From Akkermansiaceae bacterium (GTDB taxonomy: Bacteria; Verrucomicrobiota; Verrucomicrobiia; Verrucomicrobiales; Akkermansiaceae): 64,000 nt of DNA. Below, piece after piece: positions 1 through 64,000 of the stretch. The position numbers and the translations under genes were made by a program. A model generated the notes under the pieces. It saw only the letters and a program-made list of their open reading frames with translations. It was not told the DNA's origin and ran no database searches. The stretch's first letter is position 1. Each line of letters starts with the position of its first letter. Where the stretch lies: assembly GCA_026421245.1 (NCBI GenBank), contig JAPKDJ010000007.1:1-64000 (forward strand). The letters are read 5' to 3'.

Positions 1-76
1 GCGTCCCGGTGTGACCACCGCCGCTCTGATCGGCGGTCGTTGTGCCGGCTCCTTCCTCAAAGTCCCACCAGCCAAT
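1..76. repeat. Direct repeat copy A (matches 1032..1107 with 2 mismatches by eye)
   Basis: gcgtcccggtgtgaccaccgccgctctgatcggcggtcgttgtgccggctccttc[c/t]tcaaagtcccac[c/a]agccaat. Confidence 0.9.
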
Positions 77-169
77 GAGGTCAGCATGAGCAAGCGATGC
101 CGATGATAGTAAGGCGGCGATGGCTAGCGTCGTGATCTGATTTGATCTCTTAATGGATAAAAATGACAT
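1..169 (-). CDS. N-terminal part of a LamG-like secreted protein (partial, runs off window start)
   Basis: Reading minus from ATG at 169: MSFLSIKRSNQITTLAIAALLSSASLAHADLIGWWDFEEGAGTTTADQSGGGHTGT; signal peptide, then same start of mature domain as the 364..1182 protein. Confidence 0.75.
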   Translation of the reverse strand, partial: MSFLSIKRSNQITTLAIAALLSSASLAHADLIGWWDFEEGAGTTTADQSGGGHTGT

Positions 170-363
170 TCCTAATATTGCGTAACCTCTAGTGGGGCTA
201 GCAAGAATTAATTGTGTAAAAGGGTGATAGATCTTCGTCTGGTCGACCACGGAAAAGCTGACGAGACGCCAACCTCTGGACAAAGTGAAAGACTCGGAAG
301 AAGGAAAATCCGAAGCGCCATCAATGCCACCCGAATAACAAGAGTTCGTGCAAAGGCTCTCCC

Positions 364-1182
364 CTAGCGGCGGCGGCTCAGGAACAGAGCTCCAAGGCCA
401 AGCATGCTAAAGAGGGAGGTTGACGGTTCTGGGACACCCGCCAGTGTCGCGATCGCATTTGCGTCGAGCACTTCATCGTAGATGCGGACGTCGTCGAGCC
501 AGCCATTCCATTCGCGCTGGGAATGGTCGTCGGAGATCGCCAAGTCTATCCCATTCACCGTGTCGGTATGGATGACTTCGTCGAGCGAGATACTGACAGT
601 CTCCAACACGCCATCGACGTAGAGCAGGGCATCAGTGACGTTGGGCGTGCCGTCGTCCTCCCATGTCATCGCGACGTGGTGCCACTCGTTATCGATCACC
701 ACCGTGCTGCCGACGATGTAGCCGCCATTGACCTCGACGCGGATATTGCCATCGATTGGGCCATTATTGTTTTGCGTGCGAAAATTCCACTTGTCTCCTG
801 CCTGGTTCTCTCCATAGCCGAAGATGCCCATGTTGCTAGCAAGTGGAGTCACTCCGGGCGCCGACTTAATCCAGGCGGCGAGCGTCCGAGAGTTGGTGCC
901 GCCGATTTCGTCCGCCTGATAACCGTTGATAAGGACATGGGCGAAATTGGTGCCATCGAAAGCGATTGAGGCGGTTGATCCCGAGCCCGCCGGGGAAAAC
1001 TCGGCGGTGCTCCATGTCGCGCCCGTTCCGAGCGTCCCGGTGTGACCACCGCCGCTCTGATCGGCGGTCGTTGTGCCGGCTCCTTCTTCAAAGTCCCACA
1101 AGCCAATAATCGCGGATTGGCTAGTTGTTGTCGAACAAAGCAGGGCAGTCGTAATGGAGGCAAAGGAGGCGGGACGAATCAT
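364..1182 (-). CDS. LamG-domain PEP-CTERM sorting domain protein
   Basis: Signal peptide, LamG-like 'GLWDFEEGAGTTTADQSG...RTLAAWIKS...WHHVAMTWEDDG...LYVDG...WLDDVRIYDEVL', C-terminal VPEPSTSLFSMLGLGALFLSRRR. Confidence 0.9.
   Translation of the reverse strand: MIRPASFASITTALLCSTTTSQSAIIGLWDFEEGAGTTTADQSGGGHTGTLGTGATWSTAEFSPAGSGSTASIAFDGTNFAHVLINGYQADEIGGTNSRTLAAWIKSAPGVTPLASNMGIFGYGENQAGDKWNFRTQNNNGPIDGNIRVEVNGGYIVGSTVVIDNEWHHVAMTWEDDGTPNVTDALLYVDGVLETVSISLDEVIHTDTVNGIDLAISDDHSQREWNGWLDDVRIYDEVLDANAIATLAGVPEPSTSLFSMLGLGALFLSRRR
1032..1107. repeat. Direct repeat copy B, within N-terminal coding region of LamG PEP-CTERM gene
   Basis: See copy A at 1..76. Confidence 0.9.
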
Positions 1183-1371
1183 TGAGTGGTTTGGTTGAAA
1201 ACGATTAGAAGTATTTTTTCGAAAAACCGGCTCCTAAGTCAAGGGAATTACCAAGAATCCTTAGAAGTGACGCAGAAAGTGTTTTTTTAACTTATTGCAG
1301 TAGACAATATCTGGGATTGTTAACTTATCAGGAAGCCCAGAAATCCTGATGAAATTGATTGCTCCCGTGGT

Positions 1372-2985
1372 TTACCCATTGGCTTTGCCGGGTTTGCTTT
1401 TACCGAAGACGGATTTGAGATCGGTGACTTTGGTGAGCACGAGCCGGCCGTGGCGTTCGCTGCTGTCGCCGGTCAAGGTGATCGGGGTGCCGACGTGGTA
1501 GGCGAGGTTGAAGCGGTGGAAGTCACCGAAGCCGACCTCGATCCTTACCGGAGGTTTGCCATCGGCATCGATGTAGAAGACTTTGGCCTCGTCGAGATTG
1601 TCCGACATTCGCAGGCGTCCCTGGACGGTGATCTTACCATTGCCGGTCTTCACCCAGCTGTCGAACGGGCGCTCCTGGTATTCTTCGAAGTGCCCGCCGT
1701 CGAGGCCCGGGAGGGGGGCCGAGGAGTTGGCGTAGGACGGGGAGTTGATGCCGAATTTCTCAAGCAGCGAGAGGTGCAGTCGGCCGAGTTCCTGGTTTTT
1801 GGAATATCTCAGGTAGCGGCCGGTTTTGAGCATCCCGCCGCCCTTCCCGGCGAGCACGACTGGAATGCGCTGGGCGGTGTGGTTGTCGCTGTGGCCCATG
1901 CCGGATCCGAAGAGCACGATGCTGTGATCGAGAAGCGAGCCGTTCTGGTCTTTGTAGGATTTTAGTTTGGTTAGTAGGTAGTCAAATTTTTCCATGTGCC
2001 ACAGGCTGATCTTGAGCAGGTCATCGATGTTCGAGCGACTGAAGTTGCGGAAGAAGTGCGATAGATAGTGGTGCTGTTTTTTGATACCGAGGAAATCAAA
2101 AATCATGCGGCTGTTGCTGTTGCCGAGCATGTAGCTGATGCAGCGCGTCGAGTCAGTCCAGAGGGCCATGGCCATGACATCGAGCATGGCTTCGACCTGC
2201 TCGTTGAGGTCGCCGGCGCTCTCGGGTCGTTTGAGGGTAGAGAAATCGACTCCTTCCGGGCCGCTGACCGGAGTCATGTTTTCCAGGCGCTGTTCGGTTT
2301 CGCGGATCACAGTGAAATACTCTTCGAGGGTTTCCTGATCTTCGCGTCCGGCTTTGCGTTGCAGGGATTTTGCGTCGTCGCGCACGCGGTCGAGCAGGCT
2401 GGAGATTTCCTCCCGCTGTTTCGGGTCGTGCATCGGGTTGCGGAACAGGCGGTCAAATACCAGTTGGGGATCGCTCTCACGCGGAATACGGTCGCCGTTC
2501 TTGTCGTAGGAGATGTAACTGCAATCGATCTGGTTGGTGAAGAGCCCTTCGGTGGTGAGTTCGAGCGAGCGGTGGGCCGTGTCTCCGCTAATCTTGTCCG
2601 CGATCAATTGATCGATCGAGGCTGACTTGCGGTTCTGGTGGTGGCCGGAAAGGAAGCGGCGAGTGGAGTTGCTGTGCGATGAGAAACCGAAGTCGCCCAT
2701 GTTGTCGAGAATGAGTAAGTCATCCTTGTGTTTTGCGAAGGGCGCCATCAGCGGCGACATCCGAAAATCGTTTTCCTGACCGCCTTCGATGTTCCAAGAC
2801 GGAGGGTGCACGCCGTTCGGTTTGAACAGGGTTACGAAACGGAGCGGAGGTTTGGAGTTGCCCGCGAGATCCACTGACGCTGCCTTGGCGCTGTTCTCCA
2901 TCAGGTTGAGAAAGGGCAGGGGGACGAGGGCGCCGGCCGCGCCGCGCAAGAATGTTCTGCGCTCGATGTTCCAGTTCTTACTCAT
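1372..2985 (-). CDS. DUF1552 domain-containing protein (Tat-type leader)
   Basis: MSKNWNIERRTFLRGAAGALVPLPFLN leader; 'LRFVTLFKPNGVHPPSWNIEGG', 'RRFLSGHHQNRKSASIDQLIADKI' typical of DUF1552; start at 2985 overlaps upstream stop. Confidence 0.85.
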   Translation of the reverse strand: MSKNWNIERRTFLRGAAGALVPLPFLNLMENSAKAASVDLAGNSKPPLRFVTLFKPNGVHPPSWNIEGGQENDFRMSPLMAPFAKHKDDLLILDNMGDFGFSSHSNSTRRFLSGHHQNRKSASIDQLIADKISGDTAHRSLELTTEGLFTNQIDCSYISYDKNGDRIPRESDPQLVFDRLFRNPMHDPKQREEISSLLDRVRDDAKSLQRKAGREDQETLEEYFTVIRETEQRLENMTPVSGPEGVDFSTLKRPESAGDLNEQVEAMLDVMAMALWTDSTRCISYMLGNSNSRMIFDFLGIKKQHHYLSHFFRNFSRSNIDDLLKISLWHMEKFDYLLTKLKSYKDQNGSLLDHSIVLFGSGMGHSDNHTAQRIPVVLAGKGGGMLKTGRYLRYSKNQELGRLHLSLLEKFGINSPSYANSSAPLPGLDGGHFEEYQERPFDSWVKTGNGKITVQGRLRMSDNLDEAKVFYIDADGKPPVRIEVGFGDFHRFNLAYHVGTPITLTGDSSERHGRLVLTKVTDLKSVFGKSKPGKANG

Positions 2986-4924
2986 GGCTAATGTTTGCAG
3001 TCTCGATAATGGTTTCGCGAAATGGAAGGCTATTAGCCACTTGTTGGAAGAGGCTCTTCCACGTGCCGTCGTTTTTACACAGGTTCTGGGTGATCGCATC
3101 TACGACCGGTTGGTCGCTGCGTTCCAGTTTTCGGCAAAGTGCGTAGGCGAGGGTTCGCTCAACGATGTTGCGCACGATCGGTTCGCGTTTTTGGGTGAGA
3201 AGGATCTCCTTTAGCCCGGCAAAAGTCTCAAAAGTCTCGCCACTCGGGAGTTTCCCGGAGGTGTCGATGGGCTTGCCTGGTTCGTTTGCTTTTTTCTTGG
3301 GGCGATCGCTGGCGAGCAGGAACTGACCATTCTTATCATACCCTTCTAGGGCAAAGCCCAGCGGGTCGATTTTCTCGTGGCAACGAGCACAAGTGACGTT
3401 GCTCCGGTGCATTTCGAAACGTTCCCTAAAGGTGAGATTCTTGCCGCGCGGGCTGCCCTTGATGGGTGGGGTGTCGGCCGGCGGCTCGCCGATTGGCACG
3501 CCCAGGATGCGGCGCAAGATCCAGGTGCCGCGTTGGATGGGCCCCTGGTTCATGGTCAGAATGCCGGGCATCGTGAGGAGGCCTCCACGACCTTCGGCAT
3601 GCACGAGTTCAAACTTTTGATGGGGTGTTCTTTGCCGCTCGATGCCTTTCGGAGTCGCGTGACGTTTCATCCGTTGGCGATCCTTACCATAGAAACCGGA
3701 GGTTCCTTGGTTGACGAAAGTGATTTTCGAATCGATCAATTCCACGATCGGACGGTTTTCGGTGAAGAGATAATTGAGGAAATCGATTAGCTGAGTTTTG
3801 AGAGCATGATGGCGGATTGGGTCTTTTGCGAGGAGTCCATCGAGGCTGTCGATCTCGAGCCACTGGGTGCCGAAGCTTTGGGCAAGGTTGCGGGCTTTGG
3901 GGGAGGACAACATCCGTGCCACCTGCCCGTCCAGAACTTGCTCGTCTCTCAGCGAACCGTTGGTTGCCAGGCGGGTCAGTTCTTCGTCGGGGCGATCTTC
4001 CCACAAGAAATACGACAGGCGTTCGGCGAGTTCGAAATGGTCGACGGTTTGCTGCTTGCCAGGCTCACCTTCCATCAGGAGGCCTCGATAGAAAAACGCG
4101 GGCGACATCAGCACGGTTTTGAGTTCGAATTTGGTGGCGGCCACGAGGACGTCGCCACGCTTGCCTGAAATGGCGGCGAGTATTTTTGCGAGTTGTTCCT
4201 CCGGAGCCGGCCGACGCAGCGCGCGCGGCACGAACCTCCGGATCAGTCTCTCGGCTTGGTCGTGGGAAAGATCAACCGGCTGCCAGTCATTGGGTAGTTG
4301 GGTGCCAATGAACTCACCGAGCTGGGCGCGGCCTTTTTTCGAGAAGAGTTTTTCCAAAGCGGCGTTACTCAAATGGAGATACTGGTCCCAGATCACGGGG
4401 GAGAGTCGCGCGCGGTGGGTGTCGTTGATGAACCCGCTGGCCCCGGGTGGGTCGGTGGGGAGGAGTTTCAAAACAAGTGATTGATCACTAATGACGGTCT
4501 GTTCGGCCTCGGCAACCGCGACCTCGAGATCGAAACCAAAGAGCGAACGCAGGGTGTTACGATACTCCGGGCCGGAGAGGCGGCGGGGTTCGAAGACGGA
4601 GGGTTTCGCTTCGATGCTGGTTTGCGAGCGTTTTTGATACCAGTCGATGATTGTCTTCTTTTCAGCATCGCTCAGCTGCGGCTCATCGTCGGGTGGCATT
4701 TCTTTGGCTTCTAGCACCTCGACGACGGTTTTCCACAACTCGAACTGGGCGTCGGCGTCCTGCTCGGTGAGGATCTTGGAAAAATCGACTTTTCCCTTCA
4801 GTTTTTCTCCGCCGTGGCATTTCACACAGGAGCGTTCCAGGATCGGTCGGACTTCGTCCTCGAAGGCCGTCGACGAGGCCGAAAGTGTGGCCGTGAAAAC
4901 GAGTGAATAGAGAAAAGGTCGCAT
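2978..4924 (-). CDS. DUF1592/DUF1588/DUF1587/DUF1585-type protein with planctomycetal cytochrome c-like motifs
   Basis: CVKCHGGEKLKGKVDF, RRLSGPEYRNTLRSLFG, RRFVPRALRRP, CARCHEKIDPLGFALEGYD; likely start MRPFLYSLVF at 4924. Confidence 0.88.
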   Translation of the reverse strand: MRPFLYSLVFTATLSASSTAFEDEVRPILERSCVKCHGGEKLKGKVDFSKILTEQDADAQFELWKTVVEVLEAKEMPPDDEPQLSDAEKKTIIDWYQKRSQTSIEAKPSVFEPRRLSGPEYRNTLRSLFGFDLEVAVAEAEQTVISDQSLVLKLLPTDPPGASGFINDTHRARLSPVIWDQYLHLSNAALEKLFSKKGRAQLGEFIGTQLPNDWQPVDLSHDQAERLIRRFVPRALRRPAPEEQLAKILAAISGKRGDVLVAATKFELKTVLMSPAFFYRGLLMEGEPGKQQTVDHFELAERLSYFLWEDRPDEELTRLATNGSLRDEQVLDGQVARMLSSPKARNLAQSFGTQWLEIDSLDGLLAKDPIRHHALKTQLIDFLNYLFTENRPIVELIDSKITFVNQGTSGFYGKDRQRMKRHATPKGIERQRTPHQKFELVHAEGRGGLLTMPGILTMNQGPIQRGTWILRRILGVPIGEPPADTPPIKGSPRGKNLTFRERFEMHRSNVTCARCHEKIDPLGFALEGYDKNGQFLLASDRPKKKANEPGKPIDTSGKLPSGETFETFAGLKEILLTQKREPIVRNIVERTLAYALCRKLERSDQPVVDAITQNLCKNDGTWKSLFQQVANSLPFRETIIETANISHE

Positions 4925-5093
4925 GAGGCAAACAGATGAAAGCAAATCCAGGTAAACTAAGGAAGTTAATGATTGTAGCTGCTTTCCCTCTCGATTGTTT
5001 TCGTTGAAGGCATCCATTTGGAAGAATTAGGGTTAGGGTTGCGTTTCTTTCGGTTAAGCTAGGCCATCAATACGTGGAGGCTCCTATCCTAAA

Positions 5094-7835
5094 ATGAAAC
5101 GACGACACTATCTACTCCTGACCACATCGCTGAATCTTGGCGGGGTGGCTCTTGCTGTTGAGGAAGTGGGGTTTGAGACCGACATTCGGCCCATCTTCGA
5201 AGCTCATTGCACGAAGTGTCACGGCGAGGAGAAGCAGAAGAGTGAACTGCGTCTCGATTCGCCGGCCGCGATCCGGAAAGGTGGGAATTCGGGTGAGCCG
5301 CTCTTTGTTGTCGGAAAACGCGACGAGAGTTATCTCTATAAACTTGTGAGCCGTCACGATCCTGACGAAGCCATGCCGCCGAAGGAGAAGGAGGCACTTT
5401 CGAAAGAAGAGGTCGCGCGCATCGGCCGGTGGATCGAACAGGGGGCAAAGATGCCGGGTGACGGGGAGGTGGTGGCTCTCACTACCGATCACTGGTCCTT
5501 TCAACCGGTGGCGAAAAAGCATCGCCACACCGATGTGGATGCCTTTCTTGATGAAGCGCTTGCGGGCAAGGACCTGAAGGGATCTGATCGCGCCGATCGT
5601 CGTAATCTCATCCGGCGACTCTATCTCGTGATGCTGGGGCTCCCGCCGTCGCCGGAGGAGGTAGCCCATTTCGTGAACGACGATTCGCCGCAGGCTTGGG
5701 GGAACTTGGTGGACCGCGTTTTGGCCAGTCCACATTATGGCGAGCGAATGGCGCGACACTGGCTTGACATCACACGTTTTGCGGAGAGCAACGGGTTTGA
5801 GACCAACAGGGAACGTCCGAGCGCGTGGCGTTTTCGTGATTATGTGATCGAGTCCTTTAATGCTGACAAGCCCTACGATCAGTTCGTGAAAGAGCATCTG
5901 GCGGGGGATTCCATGGGGGCTGATCTTGGGACCGGGTTTCTGGTGGCCGGGCCCTATGATATCGTAAAGAGTCCGGATCCGAATCTCACTTTGACGCAGA
6001 GGCAAGATGAACTGGCTGATATGATCAATACTACCGGCACAGCGTTTCTTGGTCTGACGATTGGCTGCGCGCGGTGTCACAATCACAAGTTCGACCCGGT
6101 CACGCAGCGGGACTATTATTCGATGCAGGCGATCTTCGCTGGAGTGAGGTTTGGCGAGCGGGCTGTGCAGAGGAAGGTCAATGAGGCTGGCAAGAAAGAG
6201 CTGGAATCTTTGCGGGTTTCTCTGGCTTCGGTAGAAAGAGAGCTGAATCAATTGCGAGCTCTCGCGGCGAAGAACGAGGGAGCTCCTTCCGCACGTCGCC
6301 CGGCCGTGAACGCCAGATTGAACAGTGAGACTTTCACTGCGAGGTCGGCGAAGTTTGTCCGTTTTACAATCAAGCACACCAATAGCTCCGAGCCCTGTTT
6401 GGACGAATTGTCTGTTTTTGCCCCCAACGGAGAAAATGTCGCGCTCGCAAAAGTCGGAGCGGTGGCGACCTCTTCGGGAAACCTTCTGGGCTATCCCATG
6501 CACCAACTGGCTCACATCAACGACGGAAAGTCGGGGAACATGTGGAGCTGGATTTCGAATCAGAGTGGAAAGGGCTGGGTTCAGATCGAATTTTTGAAGG
6601 CTTCCCAGGTGGAGCGCATCGAGTGGTCGCGTGACCGGGAGGGGCGCTTTACGGACCGACTCGCGGTCGAATACGTGATCGAACTATCTGACGATGGCCA
6701 GTCATGGGCTCTCGCAGCAAGTTCCGATGATCGTGAACCTTTCGGTGGAGAAGCCGATCCAGATTCCTTTCTTGCGAAGCTTTCCGAGCCGGAGGTGAAT
6801 CGGGCTCGCGCCTTGATCGCGCAGGGTGGCTTGGCCCGATCGCGTATGGTTGAGTTGGAGACTGGGGTCAAGGCGTGGGTGGCGAACTTCTCCCAGCCCG
6901 GTGCGACTCATCGTCTCTACCGTGGGGAGCCGATGGCGAAACGCGAAGAGGTCCCGCCCGATGCCCTCGAGGTGATTGGTTCACTTGGGCTGGCCATGGA
7001 CGCGCCCGAACGGGAGCGACGTCTGGCGCTTGCGGAGTGGATCGCGAGTGCGGACAATCCGCTCACCGCCCGGGTGGCAGTGAACCGCCTCTGGCAGTTC
7101 GTGTTTGGGACCGGAATCGTGGATACGCCAAGCGATCTTGGGACAAACGGAACGCCTCCGACTCATCCTGAACTGTTGGACTGGCTTGCCTCCGATTTTG
7201 TGACGCATCGGTGGTCGATGAAGCACACCCTGCGGCTGCTTCTGAGCTCGGAGGCATTTCAACGTTCGAGCCAACCCAATTCAGTGGCGGCCCGGGTTGA
7301 CTCCAACAGTCGGTATCTGTGGAGGTTTCCCCCGCGCCGTCTCGAGGCGGAGGCGATTCGCGACGGAATGCTCTCGGTGGCCGGAACGCTTGACCTGAAG
7401 ATGGGCGGGCCGGGCTTCCATCTCTTCGATGTCGACCGGGAGAACGTCGTGCACTATCACGCCAAGGAGGAGACGGGTCCGGCGGAGTGGCGGCGCATGG
7501 TTTATCTCTTCAAGATCCGGCAGGAGCAGGATGCAGTGTTCGGGGCCTTTGACTGTCCGGATGGGAATCAGGTCATCCCGAGTCGCAATCGCTCCACGAC
7601 GCCCTTGCAGGCTTTGAATCTTTTCAATAGCCGCTTTACGATGCAGCAGGCCGAGAAACTGGCGGAACGTCTCGGGGATACGGAAGATCGGGTGGCACGC
7701 GTCTACGAGTTGCTCTACGGCCGGCCGGCCACCGCCGAAGATCTTGTGGACGCAAAGAGTTTCATCGAGAGGCACGGCTTCGTTGCCTTCTGCCGTGCGA
7801 TGCTGAACACCAATGAATTCTTGTTCGTATTTTAA
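5094..7835 (+). CDS. PSCyt1/DUF1549/DUF1553 domain protein with internal discoidin-like (F5/8 type C) segment
   Basis: CTKCHGEEKQKSELRLDS, HWLDITRFAESNGFETNRERP, GCARCHNHKFDPVTQRDYY, C-terminal VAVNRLWQFVFGTGIVDTPSDLGTNG. Confidence 0.9.
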   Translation: MKRRHYLLLTTSLNLGGVALAVEEVGFETDIRPIFEAHCTKCHGEEKQKSELRLDSPAAIRKGGNSGEPLFVVGKRDESYLYKLVSRHDPDEAMPPKEKEALSKEEVARIGRWIEQGAKMPGDGEVVALTTDHWSFQPVAKKHRHTDVDAFLDEALAGKDLKGSDRADRRNLIRRLYLVMLGLPPSPEEVAHFVNDDSPQAWGNLVDRVLASPHYGERMARHWLDITRFAESNGFETNRERPSAWRFRDYVIESFNADKPYDQFVKEHLAGDSMGADLGTGFLVAGPYDIVKSPDPNLTLTQRQDELADMINTTGTAFLGLTIGCARCHNHKFDPVTQRDYYSMQAIFAGVRFGERAVQRKVNEAGKKELESLRVSLASVERELNQLRALAAKNEGAPSARRPAVNARLNSETFTARSAKFVRFTIKHTNSSEPCLDELSVFAPNGENVALAKVGAVATSSGNLLGYPMHQLAHINDGKSGNMWSWISNQSGKGWVQIEFLKASQVERIEWSRDREGRFTDRLAVEYVIELSDDGQSWALAASSDDREPFGGEADPDSFLAKLSEPEVNRARALIAQGGLARSRMVELETGVKAWVANFSQPGATHRLYRGEPMAKREEVPPDALEVIGSLGLAMDAPERERRLALAEWIASADNPLTARVAVNRLWQFVFGTGIVDTPSDLGTNGTPPTHPELLDWLASDFVTHRWSMKHTLRLLLSSEAFQRSSQPNSVAARVDSNSRYLWRFPPRRLEAEAIRDGMLSVAGTLDLKMGGPGFHLFDVDRENVVHYHAKEETGPAEWRRMVYLFKIRQEQDAVFGAFDCPDGNQVIPSRNRSTTPLQALNLFNSRFTMQQAEKLAERLGDTEDRVARVYELLYGRPATAEDLVDAKSFIERHGFVAFCRAMLNTNEFLFVF

Positions 7836-9344
7836 ATGATCGATACTCGTCATCTTTTCGACCGCCGAAACTTTCTCTCGCACTCTGTGAATGGCTTGGG
7901 TGGGGTGGCCTTGGCATCCCTGCTGAGTCGTGAGGGGCTCCTTGGGGACCAGCTTCTCCGTGAAAGTGCGCCGGGGAAGCATCCCATCCGCCCCGGGATT
8001 GCGGCCGCCAATCCCCATGCGCCGCGTCTTCCTCACTCGGAGGCGAAGGCCAAGCAGGTTTTGATGATCTTCTGTTCCGGAGCGATCAGTCAGGTCGATA
8101 CGTGGGACTACAAGCCGGAGCTCATTAAACGGCATGGTCAGCCCATGCCTGGCGGCGACAAACTCATCACTTTTCAAGGAGGGCAGGGGAACCTGATGAA
8201 GAGCCCGTGGGAGTTCAGACCACGCGGGCAAAGTGGCAAGATGGTATCGGATTTGTTACCGCGGCTGGGTGATTTAGCGGACGAGATGTGCTTCCTCCAT
8301 GGAATGACCGGTAAGACCAACACGCATGGACCGGGCGAGAATTTCATGTGTACCGGATTCACGCTGGATGGCTTTCCGAGTGCCGGAGCTTGGACGACCT
8401 ATGCGCTGGGTAGCGAGGCAGAAGACCTGCCAGCCTATGTGGCAATTCCTGATGTGCGCGGGACTCCCCAATCGAGTGTGAATTGCTGGGGGCCGGGTTT
8501 CCTGCCGGCGGCCTTTCAAGGTACCAGCTTCAATGCCGCCAAGGCTGTTCGCAATTTGGAGATTCCAAATGGGATCACCGGTGCCACCGATGCGGCGACT
8601 CGGGCCTTCCTTCAACGCCAAAACCATCGCCACCTCCAGAACCATGCCGATGATTCTCAGCTGGCGGCCCGCATTGCGAGCTACGAACTGGCGGCCCGCA
8701 TGCAGCTTAGCATTCCCGAGATCACCGATTTAGCCAAGGAGCCCGACTACATCATGCGGGATTACGGTGCGGGCGACTCCGGCAACAAGATATTGGATCT
8801 CCGAGCTGCGTATGGGCGAAACTGCATTCTGGCGCGACGTCTCATCGAGCGTGGTGTGCGTTTTGTGCAGCTGTTCAATGGAGCCTACCAGACCGGCGGT
8901 GAGGGAGTGAGCAACTGGGACGGCCATAAGAAGCTCAAAGAGCAATACGATATTCACGGGCCGGTTCTTGATCAGCCCACCGCGGCCCTTTTGAAGGATC
9001 TTAAAGTGCGGGGTTTGTTGGAAGATACTCTAGTGGTCTTTTGTTCCGAGTTCGGCCGCATGCCGACCTTTCAGAAGGGGGCGAGCGGGCGTGATCACAA
9101 TCCCAGCGGCTTTACGACCTGGCTGGCGGGGGCCGGCGTGAAGGCTCCCTTCTCCTATGGTGCGACGGATGAATTCAGCTACAAGGCGGTGGAGGGGGTG
9201 ACGACGGTCTATGATTTTTATGCCACGATTCTGCACATCCTCGGCCTCGATCACGAACGACTGAGTTTCTATCACAATGGCATCGAGCGCCGCCTCACCG
9301 ACGTGCACGGAAAGGTGATCCGTGAGATCCTGGCCTCCACCTGA
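7836..9344 (+). CDS. DUF1501 domain-containing protein
   Basis: [22 protein letters not shown] leader; [36 protein letters not shown]. Confidence 0.9.
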
Positions 9345-9370
9345 CTCTTCCTCACCGTTCGGTGTCTGAT

Positions 9371-9688
9371 TCAACGCCGGGAGCGCAGAGCATTCCGCAT
9401 TTGTTCGAGTTCATCCATCAGCTCGCGGAGGAGGCGCAGGCCGGTCACATTGACCTCGGAGGTTTCACGGAGGTGCTCGATTTGGGGTAAAGTGCGCAGG
9501 GCTTCGTCATCCAGAAGAGGGGGGCCGGAGTCGGCGGATGAAACCCAGACAAGGCCCTGTTCCTTTTAAGGCAGGGTGGTTTCGGTGTTCACGCCGGCGA
9601 GGCGGGCGACTATCTCGAGCGAGTAGGGAGGGGGGCTCCGCTGCCAATGCCAGGTCTCCCCGTCCGGGCACCCGAATGCGGCGGACAT
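9371..9688 (-). pseudogene. MerR/CbpM-like chaperone modulator with one in-frame TAA (codon 41)
   Basis: Conceptual translation MSAAFGCPDGETWHWQRSPPPYSLEIVARLAGVNTETTLP*KEQGLVWVSSADSGPPLLDDEALRTLPQIEHLRETSEVNVTGLRLLRELMDELEQMRNALRSRR*; resembles MerR/CbpM helices. Confidence 0.6.
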
Positions 9689-9875
9689 CGAGAGAGGTTA
9701 GGGGATTCGGAGCTGCAGATTTTCTTTTTCGAGAGGATCGTTCAGATCTTGAGCAGCGGAAGCTCCGCAGGAATGTGAACCTTAAACTCGAGGACGGCTG
9801 CAGGGGGAGTATCCCTTTTTGAGGCGTGTCCGAGGTGCGACGATTGCCACGAAATTGGCTCAGGATGAACGGGCT

Positions 9876-10991
9876 TTAAAGCGGTAGTTCAAAAAGATCG
9901 GGTGCCTGAGACGTGATGGTTTGATTCCCTTCGTCAGTGATGATCACGATATCTTCGATGCGGACTCCAAATCTCCCTTCGAGATAAATGCCAGGTTCGA
10001 CGGTGAAAGCCATGCCTGGCACTAGCTTTGTTTCAGGTGCCCGTGGGGAAAGGTTGAGGCCGGGGTCGTGGGTTTCGAGCCCAATGCTATGGCCCAAACC
10101 GTGGGTAAAACTCTTGCCGTGCCCGGAAGCTTCAATGATGTCGCGGGCGGTTTGATCGATCTCGTGGTTGCTTATGCCGGGGGACATCGTATCGATGGCG
10201 GATTGTTGCGCGGCTTGGACGATCCCGTGGATTTCCTGCATTTCTGGTGAAGCTTTTCCAAGGCAGACCATTCGCGTCATGTCGGAGGCGTAGCCTTGAT
10301 AGATGACACCGAGGTCGATGAGGAGCAGGTCGTCAGGATTGATGATGGTTCGGTCCGGGAGATGGTGGATTTCCCAGCAGTTTGGTCCGGCGGCGATAAT
10401 GGGCTCAAAAGAATAACAGTCGATGTCGTCGTTGGCGGCCATTTCGGCGAGGATCAGTCCCTGAACCGCTCGCTCAGTCATGCCAGGACGGATTGCAGGG
10501 AGGATGGAGTTGAAGACCTGCTCGTTGATTTGCTGGGATTTATGAAGGAGGGCGATTTCGGTGGAGGATTTGATTTGCCTGATTTGCTCGATCACAATGG
10601 TCGGATGGATCTTATGGAGCGGGAATTGGTCTCGCCATTTCAAGAGCGTATGGTGGCTGATTGTCGAGTCGACTCCCAGAGTAAGCGGGCTATTGCAAAG
10701 CCGTTTTTGAATTCCGGACAGAGCGTCGACTTCGATGGAGATTTCAAGGGCTGAACTGAGGCTCGCCGTCTGGGCCATTGCCCAGGCGAGGGTGCGGAAC
10801 GAGGTGAAGAGAATGGCTTCGTTCTGCGTGACGAGGAGGGTTCCTGGTTCCCCTCGAAATCCCGTCGCGTAGCGTATGTTTGCCGTGTTTGTCGTGATCA
10901 AGGCGTCCAGTCCGAGATCGGCGATGCTGTGCCGGACCCTCTTGAGGCGTCCTGCCATTTCCGAAGTTGAGAAGCTGAGGTGGTCCGACAT
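9876..10991 (-). CDS. M24 family Xaa-Pro peptidase (aminopeptidase P/prolidase-like)
   Basis: DLLLIDLGVIYQGYASDMTRM, FTHGLGHSIGLETHDPG, GMAFTVEPGIYLEGRFGVRIEDIVIIT. Confidence 0.92.
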   Translation of the reverse strand: MSDHLSFSTSEMAGRLKRVRHSIADLGLDALITTNTANIRYATGFRGEPGTLLVTQNEAILFTSFRTLAWAMAQTASLSSALEISIEVDALSGIQKRLCNSPLTLGVDSTISHHTLLKWRDQFPLHKIHPTIVIEQIRQIKSSTEIALLHKSQQINEQVFNSILPAIRPGMTERAVQGLILAEMAANDDIDCYSFEPIIAAGPNCWEIHHLPDRTIINPDDLLLIDLGVIYQGYASDMTRMVCLGKASPEMQEIHGIVQAAQQSAIDTMSPGISNHEIDQTARDIIEASGHGKSFTHGLGHSIGLETHDPGLNLSPRAPETKLVPGMAFTVEPGIYLEGRFGVRIEDIVIITDEGNQTITSQAPDLFELPL

Positions 10992-11093
10992 GTTCTTTGA
11001 GAATCGGATCTTATGTCAGTCTCGAATTGGAACCAGTCGATAAAGAAGAGCTGTTGGGCGAAAGCTTGGGGTGGTTTGGCCGTATCAGGCGGC

Positions 11094-12878
11094 ATGATGC
11101 GGTTTCCGGCACTTTTCACTCTTTCGATGGCATTGGTTCACGGGCAGATTCCGGAAGAACCTGGAAAAGCGGCGGCCGCTTTGAAAATTCTGGATGGGTG
11201 GCACGAGAAGAATTCAAAAAAGGAGGTTCGGACGCTTCACTTCGTGCTTTGGACACCCAAGGGAAGGAATCCGCCAAGGGGGTATGAGGCGCGACTGACG
11301 AGGATCATGACGCACATCCGGGATTTTTATGCGAAGGAGATGGCACGATTAAGATTTGGGCCGCGCTCCATCAACCTGCCGATGGAAAAGAGTGGCTTGA
11401 AGATTCACCTCATCGAAGGAAAGAATGCGGAGAGCGAATACGGAATGTCTTCGGGGAATGTCATTAAGCAGGAATGTCTGCCGGTTTTGGCAGAGAAGGG
11501 GATTGATGGGAAAAAGGAGACCCTCGTGATTTTTTGCAACCTTGCGCAGTGGGATGAGGAGAATCTAAAGTTCACTCATCAGTCTCCCTATTATGCGGGC
11601 GGCAATCATCAGGGAGGGACGGCGTGGCAGTTGGATTCGCCCGAACTTGATACCACGAACCTGTCTCTCAAGAAGCCGATCATTCGTGACGGGCAATATG
11701 GACGGATTTCCTTGGGCAAGCACAATTCGATCTTCATCGGTGGAATCTGCCATGAACTAGGGCACGCCCTGGGATTACCACACTGTAGGGAACGGCCGGA
11801 TGAGGCGGACCGAGGAACGGCACTTATGGGATCGGGGAATCGGAGCTATGGGGATGAACTCCGTGGGGAAGGAAAGGGATCGTTTTTGACCTTTGCCCAC
11901 GCTTTGCGCTTGGCTTCGCACCCCCAGTTTTCGGGATCAACGAAGGGGATGAATCTTCCCGTGGAGGCTAAAATTGATGACTTGAAGCTGACCGTGAAAG
12001 GGAAGGCGATTCATGTTTCAGGCAAACTGACGGCAAACCCACCGGCATACGCGGTAGTTGCTTACTTCGATCCCGATGGAGGGAGCGATTACAATGCGAC
12101 GACGGCAACAGCAGTGCCGGATGGAAACGGGAATTTTACTCTTTCGTCAGATGCCTTGGTAGCGGGAAAGTCGGGAGAGCTCCGCTTGATTCCCCTCCAT
12201 GTGAATGGCTCGACAGGCGGTTGGCTTTCCCAGACCAAGTTTAAGTATCCCTATAGGGTAAAGACGGATGGGACACCTGATTTGGGCGCTTTCGAGGTGC
12301 GAGCTGCTCTGACTCCCCTTGTTGACGCGTTGCGGGGTCGGGACCGGGAAAAGGCGGTGTCGATTGCCCGCCAACTTCCGGAGGGGAGGACACGTGAGAT
12401 TGCCGAGAACATTCTGGCAAGAGGAGGGAAGCCGACGAAGAGTCCGGCGGATGCCGGAGCGAAAGGTAAGGAGGCTTCGCTCACTTCCTTCAAGCCATCT
12501 GCGGTGAAGGTAGGATGGGGGCGCCCGGCCTTTAATTACCTGCCCGAGCCACCGTTTATGCTCGAAGCAGGAGGGAAGATTTTCACGACGGGAATCTATG
12601 GTTATGCTCCGGCAAAACATCGCTATGATTTGGGTGAAAAATGGAAAAAGTTTTTCGGCAAGGTGGGAATGGCATTCGGAAAGGGCGGTTCGGTTCGCTT
12701 TGAAGTTAAGGGTGATGGTAAAACGCTTTGGAAGTCGAAGGTCATCAAGTCTGGGGGCTTGCTCGATTACTCGGTAGATGTTTCCGCGGTGAAGTTGCTC
12801 GAGTTGGTGGTTGATCCCACCAACGATGGAACCAGTTCCGACTGGGGCTTGTGGCTGGAGCCTAGGCTCTCAAGATAG
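11094..12878 (+). CDS. Secreted metzincin-like metalloprotease with C-terminal NPCBM-like domain
   Basis: HELGHALGLPH zinc motif and TALMGSGN Met-turn-like motif; C-terminal 'GGKIFTTGIYGYAPAKHRYDLGEKWKKFFGKVG' like NPCBM; start MMRFPALF at 11094. Confidence 0.75.
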   Translation: MMRFPALFTLSMALVHGQIPEEPGKAAAALKILDGWHEKNSKKEVRTLHFVLWTPKGRNPPRGYEARLTRIMTHIRDFYAKEMARLRFGPRSINLPMEKSGLKIHLIEGKNAESEYGMSSGNVIKQECLPVLAEKGIDGKKETLVIFCNLAQWDEENLKFTHQSPYYAGGNHQGGTAWQLDSPELDTTNLSLKKPIIRDGQYGRISLGKHNSIFIGGICHELGHALGLPHCRERPDEADRGTALMGSGNRSYGDELRGEGKGSFLTFAHALRLASHPQFSGSTKGMNLPVEAKIDDLKLTVKGKAIHVSGKLTANPPAYAVVAYFDPDGGSDYNATTATAVPDGNGNFTLSSDALVAGKSGELRLIPLHVNGSTGGWLSQTKFKYPYRVKTDGTPDLGAFEVRAALTPLVDALRGRDREKAVSIARQLPEGRTREIAENILARGGKPTKSPADAGAKGKEASLTSFKPSAVKVGWGRPAFNYLPEPPFMLEAGGKIFTTGIYGYAPAKHRYDLGEKWKKFFGKVGMAFGKGGSVRFEVKGDGKTLWKSKVIKSGGLLDYSVDVSAVKLLELVVDPTNDGTSSDWGLWLEPRLSR

Positions 12879-12935
12879 GCTGCAATTATCTGATCTTTCT
12901 CTTGGGTCATTTTAGTTCGGAAGTCAGACTGCGGC

Positions 12936-13580
12936 GTGATGAGTGAGAGCGAAGTGCTTTGTCTGGAAGGCTTTTCCAAGTCCTTTGGTGATGTGGTGGC
13001 TTTGGATGATGTTTCCCTTTCGGTGAAGCAAGGAGAGGTGGTGGCGCTTCGCGGACCGAGCGGCGCGGGGAAATCGACGCTCCTCTATATGATTGCCGGA
13101 TTGTTGGCTCCCGATGCCGGGACGGTAAAAGTGGCGGGGGTTGATCCCTACACTTTGAGCTCTTCCAAGCGGACGCTTTATAGGAGCGGTGACCTTAGAA
13201 TGGTTTTTCAGGATGCCCGGCTCATTTCCTACCTCAACATTCGGGAGAACATTCTCGTGGCGGGGGGCGATCCCCAACGTGCCGACGAGTTGATGGAGTC
13301 ACTCGGTCTGAGATCGCGCGGCACGCATGTCCCTAAGATGTTAAGTGCGGGGGAGCAACAACGGGCTGGTTTGGCTCGCGCCCTGGTTACCAATCCCAAG
13401 CTGGTGCTCGCCGATGAACCCACCGGAAACCTCGATGAAGAAAATACAGATCTCGTGATAGCGGGATTGCGAAGATGCGCCAATGAAGGCGGCGCGGCCT
13501 TGGTGGTCACTCATGATCCCCAGGTGATTGAAGGGGCTGACCGGGTGCTGAACCTTGAGGAAGGACAACTTCTACCATGA
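12936..13580 (+). CDS. ABC transporter ATP-binding protein, LolD/MacB-like
   Basis: Walker A GPSGAGKST, signature LSAGEQQRAGLARAL, Walker B LVLADEPTGNLDEE. Confidence 0.9.
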   Translation: MMSESEVLCLEGFSKSFGDVVALDDVSLSVKQGEVVALRGPSGAGKSTLLYMIAGLLAPDAGTVKVAGVDPYTLSSSKRTLYRSGDLRMVFQDARLISYLNIRENILVAGGDPQRADELMESLGLRSRGTHVPKMLSAGEQQRAGLARALVTNPKLVLADEPTGNLDEENTDLVIAGLRRCANEGGAALVVTHDPQVIEGADRVLNLEEGQLLP

Positions 13581-14299
13581 AGTACGAAGATTACTATACT
13601 TGGCAGGAGAATATTCCCGGCTTTGGAAAAGAGGCGCAGGAGCAGTTGAAAAATTCAACTGCCTTGGTGTCCCGTGTCGGAGGGCTTGGCGGCCCACTGG
13701 CCTTTTCACTGGCGGCGGCGGGTGTGGGAAGAATCATTCTGGCGCACGGCGGAGAGTTAAGGCCGGATGACTTGAATCGTCAGATTCTTATGACGCATGA
13801 AGGCTTGGGAACATTGCGGCACGAACAGGCTGCGGAGACCCTGCAGCGATTCAATCGTGATCTTCGGATTGAGTCAGTGGGAGAAAATATTTCGGAAGAG
13901 AATGTCAGTGATCTAGTTGGGGGAGCGGATATTGTTTTTTCCTGTGCCCCGCTCTTCGAGGAACGACTTTTGATGAATCGTGAGGCCATGCGGCAGGGGA
14001 AGTATTTTGTCGATGGTGCGATGTGCTCCATGGAAGGACACGTGCTTGCGGTTGATCCGGGGATTTCGACCTGTCTCGCCTGCCTCGTCAAAGAGCCTCC
14101 TGCCTACTGGAAGCGTCGCTTTCCAGTCATTGGTGCCGTATCCGCGATGGTGGCGCAGATCGCAGTTTTGGAAGGCCTCAAATTACTGACCCGCTTTGCC
14201 GAACCAGCTCTGGACCGTCTGATTCACGTTGATACATTGGCGATGCGAATGAAAAAAGTCCGGGTGCTTCGCGATCCTTCCTGCCCCCATTGTTCCTGA
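13577..14299 (+). CDS. ThiF/MoeB/HesA-family E1-like adenylyltransferase
   Basis: VGGLGGPLAFSLAAAGVGRIILAHG, DDLNRQILMTHEGLG, zinc CxxC pairs CLAC and CPHC. Confidence 0.88.
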   Translation: MKYEDYYTWQENIPGFGKEAQEQLKNSTALVSRVGGLGGPLAFSLAAAGVGRIILAHGGELRPDDLNRQILMTHEGLGTLRHEQAAETLQRFNRDLRIESVGENISEENVSDLVGGADIVFSCAPLFEERLLMNREAMRQGKYFVDGAMCSMEGHVLAVDPGISTCLACLVKEPPAYWKRRFPVIGAVSAMVAQIAVLEGLKLLTRFAEPALDRLIHVDTLAMRMKKVRVLRDPSCPHCS

Positions 14300-15783
14300 T
14301 GAAACGTCCGTTGCTTGTTTTTGTGGTATTACTCTCTTTTCTTGGAGGCGCATTTTGGTGGATGGTTCGTGATCAAGGTGGAAACGGGGCCGGAAAGGGG
14401 GACTTGTTGGTCCATTGTGCGGCGGGGCTGAGGAAGCCAATGGCCGAGATTGCGCGAAGGTATGAGAAGGAGTTTGGCGTGAAAGTAAATTTGCAATTCG
14501 GGGGCTCGGGGGCTTTGGGAAGTCAGTTGCAGGTGGCGGGTGGCGATTTGTATTTGCCGGCTGATCAGGGATATATTGATTCGGTGCGGGCGAAAGGGTT
14601 GCTGGAAGAGTCGATTCCGGTCGCCCGGTTGACTGCGGGATTGGTAGTGCCGAAGGGGAATCCGGAGGGGATTACGAGTTTGGATGATTTAAAAAGGGAG
14701 GGTTTGAAAATTTCGCTGGGGGAGAAGTCGGCATCGGTAGGGAAGTTCACCTGGTCAGTGTTGGGGAAGGAGGGGCTACTTGACGAAGTGAAGCCAAATG
14801 TCGTGGTGACGAAGCCGACGGTGAATGGGATTGTCGAGGATGTGGCGACGGGAGCGGTGGACGTCTCCCTGGCGTGGGATGCGGTGGCGGGGAATTATTC
14901 CGAGGTGGAATGGATCGCGGTGCCGGAGTTTACAAAACGCACAAAGCTGGCCTCGATTGGGGTTCTTACATCGAGCAAGGACGCAAAGCGGGCCTTACAC
15001 TTTGCCCGTTATACGACAGCGAAGGGCCGGGGGCGTGAGGTGTTTCTTGGGATGGGCTTTGATGTGCCTAATGAGGGTGATGTGTGGTCGGACCGTCCGG
15101 AGGTGACTTTGTTTTCGGGGTCGATGTTGCGACCGGCGATTCAGGAGCGAGTTCGGGAGTTTGAGGAGCGAGAAGGGTGTCGGGTCAATACGGTGTTTGA
15201 GGGGTGCGGGACTTTGGTCGCGCAGATGAATAGCGGGGTGATGCCGTCGGGATATTTTGCTTGCGACACCAAGTTTTTGGCAAAGGTTCAGGATCGTTTT
15301 TTTGCGGGAACGGTTGTGACGGGAAATGAGATTGTTTTGCTCGTTCGTAAGGGGAATCCGATGGGGCTTTTAGGTTTGAAAGATCTGGCCAAACCGGGAT
15401 TAAAATTGGGGGTTTGTGATAGTAGGAAAAGCGCACTCGGAGAGCTGACGCAAATCATGCTGGAGCGTCGGGGGATGGCGGATAAAATTGTGGGGAATGT
15501 TTTGGTAAAGGTCGCGAAAGGGGATGATTTGGTTTCCGCAATGCAAGCCCGTTCACTGGAAGCGGCTTTGATTTATCGCAGCAATGCTCTCGCGAGTCCG
15601 GTGACGTTGGAAGAGCATGAGATCGTGGAGTTACATGATGAACTGGCCTTTGCCGAGCAGCCTTATGCGATTGGGAAAGGGACGCCCTATCCGGAGTTGA
15701 TGAAACGACTTGGGGCCTATTTAAGCAATGGGGAGGCGCGGATGCGTTTTGAATCGTTGGGGTTTCGCTGGAGGTTAAAATGA
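14299..15783 (+). CDS. Molybdate-type ABC substrate-binding protein with two tandem ModA-like domains
   Basis: Domain 1 starts LLVHCAAGLRKPMAEIARRYEKEFGVKV; domain 2 starts VTLFSGSMLRPAIQERVREFEEREGCRV. Confidence 0.85.
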   Translation: MKRPLLVFVVLLSFLGGAFWWMVRDQGGNGAGKGDLLVHCAAGLRKPMAEIARRYEKEFGVKVNLQFGGSGALGSQLQVAGGDLYLPADQGYIDSVRAKGLLEESIPVARLTAGLVVPKGNPEGITSLDDLKREGLKISLGEKSASVGKFTWSVLGKEGLLDEVKPNVVVTKPTVNGIVEDVATGAVDVSLAWDAVAGNYSEVEWIAVPEFTKRTKLASIGVLTSSKDAKRALHFARYTTAKGRGREVFLGMGFDVPNEGDVWSDRPEVTLFSGSMLRPAIQERVREFEEREGCRVNTVFEGCGTLVAQMNSGVMPSGYFACDTKFLAKVQDRFFAGTVVTGNEIVLLVRKGNPMGLLGLKDLAKPGLKLGVCDSRKSALGELTQIMLERRGMADKIVGNVLVKVAKGDDLVSAMQARSLEAALIYRSNALASPVTLEEHEIVELHDELAFAEQPYAIGKGTPYPELMKRLGAYLSNGEARMRFESLGFRWRLK

Positions 15784-15927
15784 TGGGGCCCCTTCTAATT
15801 GTAAGTGCTGCCTTGAGCGGGACGATGGTTTGGATTTTATCAGGGATACGTAGTGGTGGGTTTCTTTCATGGGGTGTGAAATTTGCTCGTATTTTCAGGT
15901 GTGGATGTTGTGTAGAAAGCAGTCGGG

Positions 15928-16905
15928 ATGATGGATCAGGCCAAGCATAAGGATAACAGGATTTGGAGGGTGAGGCCGGAGTGGCCTTTCCTGCTTTTTC
16001 TGGTGTTTGTGGTTGCCGCTTATTTGGGCCTTCTGCTTCTGATGGTGGGGGCAAATGTGCTGACGATTTCGTGGGACGAGGCAGGGGAGATTTTGAAGGA
16101 TCCGGATATTCAGCATTCAATTAAGCTGACCTTTGTGACTTGCACGGTGACGGCGATTCTTTCGGTGCTGGTGTCGGTGCCGGTGGCCTATTTGCTGTCG
16201 CGATATCAGTTTCGAGGGAGGGCCTTGATCGATACTTTATTGGACATTCCGATTCTTTTGCCGCCGTTGATTGTGGGATTGAGTCTTTTGATTTTGTTTA
16301 ACCGGGTTTCGCCTTCAGATTGTTGTTGGATGCTGGCGGGAGGTTTTTTGCTGGCAGCAATATTTGGTGGTAAGGGATTGGTAAGAAATGTGACTGGGGG
16401 ATTGGTGGTTTTGTTTGGAGTGGGAGCGATGATTCTGAGTGTGAGTGAACGGTCGCTTGAGGATGTGGTGAGTGGGGTTGGATTGCCGATGACTTTTCAT
16501 CCACTGGGAGTCGTGCTTGCGCAGTTCCCGGTGGCGGCGGCGTTTGCGGTGAGGACGATGCGAACGACCTTTGATCAGATCAGTCCGCGCTACGAAGAAG
16601 TGGCAATGACTTTGGGTTGTAATCGGGGGCAGGCTTTCACTCGAGTCGTTTTGCCTCTGGCCGGGAAGGGGATGGTGGCGGCGGGAACGATGGCGTGGGC
16701 TCGGGCTCTTGGGGAGTTTGGTCCAATTTTAATTTTTGCCGGGGCGACACGGGGGAGAACGGAGGTGCTCGCGACTTCGGTCTTTTTGGAAATCAACATC
16801 GGGAATTTGCCCGGAGCAGCGGCTTTGTCTTTGCTCATGATTTTGTTGGCAGTGACGACCTTGTTGGTGGTGAGGTTTTTTGTCGGGAGAGGAGGGGCGG
16901 CATGA
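15928..16905 (+). CDS. modB: Molybdate-type ABC transporter permease (ModB-like)
   Basis: Multi-TM; EAA-like motif 'EEVAMTLGCNRGQAFTRVVLPLAGKGMVAAGTMAWARALGEFGPILIFAG'. Confidence 0.85.
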   Translation: MMDQAKHKDNRIWRVRPEWPFLLFLVFVVAAYLGLLLLMVGANVLTISWDEAGEILKDPDIQHSIKLTFVTCTVTAILSVLVSVPVAYLLSRYQFRGRALIDTLLDIPILLPPLIVGLSLLILFNRVSPSDCCWMLAGGFLLAAIFGGKGLVRNVTGGLVVLFGVGAMILSVSERSLEDVVSGVGLPMTFHPLGVVLAQFPVAAAFAVRTMRTTFDQISPRYEEVAMTLGCNRGQAFTRVVLPLAGKGMVAAGTMAWARALGEFGPILIFAGATRGRTEVLATSVFLEINIGNLPGAAALSLLMILLAVTTLLVVRFFVGRGGAA

Positions 16906-17534
16906 GCAATCCGATGTTGGCTCTGGAGAAGGTGACGGCGAGAGTGGGGCGGTTTGTCTTGCCGGAGTTTTCGCTGGAGATTCAAGAAGGGGAATGTGTG
17001 GCGTTGATGGGACCCAGTGGGTGTGGGAAGACAACTTTGATGGAGACGGTTTGCGGGTTGAGGAATGGGGTGACGAGTGGGCGAATTTTGTTGGACGGAG
17101 TGGACATTACTTCTCTCCCGCCGGGAGCAAGAGGGATTGGCTTGGTTCCGCAGGATGTGGCTCTCTTTCCAACGTTAAAAGTACGAGACCAGCTGGAGTT
17201 TGGCCCGAAACTACACGGTTGGGATTCTTCGGAAACCAAGGTGCGGGTTGAAGGTTTGGCTTTAGATTTGGGATTGGAGATGTTGCTGGATCGGTCGCCA
17301 GGTGGTCTTTCAGGAGGGGAGGCCAGAAGAGTGGCGCTCGGGAGGGCCCTGGCGTTGAGACCTCGTTTACTTTGTCTTGATGAAGCGCTGACCGGGTTGG
17401 ATGAAGCGAGACATACCGAAGTTTTGGCGGTGATCCGGAAGATGATTGAGAGGGAAGGGGTGACGGCACTGCATGTGACGCATTCAAAAAGGGAGGCCGA
17501 GGCGATTGCGGACCGAGTGGTGGTGATGGAGTGA
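16902..17534 (+). CDS. modC: Molybdate-type ABC transporter ATP-binding protein, short form
   Basis: Walker A GPSGCGKTT, signature LSGGEARRVALGRAL, Walker B LLCLDEALTGLDE; ATGA overlap with modB; ends right after H-loop region. Confidence 0.83.
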   Translation: MSNPMLALEKVTARVGRFVLPEFSLEIQEGECVALMGPSGCGKTTLMETVCGLRNGVTSGRILLDGVDITSLPPGARGIGLVPQDVALFPTLKVRDQLEFGPKLHGWDSSETKVRVEGLALDLGLEMLLDRSPGGLSGGEARRVALGRALALRPRLLCLDEALTGLDEARHTEVLAVIRKMIEREGVTALHVTHSKREAEAIADRVVVME

Positions 17535-17580
17535 GAAAAGACTCATTCGCCGACAAATTCCCGAGAGTTTATTGTGGCGG

Positions 17581-17869
17581 TTATTCGAAATGTCTTTGAC
17601 GTTTCTGGTGACGAGGGTGGGTTTTGATTCCACATCGGATTTCGGTCAAGCCGAGGACGCTGAGCCAGGTGGAATCTTGGGAGAGGCTTTGATGCCAAGT
17701 GCTGACTTTCGGGTGGCAGCGGGAGCCTTTAGGGAATTCGGAGTTGTCGGAGAAGAGGGTGAAAAATTCTTTTAGAAGTTGCTCAAGGATGGTGAGGTCT
17801 TGGCAGTAGAAATTGCGGGTGAGGATGAGGGGGTGGGTCCAGAGCGATGAAGAGGATGGTTTTTCTAAT
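17581..17869 (-). pseudogene. Small ORF downstream of FtsX-like permease, readable only with one frameshift
   Basis: ATG at 17869 overlaps permease stop; MIRKTILFIAL then, in another frame, THPLILTRNFYCQDLTILEQLLKEFFTLFSDNSEFPKGSRCHPKVSTWHQSLSQDSTWLSVLGLTEIRCGIKTHPRHQKRQRHFE*. Confidence 0.45.
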
Positions 17870-19076
17870 CATGTCGGAGGATGGTGACGGGGTCTTTGGT
17901 GAGGGCGTAGAGGGTGGGGAGCCACGCGGCGGCAGTGCTGGCGAGGGGGATGAGGAGCCAGGTGACGGGGGGGAGAGTGAAGGAGGTGGCTTTGGAGATG
18001 AGAAAGACGAGGGCGGTGGCGAGGAGTCCGATGAGGGTGGCACGGGCAAGAATAAGAGCGGCGATTTTGAAGTGGCTGACGCCAATGGCGCGGAGGGTTC
18101 CGATTTCGGGGAGTCGTTCGCGGACGTTGGTGAAGGCGAGGTAAGCGAGAGCGAGGAAGGCTCCGGCGGCGATGAGGGGGGAGAGGACGGAGGAGAAGCG
18201 GGCGCGTTCGGTTCGGGCGGCTTGGCGGCCTTCGAGGATGGTTTGTGTGGCTTGGCGTGCGCGGTCACCGGCTTTATTGCGAGCTTCGGCGCGGACCATG
18301 GCGGAAGAGCCGAGTTCGATGATTTGGACGTCGGGGAGGACGCTGGAAATTTCGGCGCGGATTTCGCCGAGGCGGTCGATGCTGGCGCAGTTGCAGCCGA
18401 GAGCGAGGATGGCGTTGATTTGGTTTTTGAGACCGAAGAGTTTTTGGGCTTCGTCGAGGTGGATCCAGGCGGAGCTATCGTCGCGGAAATTACGGGGAGG
18501 GTAGGTTTGGGAGACGGTATAGGTTTGGCCGTTGAGGGTGAGGGCATCGTCTTTTTTGAGGCCGAGGGAATTGTGGAGATCGTGTCCGAGGTTGATGGTG
18601 CCGGGAGCGAGGGGGCTCATGATGGGTTTCTTTTTCGAGCGGTGGGAGATGGGCACTTGTCCTTCGACTCCGATGAGGAGGATGGAGCGGTTTTTTTCCT
18701 GCCACTGGATGCGGCGGGAGAGTTGCGGGAGGAGGTGGTTGACGGTCACGATTTTGCTTTCGGCGAGTTTGTGGACGGAGTCCTGCGGCATGGTTTTTTC
18801 GGAGTATCCGCGTTCCTTGATCTGCCAGAGTTCTTCGCCAGCGGGGAAGAGGAAGACGTTGAAGCCGAGACCTTTCATGGTCTTGCGGATGTCGTCCTCG
18901 AGTGACTTCATTTCGGCTGAAGTTTTGGACTCGAGTTCGGCGAGTTGGGATTCGGTATTGCGGTCGAAGTCAGTGAGGCTGTTTTTGGCGGAGAGCCAGA
19001 CGGAGACCGCGGCGGCCACGGCGAGGGTGGCCAGGATGAAGTTAAATTTACGGTGTTTGATTTCGGCGAGGAACAT
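17865..19076 (-). CDS. FtsX-like ABC transporter permease
   Basis: N-terminal TM and periplasmic domain, C-terminal 'FTNVRERLPEIGTLRAIGVSHFKIAALILARATLIGLLATALVF' typical of FtsX/MacB. Confidence 0.85.
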   Translation of the reverse strand: MFLAEIKHRKFNFILATLAVAAAVSVWLSAKNSLTDFDRNTESQLAELESKTSAEMKSLEDDIRKTMKGLGFNVFLFPAGEELWQIKERGYSEKTMPQDSVHKLAESKIVTVNHLLPQLSRRIQWQEKNRSILLIGVEGQVPISHRSKKKPIMSPLAPGTINLGHDLHNSLGLKKDDALTLNGQTYTVSQTYPPRNFRDDSSAWIHLDEAQKLFGLKNQINAILALGCNCASIDRLGEIRAEISSVLPDVQIIELGSSAMVRAEARNKAGDRARQATQTILEGRQAARTERARFSSVLSPLIAAGAFLALAYLAFTNVRERLPEIGTLRAIGVSHFKIAALILARATLIGLLATALVFLISKATSFTLPPVTWLLIPLASTAAAWLPTLYALTKDPVTILRHD

Positions 19077-19126
19077 GGCGAATTGGGTCTCACGCAGAGG
19101 CGCGGAGTTTTGATAGGATGACCTTT

Positions 19127-20176
19127 TTAGGATGACCTTTTGAGGAGGAAGATGGTGCCGGTAATGAGGGCGAGGATGATGATGCCGATGATGGCAATGG
19201 GGGCGGGAGAGAAGGAGTCCGAGTTGTGAAGTTGAGCGGTTGTGGGTTCGGAAGGGATTTTATCGTTGAGGGTGGGGAGGACGGCGGGGAGTTCTTTGTC
19301 GATAACGACGAGGCCGGATTGGAGTTTTTCCTGCCAGTTGGCCTGGAAGAGGAGGTCGTAGCCGGGGTTGCCGCTTTTGACCTGGCAGGAGCAGGCTCCG
19401 CAGAGGTATTCGCAGGCGGTGAGGATCGCTTCGGGGGTGATGCTGCTGCCCAAGAGAGGGCCGGGGGTTCGGCCACGTCCGAAGATGGGGACCACGAGAG
19501 GCTCTTCGGGAGGGGAGGGGCGGTTGGCGGTGAGGATGCGGAGGAAGGCTTGCTCGGCGGGGGTGTGACGTTTGATACGCTCGATTTTGAAGGAGATTTT
19601 CAGGGGGATGGTGGAGCGGAGGACGTCGTCGAGGCTGATGTCGTCGCCGACTTTGCCAACCTGGTTGGCCTGGATGACTCCTTCGGGTATTTTAATTTGG
19701 GCTTGGGCTTTTTCGAGAGTTTCTTCCAGTTGTTGGAAGGTGGCTTCGTTTGCGACTTCGTTGGAACCTTCGATGAGAACCCAGACGGTTGATTCGCCAG
19801 CGAGGAGGTCGTTTTTGATTCGTTGTCGAAGGGGGGAATCGAGGATGTTTTTGAGGGAGGATTCTGAGGCGGGGAAGACGAGGGCGGCGGGGTTTGTCCA
19901 GCTTTCGGGGGGGTGGAGGAGGAAGGCGGGGTATTCGGTGATTTGGTCGAGGCCGACGATGGAGAATTGTTGGGCGGGGGTGAGTTGGGTGAGGTCGAGT
20001 GATTCGAATTCGAGGTTGAGGTGGGCGGGGATTTCGGAGAGGGCGGGAGGGGGGCCGTTGGAGATGATTTGGAGGCGGAAGGGGTCGGCTTGCCATCGTT
20101 CGAGGGCGTAGCGGAAGACGGGGACCTGGCAGGCGAAGGTCTGGATCGAGAGGAGGAAGAAGAGGAGAAGGCGCAT
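19127..20176 (-). CDS. Secreted/membrane-anchored protein of unknown function with Cys cluster
   Basis: Signal peptide MRLLLFFLLSIQTFACQVPVF; CEYLCGACSCQVKSG; C-terminal TM IAIIGIIILALITGTIFLL. Confidence 0.75.
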   Translation of the reverse strand: MRLLLFFLLSIQTFACQVPVFRYALERWQADPFRLQIISNGPPPALSEIPAHLNLEFESLDLTQLTPAQQFSIVGLDQITEYPAFLLHPPESWTNPAALVFPASESSLKNILDSPLRQRIKNDLLAGESTVWVLIEGSNEVANEATFQQLEETLEKAQAQIKIPEGVIQANQVGKVGDDISLDDVLRSTIPLKISFKIERIKRHTPAEQAFLRILTANRPSPPEEPLVVPIFGRGRTPGPLLGSSITPEAILTACEYLCGACSCQVKSGNPGYDLLFQANWQEKLQSGLVVIDKELPAVLPTLNDKIPSEPTTAQLHNSDSFSPAPIAIIGIIILALITGTIFLLKRSS

Positions 20177-20307
20177 TGGAAGGGACGAATGAACAATTGC
20201 AGAAGGGACGATTGGCTTGATTGGGGGTGGGTGAACGTCGAACGTCGGATTCTGAATTTTAAATGCTTGAGTTAAAAAAGCGGCGGGGGCGTCGCGGCTC
20301 CTTTGGG

Positions 20308-21645
20308 TTATGGGGCGAAGGTGTGGATGTGGCCGAGGTCGGTGGAGACAATGAGGCGGCCCTCGGCCGGAGTTAGCCCGTAGGCTTTGCCGGTGACTTT
20401 GTGTTGCCAGAGTTGTTTGCCGGTGGCGGCGTTGAGGATGGAGACTTGGTTGTCGAGGCCGACGATAAGTTGGTCACCGGCTAGGACGAGTTCGAAGGGG
20501 GAGGGGTGGTCGATCTGCCAGAGGAGGCAGGCTTTGAGGTCGTTCTGGGTGGTGGTAATTTTCCTTTTGAGTTCTTCGATTTTGGGGAGGTTGGTTTCGA
20601 CTTTTGGGTCGAGTTTTTTGAGTTCGGTTTGTTGGGTTGCGAGGTTGGTTTCGAGTTGGCCTTTGCGGGTGAGGTCGAGGCATTGAAGTTTGTCGAGGGA
20701 GTGGAGGTAGGCTTTGCCTTTGGCGACGACGACGCGGGTGGTGTTGTTGAAGGTGGCGAGGCGTTTGCCAGATTTGGTGTCGGCGAGGCGAAGTTGTTCG
20801 TCATGTTCGCGCTGGTTGGGAGGTCCGGCGATGAGTTGGTTGTCTTCGGTGAGGAGGCAGAAGGTGCCGCCGGCTTGTTTGATGGTGCCGGTGGCTTTGC
20901 CGTCAGCTTGAGTGAGGGCGACGGGCGCGGCGCGGCCCTGGGGGATGTAGAGTCGGTCGCCGCCGGCGAGGATGGCACCCTGGAGGGTGACGCCGGTGTG
21001 TTCGGTGAGGTAAAGTTGTTCGGCGGTGGTGGCGTCGAGGCACCAGAGGTAGGAGGTTTTCCAGGGGAGGAGGGAGGCGGCGAAGAAGGCGCGGTTGTTT
21101 TCGACGGTGACGCCAGTGCGAACGGGCCAGGGGGAGATGAGTTTTCCGTTACTGGGGACGAGGCGGTCGGTGGGGGCGCCGCGTTTTTTCCAGAGGGGTT
21201 TTCCGGTGAGGGCATCGGAGCAGTAGACGAAGCCATCGTCTGAGCCGAACCAGGCTTTTTCGCCGACGATGGTGGGTGGGAAGCGGACGGAGGAGTTGGT
21301 GAAGTGAAGCCATTTTTCTTCGCCGGTATTGGCGTCGAGGCAGTGGACGGCGTTGTCGGCGGAGGAGCCGAAGTAGAGGAGATCGTGCGCGGCGGTAGTG
21401 AAATGGCAGGGATCGAAGTTGCGCATGGACTGGAGTCCTTCGTTGGCTGCGTAGGCGTCCCATTTGGCGGGGCCGGTCCAGGCTTGTTGGGGCGGGCCTC
21501 CGTCGTGGGTCCAGGCTTGGGTGAGGGGGAGTGGTAAGGATTCGGACGAGACACCGCTGCGGCGATTGTCGTGGCGATAGGTGGGCCAAGGGGAGGCAGA
21601 AGCGATGCCACAAAGGACAAGAAGAGCTAGAGATGTGCGGAACAT
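20308..21645 (-). CDS. PQQ-binding-like beta-propeller repeat protein (secreted)
   Basis: Signal peptide; repeats 'VHCLDANTGEEKWLHFTNSSVRFPPTIVGEKAWFGSDDGFVYCSDALTGKPLWKK'. Confidence 0.88.
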   Translation of the reverse strand: MFRTSLALLVLCGIASASPWPTYRHDNRRSGVSSESLPLPLTQAWTHDGGPPQQAWTGPAKWDAYAANEGLQSMRNFDPCHFTTAAHDLLYFGSSADNAVHCLDANTGEEKWLHFTNSSVRFPPTIVGEKAWFGSDDGFVYCSDALTGKPLWKKRGAPTDRLVPSNGKLISPWPVRTGVTVENNRAFFAASLLPWKTSYLWCLDATTAEQLYLTEHTGVTLQGAILAGGDRLYIPQGRAAPVALTQADGKATGTIKQAGGTFCLLTEDNQLIAGPPNQREHDEQLRLADTKSGKRLATFNNTTRVVVAKGKAYLHSLDKLQCLDLTRKGQLETNLATQQTELKKLDPKVETNLPKIEELKRKITTTQNDLKACLLWQIDHPSPFELVLAGDQLIVGLDNQVSILNAATGKQLWQHKVTGKAYGLTPAEGRLIVSTDLGHIHTFAP

Positions 21646-21651
21646 GACAGG

Positions 21652-24375
21652 TTATTGTTTAGGCTCTTTCGAATTGGTGATGCCGGAATTATTACGAGGA
21701 ATGAAGGCGAGGGACGTTTCCATCCAGCCGCCGCAGGAGCAGCCGCCGCCGCCCTCGGGGACGAGGAAGAGGCCTTGGGCGGGGAGAAAGCTGAGCCAGC
21801 AAGAGGGGCGAAGACGAGGCCAGTGGGTGGGTGTTTTTTGGTCGTGGGACCAGAAGGTGAGGCAGCGATCGATCCCGCGAAGAAGGAGTCCGTAGCTGGT
21901 GCCGACGACGGCGGAGCAGCCCTCGCGCGGGCCGAATTTGTGGTCGAGGAGTTTGCCGTCGGGGAGAGAAATTCCGGTGGGGTCGGTGTAGACTTTGTCT
22001 TCGTAAACAACGGGGTGGGAGATGTGTGAACCATGGTGATTGATGCGCCAAGAGGTTTGGGATTGGAAGCGGAGCTTGCCGTCGGCGAGGTCGAAGTAGT
22101 GGTAGCTAAAGATGCCTTTGCCCGTTGGCTTTCCTAGCTCGTTGGTATCGCCTTCGGAGAGGGTGGCGAGGAAGCCTTCGCTGGTCATGGCGCCGTAGGA
22201 GACTTGAATGAAGCCTTTGGTTTCGGTGCGGAGGAGGGTGTTGGGGAAGGGTTTTTCCCAAATAATTTTCCCGGTGGAGGCGTCGAGGCAGACGGCAAAG
22301 ATATCCTTCCAAAGTTCACGTGTGGCTTCGCGGCCGGAGGTGCCTTTTTTGAGGTCGGGATTGCGGCATTCGAGGAAGCAGAGTTTGCCGTCGGAGAGAG
22401 AGATGGTGGGGTTAATGATGAGGCCACGGGAGTAGGACCAGTTGCCTTTCCAGCTGGATTTTGAGTGCCCGAAAATGTTGTCGCTGAGAACATTGGCGGT
22501 GTCGGAATCGCGGCCGACTTTATCATACCAGGCGTCGCCGAAGTATTTTTTGAATTCGGCTCCGAGGCGGACGGAAGAGCCGATGACGGTATCACCTTCG
22601 TGGGCGATGTAGCCCCATTCATGGCTGTCACGATGGGCGGCGGTGAGCTTGAGGGTGGTGATACGTTTTCCGGTTGATCCGTCGAGGACCCAGAGGAGGT
22701 CTTTCACGGCAACGTAGAGGTGGTTGTCGTCGGCGCACCAGTTGGCGCAGTCGTGAGGGATGTTGACGCGACGGAGGTCGGGGATTTCCATGCCCCAGAG
22801 GATTTGACCATTGTAGGCGTCGAGCGCCATAAGTCGGTTGAGGCCTTGATGGAAAAGTCGGCCGTTGGCGGCGAGGGGGGCGGACATGCGGGGTTGGCGA
22901 TCGATGCCGAAGTTGGCACCGGGGCGACCGATCCATTGGAGTTCGAGATCACCGGTGGCCTGGGAGCCTCCAAGACGTTCGCCGGAGTAGGCGGTGTTGG
23001 AGGGTGGCCCGTATTGGTGGGTCCATTCGCCGGAGCCAGGAATGGGATCCCGGGTGGTGAAGGTGCCATCGGGAAGGGCGGTGCGACCGTGAGGGCGGGT
23101 GAGGCGGACGAGCTCGGAAGACGGGCTGGGAAGTTCTTTACGCTCTGAGCAGACAAGGCTGCCGACACAGGAGGTGAGGGGTATTTTTTTGAGGTCGGGG
23201 AGATGGATGAGGGTGATACGGGAACCGTGGAGGCCTTCGGCGGTGAATGTTTTGCGAAGGGAATTGATGAGATCGAGGTCGTCGTCGAAAGCAGTGACAT
23301 TGAGTTGGCTGTTGGCGGCGAGAGCGCGGGTGAGGGAGCCATCGGTCAGTCCGACGACCACGGTGAAGCCGGGTTGGATCGGGAGATCTTTGAGGTAGGC
23401 CTCGGCGAGCGGATGGCCTTGGGCGGCGAGGGTTTGCGGCATGTAGTTCATGCCGGTGTCGAATTCATAGATGGGGCTGAATTTGGGCCCCTCTGGGGTT
23501 TCCGAGCTGATGCGGTAGGAATAGCGGGTGTGTGGCTGGAGGTTTTCGAGAACGATTTCGTGACGGAGTTTTTGGGCGGCAGATTCGACGATGGTGCCAA
23601 GCTTGCGGGTGGGTCCGTAGGCGATGATGGCTTTGCCGGGGTGGCTGGCTTCCCAAAAGAGGAGGGCTTTTCCGGGAGCGAGGAAGCGAACGGCGGGCCG
23701 GACGGAGAAGGCAACGCCCTCGGATTTTTTGGCGATGGCGGCGAGTTCTTTTTGTGAAGGAAGGGTGTCGTGGATCTTGACGAAGTCGATTCGCCCGGTG
23801 ATGGGGTAGAATTCGTCTTTGTCCTTGTAGGCGCCCACGACAAAGGGCGTGGGGACCTCGGGAAGAACGACCGGGCCGGAAACGGCGCGTGAGGAAACGA
23901 GGGTGCCATTGAGGAAGAGGCGCATTTGTTTGCCGTTGTAGGTGGCGAAGAGGTGGTTCCAGTGGCCGGGTTCGAAGGGTTCGGGCGCGACGGCTTCCAG
24001 GAGGGGCCCGCCTGTTGAAAGTCGGAATGAGAAACGGGAGCCATTGTAGCCCAGGAGCCAGCCACGCTCGTGACTACCGTTGTCTTGGCTGTAACTCACG
24101 ATGGAGCCCCATTTTTGGGGTTGATCGATGCGGACGCGGGTTTCGATGGCGAAGGTTTCGAGGGGCAGTTTTTTTGCCTTCTCTTCCGGGAAAAGGAGGT
24201 GCTGCTTGGCGGTAAAGACGAGGTGTCCGTCGGTGTCGAATTCCGGGGCTTCGACAGCTTCCCCCGAAGGTTTGAGGTTTTGCCCCTCGAATTTATCTTT
24301 GCTGAAGGTCCAGTGGAAAAGGGGGCTGGCGTTCGCGATCGAGATGCTGGCAAGCGTGAGAAGAAGGGATTTCAT
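21652..24375 (-). CDS. Secreted multidomain protein: LamG + FN3-like + degenerate methyltransferase-like + PQQ beta-propeller
   Basis: Start MKSLLLTLASISIANA at 24375; 'HWNHLFATYNGKQMRLFLNGTLV', 'LENLQPHTRYSYRISSETPEGP', 'TVVVGLTDGSLTRALAANSQLNVTAFDDDLDLINSLRKTFTAEGLHGSRITLIH', 'LMALDAYNGQILWGMEIPDLRRV'. Confidence 0.82.
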   Translation of the reverse strand: MKSLLLTLASISIANASPLFHWTFSKDKFEGQNLKPSGEAVEAPEFDTDGHLVFTAKQHLLFPEEKAKKLPLETFAIETRVRIDQPQKWGSIVSYSQDNGSHERGWLLGYNGSRFSFRLSTGGPLLEAVAPEPFEPGHWNHLFATYNGKQMRLFLNGTLVSSRAVSGPVVLPEVPTPFVVGAYKDKDEFYPITGRIDFVKIHDTLPSQKELAAIAKKSEGVAFSVRPAVRFLAPGKALLFWEASHPGKAIIAYGPTRKLGTIVESAAQKLRHEIVLENLQPHTRYSYRISSETPEGPKFSPIYEFDTGMNYMPQTLAAQGHPLAEAYLKDLPIQPGFTVVVGLTDGSLTRALAANSQLNVTAFDDDLDLINSLRKTFTAEGLHGSRITLIHLPDLKKIPLTSCVGSLVCSERKELPSPSSELVRLTRPHGRTALPDGTFTTRDPIPGSGEWTHQYGPPSNTAYSGERLGGSQATGDLELQWIGRPGANFGIDRQPRMSAPLAANGRLFHQGLNRLMALDAYNGQILWGMEIPDLRRVNIPHDCANWCADDNHLYVAVKDLLWVLDGSTGKRITTLKLTAAHRDSHEWGYIAHEGDTVIGSSVRLGAEFKKYFGDAWYDKVGRDSDTANVLSDNIFGHSKSSWKGNWSYSRGLIINPTISLSDGKLCFLECRNPDLKKGTSGREATRELWKDIFAVCLDASTGKIIWEKPFPNTLLRTETKGFIQVSYGAMTSEGFLATLSEGDTNELGKPTGKGIFSYHYFDLADGKLRFQSQTSWRINHHGSHISHPVVYEDKVYTDPTGISLPDGKLLDHKFGPREGCSAVVGTSYGLLLRGIDRCLTFWSHDQKTPTHWPRLRPSCWLSFLPAQGLFLVPEGGGGCSCGGWMETSLAFIPRNNSGITNSKEPKQ

Positions 24376-24604
24376 GGGAAGTCTGAAAGAGGAACGAGCT
24401 AGATTAGGCAGCTGGTGAGAGTTTGGAAACGAAGAAAAGGATGAGCTTCTTCCACCGAAAAGGGGTTGTTTCCATCGGGATCGCCCGATTCGCCTTTCCC
24501 AGGGATGATCGCCTTCACTCTTGCCACAGGGGAGGGAGGGCGGCATTTTGTCGGCCCTTCGTGGAATGGTAGCGTTTCTGGAGGTTTTTTCGAAAAAAAA
24601 TACG

Positions 24605-26179
24605 ATGAGCGAGCAAGCACGAGTCAGCATCTACGACACCACCCTACGTGATGGTACCCAAGGCGAAGGTTTTTCACTTTCTGGTTTGGACAAGATTCGA
24701 ATTGCGAAGCGGCTTGATGAGTTTGGGGTTGATTACATCGAAGGTGGCTGGCCGGGCTCCAATCCGAAGGATATCGAATTTTTTAAAGCGGCGGCCAAGG
24801 AAACCTGGAATCACGCCAAGATCGCGGCTTTTGGTTCAACCCGCCGGGCGGATCTTGCGGTGGAGGACGATCCCCAGGTTCAGCTTCTCATTGATGCAGA
24901 GACGCCGGTGATCACCATTTTTGGAAAGAGCTGGGAGTTACAGGTGACCGAAGTTCTCCGCACAACAGCATTGGAGAACCAGGCAATGATCCGTGATACC
25001 TGCCGCTACCTCAAGGAAGCAGGGCGCGAAGTGGTTTACGACGCCGAGCACTTTTTTGATGGCTATAAAGACGGCCCCGAGCATGCCATGGCCACACTCA
25101 AAGCGGCGGTTGAGGGTGGTGCCGATTGGTTAGTACTTTGCGACACCAACGGAGGATGTCTTCCCTCGGAAATCTCTGAGATCAGCCAGACTGTGATCGA
25201 GAGCTTTCCGGAAGTGCCGCTTGGCATTCATACCCATAACGACTGTGAGCTTGGCGTGGCCAATGCCATCGCTTCGGTTGACGTGGGAGCGACGCAGGTT
25301 CAGGGAACGATCAATGGTTACGGCGAGCGGACGGGGAATTGCAGTCTAACCTCGGTGATTCCGATTCTCGAACTCAAGATGGGACGCAAAGCCGTGAGGG
25401 ATGTCTCCAAGATGAAGGACCTGTCCTTCTTTGTAGATGACGTCTCCAATAATCCGCACTTTGCGCGGGCTGCTTTTGTGGGACGGACAGCTTTTGCCCA
25501 TAAGGGCGGAATGCACGTGAATGCGGTGCAAAAATTGGCTCGAACTTATGAGCACATTCGTCCGGAAGAGGTTGGGAACCAGCAACAGATTTTGGTCAGT
25601 GAGCTCTCAGGGCAATCGAACATCCTGATGAAAGCCGAGCAGCTTGGAATTCATCTGGAGAAAGGGAGTGATGAAGCCAAAGCCATTTTGACTGAAGTCA
25701 AAGCCCTTGAGCAGGTGGGGTATTCGTTTGAAGCTGCGGGAGGATCACTTGAGTTGTTGATTCGGAGGAGTCTCGGAGAAGCAGTCCGTCCATGGAATCT
25801 ACACGAATATCATTGTTCCTTCCGTCACTACAAAGATGGTCATGCTCCGGTTTGCGAAGCGACGGTGAAGCTGGATGTGGGAGATAAGCCGAATTTGACC
25901 GTATCCGAGGGGCATGGTGTGGTGAACGCTCTCGACGGAGCCCTGCGCAAGGCTCTTCAGCCCTTCTTTGCAGAATTGGATCGGGTCCAGTTGATCGATT
26001 ACAAAGTGCGGATCATCGACGGAGGAGAGGCGACAGCGGCCAAGACGCGGGTGCTCATTGTTCAGACCGACGGAGAAGAGACTTGGGGCACCGTCGGTGT
26101 CTCCAGCAGTATCATTGAAGCGAGCTGGATCGCGTTGACTGATGGTCTCGATCTCTTTCTGCAAAAAAGGGACTCTTGA
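24605..26179 (+). CDS. cimA: Citramalate synthase
   Basis: VSIYDTTLRDGTQGEGFSLSGLDKIRIAKRLDEFGVDYIEGGWPGSNPKD; GIHTHNDCELGVANAI; C-terminal LeuA regulatory-type domain. Confidence 0.93.
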   Translation: MSEQARVSIYDTTLRDGTQGEGFSLSGLDKIRIAKRLDEFGVDYIEGGWPGSNPKDIEFFKAAAKETWNHAKIAAFGSTRRADLAVEDDPQVQLLIDAETPVITIFGKSWELQVTEVLRTTALENQAMIRDTCRYLKEAGREVVYDAEHFFDGYKDGPEHAMATLKAAVEGGADWLVLCDTNGGCLPSEISEISQTVIESFPEVPLGIHTHNDCELGVANAIASVDVGATQVQGTINGYGERTGNCSLTSVIPILELKMGRKAVRDVSKMKDLSFFVDDVSNNPHFARAAFVGRTAFAHKGGMHVNAVQKLARTYEHIRPEEVGNQQQILVSELSGQSNILMKAEQLGIHLEKGSDEAKAILTEVKALEQVGYSFEAAGGSLELLIRRSLGEAVRPWNLHEYHCSFRHYKDGHAPVCEATVKLDVGDKPNLTVSEGHGVVNALDGALRKALQPFFAELDRVQLIDYKVRIIDGGEATAAKTRVLIVQTDGEETWGTVGVSSSIIEASWIALTDGLDLFLQKRDS

Positions 26180-26383
26180 AAACCTGCTTGTCCTCTTGTC
26201 GGAGCCTTCCCCGGAAGCCATCCTTACGGAAGGTTCATATAATAAACACCTACGAACCGTCGGTCTCGAAAGAGGCACCCACGGTCGCTTTGGTGACCCG
26301 GTCAGGCCTAATAGGGTCTGACTAAATTTAAACACGGTTCGAAAATAAGAGGAAAATTTATCGAATGGTGGGATTTCAGAAGA

Positions 26384-26415
26384 AAAGAGCAGGATCGCGA
26401 GATTCTGCTCTTTTT
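26384..26415 (+). terminator. Rho-independent terminator
   Basis: AAGAGCAGGATC GCGA GATTCTGCTCTTTTT. Confidence 0.8.
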
Positions 26416-26577
26416 GTGAGGCGGCTGGGTTGCTCCAGTTTCAAAATCAGCATCTTCGTTCGCAGATCGTTCAAATGAAGCGATTTAAAATGAGTGAATC
26501 CTAGACTTGTGTTGTGGGACAGATTCGACAGACTCCGTGTTCTCCCGATCGGGAGAGATAATGAGTAACACATCACA

Positions 26578-28152
26578 ATGAGTAACACTGACAAACCAAG
26601 CATGGCTCTTTTTTGGGGCTGTTTCATTGCCCTGATCACCACGGCATTCGGCTTCATCACCCGAATGTTCCTCCTCGATGATGCCTCAATCACTTCAGAT
26701 TTGCTGGGGCTAGACGATGCTGAAGTCGGCATGTTTAAAGGAATTCAAATTTGGCCTTTTGCCATCAGTATCATCCTTTTCAGCCTGATTATCGACAAGG
26801 TTGGATACAAGTTTGCGATGATTTTCGCAGCTACCTCCCAAATCATCTGGGGAATTATGGGGATTTACGGCCTTTCGGTTGCTGATACGAACCCCGAACT
26901 CGCCAAGAGCATGCTTTTTTGGGGTGGTCTGATCCTGGCACTCGGAAACGGCACTGTTGAAGCCTTTATTAATCCGGTCGTTGCCACTCTTTTCGATAAG
27001 GAGAAGACAAAGTGGTTGAATATTCTGCACGCAGGTTGGCCTGGTGGTCTCGTTATCGCAGGTGTTGCTGTGATTCTGATGGGAGGAGCTTCCTGGGAAG
27101 TCAAACTGTCCCTAATTTTCATCCCCGCAGTCATCTATCTCGTCATGCTTCTTCGTTGCCAATTCCCTGTGCAAGAACGAGTTGCGGCCGGAGTGAGCTA
27201 TCGTGAGATGCTTGGAGAATTTGGATTTGGAGGCGCCGCTGTTGTCGCCATCTTGATGTTTCTTCAGTTGGACCAAGCGATTCCAGGTTATACGAAACTT
27301 TGGATGACTATTTGTGCTGCTATGGCGATTGGCCTCGGCGTCTACACGACGAGCCTTGGGCGTCCTTTGATGTTCATCTTGATTTTGCTGATGACCCCTC
27401 TGGCGACTACTGAGATCGGCACGGACGGATGGATTTCCGGTATTATGGCGAATGCAGTTTCTTTCCACGCTGGTTGGATTCTTATCTATACCTCGCTGAT
27501 TATGATGGTTTTGCGATTCTATGCAGGACCGATCGTGCATCGTTTCGCACCAATTCCGCTTTTGATCCTAAGTTCTGTCTTGGCAATAGCCGGATTGTTC
27601 GCTTTGTCGGGAGCTTCAGGTGCAGTCTGGATCTTTGTTGCTGCAACTCTCTATGCCTTGGGTAAGACGTTCTTCTGGCCAACAATGCTGGGCATTGTGT
27701 CAGAGCAAACTCCCCGCGGAGGTGCCCTTACTCTTAACTCGGTTTCAGGAATCGGAATGTTAGCAGTGGGGGTTCTTGGATTCCCTTACATTGGAGCGCT
27801 GCAGGAGAAAAAAGCAGTGGCCGAAGTGGCTGCACTGGAAGAGGCCAAGAATGTCCCCGGGTTACTTACTGATGGAAATATTTCAGCCGATGCGCTGGAA
27901 GATAAGAGTATCTATTACAATGCGATCGAATACCAGAGCCTCAAGGCTGAAGCGGTTGACGCTCTCCTTGAGAATCAGGACGAGAAAACCAAAGAGGCAG
28001 TTGCCGGAGCCAAGGCAGGAAGTGCTCAAAAAGCACTCGCAAGTATGACGCGCTTCCCATTCATCATGCTCATCGCGTATGTGGCTCTATATTTCTACTT
28101 CAAGAGTAGAGGAGGCTACAAGCCGCTCGATGTGACAAGTAAAGTTCACTAG
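26578..28152 (+). CDS. MFS transporter
   Basis: About 12 TM segments; soluble insert before the last TM. Confidence 0.85.
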   Translation: MSNTDKPSMALFWGCFIALITTAFGFITRMFLLDDASITSDLLGLDDAEVGMFKGIQIWPFAISIILFSLIIDKVGYKFAMIFAATSQIIWGIMGIYGLSVADTNPELAKSMLFWGGLILALGNGTVEAFINPVVATLFDKEKTKWLNILHAGWPGGLVIAGVAVILMGGASWEVKLSLIFIPAVIYLVMLLRCQFPVQERVAAGVSYREMLGEFGFGGAAVVAILMFLQLDQAIPGYTKLWMTICAAMAIGLGVYTTSLGRPLMFILILLMTPLATTEIGTDGWISGIMANAVSFHAGWILIYTSLIMMVLRFYAGPIVHRFAPIPLLILSSVLAIAGLFALSGASGAVWIFVAATLYALGKTFFWPTMLGIVSEQTPRGGALTLNSVSGIGMLAVGVLGFPYIGALQEKKAVAEVAALEEAKNVPGLLTDGNISADALEDKSIYYNAIEYQSLKAEAVDALLENQDEKTKEAVAGAKAGSAQKALASMTRFPFIMLIAYVALYFYFKSRGGYKPLDVTSKVH

Positions 28153-28170
28153 TCTTAGATCTTAGTCTTC

Positions 28171-28201
28171 AAAACGGCGGTCTTCGGACCGCCGTTTTTT
28201 T
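28171..28201 (+). terminator. Rho-independent terminator
   Basis: AAAACGGCGGTC TTCG GACCGCCGTTTTTTT. Confidence 0.93.
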
Positions 28202-28328
28202 GTGCTCCGGCCCCTGATTTCTCCCGTGATGAATTTTGTTTGAAAACTTTTCGGAAAACTCTAGACAGGCACCCCTTCCCCGTTGCAATGAGCTGCCGCG
28301 CATGGGAATGAGCCCGTGCCATCTCCCC

Positions 28329-29015
28329 ATGAAAATCATCCCAATGATCGGTATCATATGCAGTCTAGCTCTCTCCAGTTGCGGAGATTTTGGTTCTTCG
28401 GCCTTCAACACGAGGTCTGAGGGGATCCACACCCGAAGCATCGCCCAAATTAGTAGGTTGGTATCCAGATTCTCTCTGTTCACAAAGGTGAAACGCCCCA
28501 ACGGCTTCTATCCTGCTTCTGTCTCGCGTTCAGTCGCGAAGAAAGCCGCTCGTCTTCCCAAAGACAAGCATGGTATGGCGACTTACCCTGATTCGACCCG
28601 TCAGCGGGTTGTTCTCACCACTTCCTTTTCCCACGAAGAGAATGAAGTTGGAGTGCCTTGGAGAAAGAACGCCCTCGGAACCTATCTTAAGTATGGCACT
28701 ATCCGTAGTGCTGCTGCTGATTGGTCCCGATATCCCGTCGGCACCAAGTTCAAGATCAAAGGGCTTCCTCATACTTACATCGTCGATGACTACGGATCCT
28801 CTCTTGTTGGAACCAACACCATCGACATTTACCACCCCAATCTCAGCAGCATGCGCCGCTGGGGAACCCGGAAGGCCGAGATTTCCGTCATCCAGTGGGG
28901 TGACTGGGCCCGCACTCTCAAGATCCTGAGTGGCCGCAAGAAATATCCTCATACCCGCAAGATGTATTATGCGGCCAAGGCAAAGGTTGACTCCGGTCAG
29001 GTTACCAAAAACTAA
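28329..29015 (+). CDS. Lipoprotein with 3D-type domain
   Basis: Lipobox LALSSCGD; 'YIVDDYGSSLVGTNTIDIYHPNLSSMRRWGTRKAEISVIQWG'. Confidence 0.75.
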   Translation: MKIIPMIGIICSLALSSCGDFGSSAFNTRSEGIHTRSIAQISRLVSRFSLFTKVKRPNGFYPASVSRSVAKKAARLPKDKHGMATYPDSTRQRVVLTTSFSHEENEVGVPWRKNALGTYLKYGTIRSAAADWSRYPVGTKFKIKGLPHTYIVDDYGSSLVGTNTIDIYHPNLSSMRRWGTRKAEISVIQWGDWARTLKILSGRKKYPHTRKMYYAAKAKVDSGQVTKN

Positions 29016-29037
29016 GGTCGCTTTATCAAATTTATCC

Positions 29038-29072
29038 AAACCGGCTTTTCCGAAAGGAAAGCCGGTTTTTTG
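29038..29072 (+). terminator. Rho-independent terminator
   Basis: AAACCGGCTTTTCC GAAA GGAAAGCCGGTTTTTTG. Confidence 0.92.
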
Positions 29073-29107
29073 TTTGCGTGAAACCGTCCATCGTTCAGGG
29101 ATAAGAC

Positions 29108-29758
29108 ATGCTGAAGCAGGAGCGCGCCGACTATGTTCTTCGACGTCTTGAGGAGTTGTATCCGGAAACGCCAATTCCTTTGGATCATACCAATCCTTTC
29201 ACCCTTCTTGTTGCGGTTCTATTGTCAGCCCAGTGCACCGATGTCCGGGTCAATCTCGTGACTCCAGCTTTGTTCAAACTTGCCGACTCGGCAGAGAAGA
29301 TGAGGAAGCTATCGGTCGAGAAAATTAATTCTATTGTCCGTCCCTGTGGTCTCGCTCCTCGAAAAGCGGCTTCTATCCAGGGGCTTTCTCAGATTTTGGT
29401 GGAAAAACACGGAGGAAAGGTTCCTGCCGATATGGCGGCCTTGGAAGAGCTTCCGGGGGTGGGTCACAAGACGGCTTCAGTCGTGATGGCGCAGGCATTC
29501 GAAGTGCCGGCCTTTCCAGTGGATACCCACATTCACCGTCTTGCCCAGCGGTGGAAATTAACCGATGGTCGGAATGTGCAACGCACTGAAGAAGACTTAA
29601 AGAAACTCTTCCCCCGAGAATTGTGGAACAAGCTCCACCTGCAGATCATTTTCTATGGTCGCGAGTATTGTAGTGCAAGAGGGTGCAACGGAATGGTCTG
29701 CGAGATCTGTAAAGTCTTATTCCCAAGCCGAAAGACACCCGTCCGAACCAAAAAATAA
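29108..29758 (+). CDS. nth: Endonuclease III
   Basis: LLSAQCTDVRVNLVTPALF, LEELPGVGHKTASVVMAQAF, FPVDTHIHRLAQRW, C-terminal Cys cluster CSARGCNGMVCEIC. Confidence 0.93.
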   Translation: MLKQERADYVLRRLEELYPETPIPLDHTNPFTLLVAVLLSAQCTDVRVNLVTPALFKLADSAEKMRKLSVEKINSIVRPCGLAPRKAASIQGLSQILVEKHGGKVPADMAALEELPGVGHKTASVVMAQAFEVPAFPVDTHIHRLAQRWKLTDGRNVQRTEEDLKKLFPRELWNKLHLQIIFYGREYCSARGCNGMVCEICKVLFPSRKTPVRTKK

Positions 29759-29923
29759 GACTTCCCACTACGCATGGGCAAAGTGCGAGAGTCATGATGT
29801 CATGATGTCAAGACTTCAATCTTTCACGGAATTCGCTGTTTTCTGGAAAAGTTCCTTTACTCAGCGGGCTCACTTTCGAGAATGAAAGCCAGCTTCATCC
29901 TCAACCGACCTCAAACACACACC

Positions 29924-30712
29924 ATGACTCAGATCTCCAAGTTCCGTACCGCCAAAGGGTGGCTCGTAGGTTCCGCTTTCACCCTTCTTGCCGCCGCTCC
30001 TGCGCTTGCTCAGGAGGGTGCCCAAAAAGACAAAAGTGCCCTTGATAGCTATCTGCTCGATGGTGGTCCGCTCACCATCTTTATTGTTGCTGTCGGTCTC
30101 CTTTCTCTCATTAGTTTGACGGTTTTCAACTTCATGAACCTCACCAAGGCGAAGTTTGCTCCCGATGACTTGAAGGCAGCGCTTCTCGATCACATGACTA
30201 ATTGCCGTGTGCGCTCCGCGATCGAGCTTTCAGCCTCCCATCCTTCCTACCTTGGTCGTATGATGGCCTACTCTCTTCCCAACATCGACGCCACCCGCCC
30301 GGAGGATCTTGGACGCGACCACGTTGAGGACGCTATTGCTGATTTCTCCATCAACGAAACCCGCAAGCAGATGACTTTCATCACCTTGCTTTCCCTCGTT
30401 GCACAAGCCGCTCCCATGCTCGGTCTCTTTGGAACCGTCTTCGGTATGATCGGGGCATTCTCGACTTTGGGTGAAAATGCCGGAGCCGATCCCCAGGATC
30501 TCGCGGCCGATATCTCGGTTGCCCTTTTGACCACTATGTGGGGCCTGATCGTTGCCATCCTTTCTCTCTTCGCCTACTTCTTCTTTAAGAACCGCTTCAA
30601 CGCCTTGGTCGCTGATTGTCATGGCACTGCGGAGAATTTGATCAATGCATCCATCCAGACTGTGAATGCGGATGCACATCTTGCTAAGATTCCCGAGGGG
30701 ATTGCCGTTTAA
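29924..30712 (+). CDS. MotA/TolQ/ExbB family proton channel protein with N-terminal leader
   Basis: MTQISKFRTAKGWLVGSAFTLLAAAPALAQ leader; 'AQAAPMLGLFGTVFGMIGAFSTLGENAGADPQDLAADISVALLTTMWGLIVAI'. Confidence 0.9.
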   Translation: MTQISKFRTAKGWLVGSAFTLLAAAPALAQEGAQKDKSALDSYLLDGGPLTIFIVAVGLLSLISLTVFNFMNLTKAKFAPDDLKAALLDHMTNCRVRSAIELSASHPSYLGRMMAYSLPNIDATRPEDLGRDHVEDAIADFSINETRKQMTFITLLSLVAQAAPMLGLFGTVFGMIGAFSTLGENAGADPQDLAADISVALLTTMWGLIVAILSLFAYFFFKNRFNALVADCHGTAENLINASIQTVNADAHLAKIPEGIAV

Positions 30713-30773
30713 CCCGCCAGAGGGGAGGGAATGACTCCTTCCCCCTCGTTGAACTTCACCACCTCAAAATCCA

Positions 30774-31241
30774 ATGGCTTCAAACAGACTCCGCGCAGTC
30801 AACAAGAACCAGGGCGAACCAGCCGAGATGGACATGTCACCAATGATCGACATGGTCTTTCTGTTGCTTCTCTTCTTCCTCGTTGTTTCTAACCCGAAAA
30901 CAATCAAAATTGATCCGAGGGTCCAACCACCGGTTGCTGCCAATGGACAAGCCGCGAAATCGCTCCACGGTAAGATCGTGATCAATATCCGAGATGATGG
31001 AGCTCTCCTTGCCGAAGATCTCAAAACGATATTTGACGGTGTTGAAGATCTCAAGGACTACCTGGAAAAGGAGAAGGACAAAGTGAAGGCCAAGGGAAAA
31101 ACTCCCGTGCTTCACATCCGTGGAGACAAGCGAGCTAACTTCAAGTTTTGCCAGCGCGTCATCAAAGCAGGGGCAGCAGCAGGGATTGATTCTCTTGCCT
31201 ACGGTGCCTACAACAAAGCTCCTCCCAGATCTGCAAAGTAA
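30774..31241 (+). CDS. ExbD/TolR family biopolymer transporter (first copy)
   Basis: 'EMDMSPMIDMVFLLLLFFLV' single TM; 'ILHIRGDKRANF'-like C-domain (VLHIRGDKRANFKFCQRVI). Confidence 0.88.
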   Translation: MASNRLRAVNKNQGEPAEMDMSPMIDMVFLLLLFFLVVSNPKTIKIDPRVQPPVAANGQAAKSLHGKIVINIRDDGALLAEDLKTIFDGVEDLKDYLEKEKDKVKAKGKTPVLHIRGDKRANFKFCQRVIKAGAAAGIDSLAYGAYNKAPPRSAK

Positions 31242-31256
31242 ACGTAGAAAATTGAT

Positions 31257-31733
31257 ATGTCGCGCCACAAAAAAATGCAGCCTCCCGAGGAAGATGAACC
31301 AGCGTTGAATATCTCCTCGTTGATTGACGTTTGTTTTCTTCTCTTGATCTACTTTATCGTCACAACCCAGATTGTTCGAAAGGAACAGGAACTCAGCACT
31401 TCGCTCCCCTCGGTCGCTCCCTCTGAAACTCCGCCGGAACTCGCTCCAATGCTGATCCTCTTGGAGGCAAACGGAAACATTTCCATCAAGGGTGAAAGTG
31501 GTGTGGTCGAACTCATTGAATCAAATTCCGATGCCCGTGTGCTCACGAATCTTTCCCAGCGTCTTGATCTGCACAAAAGTGTTGCTGATACCTCCAGTAG
31601 CACGGCTTTGGTGCAAATTCGGGTGGACGGTGATGCCGTGCAACAGCGGGTGATCGATGTTCTCAACGCTCTTGCTGGAGCGGAGATTACCGAGATTACT
31701 TTCACTGACCTTTTGGACCCTGACGCCAACTAA
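31257..31733 (+). CDS. ExbD/TolR family biopolymer transporter (second copy)
   Basis: 'ALNISSLIDVCFLLLIYFIVTTQI' single TM; 'VQIRVDGDAVQQRVIDVLNAL'. Confidence 0.88.
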   Translation: MSRHKKMQPPEEDEPALNISSLIDVCFLLLIYFIVTTQIVRKEQELSTSLPSVAPSETPPELAPMLILLEANGNISIKGESGVVELIESNSDARVLTNLSQRLDLHKSVADTSSSTALVQIRVDGDAVQQRVIDVLNALAGAEITEITFTDLLDPDAN

Positions 31734-31870
31734 TGGCCTCTCGGTTTCATCCGAATTAACCTAAGGAATACCTTGCGGACATCGTTCCAACTCTTGCCGG
31801 AAGGCTGAAGAGCTGCCCAGGCTCTCAGCCTTTCTTTTTCCCAAAAAATACTCACGCCACCACACGAACC

Positions 31871-34800
31871 ATGAACTCCATCCAATCGATCCGCCGAACC
31901 TTCGGGGTCGTCCTGCTCGCTCTCTGCGGCTTCTGCGCTCCGCTGCAAGGACAGGCCCTTGCCAACATGCATAAAGAGTCCCTTGATGCCATGAAGACCG
32001 GCAAGTGGGCTGAAGCCCAAGCCGTTCTCGTCAAAGCCACCAACACTTACGACGCCCGTGCTCTCCAACTCTTCGGGCCCCGCTTTGGTTGGTTCTGGTA
32101 TCACCGCGGCTACTGCGAAATCAAACTGAACATGTTTGATGACGCGATGAAGTCGTTCGAGAAGTGCTACGCCAAATACAAGAACGTGAAGCCGAAGCCA
32201 AATCAGGCTCCGAGTAACAACATGTATAATAAGAAGGCCCTCCTCATGTGGGGACACGCCGCCAAGGGTGCGGAAGAGTGGGGCACTTCCATCCGGATGT
32301 ATAAAAAGTTTCTGGAGGAGCGTGATGAAAGCCGTGATCGCTACGAAAAAGGCGTGTTCTACATCAACATGGCCATCAACCACTACAAGCTGGATAAGGT
32401 CACGGAGGGCAGCAAATATCTTGAAACAGCGATCACCGGAAAGGTTGTCTTTCCAACCCCAAACAAAGGCATCATGGCTGCCTTCAATGTCATGGTTGAG
32501 TCTGTCATTAGGAAGAAAGATGAGCAGGCTCTCCTCGACTTCCTCGCCAAGAACCGGGCACACATCAAGCTGGAGCCGTTTGAGGCCCACGAATTTTCTG
32601 CTCTCTTCATGAAGCTAGCCCAAGATGCTCGCTCTGCGGAGATGATTAGGTCAACCTTTGAGCTCTACGCCTTGGTCCCCAGTACCGTGGCTGCCATCGA
32701 TTCGATTAAAGCACGTCTTGCCATGGTGGGCACCCACGCTCGAACCATCCGTGATGGCTCCATGATCGTGAAAAAGGATGACTTGAACGGGAGCCTTACC
32801 GATCTTGAAAAAGCAAACTCATCGGGGAAAGTGAATGAGGTCTATGCGTATCTCAACACTGCCGTTCTCCATGAAGAGGATGGAAACATCCGTGGTGCCT
32901 TTGCTGTCTATGAGCAGCTTGAGCTTTACTATCCCAAGGCGAAGATCTTCCGTGATGGCAAGGTGGTCGCCGCTCGCGAGAACAATCTCTACAACCTCGT
33001 CCGGACTTCCGCCGTCATCGGCGAGGTACTCATCACTGAGCATTATGGATCGATCTTCTTGAAAGATTTCCCTGAGAGCTCGCACGTCAAGGAAGTCCGC
33101 CGGATGATGCTCACCAGCCTCTTTTTCAACGGCGAGTATGAAAAGTGTATCGAAGTTGCGGAACTCATGCTTCCGAGGCTCAGCAAGCCATCGACACAGC
33201 ATGAAGTGTGTCTCTTCGTTCTTGGTGGCAGCAAACACTACCTCGGTGCTTTTCTCGAAGCTCAGCCTATTCTCAACGAGTATATTGATACCTACAAGAA
33301 GAGCAAAGATTCCGACAAGCTCCGCGTTCAGGCTGCGTCCTACTTCCATGCGGCAAACTACTCGCGCCTGCAGGAATGGACAAAATCCGCTGGTTTGCTC
33401 GATGCGTTCCTTAAGGAATACCCCGAGCCAAAATCAAATCTCTATTACCCGTTCGCTCTCTTCGACCGTGCGAACTGCTTCTACGCAGAGAACCAATATG
33501 AAGAAGCGCTTGCATACACCACCCGGGTTGAGACCGAGTTTCCCGGTGTTTCAGTGATGGAACAAAATCTCGCTCTGAAAGGGAACGTTCTCGAAGGAGT
33601 AAAGAAGCCCGAAGAAGCCGAACAGTATTACCTGAAGGCCCTCGCGCTCTCAGAGAAGAAGAACAACGACCTCGTTTCCGGCGAGTGCCTCTTTTATCTG
33701 ACCGCTCTCATTGGTAAGGAAAAAATTGGTAAGGAGGAGAACCCCCGGGTTGCCGAAGCAGTTCCCTACTATAACAAGTTCTGGGAGGAATATGGTGATG
33801 ACTCGCCCTTTAAGGCGAAAGTTGCAGTCGCCGGGATTCCGGGAATGCGTAAGGTTGGAAAGATTGACGAAGCTCTTGAGCGCCTTCAGGGAGTTATTTC
33901 GGAGATCGCCAAAATCCCCGGAACTCCAGGACTTGAGGAATCCATCGGTTCCTATACCGACGAATATCTGAAGGAGAAAAATCCAGAGGAGCTCAAGGAA
34001 CATTACTACAATTTCCCGGGAATCGATTCCCGTGACATGGCGACCCGTGCTTTGCTTCGAATCGCGATCATCGATGTCTTCGAAGGTGTTCTCGCCAGCG
34101 CTGGCAAAGAAAATAATGAAGACATAGCGCGTGACGCTCAGGCTATGATTAACGTTCTCTTCAAGGAGCTTCGCGATGACTTTAACCCCAAGGATCTCTC
34201 GAACTTTATTCTTGTGAAAGTTGGAAACTTCATCCGTAAAAACACCAGTCAGCCTCAAGCCGCCCGCGTTTACTATGAGGAAGCTCTCAACCGTAAAAAC
34301 GACCAGTCGCACAAGTTTGCTGCCATTTTTGGGCTCGCCGATGTGAGTGCTCAAGGAAGCTCCAAAGCTCAAAAAACCGAGGCCATCAAATTACTCAAGC
34401 GGGTGATTGATGACTCCGACGACAATTCGGAGAGGGAAGAAGCCCAGTATTTAACCGCTTCAATCCATGCCGATAATGGTGACTACGACAAGGCCATTGA
34501 GGCAGCCAAGGAATATATCAACAACAAATCCTTCCGCCAATATAGCGTTCCTGCACGAATGCTTCTCGGTGCGGCTCATGACAAGTCCGGTCGCGCAGAT
34601 GATGCTCTTATCGCCTATCAACAGGTCTGGAGCTCAAGCATGGGTGCGATCCGCTACTCTGCTCCGGCAATGAAACGTTGGATGGAAATTCTTTGGAAAC
34701 GCAGTGGCAGCAACAAGAGTGGCCTGAGTGATCGCCAATATGCCTACGAAAAAGGGTATATGTATATCAAGCTGACCACTCTTGCTGTGAAGAAAGCAAC

Positions 34801-34900
34801 TCCCAATGAGCGAGCATTGTACGCCTTAGTTGCTGATCTGGTGCAGATCTACGAAGCGAACTCGGAAACCGAACCTGTCCTTGAAGAGGAAGAGAACTAG
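31871..34900 (+). CDS. Large secreted tetratricopeptide-repeat protein
   Basis: Signal peptide then many TPR-like repeats, e.g. 'AEAQAVLVKATNTYDARALQLFG', 'YPFALFDRANCFYAENQYEEALAYTTRVETEFP'. Confidence 0.83.
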   Translation: MNSIQSIRRTFGVVLLALCGFCAPLQGQALANMHKESLDAMKTGKWAEAQAVLVKATNTYDARALQLFGPRFGWFWYHRGYCEIKLNMFDDAMKSFEKCYAKYKNVKPKPNQAPSNNMYNKKALLMWGHAAKGAEEWGTSIRMYKKFLEERDESRDRYEKGVFYINMAINHYKLDKVTEGSKYLETAITGKVVFPTPNKGIMAAFNVMVESVIRKKDEQALLDFLAKNRAHIKLEPFEAHEFSALFMKLAQDARSAEMIRSTFELYALVPSTVAAIDSIKARLAMVGTHARTIRDGSMIVKKDDLNGSLTDLEKANSSGKVNEVYAYLNTAVLHEEDGNIRGAFAVYEQLELYYPKAKIFRDGKVVAARENNLYNLVRTSAVIGEVLITEHYGSIFLKDFPESSHVKEVRRMMLTSLFFNGEYEKCIEVAELMLPRLSKPSTQHEVCLFVLGGSKHYLGAFLEAQPILNEYIDTYKKSKDSDKLRVQAASYFHAANYSRLQEWTKSAGLLDAFLKEYPEPKSNLYYPFALFDRANCFYAENQYEEALAYTTRVETEFPGVSVMEQNLALKGNVLEGVKKPEEAEQYYLKALALSEKKNNDLVSGECLFYLTALIGKEKIGKEENPRVAEAVPYYNKFWEEYGDDSPFKAKVAVAGIPGMRKVGKIDEALERLQGVISEIAKIPGTPGLEESIGSYTDEYLKEKNPEELKEHYYNFPGIDSRDMATRALLRIAIIDVFEGVLASAGKENNEDIARDAQAMINVLFKELRDDFNPKDLSNFILVKVGNFIRKNTSQPQAARVYYEEALNRKNDQSHKFAAIFGLADVSAQGSSKAQKTEAIKLLKRVIDDSDDNSEREEAQYLTASIHADNGDYDKAIEAAKEYINNKSFRQYSVPARMLLGAAHDKSGRADDALIAYQQVWSSSMGAIRYSAPAMKRWMEILWKRSGSNKSGLSDRQYAYEKGYMYIKLTTLAVKKATPNERALYALVADLVQIYEANSETEPVLEEEEN

Positions 34901-34935
34901 AAGAAGAGAAACGAACCCAAACTGAACCAACAGAC

Positions 34936-35847
34936 ATGAAAAAAATTCTCACCACTGCCCTCTTCGTGGCCGCTTCTCTCAGTAGACTCTCTGCGATCGA
35001 GCCCCGAATTCTCATCGTCACTGACAAGGATACCTTTGCCGGTTACATGGCTGCTGCTGATAAAACCGCCTTTCTTTGGCGGGAAAACGAAGAGTCGACT
35101 TTGACCCGAAAGCAGAGCCAAAAAACCTGCACGGTCTACTTTATCCAGCCTCCCGAATTTACCGAGGCCATGGAACTTTATAAGAGTCGCAATTATAAGG
35201 ATGCCGCCGAAAAATTTGCCTTGTGTGTCGAATCATACAGCAAGGTGAAGGAGGTCCCCGGAAATCCTTCTACGCTGGCCGGTTTCTACCAAATGGAATG
35301 TGCCCGTCGTCTTGAGGATCTTGAAACTCTCGCAGGGCTCTTTGCGAAATTTGATCCAGAAAACCTCCTTCAGGAATTCCATAAGGTTCAATACGAGATG
35401 TATGGAGTCATTTGGGATGCAGTTCGCACCGCAAGCTGGAGTCGACTTGACACCATTTGTCGTGATGAGAAGTGGCGGAATCGTAAGCTTCCTGGAAGTC
35501 TACGGGCCCAGATCGCCTACTGCCACGGACTTGCCCTGGAAGGTGGAAACCAACCGATCAAGGCGCTCAATGCTTACAATAATGCCTTTGTTGCCGACTT
35601 CTCTGCGTCAGAGGAATTGACCCGCAAATCGGCTGTCAATTGTCTCCGCATCCTCTTGGATCATGAGGATGTGAAGACCACAATGGGTCTTTATACGACC
35701 GAGGACTACCGCGATGACTCCAACGGAGCCATGTTGATCAAGGAGGGAACGGCTATTCTTAAGCTTTGGGACAAGGTCCTGGGGGCCGGGAAAAAAGTTC
35801 CGGCCAAATACAAGGAGTTCCTCAAGTTTCCACCTAAAGGGAACTAA
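34936..35847 (+). CDS. Secreted protein of unknown function in the ExbBD-TPR operon
   Basis: Signal peptide MKKILTTALFVAASLSRLSA; TPR-like 'FTEAMELYKSRNYKDAAEKFALCVESYSKV'. Confidence 0.75.
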   Translation: MKKILTTALFVAASLSRLSAIEPRILIVTDKDTFAGYMAAADKTAFLWRENEESTLTRKQSQKTCTVYFIQPPEFTEAMELYKSRNYKDAAEKFALCVESYSKVKEVPGNPSTLAGFYQMECARRLEDLETLAGLFAKFDPENLLQEFHKVQYEMYGVIWDAVRTASWSRLDTICRDEKWRNRKLPGSLRAQIAYCHGLALEGGNQPIKALNAYNNAFVADFSASEELTRKSAVNCLRILLDHEDVKTTMGLYTTEDYRDDSNGAMLIKEGTAILKLWDKVLGAGKKVPAKYKEFLKFPPKGN

Positions 35848-35866
35848 GAGCGATTCTTGAAAATCT

Positions 35867-35900
35867 CAAACGACGATCCTGAAAAGGATCGTCGTTTTCT
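35867..35900 (+). terminator. Rho-independent terminator
   Basis: AAACGACGATCCT GAAA AGGATCGTCGTTTTCTTTT. Confidence 0.9.
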
Positions 35901-36089
35901 TTTCGACTGAGAGGTTGAAGTCGGGAGGTGAGCCTACTTCAGTAAGTGATGTCCTCGATGGAGAGTTTCTCACACCGCTTGGCACAGACGACGATCAAGG
36001 TGGGAAAGGTCGATGGCCAGTGCGCCGAGAATGACCAATAGTCCAATTCACTGTGCGGATATTTCTGCACAAACATTGACGAGCCCAAC

Positions 36090-36767
36090 CTAAGTTCCTA
36101 ACGCCGATTGAAAGGCACCTAGGTTCTCGACCGGGTCGTTGCCGTCGAAGATTGCCGAACCGGAGACGACGAAGTTGGGCTTCATCCTGGCGATTTGGGC
36201 AATGGTGTCTTTTTTGACGGCACCATCGACGCAGATAAGGAGGTCGGGCTTCCAGGAGCGGAGAATTTCAATCTTGGCCGGGAGGTCGTCGAGGAAGGAG
36301 GCCTTCCCGGTGTCAGGGCCGACGCCAAGGACGAGGACGTAGTCGATCTGATCGAGGTAAGGCTGGATGGTGTCGACGGAGGTTGCGGGGTTGAGGGAGA
36401 CACCTCGGACGATCTCGTCGTTTTTGGAAATGAGGGATAGAGTTGCGCCGATGTCGGCAGTGTATTCGACGGAGAAAGAGATGAGATCGGCACCGGCTTT
36501 CGCGAAGGAAGCGATGTGTTTTTCGGGCTGATCGATGAGGAGGTGAACGTCCTTGAGGAGGTCTGTTTTGAGGCCTGCGACAAAGGGCGAGCCGACAGTG
36601 ATGTTGGACCAGATGTTGCCATCCATGACATCGAAGTGCAGTAGGTTGACGCCGTTTTGTGAGAGGGTTTGTAAAGCGGAATTTTGGTCGCCGATGTCGG
36701 CACTCAGGGTGGCGACGGAGAGTTGCGGGCGGCTGCGGATGAGGTCGATTTTTGCTGCGCGGGTCAT
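36090..36767 (-). CDS. Ribulose-phosphate 3-epimerase-like protein
   Basis: 'LLHFDVMDGNIWSNITVGSPFVAGLKT', 'VLVLGVGPDTGKASFLDDLPAKIEILRSWKPDLLICVDGAV'. Confidence 0.82.
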   Translation of the reverse strand: MTRAAKIDLIRSRPQLSVATLSADIGDQNSALQTLSQNGVNLLHFDVMDGNIWSNITVGSPFVAGLKTDLLKDVHLLIDQPEKHIASFAKAGADLISFSVEYTADIGATLSLISKNDEIVRGVSLNPATSVDTIQPYLDQIDYVLVLGVGPDTGKASFLDDLPAKIEILRSWKPDLLICVDGAVKKDTIAQIARMKPNFVVSGSAIFDGNDPVENLGAFQSALGT

Positions 36768-36920
36768 GAGAGTGGAGGGAGATTGGATCGACCCTTTTCA
36801 GGGTTTGATCATTTGAGAGGTTGTGATTCTAGGGTGTAGCCCTGGGCTGCCTTAGGTCGCCTCGGTGGGGCCTTGTGGAGAGTGCTTCTAAAGTCAGCAC
36901 CTAGCCATTTTGGGCTGAGG

Positions 36921-36953
36921 AAAAGACGGCGAACTCCCCGGAGTTCGCCGTCT
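36921..36953 (-). terminator. Rho-independent terminator (minus strand)
   Basis: Minus: AGACGGCGAACTCCGGGGAGTTCGCCGTCTTTTCC. Confidence 0.85.
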
Positions 36954-36974
36954 GAATAATTTACGTGAAGCGGA

Positions 36975-37853
36975 TTAAGCTTCGTTGCTGAGGGTATTGA
37001 AGAGATCGAATCCTTCGGCAGCGGTGGCTCCGTTGTGGACGACTTCTTTGACGGCCTTCATCATCGCGAGAGGAGCCTCGGACTGGAAGACGTTGCGGCC
37101 CATGTCGACTCCGGAAGCGCCGCACTGGATGGCGTTGTAGCAGAGTTCGAGTGCCTCGAGCTCGGGGAGTTTTTTCCCCCCGGCAATGACGACGGGGACG
37201 GGGCAGGCGGCGACGACGTTTTCGAAGCCTTCGGTGTAGTAGGTCTTGACGATGCTGGCTCCGTTCTCGGCACAGACGCGGGAGGCGAGGCCGAAGTAGC
37301 GGGAGTCGCGAGTCATGTTCTTACCGACTGCGGTCACGCCCATGACGGGGATGCTGTATTTGTTTCCGATGTCAACGAGGCGGCTAAAGTTTGCCACGGT
37401 AGAGGCTTCGGTATCAGCATCGCCGATAGCGAGCATGGCGGCCATTGCGGAAACGTTCATGCTGATGGCGTCTTGCTCGGAGATGAGAACGTTGTGGTTC
37501 ATCTCGGTGAGAATGGTGGTGCCGGAATCGGTGCGGAGACAGATGGGCTTGGTGTTGTCTGCTGGGATGCTGGTGCGAATCATGCCGCGGCAGCCCATGA
37601 GGCAGTCAGCTTCTTCGGCAAGAGGGGCGATGTTGAGGTCGATGCGCTCGAGACCGGAAGTGGGTCCCATGAGGAAGCCGTGGTCGAATGCCAGCATGAC
37701 GGTGCGTCCGGACTGGCGGTTGAAGATGCGGGACATGCGGTTTTTGATGCCCCAGGACATACTGTTCATTCCCTTAAGGTAGAATGAAGAGGTGTCGGCG
37801 GGTGTGTTGAGACCGAAGTTGTCTCCGTCTCTGATGTCGTCTAGGTCAGCCAT
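36975..37853 (-). CDS. Class I aldolase/LsrF-like (DeoC/FbaB family) protein
   Basis: 'RTVMLAFDHGFLMGPTSGLERIDLN', 'ADCLMGCRGMIRTSIP', 'IVKTYYTEGFENVVAACPVPVVIAGGKKLPELEAL'; start MADLDDIRDGDNFG at 37853. Confidence 0.85.
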   Translation of the reverse strand: MADLDDIRDGDNFGLNTPADTSSFYLKGMNSMSWGIKNRMSRIFNRQSGRTVMLAFDHGFLMGPTSGLERIDLNIAPLAEEADCLMGCRGMIRTSIPADNTKPICLRTDSGTTILTEMNHNVLISEQDAISMNVSAMAAMLAIGDADTEASTVANFSRLVDIGNKYSIPVMGVTAVGKNMTRDSRYFGLASRVCAENGASIVKTYYTEGFENVVAACPVPVVIAGGKKLPELEALELCYNAIQCGASGVDMGRNVFQSEAPLAMMKAVKEVVHNGATAAEGFDLFNTLSNEA

Positions 37854-37953
37854 GGTTTTAGTTGGTTGGTTGGTTGTTTTGGAAAGTAGCCGGAAGCTCC
37901 TGCTTTCGGTTGGTTGAGAGGTTGCGGGAAGATTCGAAAGCGCGAGCTTTCGG

Positions 37954-39180
37954 CTATGGACGGGCTTCGAGTTTGTCGATGAGGTAGTTGACGGCGCGTT
38001 CGACGAAGGCGTCATCCTGGGCGTTGTTGTCCATGGATTCGACTTCGATAGTGTCGGGGAGTTCTTGTTGCAGGGACTCCCAGTAGGCGGCGTCGAGCCC
38101 GGGGTTGTAGAGTTCGCCACCCTCGGCGGAGTAGCTGGAGACGCCCTTGAGGGGCATGAGGAAAAGGGTGTCCTTGGTGGAGTGGGCGAGTTTTTTTCCG
38201 ATGACTTTGGCAACGCGGGCTTGTTCCTCGGTATTGAGGCGGGGGACGAAGACGTAGGGCGAGTGCCAGGTGATTTGGTGATCTTCGTATCCGGCAGGGA
38301 CTTTGTTGGGCTCGTTGACGAGGATGCCGAGGTGCTCGGAACCGCCGGGGACGATGACCTGGGGGAGGCCGAGTTTTCCGGCGACGGTGAGTCGGTCGGG
38401 GCCGCCAGCGCGGAGGACACCCCAGACGCCATCGGCGATTTCGCCAAGGCCGTAGTCGAAGACGGCATTGATGATGCCTTCTTTCATCATTTGCTCCATG
38501 GCATCACCACCGGCGCCGATGGCGTGGAAGGTGATGACTTCGTAGCCCGCTTTTTCAAAGAGATCGATGGCATGCATCGCGCCCTGGGTGAGGACGCCGA
38601 GATTGGACATACCGATGACACCCTTGGCGGTGGACTTGGTGATGCACTGCTCGGATTGTGCCATGCCCCAAGCGGCGGCGGCGGCGTTGGCGAGAATTTT
38701 GCGGGAGAAAACGTTGAGGCCGAGGATGTCGGAGACAGCGAACATCATGGTGATGTCTTTAATCCCGACGAAAGGGGAGGTGTCGCCGGAGGCAGCGGTG
38801 GAAAGCATGACTTTCGGGAATCCGTAGGGGAGGGCTTGCAGAATGGGGGCGCAGGTCGAGGTGCCCTGGGTGCCACCAAGGGTGACGACGGCGTCGATCT
38901 TTCCGGCCTCTTGACGTTCCACAAGGAGCTTGGTGGCTCCGGAGACGATGAAGGGGTTGGATTGCTCGCGGCTGGGCTTGACGAGGAGTTCGTCGAGATT
39001 GCCGCCGCCTGCGGAAATGACTTCCTGTTTTGAAATGTCAGCTTTGATATCTGAGTCACCGACGAGGGAAAGGTCGATCAGGAGAGCCTTGCCGCCGAGG
39101 GTTTCGATCTCGGAGCGCATGAAGTCGGCCTCGGCAGCTTTCGTATCGAGGGTGGCGAGAATGGCGACGGTTTTCATCAC
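37954..39180 (-). CDS. Tm-1-like ATP-binding domain (UPF0261) protein
   Basis: 'VAILATLDTKAAEADFMRSEIE', 'VVTLGGTQGTSTCAPILQALPYGFPKVMLSTAASGDTSPFVGIKDITMM'. Confidence 0.88.
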   Translation of the reverse strand: MMKTVAILATLDTKAAEADFMRSEIETLGGKALLIDLSLVGDSDIKADISKQEVISAGGGNLDELLVKPSREQSNPFIVSGATKLLVERQEAGKIDAVVTLGGTQGTSTCAPILQALPYGFPKVMLSTAASGDTSPFVGIKDITMMFAVSDILGLNVFSRKILANAAAAAWGMAQSEQCITKSTAKGVIGMSNLGVLTQGAMHAIDLFEKAGYEVITFHAIGAGGDAMEQMMKEGIINAVFDYGLGEIADGVWGVLRAGGPDRLTVAGKLGLPQVIVPGGSEHLGILVNEPNKVPAGYEDHQITWHSPYVFVPRLNTEEQARVAKVIGKKLAHSTKDTLFLMPLKGVSSYSAEGGELYNPGLDAAYWESLQQELPDTIEVESMDNNAQDDAFVERAVNYLIDKLEARP

Positions 39181-39355
39181 GAGGAGAGATACATGATGAA
39201 AAGGGAATCGTCTTGAAGAAAATGAGGTGTTTTTTGAATGAAATCGTCAGGTTCCGGCTCGCGGACGAACTGTGGATCCCGAGATTTAGGGGGCTGAATT
39301 TCCATGGGAATGATGGTGAGCATCGATTAATCGGAGCCTCGGACGCCGGAGGCGG

Positions 39356-39466
39356 CTAGAGCGTCGAGATGAGGCGGGAGGAGATCTTGGTGAAGTCCAG
39401 CGGGGCCGACGTTGGGGTAAGAAAGCCAAGGGCTGTGATGGAGAGGAAGAGTAGGAGGGATTTCAT
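39356..39466 (-). pseudogene. Short ORF/gene remnant (signal peptide, then frame-disrupted sulfatase-like text)
   Basis: MKSLLLFLSITALGFLTPTSAPLDFTKISSRLISTL*; another frame reads ...HLDALAASGVRGSD*; ATGA overlap with sulfatase stop. Confidence 0.4.
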
Positions 39467-41217
39467 TGCGAGCGTTTTGGAATGATAGCTTTGGCTCTTC
39501 GGTCTCCGATGATGAAGTGGCCGAGTGGATTTTTGGTCTTCGGGGAGGAAATTTGCCAGACCGCTCCGGGGCGGGTCTGTTGGGATTTGTTTCCCCCCGG
39601 AGGGATGAGTCCGTATGATGTCCGTTTGCCCTCGAGGGTCATCCAGAAAAGTTCGACGGCCTGGTCGGAACGATTGAGGAAGGTGAGGGTGAAGGGGTTT
39701 CCATCAGGTTTGGAGGGAGGGGTGGCGGTATTGTTTGAGGAATGCCACTTGAGGGACGGAAGAGCGGCCAGAGAGGGACGCTTGAGGGGAGCGAAGTTTT
39801 TTGGGGCAAGAGCTCGGAGCTCATTGAGTTTTTCCCTGTGTTCTTTTTTCCCGGCGAGGTTGGTCCACTCAAAGGGATCGTCTTGGATCTGGTAAAGTTC
39901 TTCGTCGCCATTTGCGTAGTGGATGTAGCGCCAGTCTTTTGTGCTGAGGCCGAAACTGCCGGGCTTACTGAGATGAGTGATGGAGGAGTGAGGCCAGGAG
40001 GATTTGTGGTTCTTTAGGAGGGGGGCAAGAGAGGGGGCGTGGTTGTCGTTTTTGTGAGGGATGCCGGTCAGTTGGGTGAGAGTGGGGAAGAGGCTGAGGA
40101 GATTGACCGGTTGGTCACAGATGGTGCCGGGCTTGGTGCCGGCGGGGAGTCCTGGAGCGCAGTTTTTTGGGATCCGGATCATGAGGGGCACGCGAGTGAC
40201 GGCGCGCCAGGCGGTGAATTTTTGCCAGTGTTGTTTCTCGCCGAGGTGCCAGCCGTGGTCACTCCAAAGGACGACGATGGTATTGTCGGCATTGGGTCCA
40301 TTCTCGAGGGCATCGAGAACGCGGCCAAGCATGGTGTCGGCAAAATGGATGGAGGCAAGGTAGCCCTGAATGGCTTGCTTCCATTGACCTTCATTACGAA
40401 TGTGAGCGAAGTAGCGGTTCGGACCGGTCTTTTTACCGGCGGCGGGAAGGTCGTCGAGATCGTCTTCGCGGTAGCCGGGAGGGAGTTGGATTTTTTCGAG
40501 AGGGAAGGGTTCGAAGTATTTTTTTGGAACGAACCACGGCTCGTGAGGTCGGTAGAATCCGCAGGCGAGAAAGAGGGGGGTTTCTTGTTTGATGGAGAGT
40601 TGTTGGGAAACCCATTCCGCGACTTTGGCATCACCGCCAAATTCTTCATCAGTGGCATCGAGAGGGCCCCAGTCGGTTTCGACGTATTGCCACGGGCCAC
40701 CGCGGGTGAGGGAAAGGGGGCGTTTTTTTGGGTAAAGGGTGAAGGGAAAGGGGTCTTCCGATTCCTTTTTCGGGAAGTATTCGTCCCACGATTTTGCGTC
40801 GATGAAGTAGTGAAGCATTTTTCCGGAGCCGCTGGCGCGATAGCCATGGTCGCGAAAATGCTGGGGGATAATTTTTGCGTTGGGGAGGATCTCGCGCATC
40901 TTTTGTCCGTTGTCGTAGAGTCCGGAGCGATGAGGCGAGAGCCCGGACATGATGGCGGTGCGGGAGGGATTGCACGCAGCACCCGGGCAATGGGCATTTG
41001 TGAAAAGGACCCCGCTGGCAGCGAGTCGATCAAGGTTGGGGGTGATCGTTTGGGGGTGCCCGCCTAGGCAGCCGATCCAGTCGTTGAGATCATCAAGGGC
41101 GATAAAGAGGATGTTGGGCGGGGATGCCTGGGCTGCGAGCAGTGGGGATGAACTTTGGAAGAAGAAGGTAATCAGGAGACTCAGGATCCGGAATTTTGAT
41201 CCGAGGTGATTTTTCAT
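39463..41217 (-). CDS. Sulfatase (iduronate-2-sulfatase-like), Cys-type
   Basis: 'PNILFIALDDLNDWIGCLGGHPQTITPNLDRLAASG', CNPSR motif, 'VVLWSDHGWHLGEKQHWQKFTAW'. Confidence 0.92.
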   Translation of the reverse strand: MKNHLGSKFRILSLLITFFFQSSSPLLAAQASPPNILFIALDDLNDWIGCLGGHPQTITPNLDRLAASGVLFTNAHCPGAACNPSRTAIMSGLSPHRSGLYDNGQKMREILPNAKIIPQHFRDHGYRASGSGKMLHYFIDAKSWDEYFPKKESEDPFPFTLYPKKRPLSLTRGGPWQYVETDWGPLDATDEEFGGDAKVAEWVSQQLSIKQETPLFLACGFYRPHEPWFVPKKYFEPFPLEKIQLPPGYREDDLDDLPAAGKKTGPNRYFAHIRNEGQWKQAIQGYLASIHFADTMLGRVLDALENGPNADNTIVVLWSDHGWHLGEKQHWQKFTAWRAVTRVPLMIRIPKNCAPGLPAGTKPGTICDQPVNLLSLFPTLTQLTGIPHKNDNHAPSLAPLLKNHKSSWPHSSITHLSKPGSFGLSTKDWRYIHYANGDEELYQIQDDPFEWTNLAGKKEHREKLNELRALAPKNFAPLKRPSLAALPSLKWHSSNNTATPPSKPDGNPFTLTFLNRSDQAVELFWMTLEGKRTSYGLIPPGGNKSQQTRPGAVWQISSPKTKNPLGHFIIGDRRAKAIIPKRSQ

Positions 41218-41224
41218 CGTGAGG

Positions 41225-43360
41225 CTACTTGATTGAGATTTTGAGAGATTTCAGTGGGACGCTGAGATTGAAGCCTTGTTCGTAATCTCCGACGAGGCCG
41301 CCGTTGTCTTGGCCGATCTCGAAGGTGTCGATGGGGTGTTCGGCGAGGAGGGCATTGCCTTCTTTAAGGGTGAGGCGTTTGTTGTCGGAGCGGAGAATGA
41401 TGCCTTTTTTTGTGACGCGGGCTTCGAAGGAGCCAGTGGCGTCTTTAGGAAGAGGAGCAGTGGCGGTGATGGATTTCCCGCCTTTACGGACGGTGAAAGC
41501 AAGGTTGCCATCTTTGAGATAGAGGGACCATCCATGACTGGAGCCGCCTTGGGCTACGATGACCCCGGTGGCGGGAAGCTTTTCAATGGTAGCGGAGACG
41601 GTGAAGGGGCGCTTGGCGATGTTGGGTGAGGTTTCGCTGGTAAAGGGATCTCCCGGCTTGAGATTGAATTCCTTTTTGGGAGAAGCTTTGACCTTCTTAT
41701 TTTTATTCCAGGAACCGAAGGGGACGATGCCGCGCTCCTTGGCCCAGGTTTCATATTGGGCGGTCATGGTTTTGACACGGTCAGGGTTCTTGTCGGCAAG
41801 GTTGTTCATTTCGGTGCGGTCGGCGGGGATGTTGTAGAGTTCCCATTTTCCTTTGACGCTTTTGGCGACGAGTTTCCATTTACCATCGCGCACGGCGCGG
41901 TTGCCTTCGTGCTCGAAGAAGATGGGTTTGCCGCGCTTGATGGGGCTTCCTTTGAGAGCGGGAACGAGAGAAGTGCCTTCTATAGGGATTTTCGTGCTTG
42001 GATAGGTCGCTTTTCCCAGGTCGATGCAGGTGGCCATGAGGTCGATGAGGTGAGTCGGGTCTTTTGCCCAGGTATTCTTGCCGGCGATTCCCTTTGGCCA
42101 GTGGGCGATGAGGGGGGTGGAGATGCCCCCTTCATGGACCCAGTGCTTGTATTCGCGGAAGGGGGTATTGGAGACGTTGGCCCAGTTTTGTCCGTAGCCG
42201 ACTTCGGTCTCAGGTGGCCCGGGCATGACGCCATCACCTCGACGAAGCGGGTAGCCATCGCGTGACTGAAGTGGGACCATGTTGGTTTGGAGCTCGTCCT
42301 TACCCATGGGCTTGAGAGTCGGTTTGGCGGGGCGTTCAAGAGGGCCGACGAGTTTGCCGCGGCCGAAGCCTTCGGCACAGCCTCCGTTGTCCTGAAGGTA
42401 GAGGATGAGAGTGTTGTCGAGTTGCTTGTGATCTTTGAGGGCTTGCACGATGCGTCCAATGCCTTGGTCCATGTTATCGACCATGGCGGCGTAGACTTCC
42501 ATGCAGGCGGATTCCCATTCCTTGAGTTCGACCTTTGACCAATCGCCGATAGGGCCGGGGATCTCCCACTTGGGATCGATGAGGCCAAGCTGTTTCATTT
42601 TTTTGAGGCGGGCTTGGTAGGTAGGGTCGTAGCCGTCGTCATACTTGCCTTCGTATTTGGCGATGTCCTCGGGAAGGGCCTGCATGGGCCAGTGGGCGGC
42701 GGTGTAGGCGACGTAGTGGAAGAAAGGTTTGTCAGGGTAATCCTCGAAGTGGGACTTGAGGTAGTTGACGGTGTTATCGGAGATGGCGTCAGTGTAATAC
42801 CAGGTGCCCTTCGGTTTGTATCCGGGGTCGTTCTCGGGAGTGATTTGGGTATTGCCGCGGGTGAGGGAATTTGGATCAAAGAAGGAACCGGCGCCGTGGA
42901 TGGTGCCGAAGAATTTGTCGAAACCACGCTGGCGGGGCCAGTTGCCTTTTGGGTCGGCGGCTTTGACCTTGGGTGTGACGTGCCATTTTCCGGACATGTA
43001 GGTGCGGTAGCCGGCGGGTTTGAGGGCTTCGGCAATGGTGAGGCATTCTTTGTTCAGGAATCCCTGGTATTGGGGGATGCCGTAGTTGCTTGTCATGTGG
43101 CCAATGCCAGCCTGGTGGGCGTAGAGGCCGGTGAGGAGGGTAGCGCGGGTAGGGCAGCAGCGGGCCGTGTTGTAAAATTGAGTGAAACGCATTCCGTTGG
43201 CTGCGAGGGCATCAAGATTGGGCGTTTTGATCTCACCTCCGTAGCAGCCGATATCGGAGTAGCCCATGTCATCGGCCATGATGATAATGATATTGGGGCG
43301 GGTTTCTGCTCCAAAGCCTGAAGCAAGAAGGACGAGTGAAAGGAAGAGGCGATGAATCAT
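41225..43360 (-). CDS. Arylsulfatase, Cys-type, with C-terminal LamG-like extension
   Basis: 'PNIIIIMADDMGYSDIGCYGGEIKTPNLDALAANGMRFTQFYNTARCCPTRATLLTGLY'; C-terminal 'RPFTVSATIEKLPATGVIVAQGGSSHGWSLYLKDGNLAFTVR'. Confidence 0.92.
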   Translation of the reverse strand: MIHRLFLSLVLLASGFGAETRPNIIIIMADDMGYSDIGCYGGEIKTPNLDALAANGMRFTQFYNTARCCPTRATLLTGLYAHQAGIGHMTSNYGIPQYQGFLNKECLTIAEALKPAGYRTYMSGKWHVTPKVKAADPKGNWPRQRGFDKFFGTIHGAGSFFDPNSLTRGNTQITPENDPGYKPKGTWYYTDAISDNTVNYLKSHFEDYPDKPFFHYVAYTAAHWPMQALPEDIAKYEGKYDDGYDPTYQARLKKMKQLGLIDPKWEIPGPIGDWSKVELKEWESACMEVYAAMVDNMDQGIGRIVQALKDHKQLDNTLILYLQDNGGCAEGFGRGKLVGPLERPAKPTLKPMGKDELQTNMVPLQSRDGYPLRRGDGVMPGPPETEVGYGQNWANVSNTPFREYKHWVHEGGISTPLIAHWPKGIAGKNTWAKDPTHLIDLMATCIDLGKATYPSTKIPIEGTSLVPALKGSPIKRGKPIFFEHEGNRAVRDGKWKLVAKSVKGKWELYNIPADRTEMNNLADKNPDRVKTMTAQYETWAKERGIVPFGSWNKNKKVKASPKKEFNLKPGDPFTSETSPNIAKRPFTVSATIEKLPATGVIVAQGGSSHGWSLYLKDGNLAFTVRKGGKSITATAPLPKDATGSFEARVTKKGIILRSDNKRLTLKEGNALLAEHPIDTFEIGQDNGGLVGDYEQGFNLSVPLKSLKISIK

Positions 43361-43410
43361 GATGGGAATCTACGTTTCAGGAGGAGGGCATTTCTCATGG
43401 AATCGGACAA

Positions 43411-43445
43411 TAAAAAATGCCACCGGAGATGTCTCTGATGGCATG
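43411..43445 (-). terminator. Probable Rho-independent terminator (minus strand)
   Basis: Minus: ATGCCATCAGAGACATCTCCGGTGGCATTTTTTATT. Confidence 0.75.
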
Positions 43446-43473
43446 GCTTGGACTGTGTGAATGTTTGAGAGAA

Positions 43474-43905
43474 CTAGCGACGGCGGAAGAAGAAGAAGCC
43501 AGTGCTGATCAGTCCCATCAGGATCGATGAGGGTTCGGGGACAGTATTGGTCATGGTCCAGCTGGTTACAATGCTCCCCAGGCGATATCGAAGGGTTCCG
43601 ATGTCATCAATTAGGGAGCCGGAGGGAGCGGCGGAGATTGGAGTGAGGGGATTTGAATCGATGTTTTCGGCGTAGCAAACTCCAGCCCAGGTGAAGGAGT
43701 GATGCCATCGAAGCAAATAGAGGTTACACTGGATTCAGGTGTTTGAAGGATAGGAGTGCCGATAGTCATGGTGACTTCATTGTTTTGAGTTGCGTTGGAG
43801 CTGATGAAAACGACCGCTTCCTGCGGGGCTTGTGCTCATTCCTCCCGCGCCACCGTTGGTGAGGCCTGAGAGGGTAAGGGGCCCGGGTGGTTTGTTGAAG
43901 GTGAA
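43474..43905 (-). pseudogene. Decayed PEP-CTERM protein gene
   Basis: C-terminal VPEPSSILMGLISTGFFFFRRR intact; upstream text spread over at least three frames (FTFNKPPGPLTLSGLTNGG; EAVVFISSNATQNNEVTMTIGTPILQTPESSVTSICFDGITPSPG; NPLTPISAAPSGSLIDDIGTL). Confidence 0.65.
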
Positions 43906-43919
43906 TTAGGATCGGAGAC

Positions 43920-44780
43920 TTAGCCTTCGAAGGTGAGGCCTCGGAATTCGTTGGCGGCTGCAGTGACGGCGCGTTCGATGGGGAGGCGCTCGGTGGAGGA
44001 TCCGGTCCAGAAGCCGTGGCCGCTGGTGTGGTTGAGCATGTATTGAGCGTCAGAGGGGGTTTCCATGGCGGCGCCGTGGGCGACGAGGAGAGTGTTGGGG
44101 CTGAGCTCGCGGCATTTTTGATAAACCTTCTCGGTTTGGACGGCGGTTTCCTCGATAGTCATGCCGTTGTCGTATCCCTTGATTCCGCCTTTGGTGGTGC
44201 CTGCGTGGTAGCAGAAGATGTGGGGCTTGGCTTGCTCGCAGATGGCGTAGGAATCTTCTTCGGTGAAGGCGAGGCCGACGGAGACCATGTTCATTTCCTC
44301 TTTGGCGAGGATGAGCATGTCGATCTCGTTCTGTAGGGTGATGCCGGCGGAGGTCAAGACCTTGAAAATCTCGGAATCGTGGTCGATGTAAGAGATGGAG
44401 GGGCCGATGTTGGAGACAGACTGGACACCCATGTCGAGGCATTGCTGGAGGACCATGCGCATGTCCTTTAGGGGATCGTTTGCATTGAGGCAGGCGCAGA
44501 CGAAGGCTTTGCCGTCGAGAGCGGGCATGATGTCCTCGCGGGTGTAGTCGAGGGTCTGTTTGTTAGAGTCGAGGATGGGCCACATCATGGACATGGTGCC
44601 CATTCCATTGGAGCGAAGACGGGCTCCAGAGAAGGTGTTGATGCAATCAGTGCCGCCTTTTTCAAGGAGCTTGGCGACGAGGCCGGATCCCGCGGAGGAG
44701 ATCATGATGGGGATGCGTGCATCGACTTTGGCCTTGAGGTTGGCGAGGATCTGTTCGGTGGTGAGGCGTTTTGTGATCAT
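43920..44780 (-). CDS. Phosphoenolpyruvate hydrolase-like TIM-barrel protein (TIM-br_sig_trns type)
   Basis: 'RIPIMISSAGSGLVAKLLEKGGTDCINTFSGARLRSNGMGTMSMMWPILDSN', 'HIFCYHAGTTKGGIKGYDNGMTIEE', 'LLVAHGAAMETPSDAQYML'. Confidence 0.85.
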   Translation of the reverse strand: MITKRLTTEQILANLKAKVDARIPIMISSAGSGLVAKLLEKGGTDCINTFSGARLRSNGMGTMSMMWPILDSNKQTLDYTREDIMPALDGKAFVCACLNANDPLKDMRMVLQQCLDMGVQSVSNIGPSISYIDHDSEIFKVLTSAGITLQNEIDMLILAKEEMNMVSVGLAFTEEDSYAICEQAKPHIFCYHAGTTKGGIKGYDNGMTIEETAVQTEKVYQKCRELSPNTLLVAHGAAMETPSDAQYMLNHTSGHGFWTGSSTERLPIERAVTAAANEFRGLTFEG

Positions 44781-45108
44781 GAGTTTAGGAATTGATTGAT
44801 GTGTTGGTTGAGAGGTTTTTGATAAGCTGCCGGCTCGTGGTAGCGTGCTGGAAGGGGGACAAGTTGGGAGTTTGGAAGGGCGTTGGCAATTGCGGATGCA
44901 ACGGATTCGAGATGGAGGTCATCGCGCGGGCTGGACATGACGAGGAGTCACAAGTGAAGCGAGAATGCGATAACGGTCCGCGGAGGGAAGTTCTTCCATG
45001 TCGAAAGTCATCGGGATGATTGTGTCGTGATTTGAAAAGGCGGCAACTGAGATTTGTCAATTTACAAACAAAATTCAGCGGGTTGACGCCCAAGAAGGAT
45101 CTGCTAAC

Positions 45109-45516
45109 GTGTCAAAAGTGTTAAGGCAGTTGTCAGCGTCTTTTTTTCTTGTGGTCATGATGTTGCTCATTGGCCTACAGCTGCCTGCATTGGGTTATTG
45201 TGCTGGCGAAGGGACGTTTTTTGTAGGGCAGCACATGATTGAATCTGATTGTCAGGATCAATGCTGGCATGACTCCCCTCCGGTGGAAATTCCATGTGAT
45301 GAGGAACACGAATTTGTGACAATTGATGCGGGGGGCTTTCAATGGAACCCGTTGATTCAAACGGCCCCGCCGGTGATGCTTGTTCCGGAAGATTTTTCGT
45401 GGATTTCCTTATCCTTCGTTTTTGAGAAGCAGGAGCCCCTCGCAATCGTCTGCATTGTCGAACCGCCTCCGCCTGATTTGCCGATTTTTCGGCGTGATGC
45501 GGCCCTGAGGCTCTGA
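45109..45516 (+). CDS. Small exported Cys-containing protein upstream of metal efflux operon
   Basis: Hydrophobic N-terminus; CQDQCWHDSPPVEIPCDEEHE. Confidence 0.6.
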   Translation: MSKVLRQLSASFFLVVMMLLIGLQLPALGYCAGEGTFFVGQHMIESDCQDQCWHDSPPVEIPCDEEHEFVTIDAGGFQWNPLIQTAPPVMLVPEDFSWISLSFVFEKQEPLAIVCIVEPPPPDLPIFRRDAALRL

Positions 45517-45618
45517 TGTCTCACATGTGCTCGGCGGAAATTCTCGCTTTGAGCTTCGTCCCGACGTGACCGAACAGCGGTCCCGTTTTGTTTTTATGAA
45601 CCCCGGCCATTTCGAGCC

Positions 45619-46914
45619 ATGAAACGAACATTTTTATTTTTCCCCATTATTCTTTGGTCCTGTGCAGAAGACGCTGTGACTCAACTTCCCATTGTGAAAG
45701 TCAGAGCCCCGCTAGAAGCGGCAACGGCTTTATCATCAAGCATTCCAACTTCTCCGGAATCGCTGGAGGTGTCTTTGGAGACTTTGCCCGATCAAGTTCG
45801 GCAGAGTAATCTGAGCCTTGCCGCCGCGAGGCGTCTGGTTGCCGAGGCGAGGGGAAAGTTGAAACGCTCGGGAGTTGCCAGTAATCCCGAGTTGGAGGTG
45901 GGGTTTGAGACCAATCCCCGTTTCCACGACTTTATGTTGACGGTTGGGATTTCAAAAAAATATCCCCGCACCAACAGACTTCTTATTGAGAAGAAAGTCT
46001 CGAAAATCCTCATCCAAGCGGCGCAAGCCGAGATTCGTGATGCCGAGCGGCTTTTGGTGGGGCAGGCGCGTTCATCTTTGGTGGAGGTGCTTGCGCTTCG
46101 TCAAAAGCGGACGCTTTTGGTGGCGCAGGAAGCCAATGCGCGTGAATTGACAAAATTTACCGAGGAGGCGGCCGCAAAAGGGGAAGCGTCGCCGCTTGAT
46201 GCGGGGATTGCTTTGCTCGAGGCGATCAAGCTGAGCAATCAGGCGAGGAAAATTGAGATCAAGGAGACTCTTGCGATCACGAAACTGAAACCACTGTTTG
46301 GAATGAAGCCGAAGGGGGACCTCACCGTGGTGGGTGCTTTGCCGGAGCCAGAGATGCCCATGATGAATGTGACCAGCTATCGTCGTCCTGATTTAGAAGC
46401 GGCACGACTGAGGGCGGAAAGTGCAACCACAGCGGCGGATCTGGCACGGTCGAAACGGCTGGACGACATTGAGACGGGGATTTTTGCGGGTGTCGGACGT
46501 GAACGTGATAAGCCGGAAGGGTTTGAGCCCGAGCAAATTTTGGGAGTTCGATTTAAGATTCCTCTGGGAGAAAATCTGTCCGCGATTGGAGAAACCATCG
46601 AAGCCGAGGCCAGGGCTGAGCGATTGGCGATCGGAACGATGGCTTTGGAAAGGGTGATCAATGCCGAGGCACACGCGGCACACGCGGAGATGAAGGAGTG
46701 GCAGATCCTCGCAGGACAAATCAAATCTCGCCTGATCCCGCTGGCTAATACCCACATTGAAAAAACGAAAGAAGCCAGGGCCAAGGGGCAGGTGGCTCTT
46801 CGTGATGTTCTTCTCGCCAAGGAGCAAAAGCTCGGCCTCGAAACCTCTTACTTAGAAGCGGTTCGTGACTTCCATCTTGCCTACGTCAATTACCTCACTG
46901 CGACTGCCCAATGA
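45619..46914 (+). CDS. TolC family outer membrane efflux protein (CusC/CzcC-like)
   Basis: 'SLAAARRLVAEARGKLKRSGVASNPELEVGFETNPRFHDFMLTVGISKKYP', coiled-coil helices. Confidence 0.87.
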   Translation: MKRTFLFFPIILWSCAEDAVTQLPIVKVRAPLEAATALSSSIPTSPESLEVSLETLPDQVRQSNLSLAAARRLVAEARGKLKRSGVASNPELEVGFETNPRFHDFMLTVGISKKYPRTNRLLIEKKVSKILIQAAQAEIRDAERLLVGQARSSLVEVLALRQKRTLLVAQEANARELTKFTEEAAAKGEASPLDAGIALLEAIKLSNQARKIEIKETLAITKLKPLFGMKPKGDLTVVGALPEPEMPMMNVTSYRRPDLEAARLRAESATTAADLARSKRLDDIETGIFAGVGRERDKPEGFEPEQILGVRFKIPLGENLSAIGETIEAEARAERLAIGTMALERVINAEAHAAHAEMKEWQILAGQIKSRLIPLANTHIEKTKEARAKGQVALRDVLLAKEQKLGLETSYLEAVRDFHLAYVNYLTATAQ

Positions 46915-48017
46915 AAATTCCAATCTTACTTTTGATTTCTCTTCTGCCCGTGATTGGAGAGGAAGACCGCGTGAATCTTAACGAGACTTCGATGAAGAAT
47001 CTCGGGATTGAAACGTTTGCCGCAAGCGAAATGACCTTTGAGAGCACCTTCTTCGCGATCGGTTCACTTCGTGAGATTCCCAGCAGTCATAGTGTGGTCT
47101 CCAGCCGAATCCCGGGGCGGGTCGTCGACTTGAAAGTCATCGCTGGTGATCAGGTGACCGAGGGGGATGAGATTTTGAGAATCGAAAGTCGTCAGATTGG
47201 AGGGAAAATCGTTCCGGTCCTGGCTCCGGCTTCCGGGATCGTGGCCGAGAGTCATGTTCGCCTCGGTGAGCCGGTGGATCCTTCGAAGGAGTTGCTCGAT
47301 ATTCTCGATCTCTCCAGTCTGTGGGCCATCGCCCGGGTTCCGCAGCAGGAAGCAGGAAAGCTCGATATCGGGACCAAAGCCCGCATTCAGATTCCCGCGA
47401 TGAAAGGAGAGACCATTGAAGGAGAATTGATCCGCTTCGGAACCGAGGCTGACGCTTCTTCGGGAACGTTCGATGCCATCTTTCTGATCAAGAATACGGG
47501 GGGAAAGCTGCGCCCCGGAATGCGAGCCGAGTTTTCAATCATCACGGCAACGCGTGAGGATATCACGGTCGTGCCGCGTGAATCAGTTCAAGGTGATCTT
47601 ACCAATCGTGTGGTGTATGTTCAGGATTTTGATCTGCCTAATTCCTTTGTCAAAGCACCTGTAGTGACTGGGGAGGAAAATGATATTTTTGTTGAAATCA
47701 AAGAGGGGCTCTATCCGGGTGTCGATGTTGTGACGAATGGAGCCTATCTCCTTGGGTTTGCCGGCGGTGGAAATTTATCCCTCAAGGAAGTCCTCGATGC
47801 GGCTCATGGGCATGAACATAACGAGGACGGGAGTGAGGTGACGGACGAACAAGAGAAGACCAAGGCGAAAGGGGGAGGCCATGATCATGAGCACGAAGAA
47901 AATGCCGGTCCCATCAATCAACTCCTGATCATCGCGTGTGTCATTCTTGGCGTGCTCCTTGTGATCTCCGGATCTCGCCAGGTTATCCTCGAGAGGCGCC
48001 TTGCCAAATTCACCTAG
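46911..48017 (+). CDS. RND efflux periplasmic adaptor (CusB/CzcB-like) with His-rich linker and C-terminal TM helix
   Basis: 'SRIPGRVVDLKVIAGDQVTEGDEILRIESRQIGGKIVPVLAPASGIVAESHVRLGEPVDP'; HGHEHNEDG...GGHDHEHEE then LLIIACVILGVLLVI. Confidence 0.87.
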   Translation: MKIPILLLISLLPVIGEEDRVNLNETSMKNLGIETFAASEMTFESTFFAIGSLREIPSSHSVVSSRIPGRVVDLKVIAGDQVTEGDEILRIESRQIGGKIVPVLAPASGIVAESHVRLGEPVDPSKELLDILDLSSLWAIARVPQQEAGKLDIGTKARIQIPAMKGETIEGELIRFGTEADASSGTFDAIFLIKNTGGKLRPGMRAEFSIITATREDITVVPRESVQGDLTNRVVYVQDFDLPNSFVKAPVVTGEENDIFVEIKEGLYPGVDVVTNGAYLLGFAGGGNLSLKEVLDAAHGHEHNEDGSEVTDEQEKTKAKGGGHDHEHEENAGPINQLLIIACVILGVLLVISGSRQVILERRLAKFT

Positions 48018-48021
48018 ACTG

Positions 48022-51000
48022 ATGCTAAACAAACTCATTCAGTTTTCGTTGGCACAGCGCGCCTTGATCGTAGGGATGGCGATTGTTGTCGTTGTTCTTG
48101 GTGTGCGTCAGGCGAAGGAGCTTCCGGTCGATGTGCTTCCGGATTTGACCAAACCGACGGTTACGATTTTAACAGAAGCGCCCGGGCTTTCGCCCGAAGA
48201 AGTTGAGACGCGAGTGACCATTCCAATGGAGCAGGGGTTGATGGGAGTGAATGGACTCAATCGATTGCGAACAACCAGTGATATCGGATTGAGTGTCACT
48301 TTCGTAGAATTCGATTGGGGAACCGACATCTATCAGGCCCGGCAATTTGTGCAGGAGCGCCTGAGTGCGATCAAACTCCCTAAAGGGGTGACTCCCTACA
48401 TGACTCCGGCAACTTCACTGATGGGCAACATCATGTTGGTGGCCTTGCTCGATCCGTCGGAGGAAACCTCTCCGGAAGAGCTTCGGACGCAGGCTGATTG
48501 GGTGGTAGGACGCCGTCTTCAATCGATCACAGGGATTGCGGAAGTTCTTCCGATGGGGGGAGGAATACGACAGATTCAAGTTCAACCCGATCCTGAGAGG
48601 ATGCTTGCTTTAGGGGTGACTTACGATGAACTTCGTACCGCTGCCAAAAACTCGGTTCGTAACACCACCGGAGGATACATTGAGGGGGATTCCCAGGAGA
48701 TCATGGTGCGGAATCTTTCGATGACGACCGACTTGAATCGAATTGCGATGACAACGGTTCGGCATGAAAGCAGCCGACCGCTTCGCATTAAGGATGTGGC
48801 CGAGGTGGTCTGGGGTATTGAGCCCATGCGCGGTGATGCCGGAGCTGAAGGACATCCGGCGGTCATACTCTCGATCACCAAGGCGCCGGGCTATGATACT
48901 CTGGATTTGACTCGGCAATTGGAAGACGCATTGGAAGATCTTCGGGGGACTGTTCCCGAAGGCGTCGAGCTTCGCGTGGCTTATCGACAGGCCGACTATA
49001 TTAATCTGTCTCTCAATAATCTCAAGGATGCCCTGATTCACGGGGGAATCATGGTGGCGTTGGTTCTTTTTCTCTTTCTGCTGAACTTCCGCATCACTCT
49101 AATCACGTTGACGGCGATCCCGCTTTCTCTTGCGATTTCGGTTCTCGTCTTCTGGTTGTTTGATCTTGGAATCAATTCAATGACGTTGGGCGGGTTCGCG
49201 GTGGCGATTGGAATGGTGGTGGACGATGCCATCGTCGATGTTGAAAATGTCTTCCGCCGACTCCGGGAGAATCCGGGGAAGCCGAGGCTTCCAATTATCG
49301 CGGCGGCTTCCTCCGAGATTCGTTCATCGATTTTGTATGCCACGGTTTTGATCATCCTGGTGTTGGTTCCTCTCCTTTCGCTTTCCGGAGTCGAAGGACG
49401 CCTCTTTGCTCCCATTGCCTACGCCACGATTATCAGCATGGCGGCCTCCTTCCTGGTCTCGCTGACTGTGATCCCAGTCTTGTCGTCATTCCTTCTCAAA
49501 CCCAAGCCGGATAAGGAGCATCGTGATGGGGTTCTCCTTCTGCTCGTGAAGGGCTTCTTCGAAAAGATTTTTCTGCGCCCTGCTCTTTCCCAGCCGTTCG
49601 TGATTATGGCCTTGGCTGCGGTGTTGGTCGCGGCTGGAGCAGTGGTCTACCCGGAGATGGGCAAGAACTTTCTCCCGACTTTCCGGGAGCCCACCGCGGT
49701 GATCGCGACGGCGGCGAGTCCGGGAACTTCGCTGAAGAAGATCAATCAAATCAGTCATACCGCGATGGGTCTCATCAAAGAGATTCCGGAAGTGAAAAGT
49801 GTTTCTTATCGTGCAGGCCGGGCTGAAAATGGTGACCATATTGTCCCTGTCTCAACGGTGGAATTTGAAGTGGATTTTCATGAATATATGGATCGGACGA
49901 AGCCTGAAGTTCTTAAGGATTTGAGCAATGCGATGAAAAGCATTCCGGGAACTTTCTCGGCGATGAGTTCCCCCCTTGGAGATCGCATTGGACATATGCT
50001 GTCGGGAGTGTCAGCGAAGATCGCGATCAAGATCACCGGGCCAGATCTCGATACCCTAAGAAAGTTAGGCAACGACGTCACCGAAATCGCTCGAAGCATC
50101 GAGGGTTTGGAACAAGCGCGCCCCGAAGCACAATCAGCGATTCCACAGCTCCGGATTGAGCCCGATCCAGCGCGGCTTCCGGTTTATGGGACGACTTCGG
50201 GGAAGGTGAACGATGAGTTGGCGAGCTTGATAGGAGGAGAGATCCTGACTGAAGTTTACGATGGCCAGAGAACGTATGATCTCGTTTTGCGGCTACCGGA
50301 AGAGTGGCGATCCAGTCCCAAGAAACTTGGCGATTTGTATCTCGATACGCAATCCGGCATTCAGGTTCCCTTGCGAGACATTGCAAATATCCGCCAAGCG
50401 AATGGGCCGAATAATATTATGCGGGAAAACACCCTGCGCCGGTTTGTAGTTTCGATCAATCCGACCTCGCAGAACCTTGTTGAACTGGTCGATGAACTGA
50501 AGGAGAGGCTGTCCACGGAGCTTGATTTACCGACCGGATATGCCATTCGCTACGAAGGGGATTATTTGGCGCAAGAGGAGGCAACTGAGCGAATTATGCA
50601 AACATCGAGCATTCTTTTCATCGTGGTTGTATTTCTGCTCTTTAGCTACTTTCGAAGCGCCAATTTCACCTTTCAGGTGCTTATTGATGTTCCGATTGCC
50701 TTGAGCGGGGGCGTTCTTCTGACCAAGTTGGACCTGAACAATGTGTCCATTGCAACCCTTGTCGGTTTCATTGCAATTGCGGGAATATCCGCGCGTAACT
50801 CCATCATGATGATTTCCCACTATCTGCATCTTATGAAGAACGAAGGGGAGGGCTTTACCAAGGAAATGGTGGTGCGGGGAACGCTCGAAAGATTGGTGCC
50901 GGTGCTGATGACGGCGATCTCGGCAGGCGTTGCTCTTTTGCCCCTCACGATGGATCTCGGCTTCCTGCCCTTTGTCGAAGCGGGTGCCCCCTCCGTCGCT

Positions 51001-51159
51001 CCCGGGAAAGAAATATTGAATCCCGTGGCCCTCGTTATCGTCGGAGGGTTAGTGACATCGACTCTTTTTGGACTTCTGGTGACCCCTGCTGTTTTCTGGA
51101 CGTTTGGAAAGAAATCATCAGAAAAATCTCTTCGTGCAGGAGCCCCTGCCGCAGGGTAG
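48022..51159 (+). CDS. Heavy-metal efflux RND transporter (CusA/CzcA family)
   Basis: 'LPVDVLPDLTKPTVTILTEAPGLSPEEVETRVTIPME', 'GMVVDDAIVDVENVFRRLRENPGKPR', 'GISARNSIMMISHYLHL'. Confidence 0.93.
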   Translation: MLNKLIQFSLAQRALIVGMAIVVVVLGVRQAKELPVDVLPDLTKPTVTILTEAPGLSPEEVETRVTIPMEQGLMGVNGLNRLRTTSDIGLSVTFVEFDWGTDIYQARQFVQERLSAIKLPKGVTPYMTPATSLMGNIMLVALLDPSEETSPEELRTQADWVVGRRLQSITGIAEVLPMGGGIRQIQVQPDPERMLALGVTYDELRTAAKNSVRNTTGGYIEGDSQEIMVRNLSMTTDLNRIAMTTVRHESSRPLRIKDVAEVVWGIEPMRGDAGAEGHPAVILSITKAPGYDTLDLTRQLEDALEDLRGTVPEGVELRVAYRQADYINLSLNNLKDALIHGGIMVALVLFLFLLNFRITLITLTAIPLSLAISVLVFWLFDLGINSMTLGGFAVAIGMVVDDAIVDVENVFRRLRENPGKPRLPIIAAASSEIRSSILYATVLIILVLVPLLSLSGVEGRLFAPIAYATIISMAASFLVSLTVIPVLSSFLLKPKPDKEHRDGVLLLLVKGFFEKIFLRPALSQPFVIMALAAVLVAAGAVVYPEMGKNFLPTFREPTAVIATAASPGTSLKKINQISHTAMGLIKEIPEVKSVSYRAGRAENGDHIVPVSTVEFEVDFHEYMDRTKPEVLKDLSNAMKSIPGTFSAMSSPLGDRIGHMLSGVSAKIAIKITGPDLDTLRKLGNDVTEIARSIEGLEQARPEAQSAIPQLRIEPDPARLPVYGTTSGKVNDELASLIGGEILTEVYDGQRTYDLVLRLPEEWRSSPKKLGDLYLDTQSGIQVPLRDIANIRQANGPNNIMRENTLRRFVVSINPTSQNLVELVDELKERLSTELDLPTGYAIRYEGDYLAQEEATERIMQTSSILFIVVVFLLFSYFRSANFTFQVLIDVPIALSGGVLLTKLDLNNVSIATLVGFIAIAGISARNSIMMISHYLHLMKNEGEGFTKEMVVRGTLERLVPVLMTAISAGVALLPLTMDLGFLPFVEAGAPSVAPGKEILNPVALVIVGGLVTSTLFGLLVTPAVFWTFGKKSSEKSLRAGAPAAG

Positions 51160-51164
51160 ACTCC

Positions 51165-51191
51165 AACAAGTAAAACAAGTAAAACAAGTAA
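51165..51191 (+). repeat. 9-bp tandem repeat, three exact copies (aacaagtaa), directly before a start codon
   Basis: ctcc-aacaagtaa-aacaagtaa-aacaagtaa-atc-ATG. Confidence 0.9.
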
Positions 51192-51194
51192 ATC

Positions 51195-51767
51195 ATGAAA
51201 AAAATGCTCCTAATCTCAGCTCTCACCCTTCCTTTCGTTTTTGCCGATGAAAAGGGGGAGAAGACAGAAAAACACGAACATGGCGCGGAGGAAGTTTCCG
51301 GTCATGTCGACCACGATCATGAGATCAAAGCTCCAAACGGGGGGCGCATTCTCCACGAGATTGTTCCTCATGCGGAATTTTTTATTACAAAAGGCCGCAA
51401 GGTGCAGATTACCTTTGTCGATGACGAGGGGACGCCGCTTGAGGATGCGGCAACCTTGCGTGCCATCGGCGGGAAGCTCTCAGCTCCAACCAAGTTCACC
51501 TTCAAGAAGACAAAGCACGGATTGATTTCGGAGCAGAAACTTCCCGATGGAAAGCTTGTTCCCATTCTTCTCATGTTCAAAGACAGCGGGGGGAAGAAGA
51601 TGCCCAACATCAAATTCAATGTGGATTTGAATGGTTGTCCGACCTGTGATCTTCTGGAGTATGCTTGCACCTGTGATCACGGCCACGATCATGAAGGTCA
51701 CGACCACGATGACCATGAAGGTCACGACCATTCCAAAGGGAAAAAGAAGGGTGATCACAAGGAGTAA
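51195..51767 (+). CDS. Exported His-rich metal-binding protein
   Basis: Signal peptide MKKMLLISALTLPFVFA; N-terminal HEHGAEEVSGHVDHDHE; C-terminal CPTCDLLEYACTCDHGHDHEGHDHDDHEGHDH. Confidence 0.8.
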   Translation: MKKMLLISALTLPFVFADEKGEKTEKHEHGAEEVSGHVDHDHEIKAPNGGRILHEIVPHAEFFITKGRKVQITFVDDEGTPLEDAATLRAIGGKLSAPTKFTFKKTKHGLISEQKLPDGKLVPILLMFKDSGGKKMPNIKFNVDLNGCPTCDLLEYACTCDHGHDHEGHDHDDHEGHDHSKGKKKGDHKE

Positions 51768-51783
51768 CCCTGGTTAGGGATCT

Positions 51784-53001
51784 ATGGCGGGCGATAAGAA
51801 CGAACTGGAGAAGTGGGCTACCGATGTGATTTTCGGTCGTGCCCGCGGCTTCGGGCCCTCCATGATGCGCATCCTTTTGAGGGGACTGTCATGGCTCTTT
51901 CGTTTGGGGGTGAGGGTGCGGCTTCGTCTTTTTCGCAAGGGATGGAAGACCCAATCCAATCTCGGTACGATGGTGGTGAGTATTGGAAATATCACGGTTG
52001 GGGGGACGGGAAAGACGCCGGTTGTCGAGCGCTTTGCACGGGAACTCACGAGAAGAGGCAGGAAAGTGGCTATTCTCAGCCGAGGTTACAAAAGTAAAGA
52101 CCTCAGGAATCCGCAGAAGTGGAAGAATCCGGAAACGGGTAAGATTGTGATCAGTCCTCCGAAGATTGTCAGCGACGGCAAAGAGATATTACTCAAAGCC
52201 AAATACGCCGGGGATGAGCCGTATATGCTTGCCCAGAATCTACCGGGGGTGGCGGTGGTTGTGGATCGCGATAGGGTTCGCAGCGGGCGGTTTGCGGTGA
52301 AAGAACTTGGAGCCGATACCTTACTGCTGGATGACGGACTTCAGTATCTCGACCTTGACCACTCCCTCGATGTTGTCTTAGTCGATCAAAACGCGCCATT
52401 TGGGAATGGTTACATTTTGCCGAGAGGGACCTTGCGTGAACCTCCCTCGAATCTTTGCCGAGCGGACTATATTTTTCTTACTAAATGTGACGGGCGCCCC
52501 CTGGATGATCTAATCAAACGCATCCGGAAATATAACAAAGGGGCTGAAATTCTGCAGTGCACCCACGGGCCAAAGCATTTGCAAGGAGTCTTTCATGATG
52601 ACGTGCTTCCCTTGGACGCATTAAAGGGAAAATATATCGGGGCGATTTCGGGAATTGCCCAGCCGAAGAGTTTTGACAGCCTTTTGAAAGAACTGGGAGG
52701 GAAGGTTCTCTTCCATACCACATTCTCGGATCACTATGCTTTTTCCAAAAAGGAGATCGAACCCTTCATGTATCGTTGTATCAACCGGGGGGTGGATATG
52801 ATTGTGACTACGGAAAAGGACGCCGTGCGATTTCCGAGGCCCGATGAAATTGATGTCCCGATTTACTTCTTAAGAATTGAAGTGAAAATTCTCGATGGGG
52901 AGGAAGTCTGGGAGCGCTGTGTGGAGCGGATCTGCCAGCGAGTGGAAAGAGAGCCCGAGGACTGGGCGGAAGAGCGCTTACTTAAAATTGGGTCGGCCTA
53001 A
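51784..53001 (+). CDS. lpxK: Tetraacyldisaccharide 4'-kinase
   Basis: '[41 protein letters not shown]', '[24 protein letters not shown]', '[17 protein letters not shown]'. Confidence 0.93.
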
Positions 53002-53049
53002 GGGACTGATTACGCTCGCATTTTTGACAGATCACGGGACATTCCTTGC

Positions 53050-54042
53050 GTGCTGGATCGATTGAAACGCCCTCTTCGCGACTTGCGGCTTTCATTGACG
53101 GACCGATGCAACTTCAGGTGTCGTTATTGCATGCCAGTGGAAGTTTTTGGTCCGGGCTATCAATTTTTGCCGAGGGAGGAAATTCTCACCTTTGGCGAGT
53201 TGGTGCGAACCGTGCGAGCGGGGGTTGAGTTGGGGGTCACCAAGGTTCGTCTTACGGGAGGCGAGCCCCTTCTACGAAGAGGGGTGGAGGATTTGGTGGC
53301 ACTAATTGCAGCCGTCCCAGGGGTGGATGATCTTGCAATGACGACCAATGGGATTCTTTTAAATCATCACGCGGAAGGATTGGTGGCAGCGGGTTTGAAC
53401 CGAGTCACAGTGAGCCTTGATGCTCTTGACGAGAAGATCTTCTCTCAAATGAACGGGGTAGGATCGAAATTGGAGCGTGTTCTTACCGGGATAGAAACGG
53501 CCCAACGAAGCGGGCTTCCCGTGAAGGTGAATATGGTCGTTCAACGAGGGGTTAATGAGCAGGAGATTTTGCCGATGGTTCGATGGGGAAGGGAGCAAGG
53601 AGTCACGGTGAGATTGATCGAATTTATGGACGTTGGGGAAACGAATGGCTGGGATACGAGCCAAGTGGTCACAGCGAAGGAGATTCTGGCCGAGATTACG
53701 AGAGAGTTACCCGTGATTGCCGTGCCTGCGTCCTATCCCGGAGAGGTGGCGCAACGTTGGGAATTTGAGGATGGAAGAGGAGAGTTTGGCATTATCTCCT
53801 CGGTCAGCCAGCCATTTTGCCGTGATTGTTCCAGGCTTCGCGTATCAGCCGAGGGGCGTATATTCACCTGTCTTTTCGCCGGTGAGGGAGCGGATCTAAG
53901 GGCTGTTCTTCGCGAAGCGGAATCGGATGAAGAGGTTGTGGGATTTATTGGAAGTCAATGGGGGAACCGTAGCGATCGCTATTCGGAAGAAAGGGGAAAG
54001 GTGGACCAACCCAAGGCCGAGATGAGCTATCTTGGTGGGTAA
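53050..54042 (+). CDS. moaA: GTP 3',8-cyclase (GTG start)
   Basis: 'DLRLSLTDRCNFRCRYCMP', 'TKVRLTGGEPLLRRGVEDLV', C-terminal 'FCRDCSRLRVSAEGRIFTCLF'. Confidence 0.94.
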   Translation: MLDRLKRPLRDLRLSLTDRCNFRCRYCMPVEVFGPGYQFLPREEILTFGELVRTVRAGVELGVTKVRLTGGEPLLRRGVEDLVALIAAVPGVDDLAMTTNGILLNHHAEGLVAAGLNRVTVSLDALDEKIFSQMNGVGSKLERVLTGIETAQRSGLPVKVNMVVQRGVNEQEILPMVRWGREQGVTVRLIEFMDVGETNGWDTSQVVTAKEILAEITRELPVIAVPASYPGEVAQRWEFEDGRGEFGIISSVSQPFCRDCSRLRVSAEGRIFTCLFAGEGADLRAVLREAESDEEVVGFIGSQWGNRSDRYSEERGKVDQPKAEMSYLGG

Positions 54043-54054
54043 ACCAGACACAAA

Positions 54055-54087
54055 AAGAGCCCCTGTCTCAACAGGAGCTTTTTTCAT
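54055..54087 (+). terminator. Probable Rho-independent terminator
   Basis: AAGAGCCCCTGT CTCA ACAGGAGCTTTTTT (one bulge). Confidence 0.75.
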
Positions 54088-54111
54088 GTGTTAATGTATT
54101 TCCGATGAAAA

Positions 54112-54417
54112 TCAGAGCTTGGCCTTTGCTTTTTTATAGGCCTTTTTGAGTTTTGAAAGGTGTCCTTCGGTTGCTGCGATATCTTTGAGAAGGCTTGCAA
54201 GTTCTTCCACTGCGCGGAGTTCTTTGGAACCTCCTTTGGTCGAGACTACTGGCGAACCTCCTTCTTTTCGTTTCCATGAGGCGATGGTTGCAGCCGTCAC
54301 TTTGAATTTTCCAACAGCTTTGGTTTGTCCCCCTCTTCCTTCTTTTTTAATAAAGTTCAGGATTTCTTTTTTTTTCTCAGTGGAATATCGCTTCGCTTGC
54401 TTTTTTGCTTTGGCCAT
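54112..54417 (-). CDS. Stand-alone transposase-like helix-turn-helix protein
   Basis: 'RYSTEKKKEILNFIKKEGRGGQTKAVGKFKVTAATIASWKRKEGG' resembles IS3 OrfA-type HTH; Lys-rich, coiled-coil C-terminus. Confidence 0.6.
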   Translation of the reverse strand: MAKAKKQAKRYSTEKKKEILNFIKKEGRGGQTKAVGKFKVTAATIASWKRKEGGSPVVSTKGGSKELRAVEELASLLKDIAATEGHLSKLKKAYKKAKAKL

Positions 54418-54492
54418 TCCCGAAAGTGGGAGTGGGGTGTGAAGGCGTCAATCTAAATGTATAACTATCAATAGTTCCTCTTTAGATTGAAG

Positions 54493-55875
54493 TTATTTTG
54501 TATTGGGTCGGAAATTGTAGCAAATCAACCTTCGGGGGGAGCCATCAAATCCTTTGGTGTTCTGAGTGACGTAGAGTAATCCGCGATATAAAACGGGCGG
54601 TGTCCAAGTGTCACGTGCATAAAAGAGTCTCGTTTTTTGTTTGATGACTGGCTTTTCGCTATTGAGTTGAAGCTCCAGAAGACTGCCGTCTTCCCCAAGA
54701 GAAATAAGGCGGTTCCCGGCCCGTAGAAATGAACCTCTGAACAAACCTGTGACGCGATTATTTTCCTTCCAACGCATATCGTCTTCCCATGTGAGTTTCC
54801 CGGTTTTGAGATTGATTCCCTTAAGTTGTGTGTCGGGTATGTTTCGTCCTGCAAAACCATAAAGATGATTATCAATTTCTTGGGGAATCATCATATGCAT
54901 TCCAAAGAATCGTTCTTTCCAAACCGGGCGTGGTTGCAGCTTGGAATCAAACTGGAGAAGAACACCGCCGAGCTCATAGCAGTCGGAAATAAAGACCCGA
55001 TTGCCAGGAAGAGGAAGTGGAGTTGAGGCGAGCACAGATTCGTAGACATCGGCCCGCCAAGGGAAACGGGAGTAAAGGTTGCCATTTATTGGATTGAGGA
55101 CGAGTAATCCACCGTGGACGGGTTTTGACTCGCCCGCTGCCAGGATCAGAGCGACTTCCTTGCCGTGAATTGTTGTAATGACGGGTGAAGCATATGAGGC
55201 CCCCCAGGGGTCTTCATATTTCCACGCCGTTTTTCCGTCTTTGAGGAGGAAGGCTGCTACGGAGGTTCCGGACTTTTTCTTTTCTTTTCCGCCAACGTTC
55301 ACAATGAGTTTGTCTCCGTGGACGACGGGGTTTGGCCCATAGCCAAAGAAATTTTGAGGGATCTCAAATTCTTTTTTGAGGTTTCGTTTCCAAATCAAGT
55401 TGCCGGTTTCGAGATCAAGACAGTGGAGCATGGCGGTCACTCCGATCAGATAGATTTTCTTTTCATGAACAACGGGGCTGCTCCGGGGGCCGGCTGAGAA
55501 TCCGTAGCGGTCTTTGTATTGGATAGGATAGTTGAAGGTCCAGAGGCGTTCGCCTGTCTCGGGGTTGTGACAATCCAAGGTTTCCTTCGAATCGAGCGCG
55601 TGAAAGTGAAGGAGTTTGCCATCAACCAGAATGGGAGAACTGTAAGATTCTCCGCGGGCCAGTTCAAAAACCTTGTGTAACCCTTCTTCTGGAAAGATTT
55701 CTAGAAGAGGGGCTTCCATACTCGTGCAATTGTCTCGAGGCCCGAAAAAGCGGGGCCAATCTTCAACCACGGCGTTTGGGGAGAGGGGGGAGGGAGCCTT
55801 GTGAAAGACCATGGGGTAGGTGGTTTCTGCGGTGAGCAGCAGTGGGAGCAGGGTCAGAAGGCTCGTTATTTTCAT
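54493..55875 (-). CDS. PQQ-binding-like beta-propeller repeat protein
   Basis: 'LHFHALDSKETLDCHNPETGERLWTFNYPIQYKDRYGFSAGPRSSPVVHEKKIYLIGVTAMLHCLDLETGNLIWKRNL'. Confidence 0.87.
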   Translation of the reverse strand: MKITSLLTLLPLLLTAETTYPMVFHKAPSPLSPNAVVEDWPRFFGPRDNCTSMEAPLLEIFPEEGLHKVFELARGESYSSPILVDGKLLHFHALDSKETLDCHNPETGERLWTFNYPIQYKDRYGFSAGPRSSPVVHEKKIYLIGVTAMLHCLDLETGNLIWKRNLKKEFEIPQNFFGYGPNPVVHGDKLIVNVGGKEKKKSGTSVAAFLLKDGKTAWKYEDPWGASYASPVITTIHGKEVALILAAGESKPVHGGLLVLNPINGNLYSRFPWRADVYESVLASTPLPLPGNRVFISDCYELGGVLLQFDSKLQPRPVWKERFFGMHMMIPQEIDNHLYGFAGRNIPDTQLKGINLKTGKLTWEDDMRWKENNRVTGLFRGSFLRAGNRLISLGEDGSLLELQLNSEKPVIKQKTRLFYARDTWTPPVLYRGLLYVTQNTKGFDGSPRRLICYNFRPNTK

Positions 55876-55988
55876 GGCGAGAACCTAATGAAAAATTGGA
55901 TGAATGAAGAGGTGTTTTGTGCCGCCCCCTTTGATTTCGGTTCGAAAATGACGTTTCGATCTTTCCACAGCGTCAAATCCGCACTTTA

Positions 55989-57050
55989 TTGCCCGAGATG
56001 AAACGAATTTTAGGACTCGCGTTGGCCTGCGCCACCACCATGACGGCTGTGGCACAGGAAAAATGGCTCACTTTCAAAGGCAAGGAAGGTCCGGGGAAAG
56101 GGAAGCATATCGTTCTTGTTTCCGGGGATGAGGAATATCGCTCAGAGGAAAGTGCCCCAATGTTGGCAAAAATCCTCTCTCAACGTCATGGTTTTGACAC
56201 GACTGTGCTTTTCGCATGGAGTGCAGATGGGGCATACATCGATCCCAACAACGCCAAGGGAATTGTGGGTTGGGAAAAACTTGATTCGGCGGACCTCATG
56301 ATCATCGGGACGCGCATGCGTATTCTGACTCCTAAAACGATTGAGCATCTCGGGAAATACCTCAACGCAGGCAAGCCGGTCATCGGATACCGGACCGCCA
56401 CCCATGCCTTCAAAGGAGGAGAGAAGATCGCAAATATCTCTGCGGGACAATGGGGACTCAAAATTCTTGGGGAAACCTGGGTCAATCACCACGGTGGTCA
56501 CAAGAGTCAGGGCGCGCGCGGAGTGATCGAAAATGGCCGAGAGAAGCATCCTGTGCTGAATTCGGTCAAGGATGTCTTTGGACCAAGTGACGTTTACGGA
56601 GTGAAGCACCTCACTGATAAGGACACAGTTTTGCTTCGCGGAGCTGTGACTGAATCTTTGGATCCGTCCTCCAAGATTGTTGATGGGCCAAAAAACGATC
56701 CTATGATGGCACTGAGCTGGCTGCATACTTACACCTCGCCCGATGGAAAGGCCACCGGCCGTTCGCTTTGCACGACGATGGGTGCCTCGGTTGATTTCCT
56801 CAGTGAAGATCTTCGCCGTCTTATCGTGAATGGGAGTTATCACCTACTTGATCTCGATGTTCCAGATCAGGCCGACGTTGATTATGTCGATCCCTTTTAC
56901 CCCAGCTTTTACGGATTCTGGAGTGGTGGGAATGCCGGAATTTGGAAAGAGCGTGCATTGAAGGCGGAGGATTTCGGGCTGGGCAAGACGCCCACTGCTC
57001 CCGAGCCAAAAGGCACCCCGAAATGGTCTTTCATGCCCGTTAAAAAGTAA
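55989..57050 (+). CDS. Secreted ThuA-like domain protein
   Basis: 'HIVLVSGDEEYRSEESAPMLAKILSQRHGFDTTVLF', 'GKYLNAGKPVIGYRTATHAFKG'. Confidence 0.78.
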   Translation: MPEMKRILGLALACATTMTAVAQEKWLTFKGKEGPGKGKHIVLVSGDEEYRSEESAPMLAKILSQRHGFDTTVLFAWSADGAYIDPNNAKGIVGWEKLDSADLMIIGTRMRILTPKTIEHLGKYLNAGKPVIGYRTATHAFKGGEKIANISAGQWGLKILGETWVNHHGGHKSQGARGVIENGREKHPVLNSVKDVFGPSDVYGVKHLTDKDTVLLRGAVTESLDPSSKIVDGPKNDPMMALSWLHTYTSPDGKATGRSLCTTMGASVDFLSEDLRRLIVNGSYHLLDLDVPDQADVDYVDPFYPSFYGFWSGGNAGIWKERALKAEDFGLGKTPTAPEPKGTPKWSFMPVKK

Positions 57051-57778
57051 TGGACTGGCACGCTTTTCTTCGTGATTGGTCGCAGGAAGCGTCATCCCGG
57101 GGATTTCAAAGCGAGACCTTGGTCGAAGTCGGGGACTACCCACTCCTGGCATCGGTGAAGGGAAATCCGGCCAAGCCGTGCATCTACCTTTCTTCCGGTA
57201 TGCACGGTGACGAGCCATCTGGGCCGCAAGCTTTGATGCAGTTGCTTGGAGATGATTTCTTTGATGATCGGTTTTGTTGGCTCATCTGCCCGGTTCTAAA
57301 CCCTACCGGACTTGAGGCTGGAACCCGGGAGAACTTTCAAGGGATCGATCTCAACCGTGATTACGGCCAATGTGAAACTCAAGAGGTTTGCGCTCATATC
57401 GAATGGTTAAACAAGCAACCGGTTCCCCGGCTGTTTCTTTCGTTGCACGAAGACTGGGAAAGCAGTGGGTTTTATTTCTACGAAATTAATATCGGGGGAG
57501 AAGATTCACGACATCGGGCGATCCTGAAAGCGGCGACCCCCCACTTCCCACCCGAACCGGAATCAGTCATCGACGATCATCCTGTGACCGAGCCGGGCTG
57601 GATCTTTCACTCGGAGCACCCCGACCTTCCGGAAGGCTGGCCGGAGGCGATTTACTTAGCGAAGATGGGCTGTCCCTTGTCGTTGACCTTCGAAACGCCG
57701 AGTCGTTCGGCCTTGGACCTGCGCATAAGCTGCCACCAAGCAGTTGTGAAAGAGGCGGTGGAATCGTGTCTGTTATAA
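57050..57778 (+). CDS. M14-family metallopeptidase-like protein
   Basis: 'YLSSGMHGDEPSGPQALMQLL', 'CPVLNPTGLEAGTRENFQGIDLNRDYG', 'LFLSLHEDWESSGFYFYE'. Confidence 0.85.
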   Translation: MDWHAFLRDWSQEASSRGFQSETLVEVGDYPLLASVKGNPAKPCIYLSSGMHGDEPSGPQALMQLLGDDFFDDRFCWLICPVLNPTGLEAGTRENFQGIDLNRDYGQCETQEVCAHIEWLNKQPVPRLFLSLHEDWESSGFYFYEINIGGEDSRHRAILKAATPHFPPEPESVIDDHPVTEPGWIFHSEHPDLPEGWPEAIYLAKMGCPLSLTFETPSRSALDLRISCHQAVVKEAVESCLL

Positions 57779-57832
57779 TTCCCTCTCAGTTCTGCACTTG
57801 CGAATGTGAGGAAGATTGGGCATTGATAGATC

Positions 57833-58363
57833 ATGTCATCTCAGGAAGAAAACATCGTCTGGAAAGGTCGATCGCATCAAATTGTCAACTTTTGGCCCCT
57901 TGTGATCTCTCTCGGGGTGATAATTGCGATTTTGTGGGTCGCATTTGGAACTGATCTTCCTTCATGGCTCGCAGTACTCGCTATCATTCCTCTTGCCTAT
58001 GGGGGGTGGCTTTACTTGGGGACCAAGCTCATGGTGTTTGAGTTCACGAGCGAGCGGATTAGAATCTATGAAGGCATTCTCAATCAGGAAATCAACGAGG
58101 TTGAACTTTACCGGGTGAAGGACACCAGATTGGAAAAGCCATTTTGGCTTCGGATCTTCGGGCTTTCGAATATCGTGCTCCAAACTTCAGACCGCACTCT
58201 TCACGAGGTGAATATCAGGGCGGTATGTCATGGGGCTGAAATTCGGGAAAAACTTCGTAAGCAGGTTGAACTTCTCCGTGATAAGAAGCGGGTCCGTGAG
58301 GTCGACTTCGAAGGTGGTGGCGGCGATGGCAACGAGATGGAATTTGAAGGGGATTTGATGTAG
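57833..58363 (+). CDS. Membrane protein with bacterial PH-like domain
   Basis: Two TM segments, then 'FEFTSERIRIYEGILNQEINEVELYRVKDTRLEKPFWLRIFGLSNIVLQTSDRT'. Confidence 0.83.
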   Translation: MSSQEENIVWKGRSHQIVNFWPLVISLGVIIAILWVAFGTDLPSWLAVLAIIPLAYGGWLYLGTKLMVFEFTSERIRIYEGILNQEINEVELYRVKDTRLEKPFWLRIFGLSNIVLQTSDRTLHEVNIRAVCHGAEIREKLRKQVELLRDKKRVREVDFEGGGGDGNEMEFEGDLM

Positions 58364-58825
58364 CGACACCTCTCGCCCGCCCGTTCGAGTCCTAGACCCA
58401 CGAAGAGGGGTTTTTCCTGCCTGCCTGGGCACCCACTGGCGGTCCGGGGTCAGAGTTGATTGTTTGCCTTTCCATTCCAGAGAGGGCGAGCCGTCCAATA
58501 ACTGGCCGGAGTCGTAGAGTTCCTTTGGGGGGGCTCCTCCGAGACGATTCATCGACTTCCCGGTAAGCTTCATGCCCACGTCACCAATGCTCAGTTGGGC
58601 ACAGAGCGTGTCGTTCGAGACGTCAATGTTAGCAAGATTCGCGAGCACATGCGTGCGAATCGCGATGTCGGATTGATTGGTCTGGGTTTGGACTTTGACG
58701 TAACCGGAGTGGTAAGAATCGGGTAGGCTATATTGGGCGCTTCTCATTCGGGGAGAAGGATGATACTTTCGGGCTCAAGGCCAGTTGGTTCTTCTGGGCC
58801 GGCGGTCGGGACCTCCTACTTCCAC

Positions 58826-59614
58826 ATGAAAAAATCTCCTTTTGGTAAAGCCTCTTGCCTATTCAGTTTGGCGGCCCTTTTGGTCTCCTGTGATCGGCAA
58901 GAGAATCCTAAAGGGGACTCTGGGAAATCTCCTTCGACGACTGAGCAGGCTCACAATGCCGCTTACTCAGATTGGTATAGCAAGGCCGGGTTGCAATTCG
59001 AAATGGAGCGGCTCAAGCCCAGCCAATTTTTCTCGTCCGTGCAAGGTCGGCTTCATGAGGGAGCCAATCAATACCGGGCAATTACCGAGACTCTAGATGC
59101 AGAAAGGTATGACCGTTATGCGGTTGCCTGGGGGCAAACTGAGAGTGAGCTTTTCGAAAATGAAATCTCTCTTTTGAGGGATGGTTTCAGCAGGCACGAT
59201 TCGCAGGTCTTTACCAATTCAGCCGGTGCGGTAATTCATCAGTTGGTGATGTTGCGTGCAGTTGGAGCCGGTGGAACTGAGGCCGTTCCTCTGGTGGACG
59301 TGAAGCCCGAGCGCGATCCCATTGCCCGTTTGGAGCCGGAACCCAGTGATTTGACTTTTGAATCTGAGGAGGAAAATCTTTCTACAGTGGGAGAGGAGAT
59401 CACACCGCCCGAGTCCGAGCCAATCGTGGCTCCGGAACCTGAGCCCGTGGTTGAGCCTGAGCCAAAGATGAAGACTTACGTTGTTTCGAAAGGGGATACT
59501 TTGAGTTCGATTGCCCGTCGGAACAAAGTTTCGTTGTCGGATTTCAAGAGGGTAAATGGATTAAAATCCGACCGAATACGGATCAAGCAGGTTCTTAAGA
59601 TTCCCAACAAATAA
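58826..59614 (+). CDS. LysM-domain lipoprotein
   Basis: Lipobox LAALLVSCDR; C-terminal 'KTYVVSKGDTLSSIARRNKVSLSDFKRVNGLKSDRIRIKQVLKIP'. Confidence 0.87.
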   Translation: MKKSPFGKASCLFSLAALLVSCDRQENPKGDSGKSPSTTEQAHNAAYSDWYSKAGLQFEMERLKPSQFFSSVQGRLHEGANQYRAITETLDAERYDRYAVAWGQTESELFENEISLLRDGFSRHDSQVFTNSAGAVIHQLVMLRAVGAGGTEAVPLVDVKPERDPIARLEPEPSDLTFESEEENLSTVGEEITPPESEPIVAPEPEPVVEPEPKMKTYVVSKGDTLSSIARRNKVSLSDFKRVNGLKSDRIRIKQVLKIPNK

Positions 59615-59760
59615 GGGGCTTTCCCTGTGAGTTTATTGAATTGGTGGTTTCACTTGATCCTTCAACCTTGAGTTGGAGGGGTCATTTTTTTGGTGTTCAT
59701 TTTTCACGGGCTGACTTTTATTCTCCATGCCCTACGAGGTAGGGATCGATGGAGGAACCT

Positions 59761-59794
59761 AAAAAAGCCCGGCGCTCAGGATGAGGCCGGGCTT
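59761..59794 (-). terminator. Rho-independent terminator (minus strand)
   Basis: Minus: AAGCCCGGC ctcatcctgagc GCCGGGCTTTTTT. Confidence 0.88.
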
Positions 59795-59813
59795 GAGAAT
59801 GAGGAGATGCAAT

Positions 59814-61268
59814 TCACTTCACTTTGTAGAGGCGTTTGAGGATGGGGAGGCCTCGCTTTAGGAAGTCGCGGTCAACCTGGTCGGATAGAAATTCGTCGAG
59901 AAAGATTTGATAGGGTTCCTCGTCAGTTTCGATGATGTGGATTCCACTGGCGGGAGTTTTTTCAAGGGCCGCGGCCAGCTCGGGAAGCCCGGCGACGGGG
60001 TTCCCGTTGATGGATTTGATGATTTGGCTGCCAAGGCGGTCGTAGCCGATGGTTGCTTCCGTTGCGATGACTCGCGTTAGGACAACGACACGATGACGAC
60101 CTTCTTCATAGTCTTCCGGGTTATTGAGCACGTCGAGAAGGTTCAGGGGTGCCCGGGTGGCCCAATCCTTGCCGAAGGCTTCAAGGTAGGGCTTTGACAA
60201 TTCCTGGAAGACCAATCCGCCCTTAATGAGGAAGGGAGGAGCTTCGTCGTGACCATGAGTCGGGACGAGAGGAAGAGGGGCTTTTTTTAAGATGCCCTTT
60301 AATTTCCTCGGCTTGCCATTGCGGAGGATTTCGATTGGAACCTGGGCGCCCATGGCGGGGCCGCCCCGGACGAGGTGGGGCCAATAAAGGGTGCCGTATT
60401 CGGGGTGTTTGAAGTATCCCCGTCGGTCAATCGGAAAGCCACTGACACTGAGGATGACGTCCCCTTTTTTGAGGCCGGCCTTATCGCCCGCTCCTCCCGG
60501 GAGAGTTCGCGTCACGTAAAGACCACCTTTGTCTTCTGGCAGTTTGAGCCAGCCCCGGAAGTGCGGATCCTCGGTGGTGGTGGTGCCAACGCCAAGGCTT
60601 GGGAAGCCTACGTAGGTGCCGTCCGAGGCATCTTTCAGAAAGGCAGAGATGATATCCACCGAGATCACGTCGCTGATTTGGTCCTTTGAATCGTAACTGG
60701 TAAGAATGCCGGTGAGTTTGTCCTCGCGGAAGGCGGGCAGGGTGAAGGAATTCCCCGAGGTTTGCATAGAAGCTTTCACGGTGTAGCAGAGGAAATACCG
60801 TCCGTTGACAAAGGTGCTGAGGAGTTCCATGGAACGGATGGTTCCGATGGTGCCAAGAGGTTCGCCATTGGTTTCTAATTGGAGGAGGTTGACTTCGTCT
60901 CCGGGTTTTGCCGGAGTTGCCAGTTCGACAGATTTGAGTTCTTTCAGAAAACCGGGATCAGCATCGGGAACGAGAAGGGCAAGATTGGCCTCGTAGTCGA
61001 TGGCGCTCACCTTGGCGGGAACCGTTTTGGTGCTGTCAGCCGATTGAAGCTCGATGTAGATCGAGTCGGCTGCCATGGCGGCAGTCGTGAGAATGCGATT
61101 ACCCGGGAGAAGTGTTCCTAAGCCACGACGTGAGCGGGGCGGGCTTTTCTCCCAAGGCTGGGAGGCACTGAAAGTTTGAATCGTCGAGTTAATGCGAACC
61201 AGAGAATCTTCTGGAGCTGCAAGGAGCGGCTGAAGGAGAACCAGAGTGAGAGCGAGAATTTTTTTCAT
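59814..61268 (-). CDS. Trypsin-like/PDZ HtrA-family paralogue, probably catalytically inactive
   Basis: PDZ 'GGLYVTRTLPGGAGDKAGLKKGDVILSVSGFPID'; protease motif positions read TTAAMA, EANLAL, GNSFTLP. Confidence 0.75.
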   Translation of the reverse strand: MKKILALTLVLLQPLLAAPEDSLVRINSTIQTFSASQPWEKSPPRSRRGLGTLLPGNRILTTAAMAADSIYIELQSADSTKTVPAKVSAIDYEANLALLVPDADPGFLKELKSVELATPAKPGDEVNLLQLETNGEPLGTIGTIRSMELLSTFVNGRYFLCYTVKASMQTSGNSFTLPAFREDKLTGILTSYDSKDQISDVISVDIISAFLKDASDGTYVGFPSLGVGTTTTEDPHFRGWLKLPEDKGGLYVTRTLPGGAGDKAGLKKGDVILSVSGFPIDRRGYFKHPEYGTLYWPHLVRGGPAMGAQVPIEILRNGKPRKLKGILKKAPLPLVPTHGHDEAPPFLIKGGLVFQELSKPYLEAFGKDWATRAPLNLLDVLNNPEDYEEGRHRVVVLTRVIATEATIGYDRLGSQIIKSINGNPVAGLPELAAALEKTPASGIHIIETDEEPYQIFLDEFLSDQVDRDFLKRGLPILKRLYKVK

Positions 61269-61304
61269 GGAACAGAATTTCTGTTTGAATTTTGAATAAG
61301 AAGC

Positions 61305-62795
61305 TTAATCGAGTTGCGCTGCTTTGGTGACCCCGACCTGAGCCATGATTCGTTTTTGTGCGGCCGTGACTTCGGAAGACGGGATAATGAGTGGTCGGTT
61401 GGCTCCGTTAAATCTGATCACGTGATATTCGGGAGGGTCGGGAGCATTGAGGAGTTCGTGAAGTTGGCGAAGGTTTTTGATTTTAGTGCCATTGATTTCC
61501 TGGACGACCATCCCGGAGAAGTCCCCCATGTGGGTGGTGAGGCGGTCGTTTTCTACCCGGGTGAGGACGACAACGTCTTCCATGTCCTTGAAGAGACCTT
61601 TGGAAACGTAGTCGGCGTAGATCTGGCGAAGACGTCGGTTATTGAATTTGTAGCTCGCGAAAAGATTGAGATCGAGAGGTTGGAAAACAAGCCCTGCAAA
61701 GAACGAGTAGCGGGGAATAATTTCATACTGAATGGAATAGATGCGAGAATGGGGGAATTTCTTCAGCGCGAGTTCCTTCTCGAACTTTTTCCCTTTGCGA
61801 ATGAGGGTGAGAGCAATTTTGTCTCCGGAGAATTTCCGCTCAACGATTTCGTTCATGTCTACGAACTCGCCGGCAATGCGGATGTTTCCGGCGCTGTCGA
61901 TTTCATTGCCGTCGATGCTAAGGAGAACGTCACCACGTTCGAGGATGCCATCAGCCGGTCCGGCTGGAACGACATTTGCAACGAGGACGCCCTTGCCATT
62001 TTCAGGGAGATTGTAGGCGCGGCGCATCGCCGGGTTGAAGAGAGGAAAGGGCGAGATCCCGAGGTCCATGTAGTGGTCGTATTTACCATCACCAATGTCG
62101 GTGAGGAAACGTTTCACGACCGGGGTGGGGATGATATAGCCTACGTTGTCGGCTTGAGCGTTCCCCTGGAAGGCGACGCCCACGACTTTTCCATCCTGAA
62201 TGACAGGTCCGCCGGAGTTGCCGGGGTTGATGGCGGCATCGATCTGAATGACAAGGTGGGAATCCGCGCGGGAGTGGCTGTAGCTACTGAAGTCGATTCG
62301 GGAAACAACACCCTGGGTGACTGAGAGACGCTCTCCTCCGACCGGATAGCCAATTGCGCTGACCCGGCTTTCAAGTTTGGGCATGCCGCCGATTTCAAGG
62401 TAAGGGAGGCCCTCGAAAGGTTTAATATCCTGAAGCTCGATGAGGGCGAGGTCACAGTCATGTGCAACGTGACGAACGCGAGCGACGTGTTTTTGGGATG
62501 AACCACGGCGGGTGACGAGGAGGCGGCGATTATCGGAAACGACGTGGGCGTTGGTGAGAATTTGGTTGGGTCCGATGATAAAGCCGGTGCCTGTGCCTCC
62601 TGAGAAGCGACCGCTGTTCCACGGAGTGCGATAGTCGGGGACCTGGGTGGCGACTTCGATCTTGACGACGGAATCGTAAAGAGTTGGTTTCTGGATGATT
62701 GATGGGGTTGCGAGGGGCGCGGGCTGTTCTTTCAACTGGGCAGGAAGGGCCCCGCAGACGGCAAGAGGGAGAAGAACTCTCGTGATGATTCTCAT
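61305..62795 (-). CDS. HtrA/Deg-like trypsin-PDZ serine protease
   Basis: TNAHVV, HDCDLALIEL, INPGNSGGPVIQ triad motifs; PDZ 'VLVANVVPAGPADGILERGDVLLSIDG'; start MRIITRVLLPLAV at 62795. Confidence 0.9.
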   Translation of the reverse strand: MRIITRVLLPLAVCGALPAQLKEQPAPLATPSIIQKPTLYDSVVKIEVATQVPDYRTPWNSGRFSGGTGTGFIIGPNQILTNAHVVSDNRRLLVTRRGSSQKHVARVRHVAHDCDLALIELQDIKPFEGLPYLEIGGMPKLESRVSAIGYPVGGERLSVTQGVVSRIDFSSYSHSRADSHLVIQIDAAINPGNSGGPVIQDGKVVGVAFQGNAQADNVGYIIPTPVVKRFLTDIGDGKYDHYMDLGISPFPLFNPAMRRAYNLPENGKGVLVANVVPAGPADGILERGDVLLSIDGNEIDSAGNIRIAGEFVDMNEIVERKFSGDKIALTLIRKGKKFEKELALKKFPHSRIYSIQYEIIPRYSFFAGLVFQPLDLNLFASYKFNNRRLRQIYADYVSKGLFKDMEDVVVLTRVENDRLTTHMGDFSGMVVQEINGTKIKNLRQLHELLNAPDPPEYHVIRFNGANRPLIIPSSEVTAAQKRIMAQVGVTKAAQLD

Positions 62796-62996
62796 AGTTG
62801 AGAGGACGGTACGGCTGCCTGCTTCTTTTGAAAAGAGGAAATACAATTGGGGGATGTTTGGCGAAGGAGAATCATCGGCGCGCGCGATGATTCCTCCCAA
62901 GGCTTCGGGGTCACAAGGTCCCGTTTCAGGAGTCCTGACTTTGCAGAGTCCTCATCAGAAATCGCCGGTGGCTGCCAGGGCCTATTGATTGAAAGG

Positions 62997-64000
62997 CTAG
63001 ACGTTGAAGCGAAACTCGATGACGTCACCATCTGCGACGACGTAGTCCTTGCCTTCGATGCGGAGTTTTCCGGCATCGCGGGCTGCGGCTTTTCCTCCGA
63101 GTCCGACGAAGTCATCGTAGTGGGCGACCTCGGCAGCGATGAATCCGCGTTCAAAGTCGCCGTGAATGACTCCGGCGGCGGCCGGTGCCTTGTCACCGGC
63201 GGTGATGGTCCATGCCCGGGTCTCCTGAATCCCGGTCGTGATGTAGGTGCGGAGACCAAGAAGGTGATAGACCGCGCGAATGAGATCTGAGACTCCGGAA
63301 TCGGTCACGCCCATGTCGCCGAGAAATTCTTGGGCCTCTTCTTCGCTGAGTTCGACGAGTTCTTCCTCGATACGGGCCGAGATGACGATGATTTCAGCTC
63401 CGTGGGATTCAGAGGCGTAGGCTTTGACCTTGGAGACGAGAGGGTGGGAGTGCGGATCTGTGACGGCTCCGGCGAGTTCATCTTCATTTACGTTACAGGC
63501 AAAAATGGTGCGCTTTGAAGAGAGGAGAAAAAAGTCCTTCATCACTTTTTGCTCGTCGGCGGTGAGGTCGGCGGTGAGAGCAGGCTTTCCTTGGTCGAGA
63601 TGGGGGAGGAGTTTGACAATGAGATCGACCTCGGCCTTGGATTCCTTGTCGCCGGACTTGGCTTTTTTTTCCCGGGACTGTTTGCGCTTATCGAGAGCGG
63701 CGATGTCAGCGAGGATGAGTTCGGAATTGATAATCTCGATGTCGCGGGCGGGGTCTACGGTGCCGAGTTCATGAATAATATCGTCGTTTTCGAAGCAGCG
63801 AACGACTTGCACGATGGCGTCGACTTCACGGATGGTGGCGAGGAATTTATTACCGAGTCCAGCTCCTTCGGAGGCTCCTTCGACGAGTCCGGCGATGTCG
63901 ACGAATTCGATCGCAGTGGGGATCACCTTGGTCGACTTGGACATCTCGGAGAGCTTGTTCAGACGTGGGTCGGGCACAGTGACCATTCCGATATTGGGGT
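62997..64000 (-). CDS. ychF: YchF/OLA1-family ATPase (partial; N-terminus beyond window end)
   Basis: '[66 protein letters not shown]'; C-terminal TGS-like '[29 protein letters not shown]'. Confidence 0.94.

Follow-up and report, generated by a model that had tools for sequence, protein, structure and literature searches.

Near the middle of the 64,000-nucleotide stretch of Akkermansiaceae DNA that we analysed, called here the window, five genes join an ExbB/ExbD-type motor to two exported proteins: what system do they form, and what could such a motor drive? The list of open reading frames places the genes on the plus strand between positions 29924 and 35847, in the order ExbB, ExbD1, ExbD2, a TPR protein of 1009 amino acids, and a protein of 303 amino acids. 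Sizes and order agree with an earlier note on this DNA, which had described an ExbB, two different ExbDs, a TPR protein and a second exported protein. The features are:

29108..29758, plus strand: nth (endonuclease III), flanking and outside the system; TIGR01083, 226 bits.
29924..30712, plus strand: ExbB/TolQ-type proton channel with an N-terminal signal peptide; PF01618 (MotA_ExbB), 88.9 bits.
30774..31241, plus strand: ExbD1, ExbD/TolR family; PF02472, 66.7 bits; invariant membrane Asp, own clade.
31257..31733, plus strand: ExbD2, ExbD/TolR family, unlike ExbD1; PF02472, 66.2 bits; invariant membrane Asp, own clade.
31871..34900, plus strand: exported TPR solenoid protein, 1009 amino acids, presumed Mul1A; many Pfam TPR models.
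34936..35847, plus strand: exported protein of the Mul1B family, 303 amino acids; NF052542, 353 bits, full length.
35868..35897, plus strand: intrinsic terminator, 13-pair stem with a T-rich tail; pattern scan and sequence.

The gaps along the cluster are 61, 15, 137 and 35 bases. The hairpin bears out the strong terminator that the note had placed at 35867, and the next gene beyond it lies on the opposite strand. Read by eye, the N-termini of the TPR protein and of the 303-residue protein are signal-peptide-like. The cluster holds no gene for a transducer or an outer-membrane channel; Pfam and NCBIfam searches of the five proteins found no match above cut-off to TonB, TolA, TolB or Pal, whose lack the note had remarked upon, and no match to a TonB receptor.

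The last protein gives the system a name. No Pfam model matches it above cut-off; compared with the NCBIfam model NF052542, “Mul1B family putative transporter subunit”, it scores 353 bits over its full length, for a cut-off of 75, and its counterpart in an Akkermansia genome, G168, scores 292 bits. G168 is almost certainly the type strain of A. muciniphila; one of its M60 peptidase domains is identical across 253 residues to PDB 7SCI, an enzyme of that species. The locus of G168, L137, reads nth, ExbB, ExbD, ExbD, TPR protein (1101 amino acids) and Mul1B (347 amino acids): this is the order of the window, and the nth gene that precedes ExbB is 61% identical to its counterpart there. Between the two loci, identities are 51% for ExbB, 38% for ExbD1, 43% for ExbD2, about 25-28% for the TPR protein and 24% for Mul1B, and the pairwise scores of the five proteins reach z values of 15.6 to 62 against shuffled controls. 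The two TPR proteins align nearly end to end, over 1072 columns, with an E-value of 1e-65. Generic TPR likeness can be rejected as the source of this match, since the window's genome has three further TPR proteins beside ExbBD genes, and none of them matches the Akkermansia protein comparably.

We show here, at the level of sequence, that all five genes have homologues in the Akkermansia locus and share its order. From its gene list and from the name of the NCBIfam family, we take the MUL1 locus of A. muciniphila to be this very cluster; the window thus very probably carries the MUL1 locus in a marine member of the Akkermansiaceae. The likeness to the A. muciniphila system (Mul1A, Mul1B) comprises the five-gene order behind nth, the Mul1B family and a full-length TPR homologue; the differences are the marine host, the low identity of the TPR protein and Mul1B, and a substrate that is presumably not mucin. 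The suggestion that the cluster is a candidate undescribed machine is refuted by the named family and the syntenic locus. In the literature, PMC11480725 describes Amuc_0546 as a biopolymer transporter, and PMC13335810 lists Amuc_0543 with the vesicle-enriched proteins; from gene order we infer that they are ExbD1 and Mul1B, and both papers' assignments fit the locus numbering. In two Akkermansia-type genomes, about 1.1 kb with no obvious conserved gene separates ExbD2 from the TPR gene (L137:12197-13272, and the same place in L136); in L140 this interval is short.

How widely is the locus shared? When the phylum is sampled evenly, 34 of the 388 genomes have a protein above the NF052542 cut-off, all within the window's family, with weaker matches outside; 14 control genomes give no match. 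In a closer set of genomes, a small number from the order's other families exceed the cut-off too. About 40 separate genomes from the family and the wider order share the five-gene order itself; duplicate loci are removed from this count, and in one of the genomes the TPR gene is recognised by size and place only. Neighbourhood conservation, which the note had proposed as a check, is thus found, and it excludes chance. Among the relatives of this genus, those with names are metagenome-assembled genomes labelled Akkermansiaceae or Verrucomicrobiales, the closest being 92% identical in Mul1B; where a title names a source (TMED, NP53, FRAM, SFB, ANT, casp), it suggests a marine or otherwise aquatic origin. 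The window belongs to a marine genus of Akkermansiaceae. One relative, G045, has a second TPR protein 3' of Mul1B (L063:10353-13292, plus strand), related to the first and about 24% identical to the TPR protein of the window.

We now turn to the motor. Judged by the homologues, position 29924 (MTQISK...) is a better start for ExbB than the ATG further upstream at 29882, from which a longer open reading frame runs. The leader of this protein, which the note had singled out as unusual, is real: a signal-peptide-like N-terminus with an “AQ” site is common to most of 26 aligned homologues. N-terminal leaders are known on the ExbB of some proteobacteria, so the leader alone is not unusual. In the same 26 homologues, the Asp of “SPMID” in ExbD1 and of “SSLID” in ExbD2 are invariant, as are the Thr sites “GLxGTxxGM” and “ALxTTxxGL” of ExbB; with this alignment we show here that the motor retains its proton-pathway residues. 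The cluster proteins score far below the cut-offs of the ExbB, TolQ, ExbD and TolR equivalog models. In trees, ExbB groups with other MUL1 ExbBs and apart from the six other ExbBs of its own genome (93/94); where the six themselves belong is unsure, as their branches are long. The ExbDs fall into two distinct groups, one for ExbD1 and one for ExbD2 (91/96 and 77/83), and are therefore an old pair of different proteins, retained side by side. In G048, an extra ExbD-like gene (L073:3385-3873, plus strand) brings the number in the cluster to three.

The two exported proteins were modelled as well. The AlphaFold model of the TPR protein is all-helical, a single long solenoid (pLDDT 84, pTM 0.45), whose overall curvature is unsure given this pTM; that of Mul1B begins with a small beta domain and continues in TPR-like helices (pLDDT 88). 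A fold search with the Mul1B model returns nothing at an E-value of 0.001 or better, and one with the TPR model finds nothing but large TPR scaffolds whose functions vary, which is uninformative on mechanism.

What, then, would the machine do? The mul genes are reported to be required for the accumulation of mucin products by A. muciniphila (PMC13174399, PMC12418764); some glycan enzymes are marked as Mul1A-associated (PMC11790493), and marine Akkermansiaceae are reported in the literature to take up fucoidan. We therefore favour, as the best explanation, a proton-driven ExbB/ExbD1/ExbD2 motor that takes up glycans together with a scaffold of TPR protein and Mul1B in the periplasm, a reading that we hold to be reasonably probable. 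That the cluster serves glycan uptake at all in its marine host seems likely, a little more so than the full reading. In keeping with the use of sulfated marine glycans, an adjacent pair of exported sulfatase-like genes, read from the sequence, lies near the cluster on the minus strand (39463-41217 and 41225-43360). An energised envelope or uptake machine with no TonB in its operon is what the earlier note had proposed, and it is still the best reading, with the correction that the machine is already described through the Mul1B family and the Akkermansia synteny.

By analogy with solved 5:2 motors, a pentamer of ExbB would hold one ExbD1 and one ExbD2, and proton flow would move this pair. The periplasmic domains of the ExbDs would then act on the scaffold, with or without an intermediate transducer encoded elsewhere; that the ExbDs pass force straight to the TPR protein is possible, if somewhat doubtful. 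The scaffold, a long TPR solenoid with Mul1B in the periplasm, would collect glycan-degrading enzymes, and may help to hold polymeric glycans and draw them into the periplasm. The substrate is mucin in Akkermansia; for the marine relative, a polysaccharide from algae or another marine source is more likely. One may go further, and conjecture a TonB-independent engine in which the two unlike ExbDs, as a pair, pass proton-driven motion directly to the solenoid, which reels polysaccharide into the periplasm; it would be ancestral to Akkermansiaceae, later specialised for mucin and deprived of its motor in some lineages; taken whole, this extension is rather unlikely.

The link between motor and scaffold is where the readings diverge. 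Four genomes (G046, G304, G267 and G356) have both the TPR protein and Mul1B, and the TPR protein occurs in two more (G043 and G301); in none of the six is a MUL1-type ExbB found. The best ExbB scores in the first four are 53-65 bits, against 375-520 in motor-bearing members of the family. G304 and G301 are single contigs, and missing sequence is therefore an unlikely cause of the absence there. In G022 and G025, the MUL1-type ExbB is present elsewhere in the genome, unlinked. These genomes are what one would cite in favour of a scaffold that works in the periplasm with no proton-driven force, the motor genes being conserved neighbours that do something related but distinct. However, a five-gene order kept in about 40 genomes speaks against such a separation, as does the fact that every tested genome with a MUL1-type ExbB also has the TPR protein, whereas the converse fails; G365 and G086 have neither. 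We consider this force-free alternative unlikely. Since several genomes keep the TPR protein without the motor, the motor is usual, not obligatory, and some lineages appear to have dropped it.

A second alternative makes the cluster a variant of Ton or Tol-Pal, in which the motor would drive an unlinked TonB or TolA and the TPR protein would be a CpoB-like helper. Both known systems share the ExbB/TolQ and ExbD/TolR motor families with the cluster, which differs from them in having no TonB, TolA, TolB, Pal or receptor, and in having a second ExbD. The genome does encode a single TonB, as well as five TonB-dependent receptors, all on other contigs, and the TPR protein matches the YbgF/CpoB model weakly, at 43 bits for a cut-off of 90.1. 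However, this TonB adjoins a different ExbB/ExbD pair, and the MUL1 ExbBs group separately from the TonB-linked ExbB. A canonical Ton motor is thus rejected, its ExbB being located elsewhere and grouping apart in the tree, and the variant is quite improbable. Beside yet another ExbB/ExbD pair of the genome lies a protein of 387 amino acids (L160:5881-7044, minus strand) with an N-terminal membrane helix and no Pfam match; it is a possible TonB-like transducer.

A surface-motility or adhesion machine of the Agl-Glt kind is very improbable: the AglRQS motor and Glt proteins of Myxococcus xanthus (PMC3169522) have parts alike in kind, one TolQ, two TolRs and exported TPR proteins, but they form a gliding machine with many more parts, the Pfam and NCBIfam searches identify no Glt-specific protein in the cluster, and Mul1B membership and the Akkermansia synteny argue for MUL1.

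Also comparable are clusters of the PVC group that contain one TolQ-like gene, two different TolR-like genes and a TPR gene, followed by a vWA gene (PMC12204202). The window differs in this last respect: no vWA transducer gene is found downstream of the fifth gene, where the terminator and the opposite-strand gene stand. TPR-linked ExbBD motors are common in the window's own genome: three further ExbB/ExbD modules (L156, L157 and L159) lie beside large exported TPR proteins of 1085, 798 and 2379 amino acids, and one of these modules includes a PD40 beta-propeller protein.

We return to the reading of a motor and scaffold for glycan uptake, and to its history. According to a 2026 paper (PMC13174399), MUL1 synteny is absent in aquatic Akkermansiaceae, from which the locus was inferred to be a mucin-specific adaptation of the gut lineage. 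The presence of the locus, in order, across many aquatic Akkermansiaceae argues against the absence stated in that paper, and the locus may have escaped notice because identity is low in the TPR protein and Mul1B. The system is a known one, and what is new is its distribution and its modularity: MUL1 in marine relatives suggests an older, general glycan-uptake machine, not an adaptation to the gut only. Relatives from outside the gut are thereby opened to tests of mechanism, and the genomes that have only the scaffold are natural tests of the motor's contribution.
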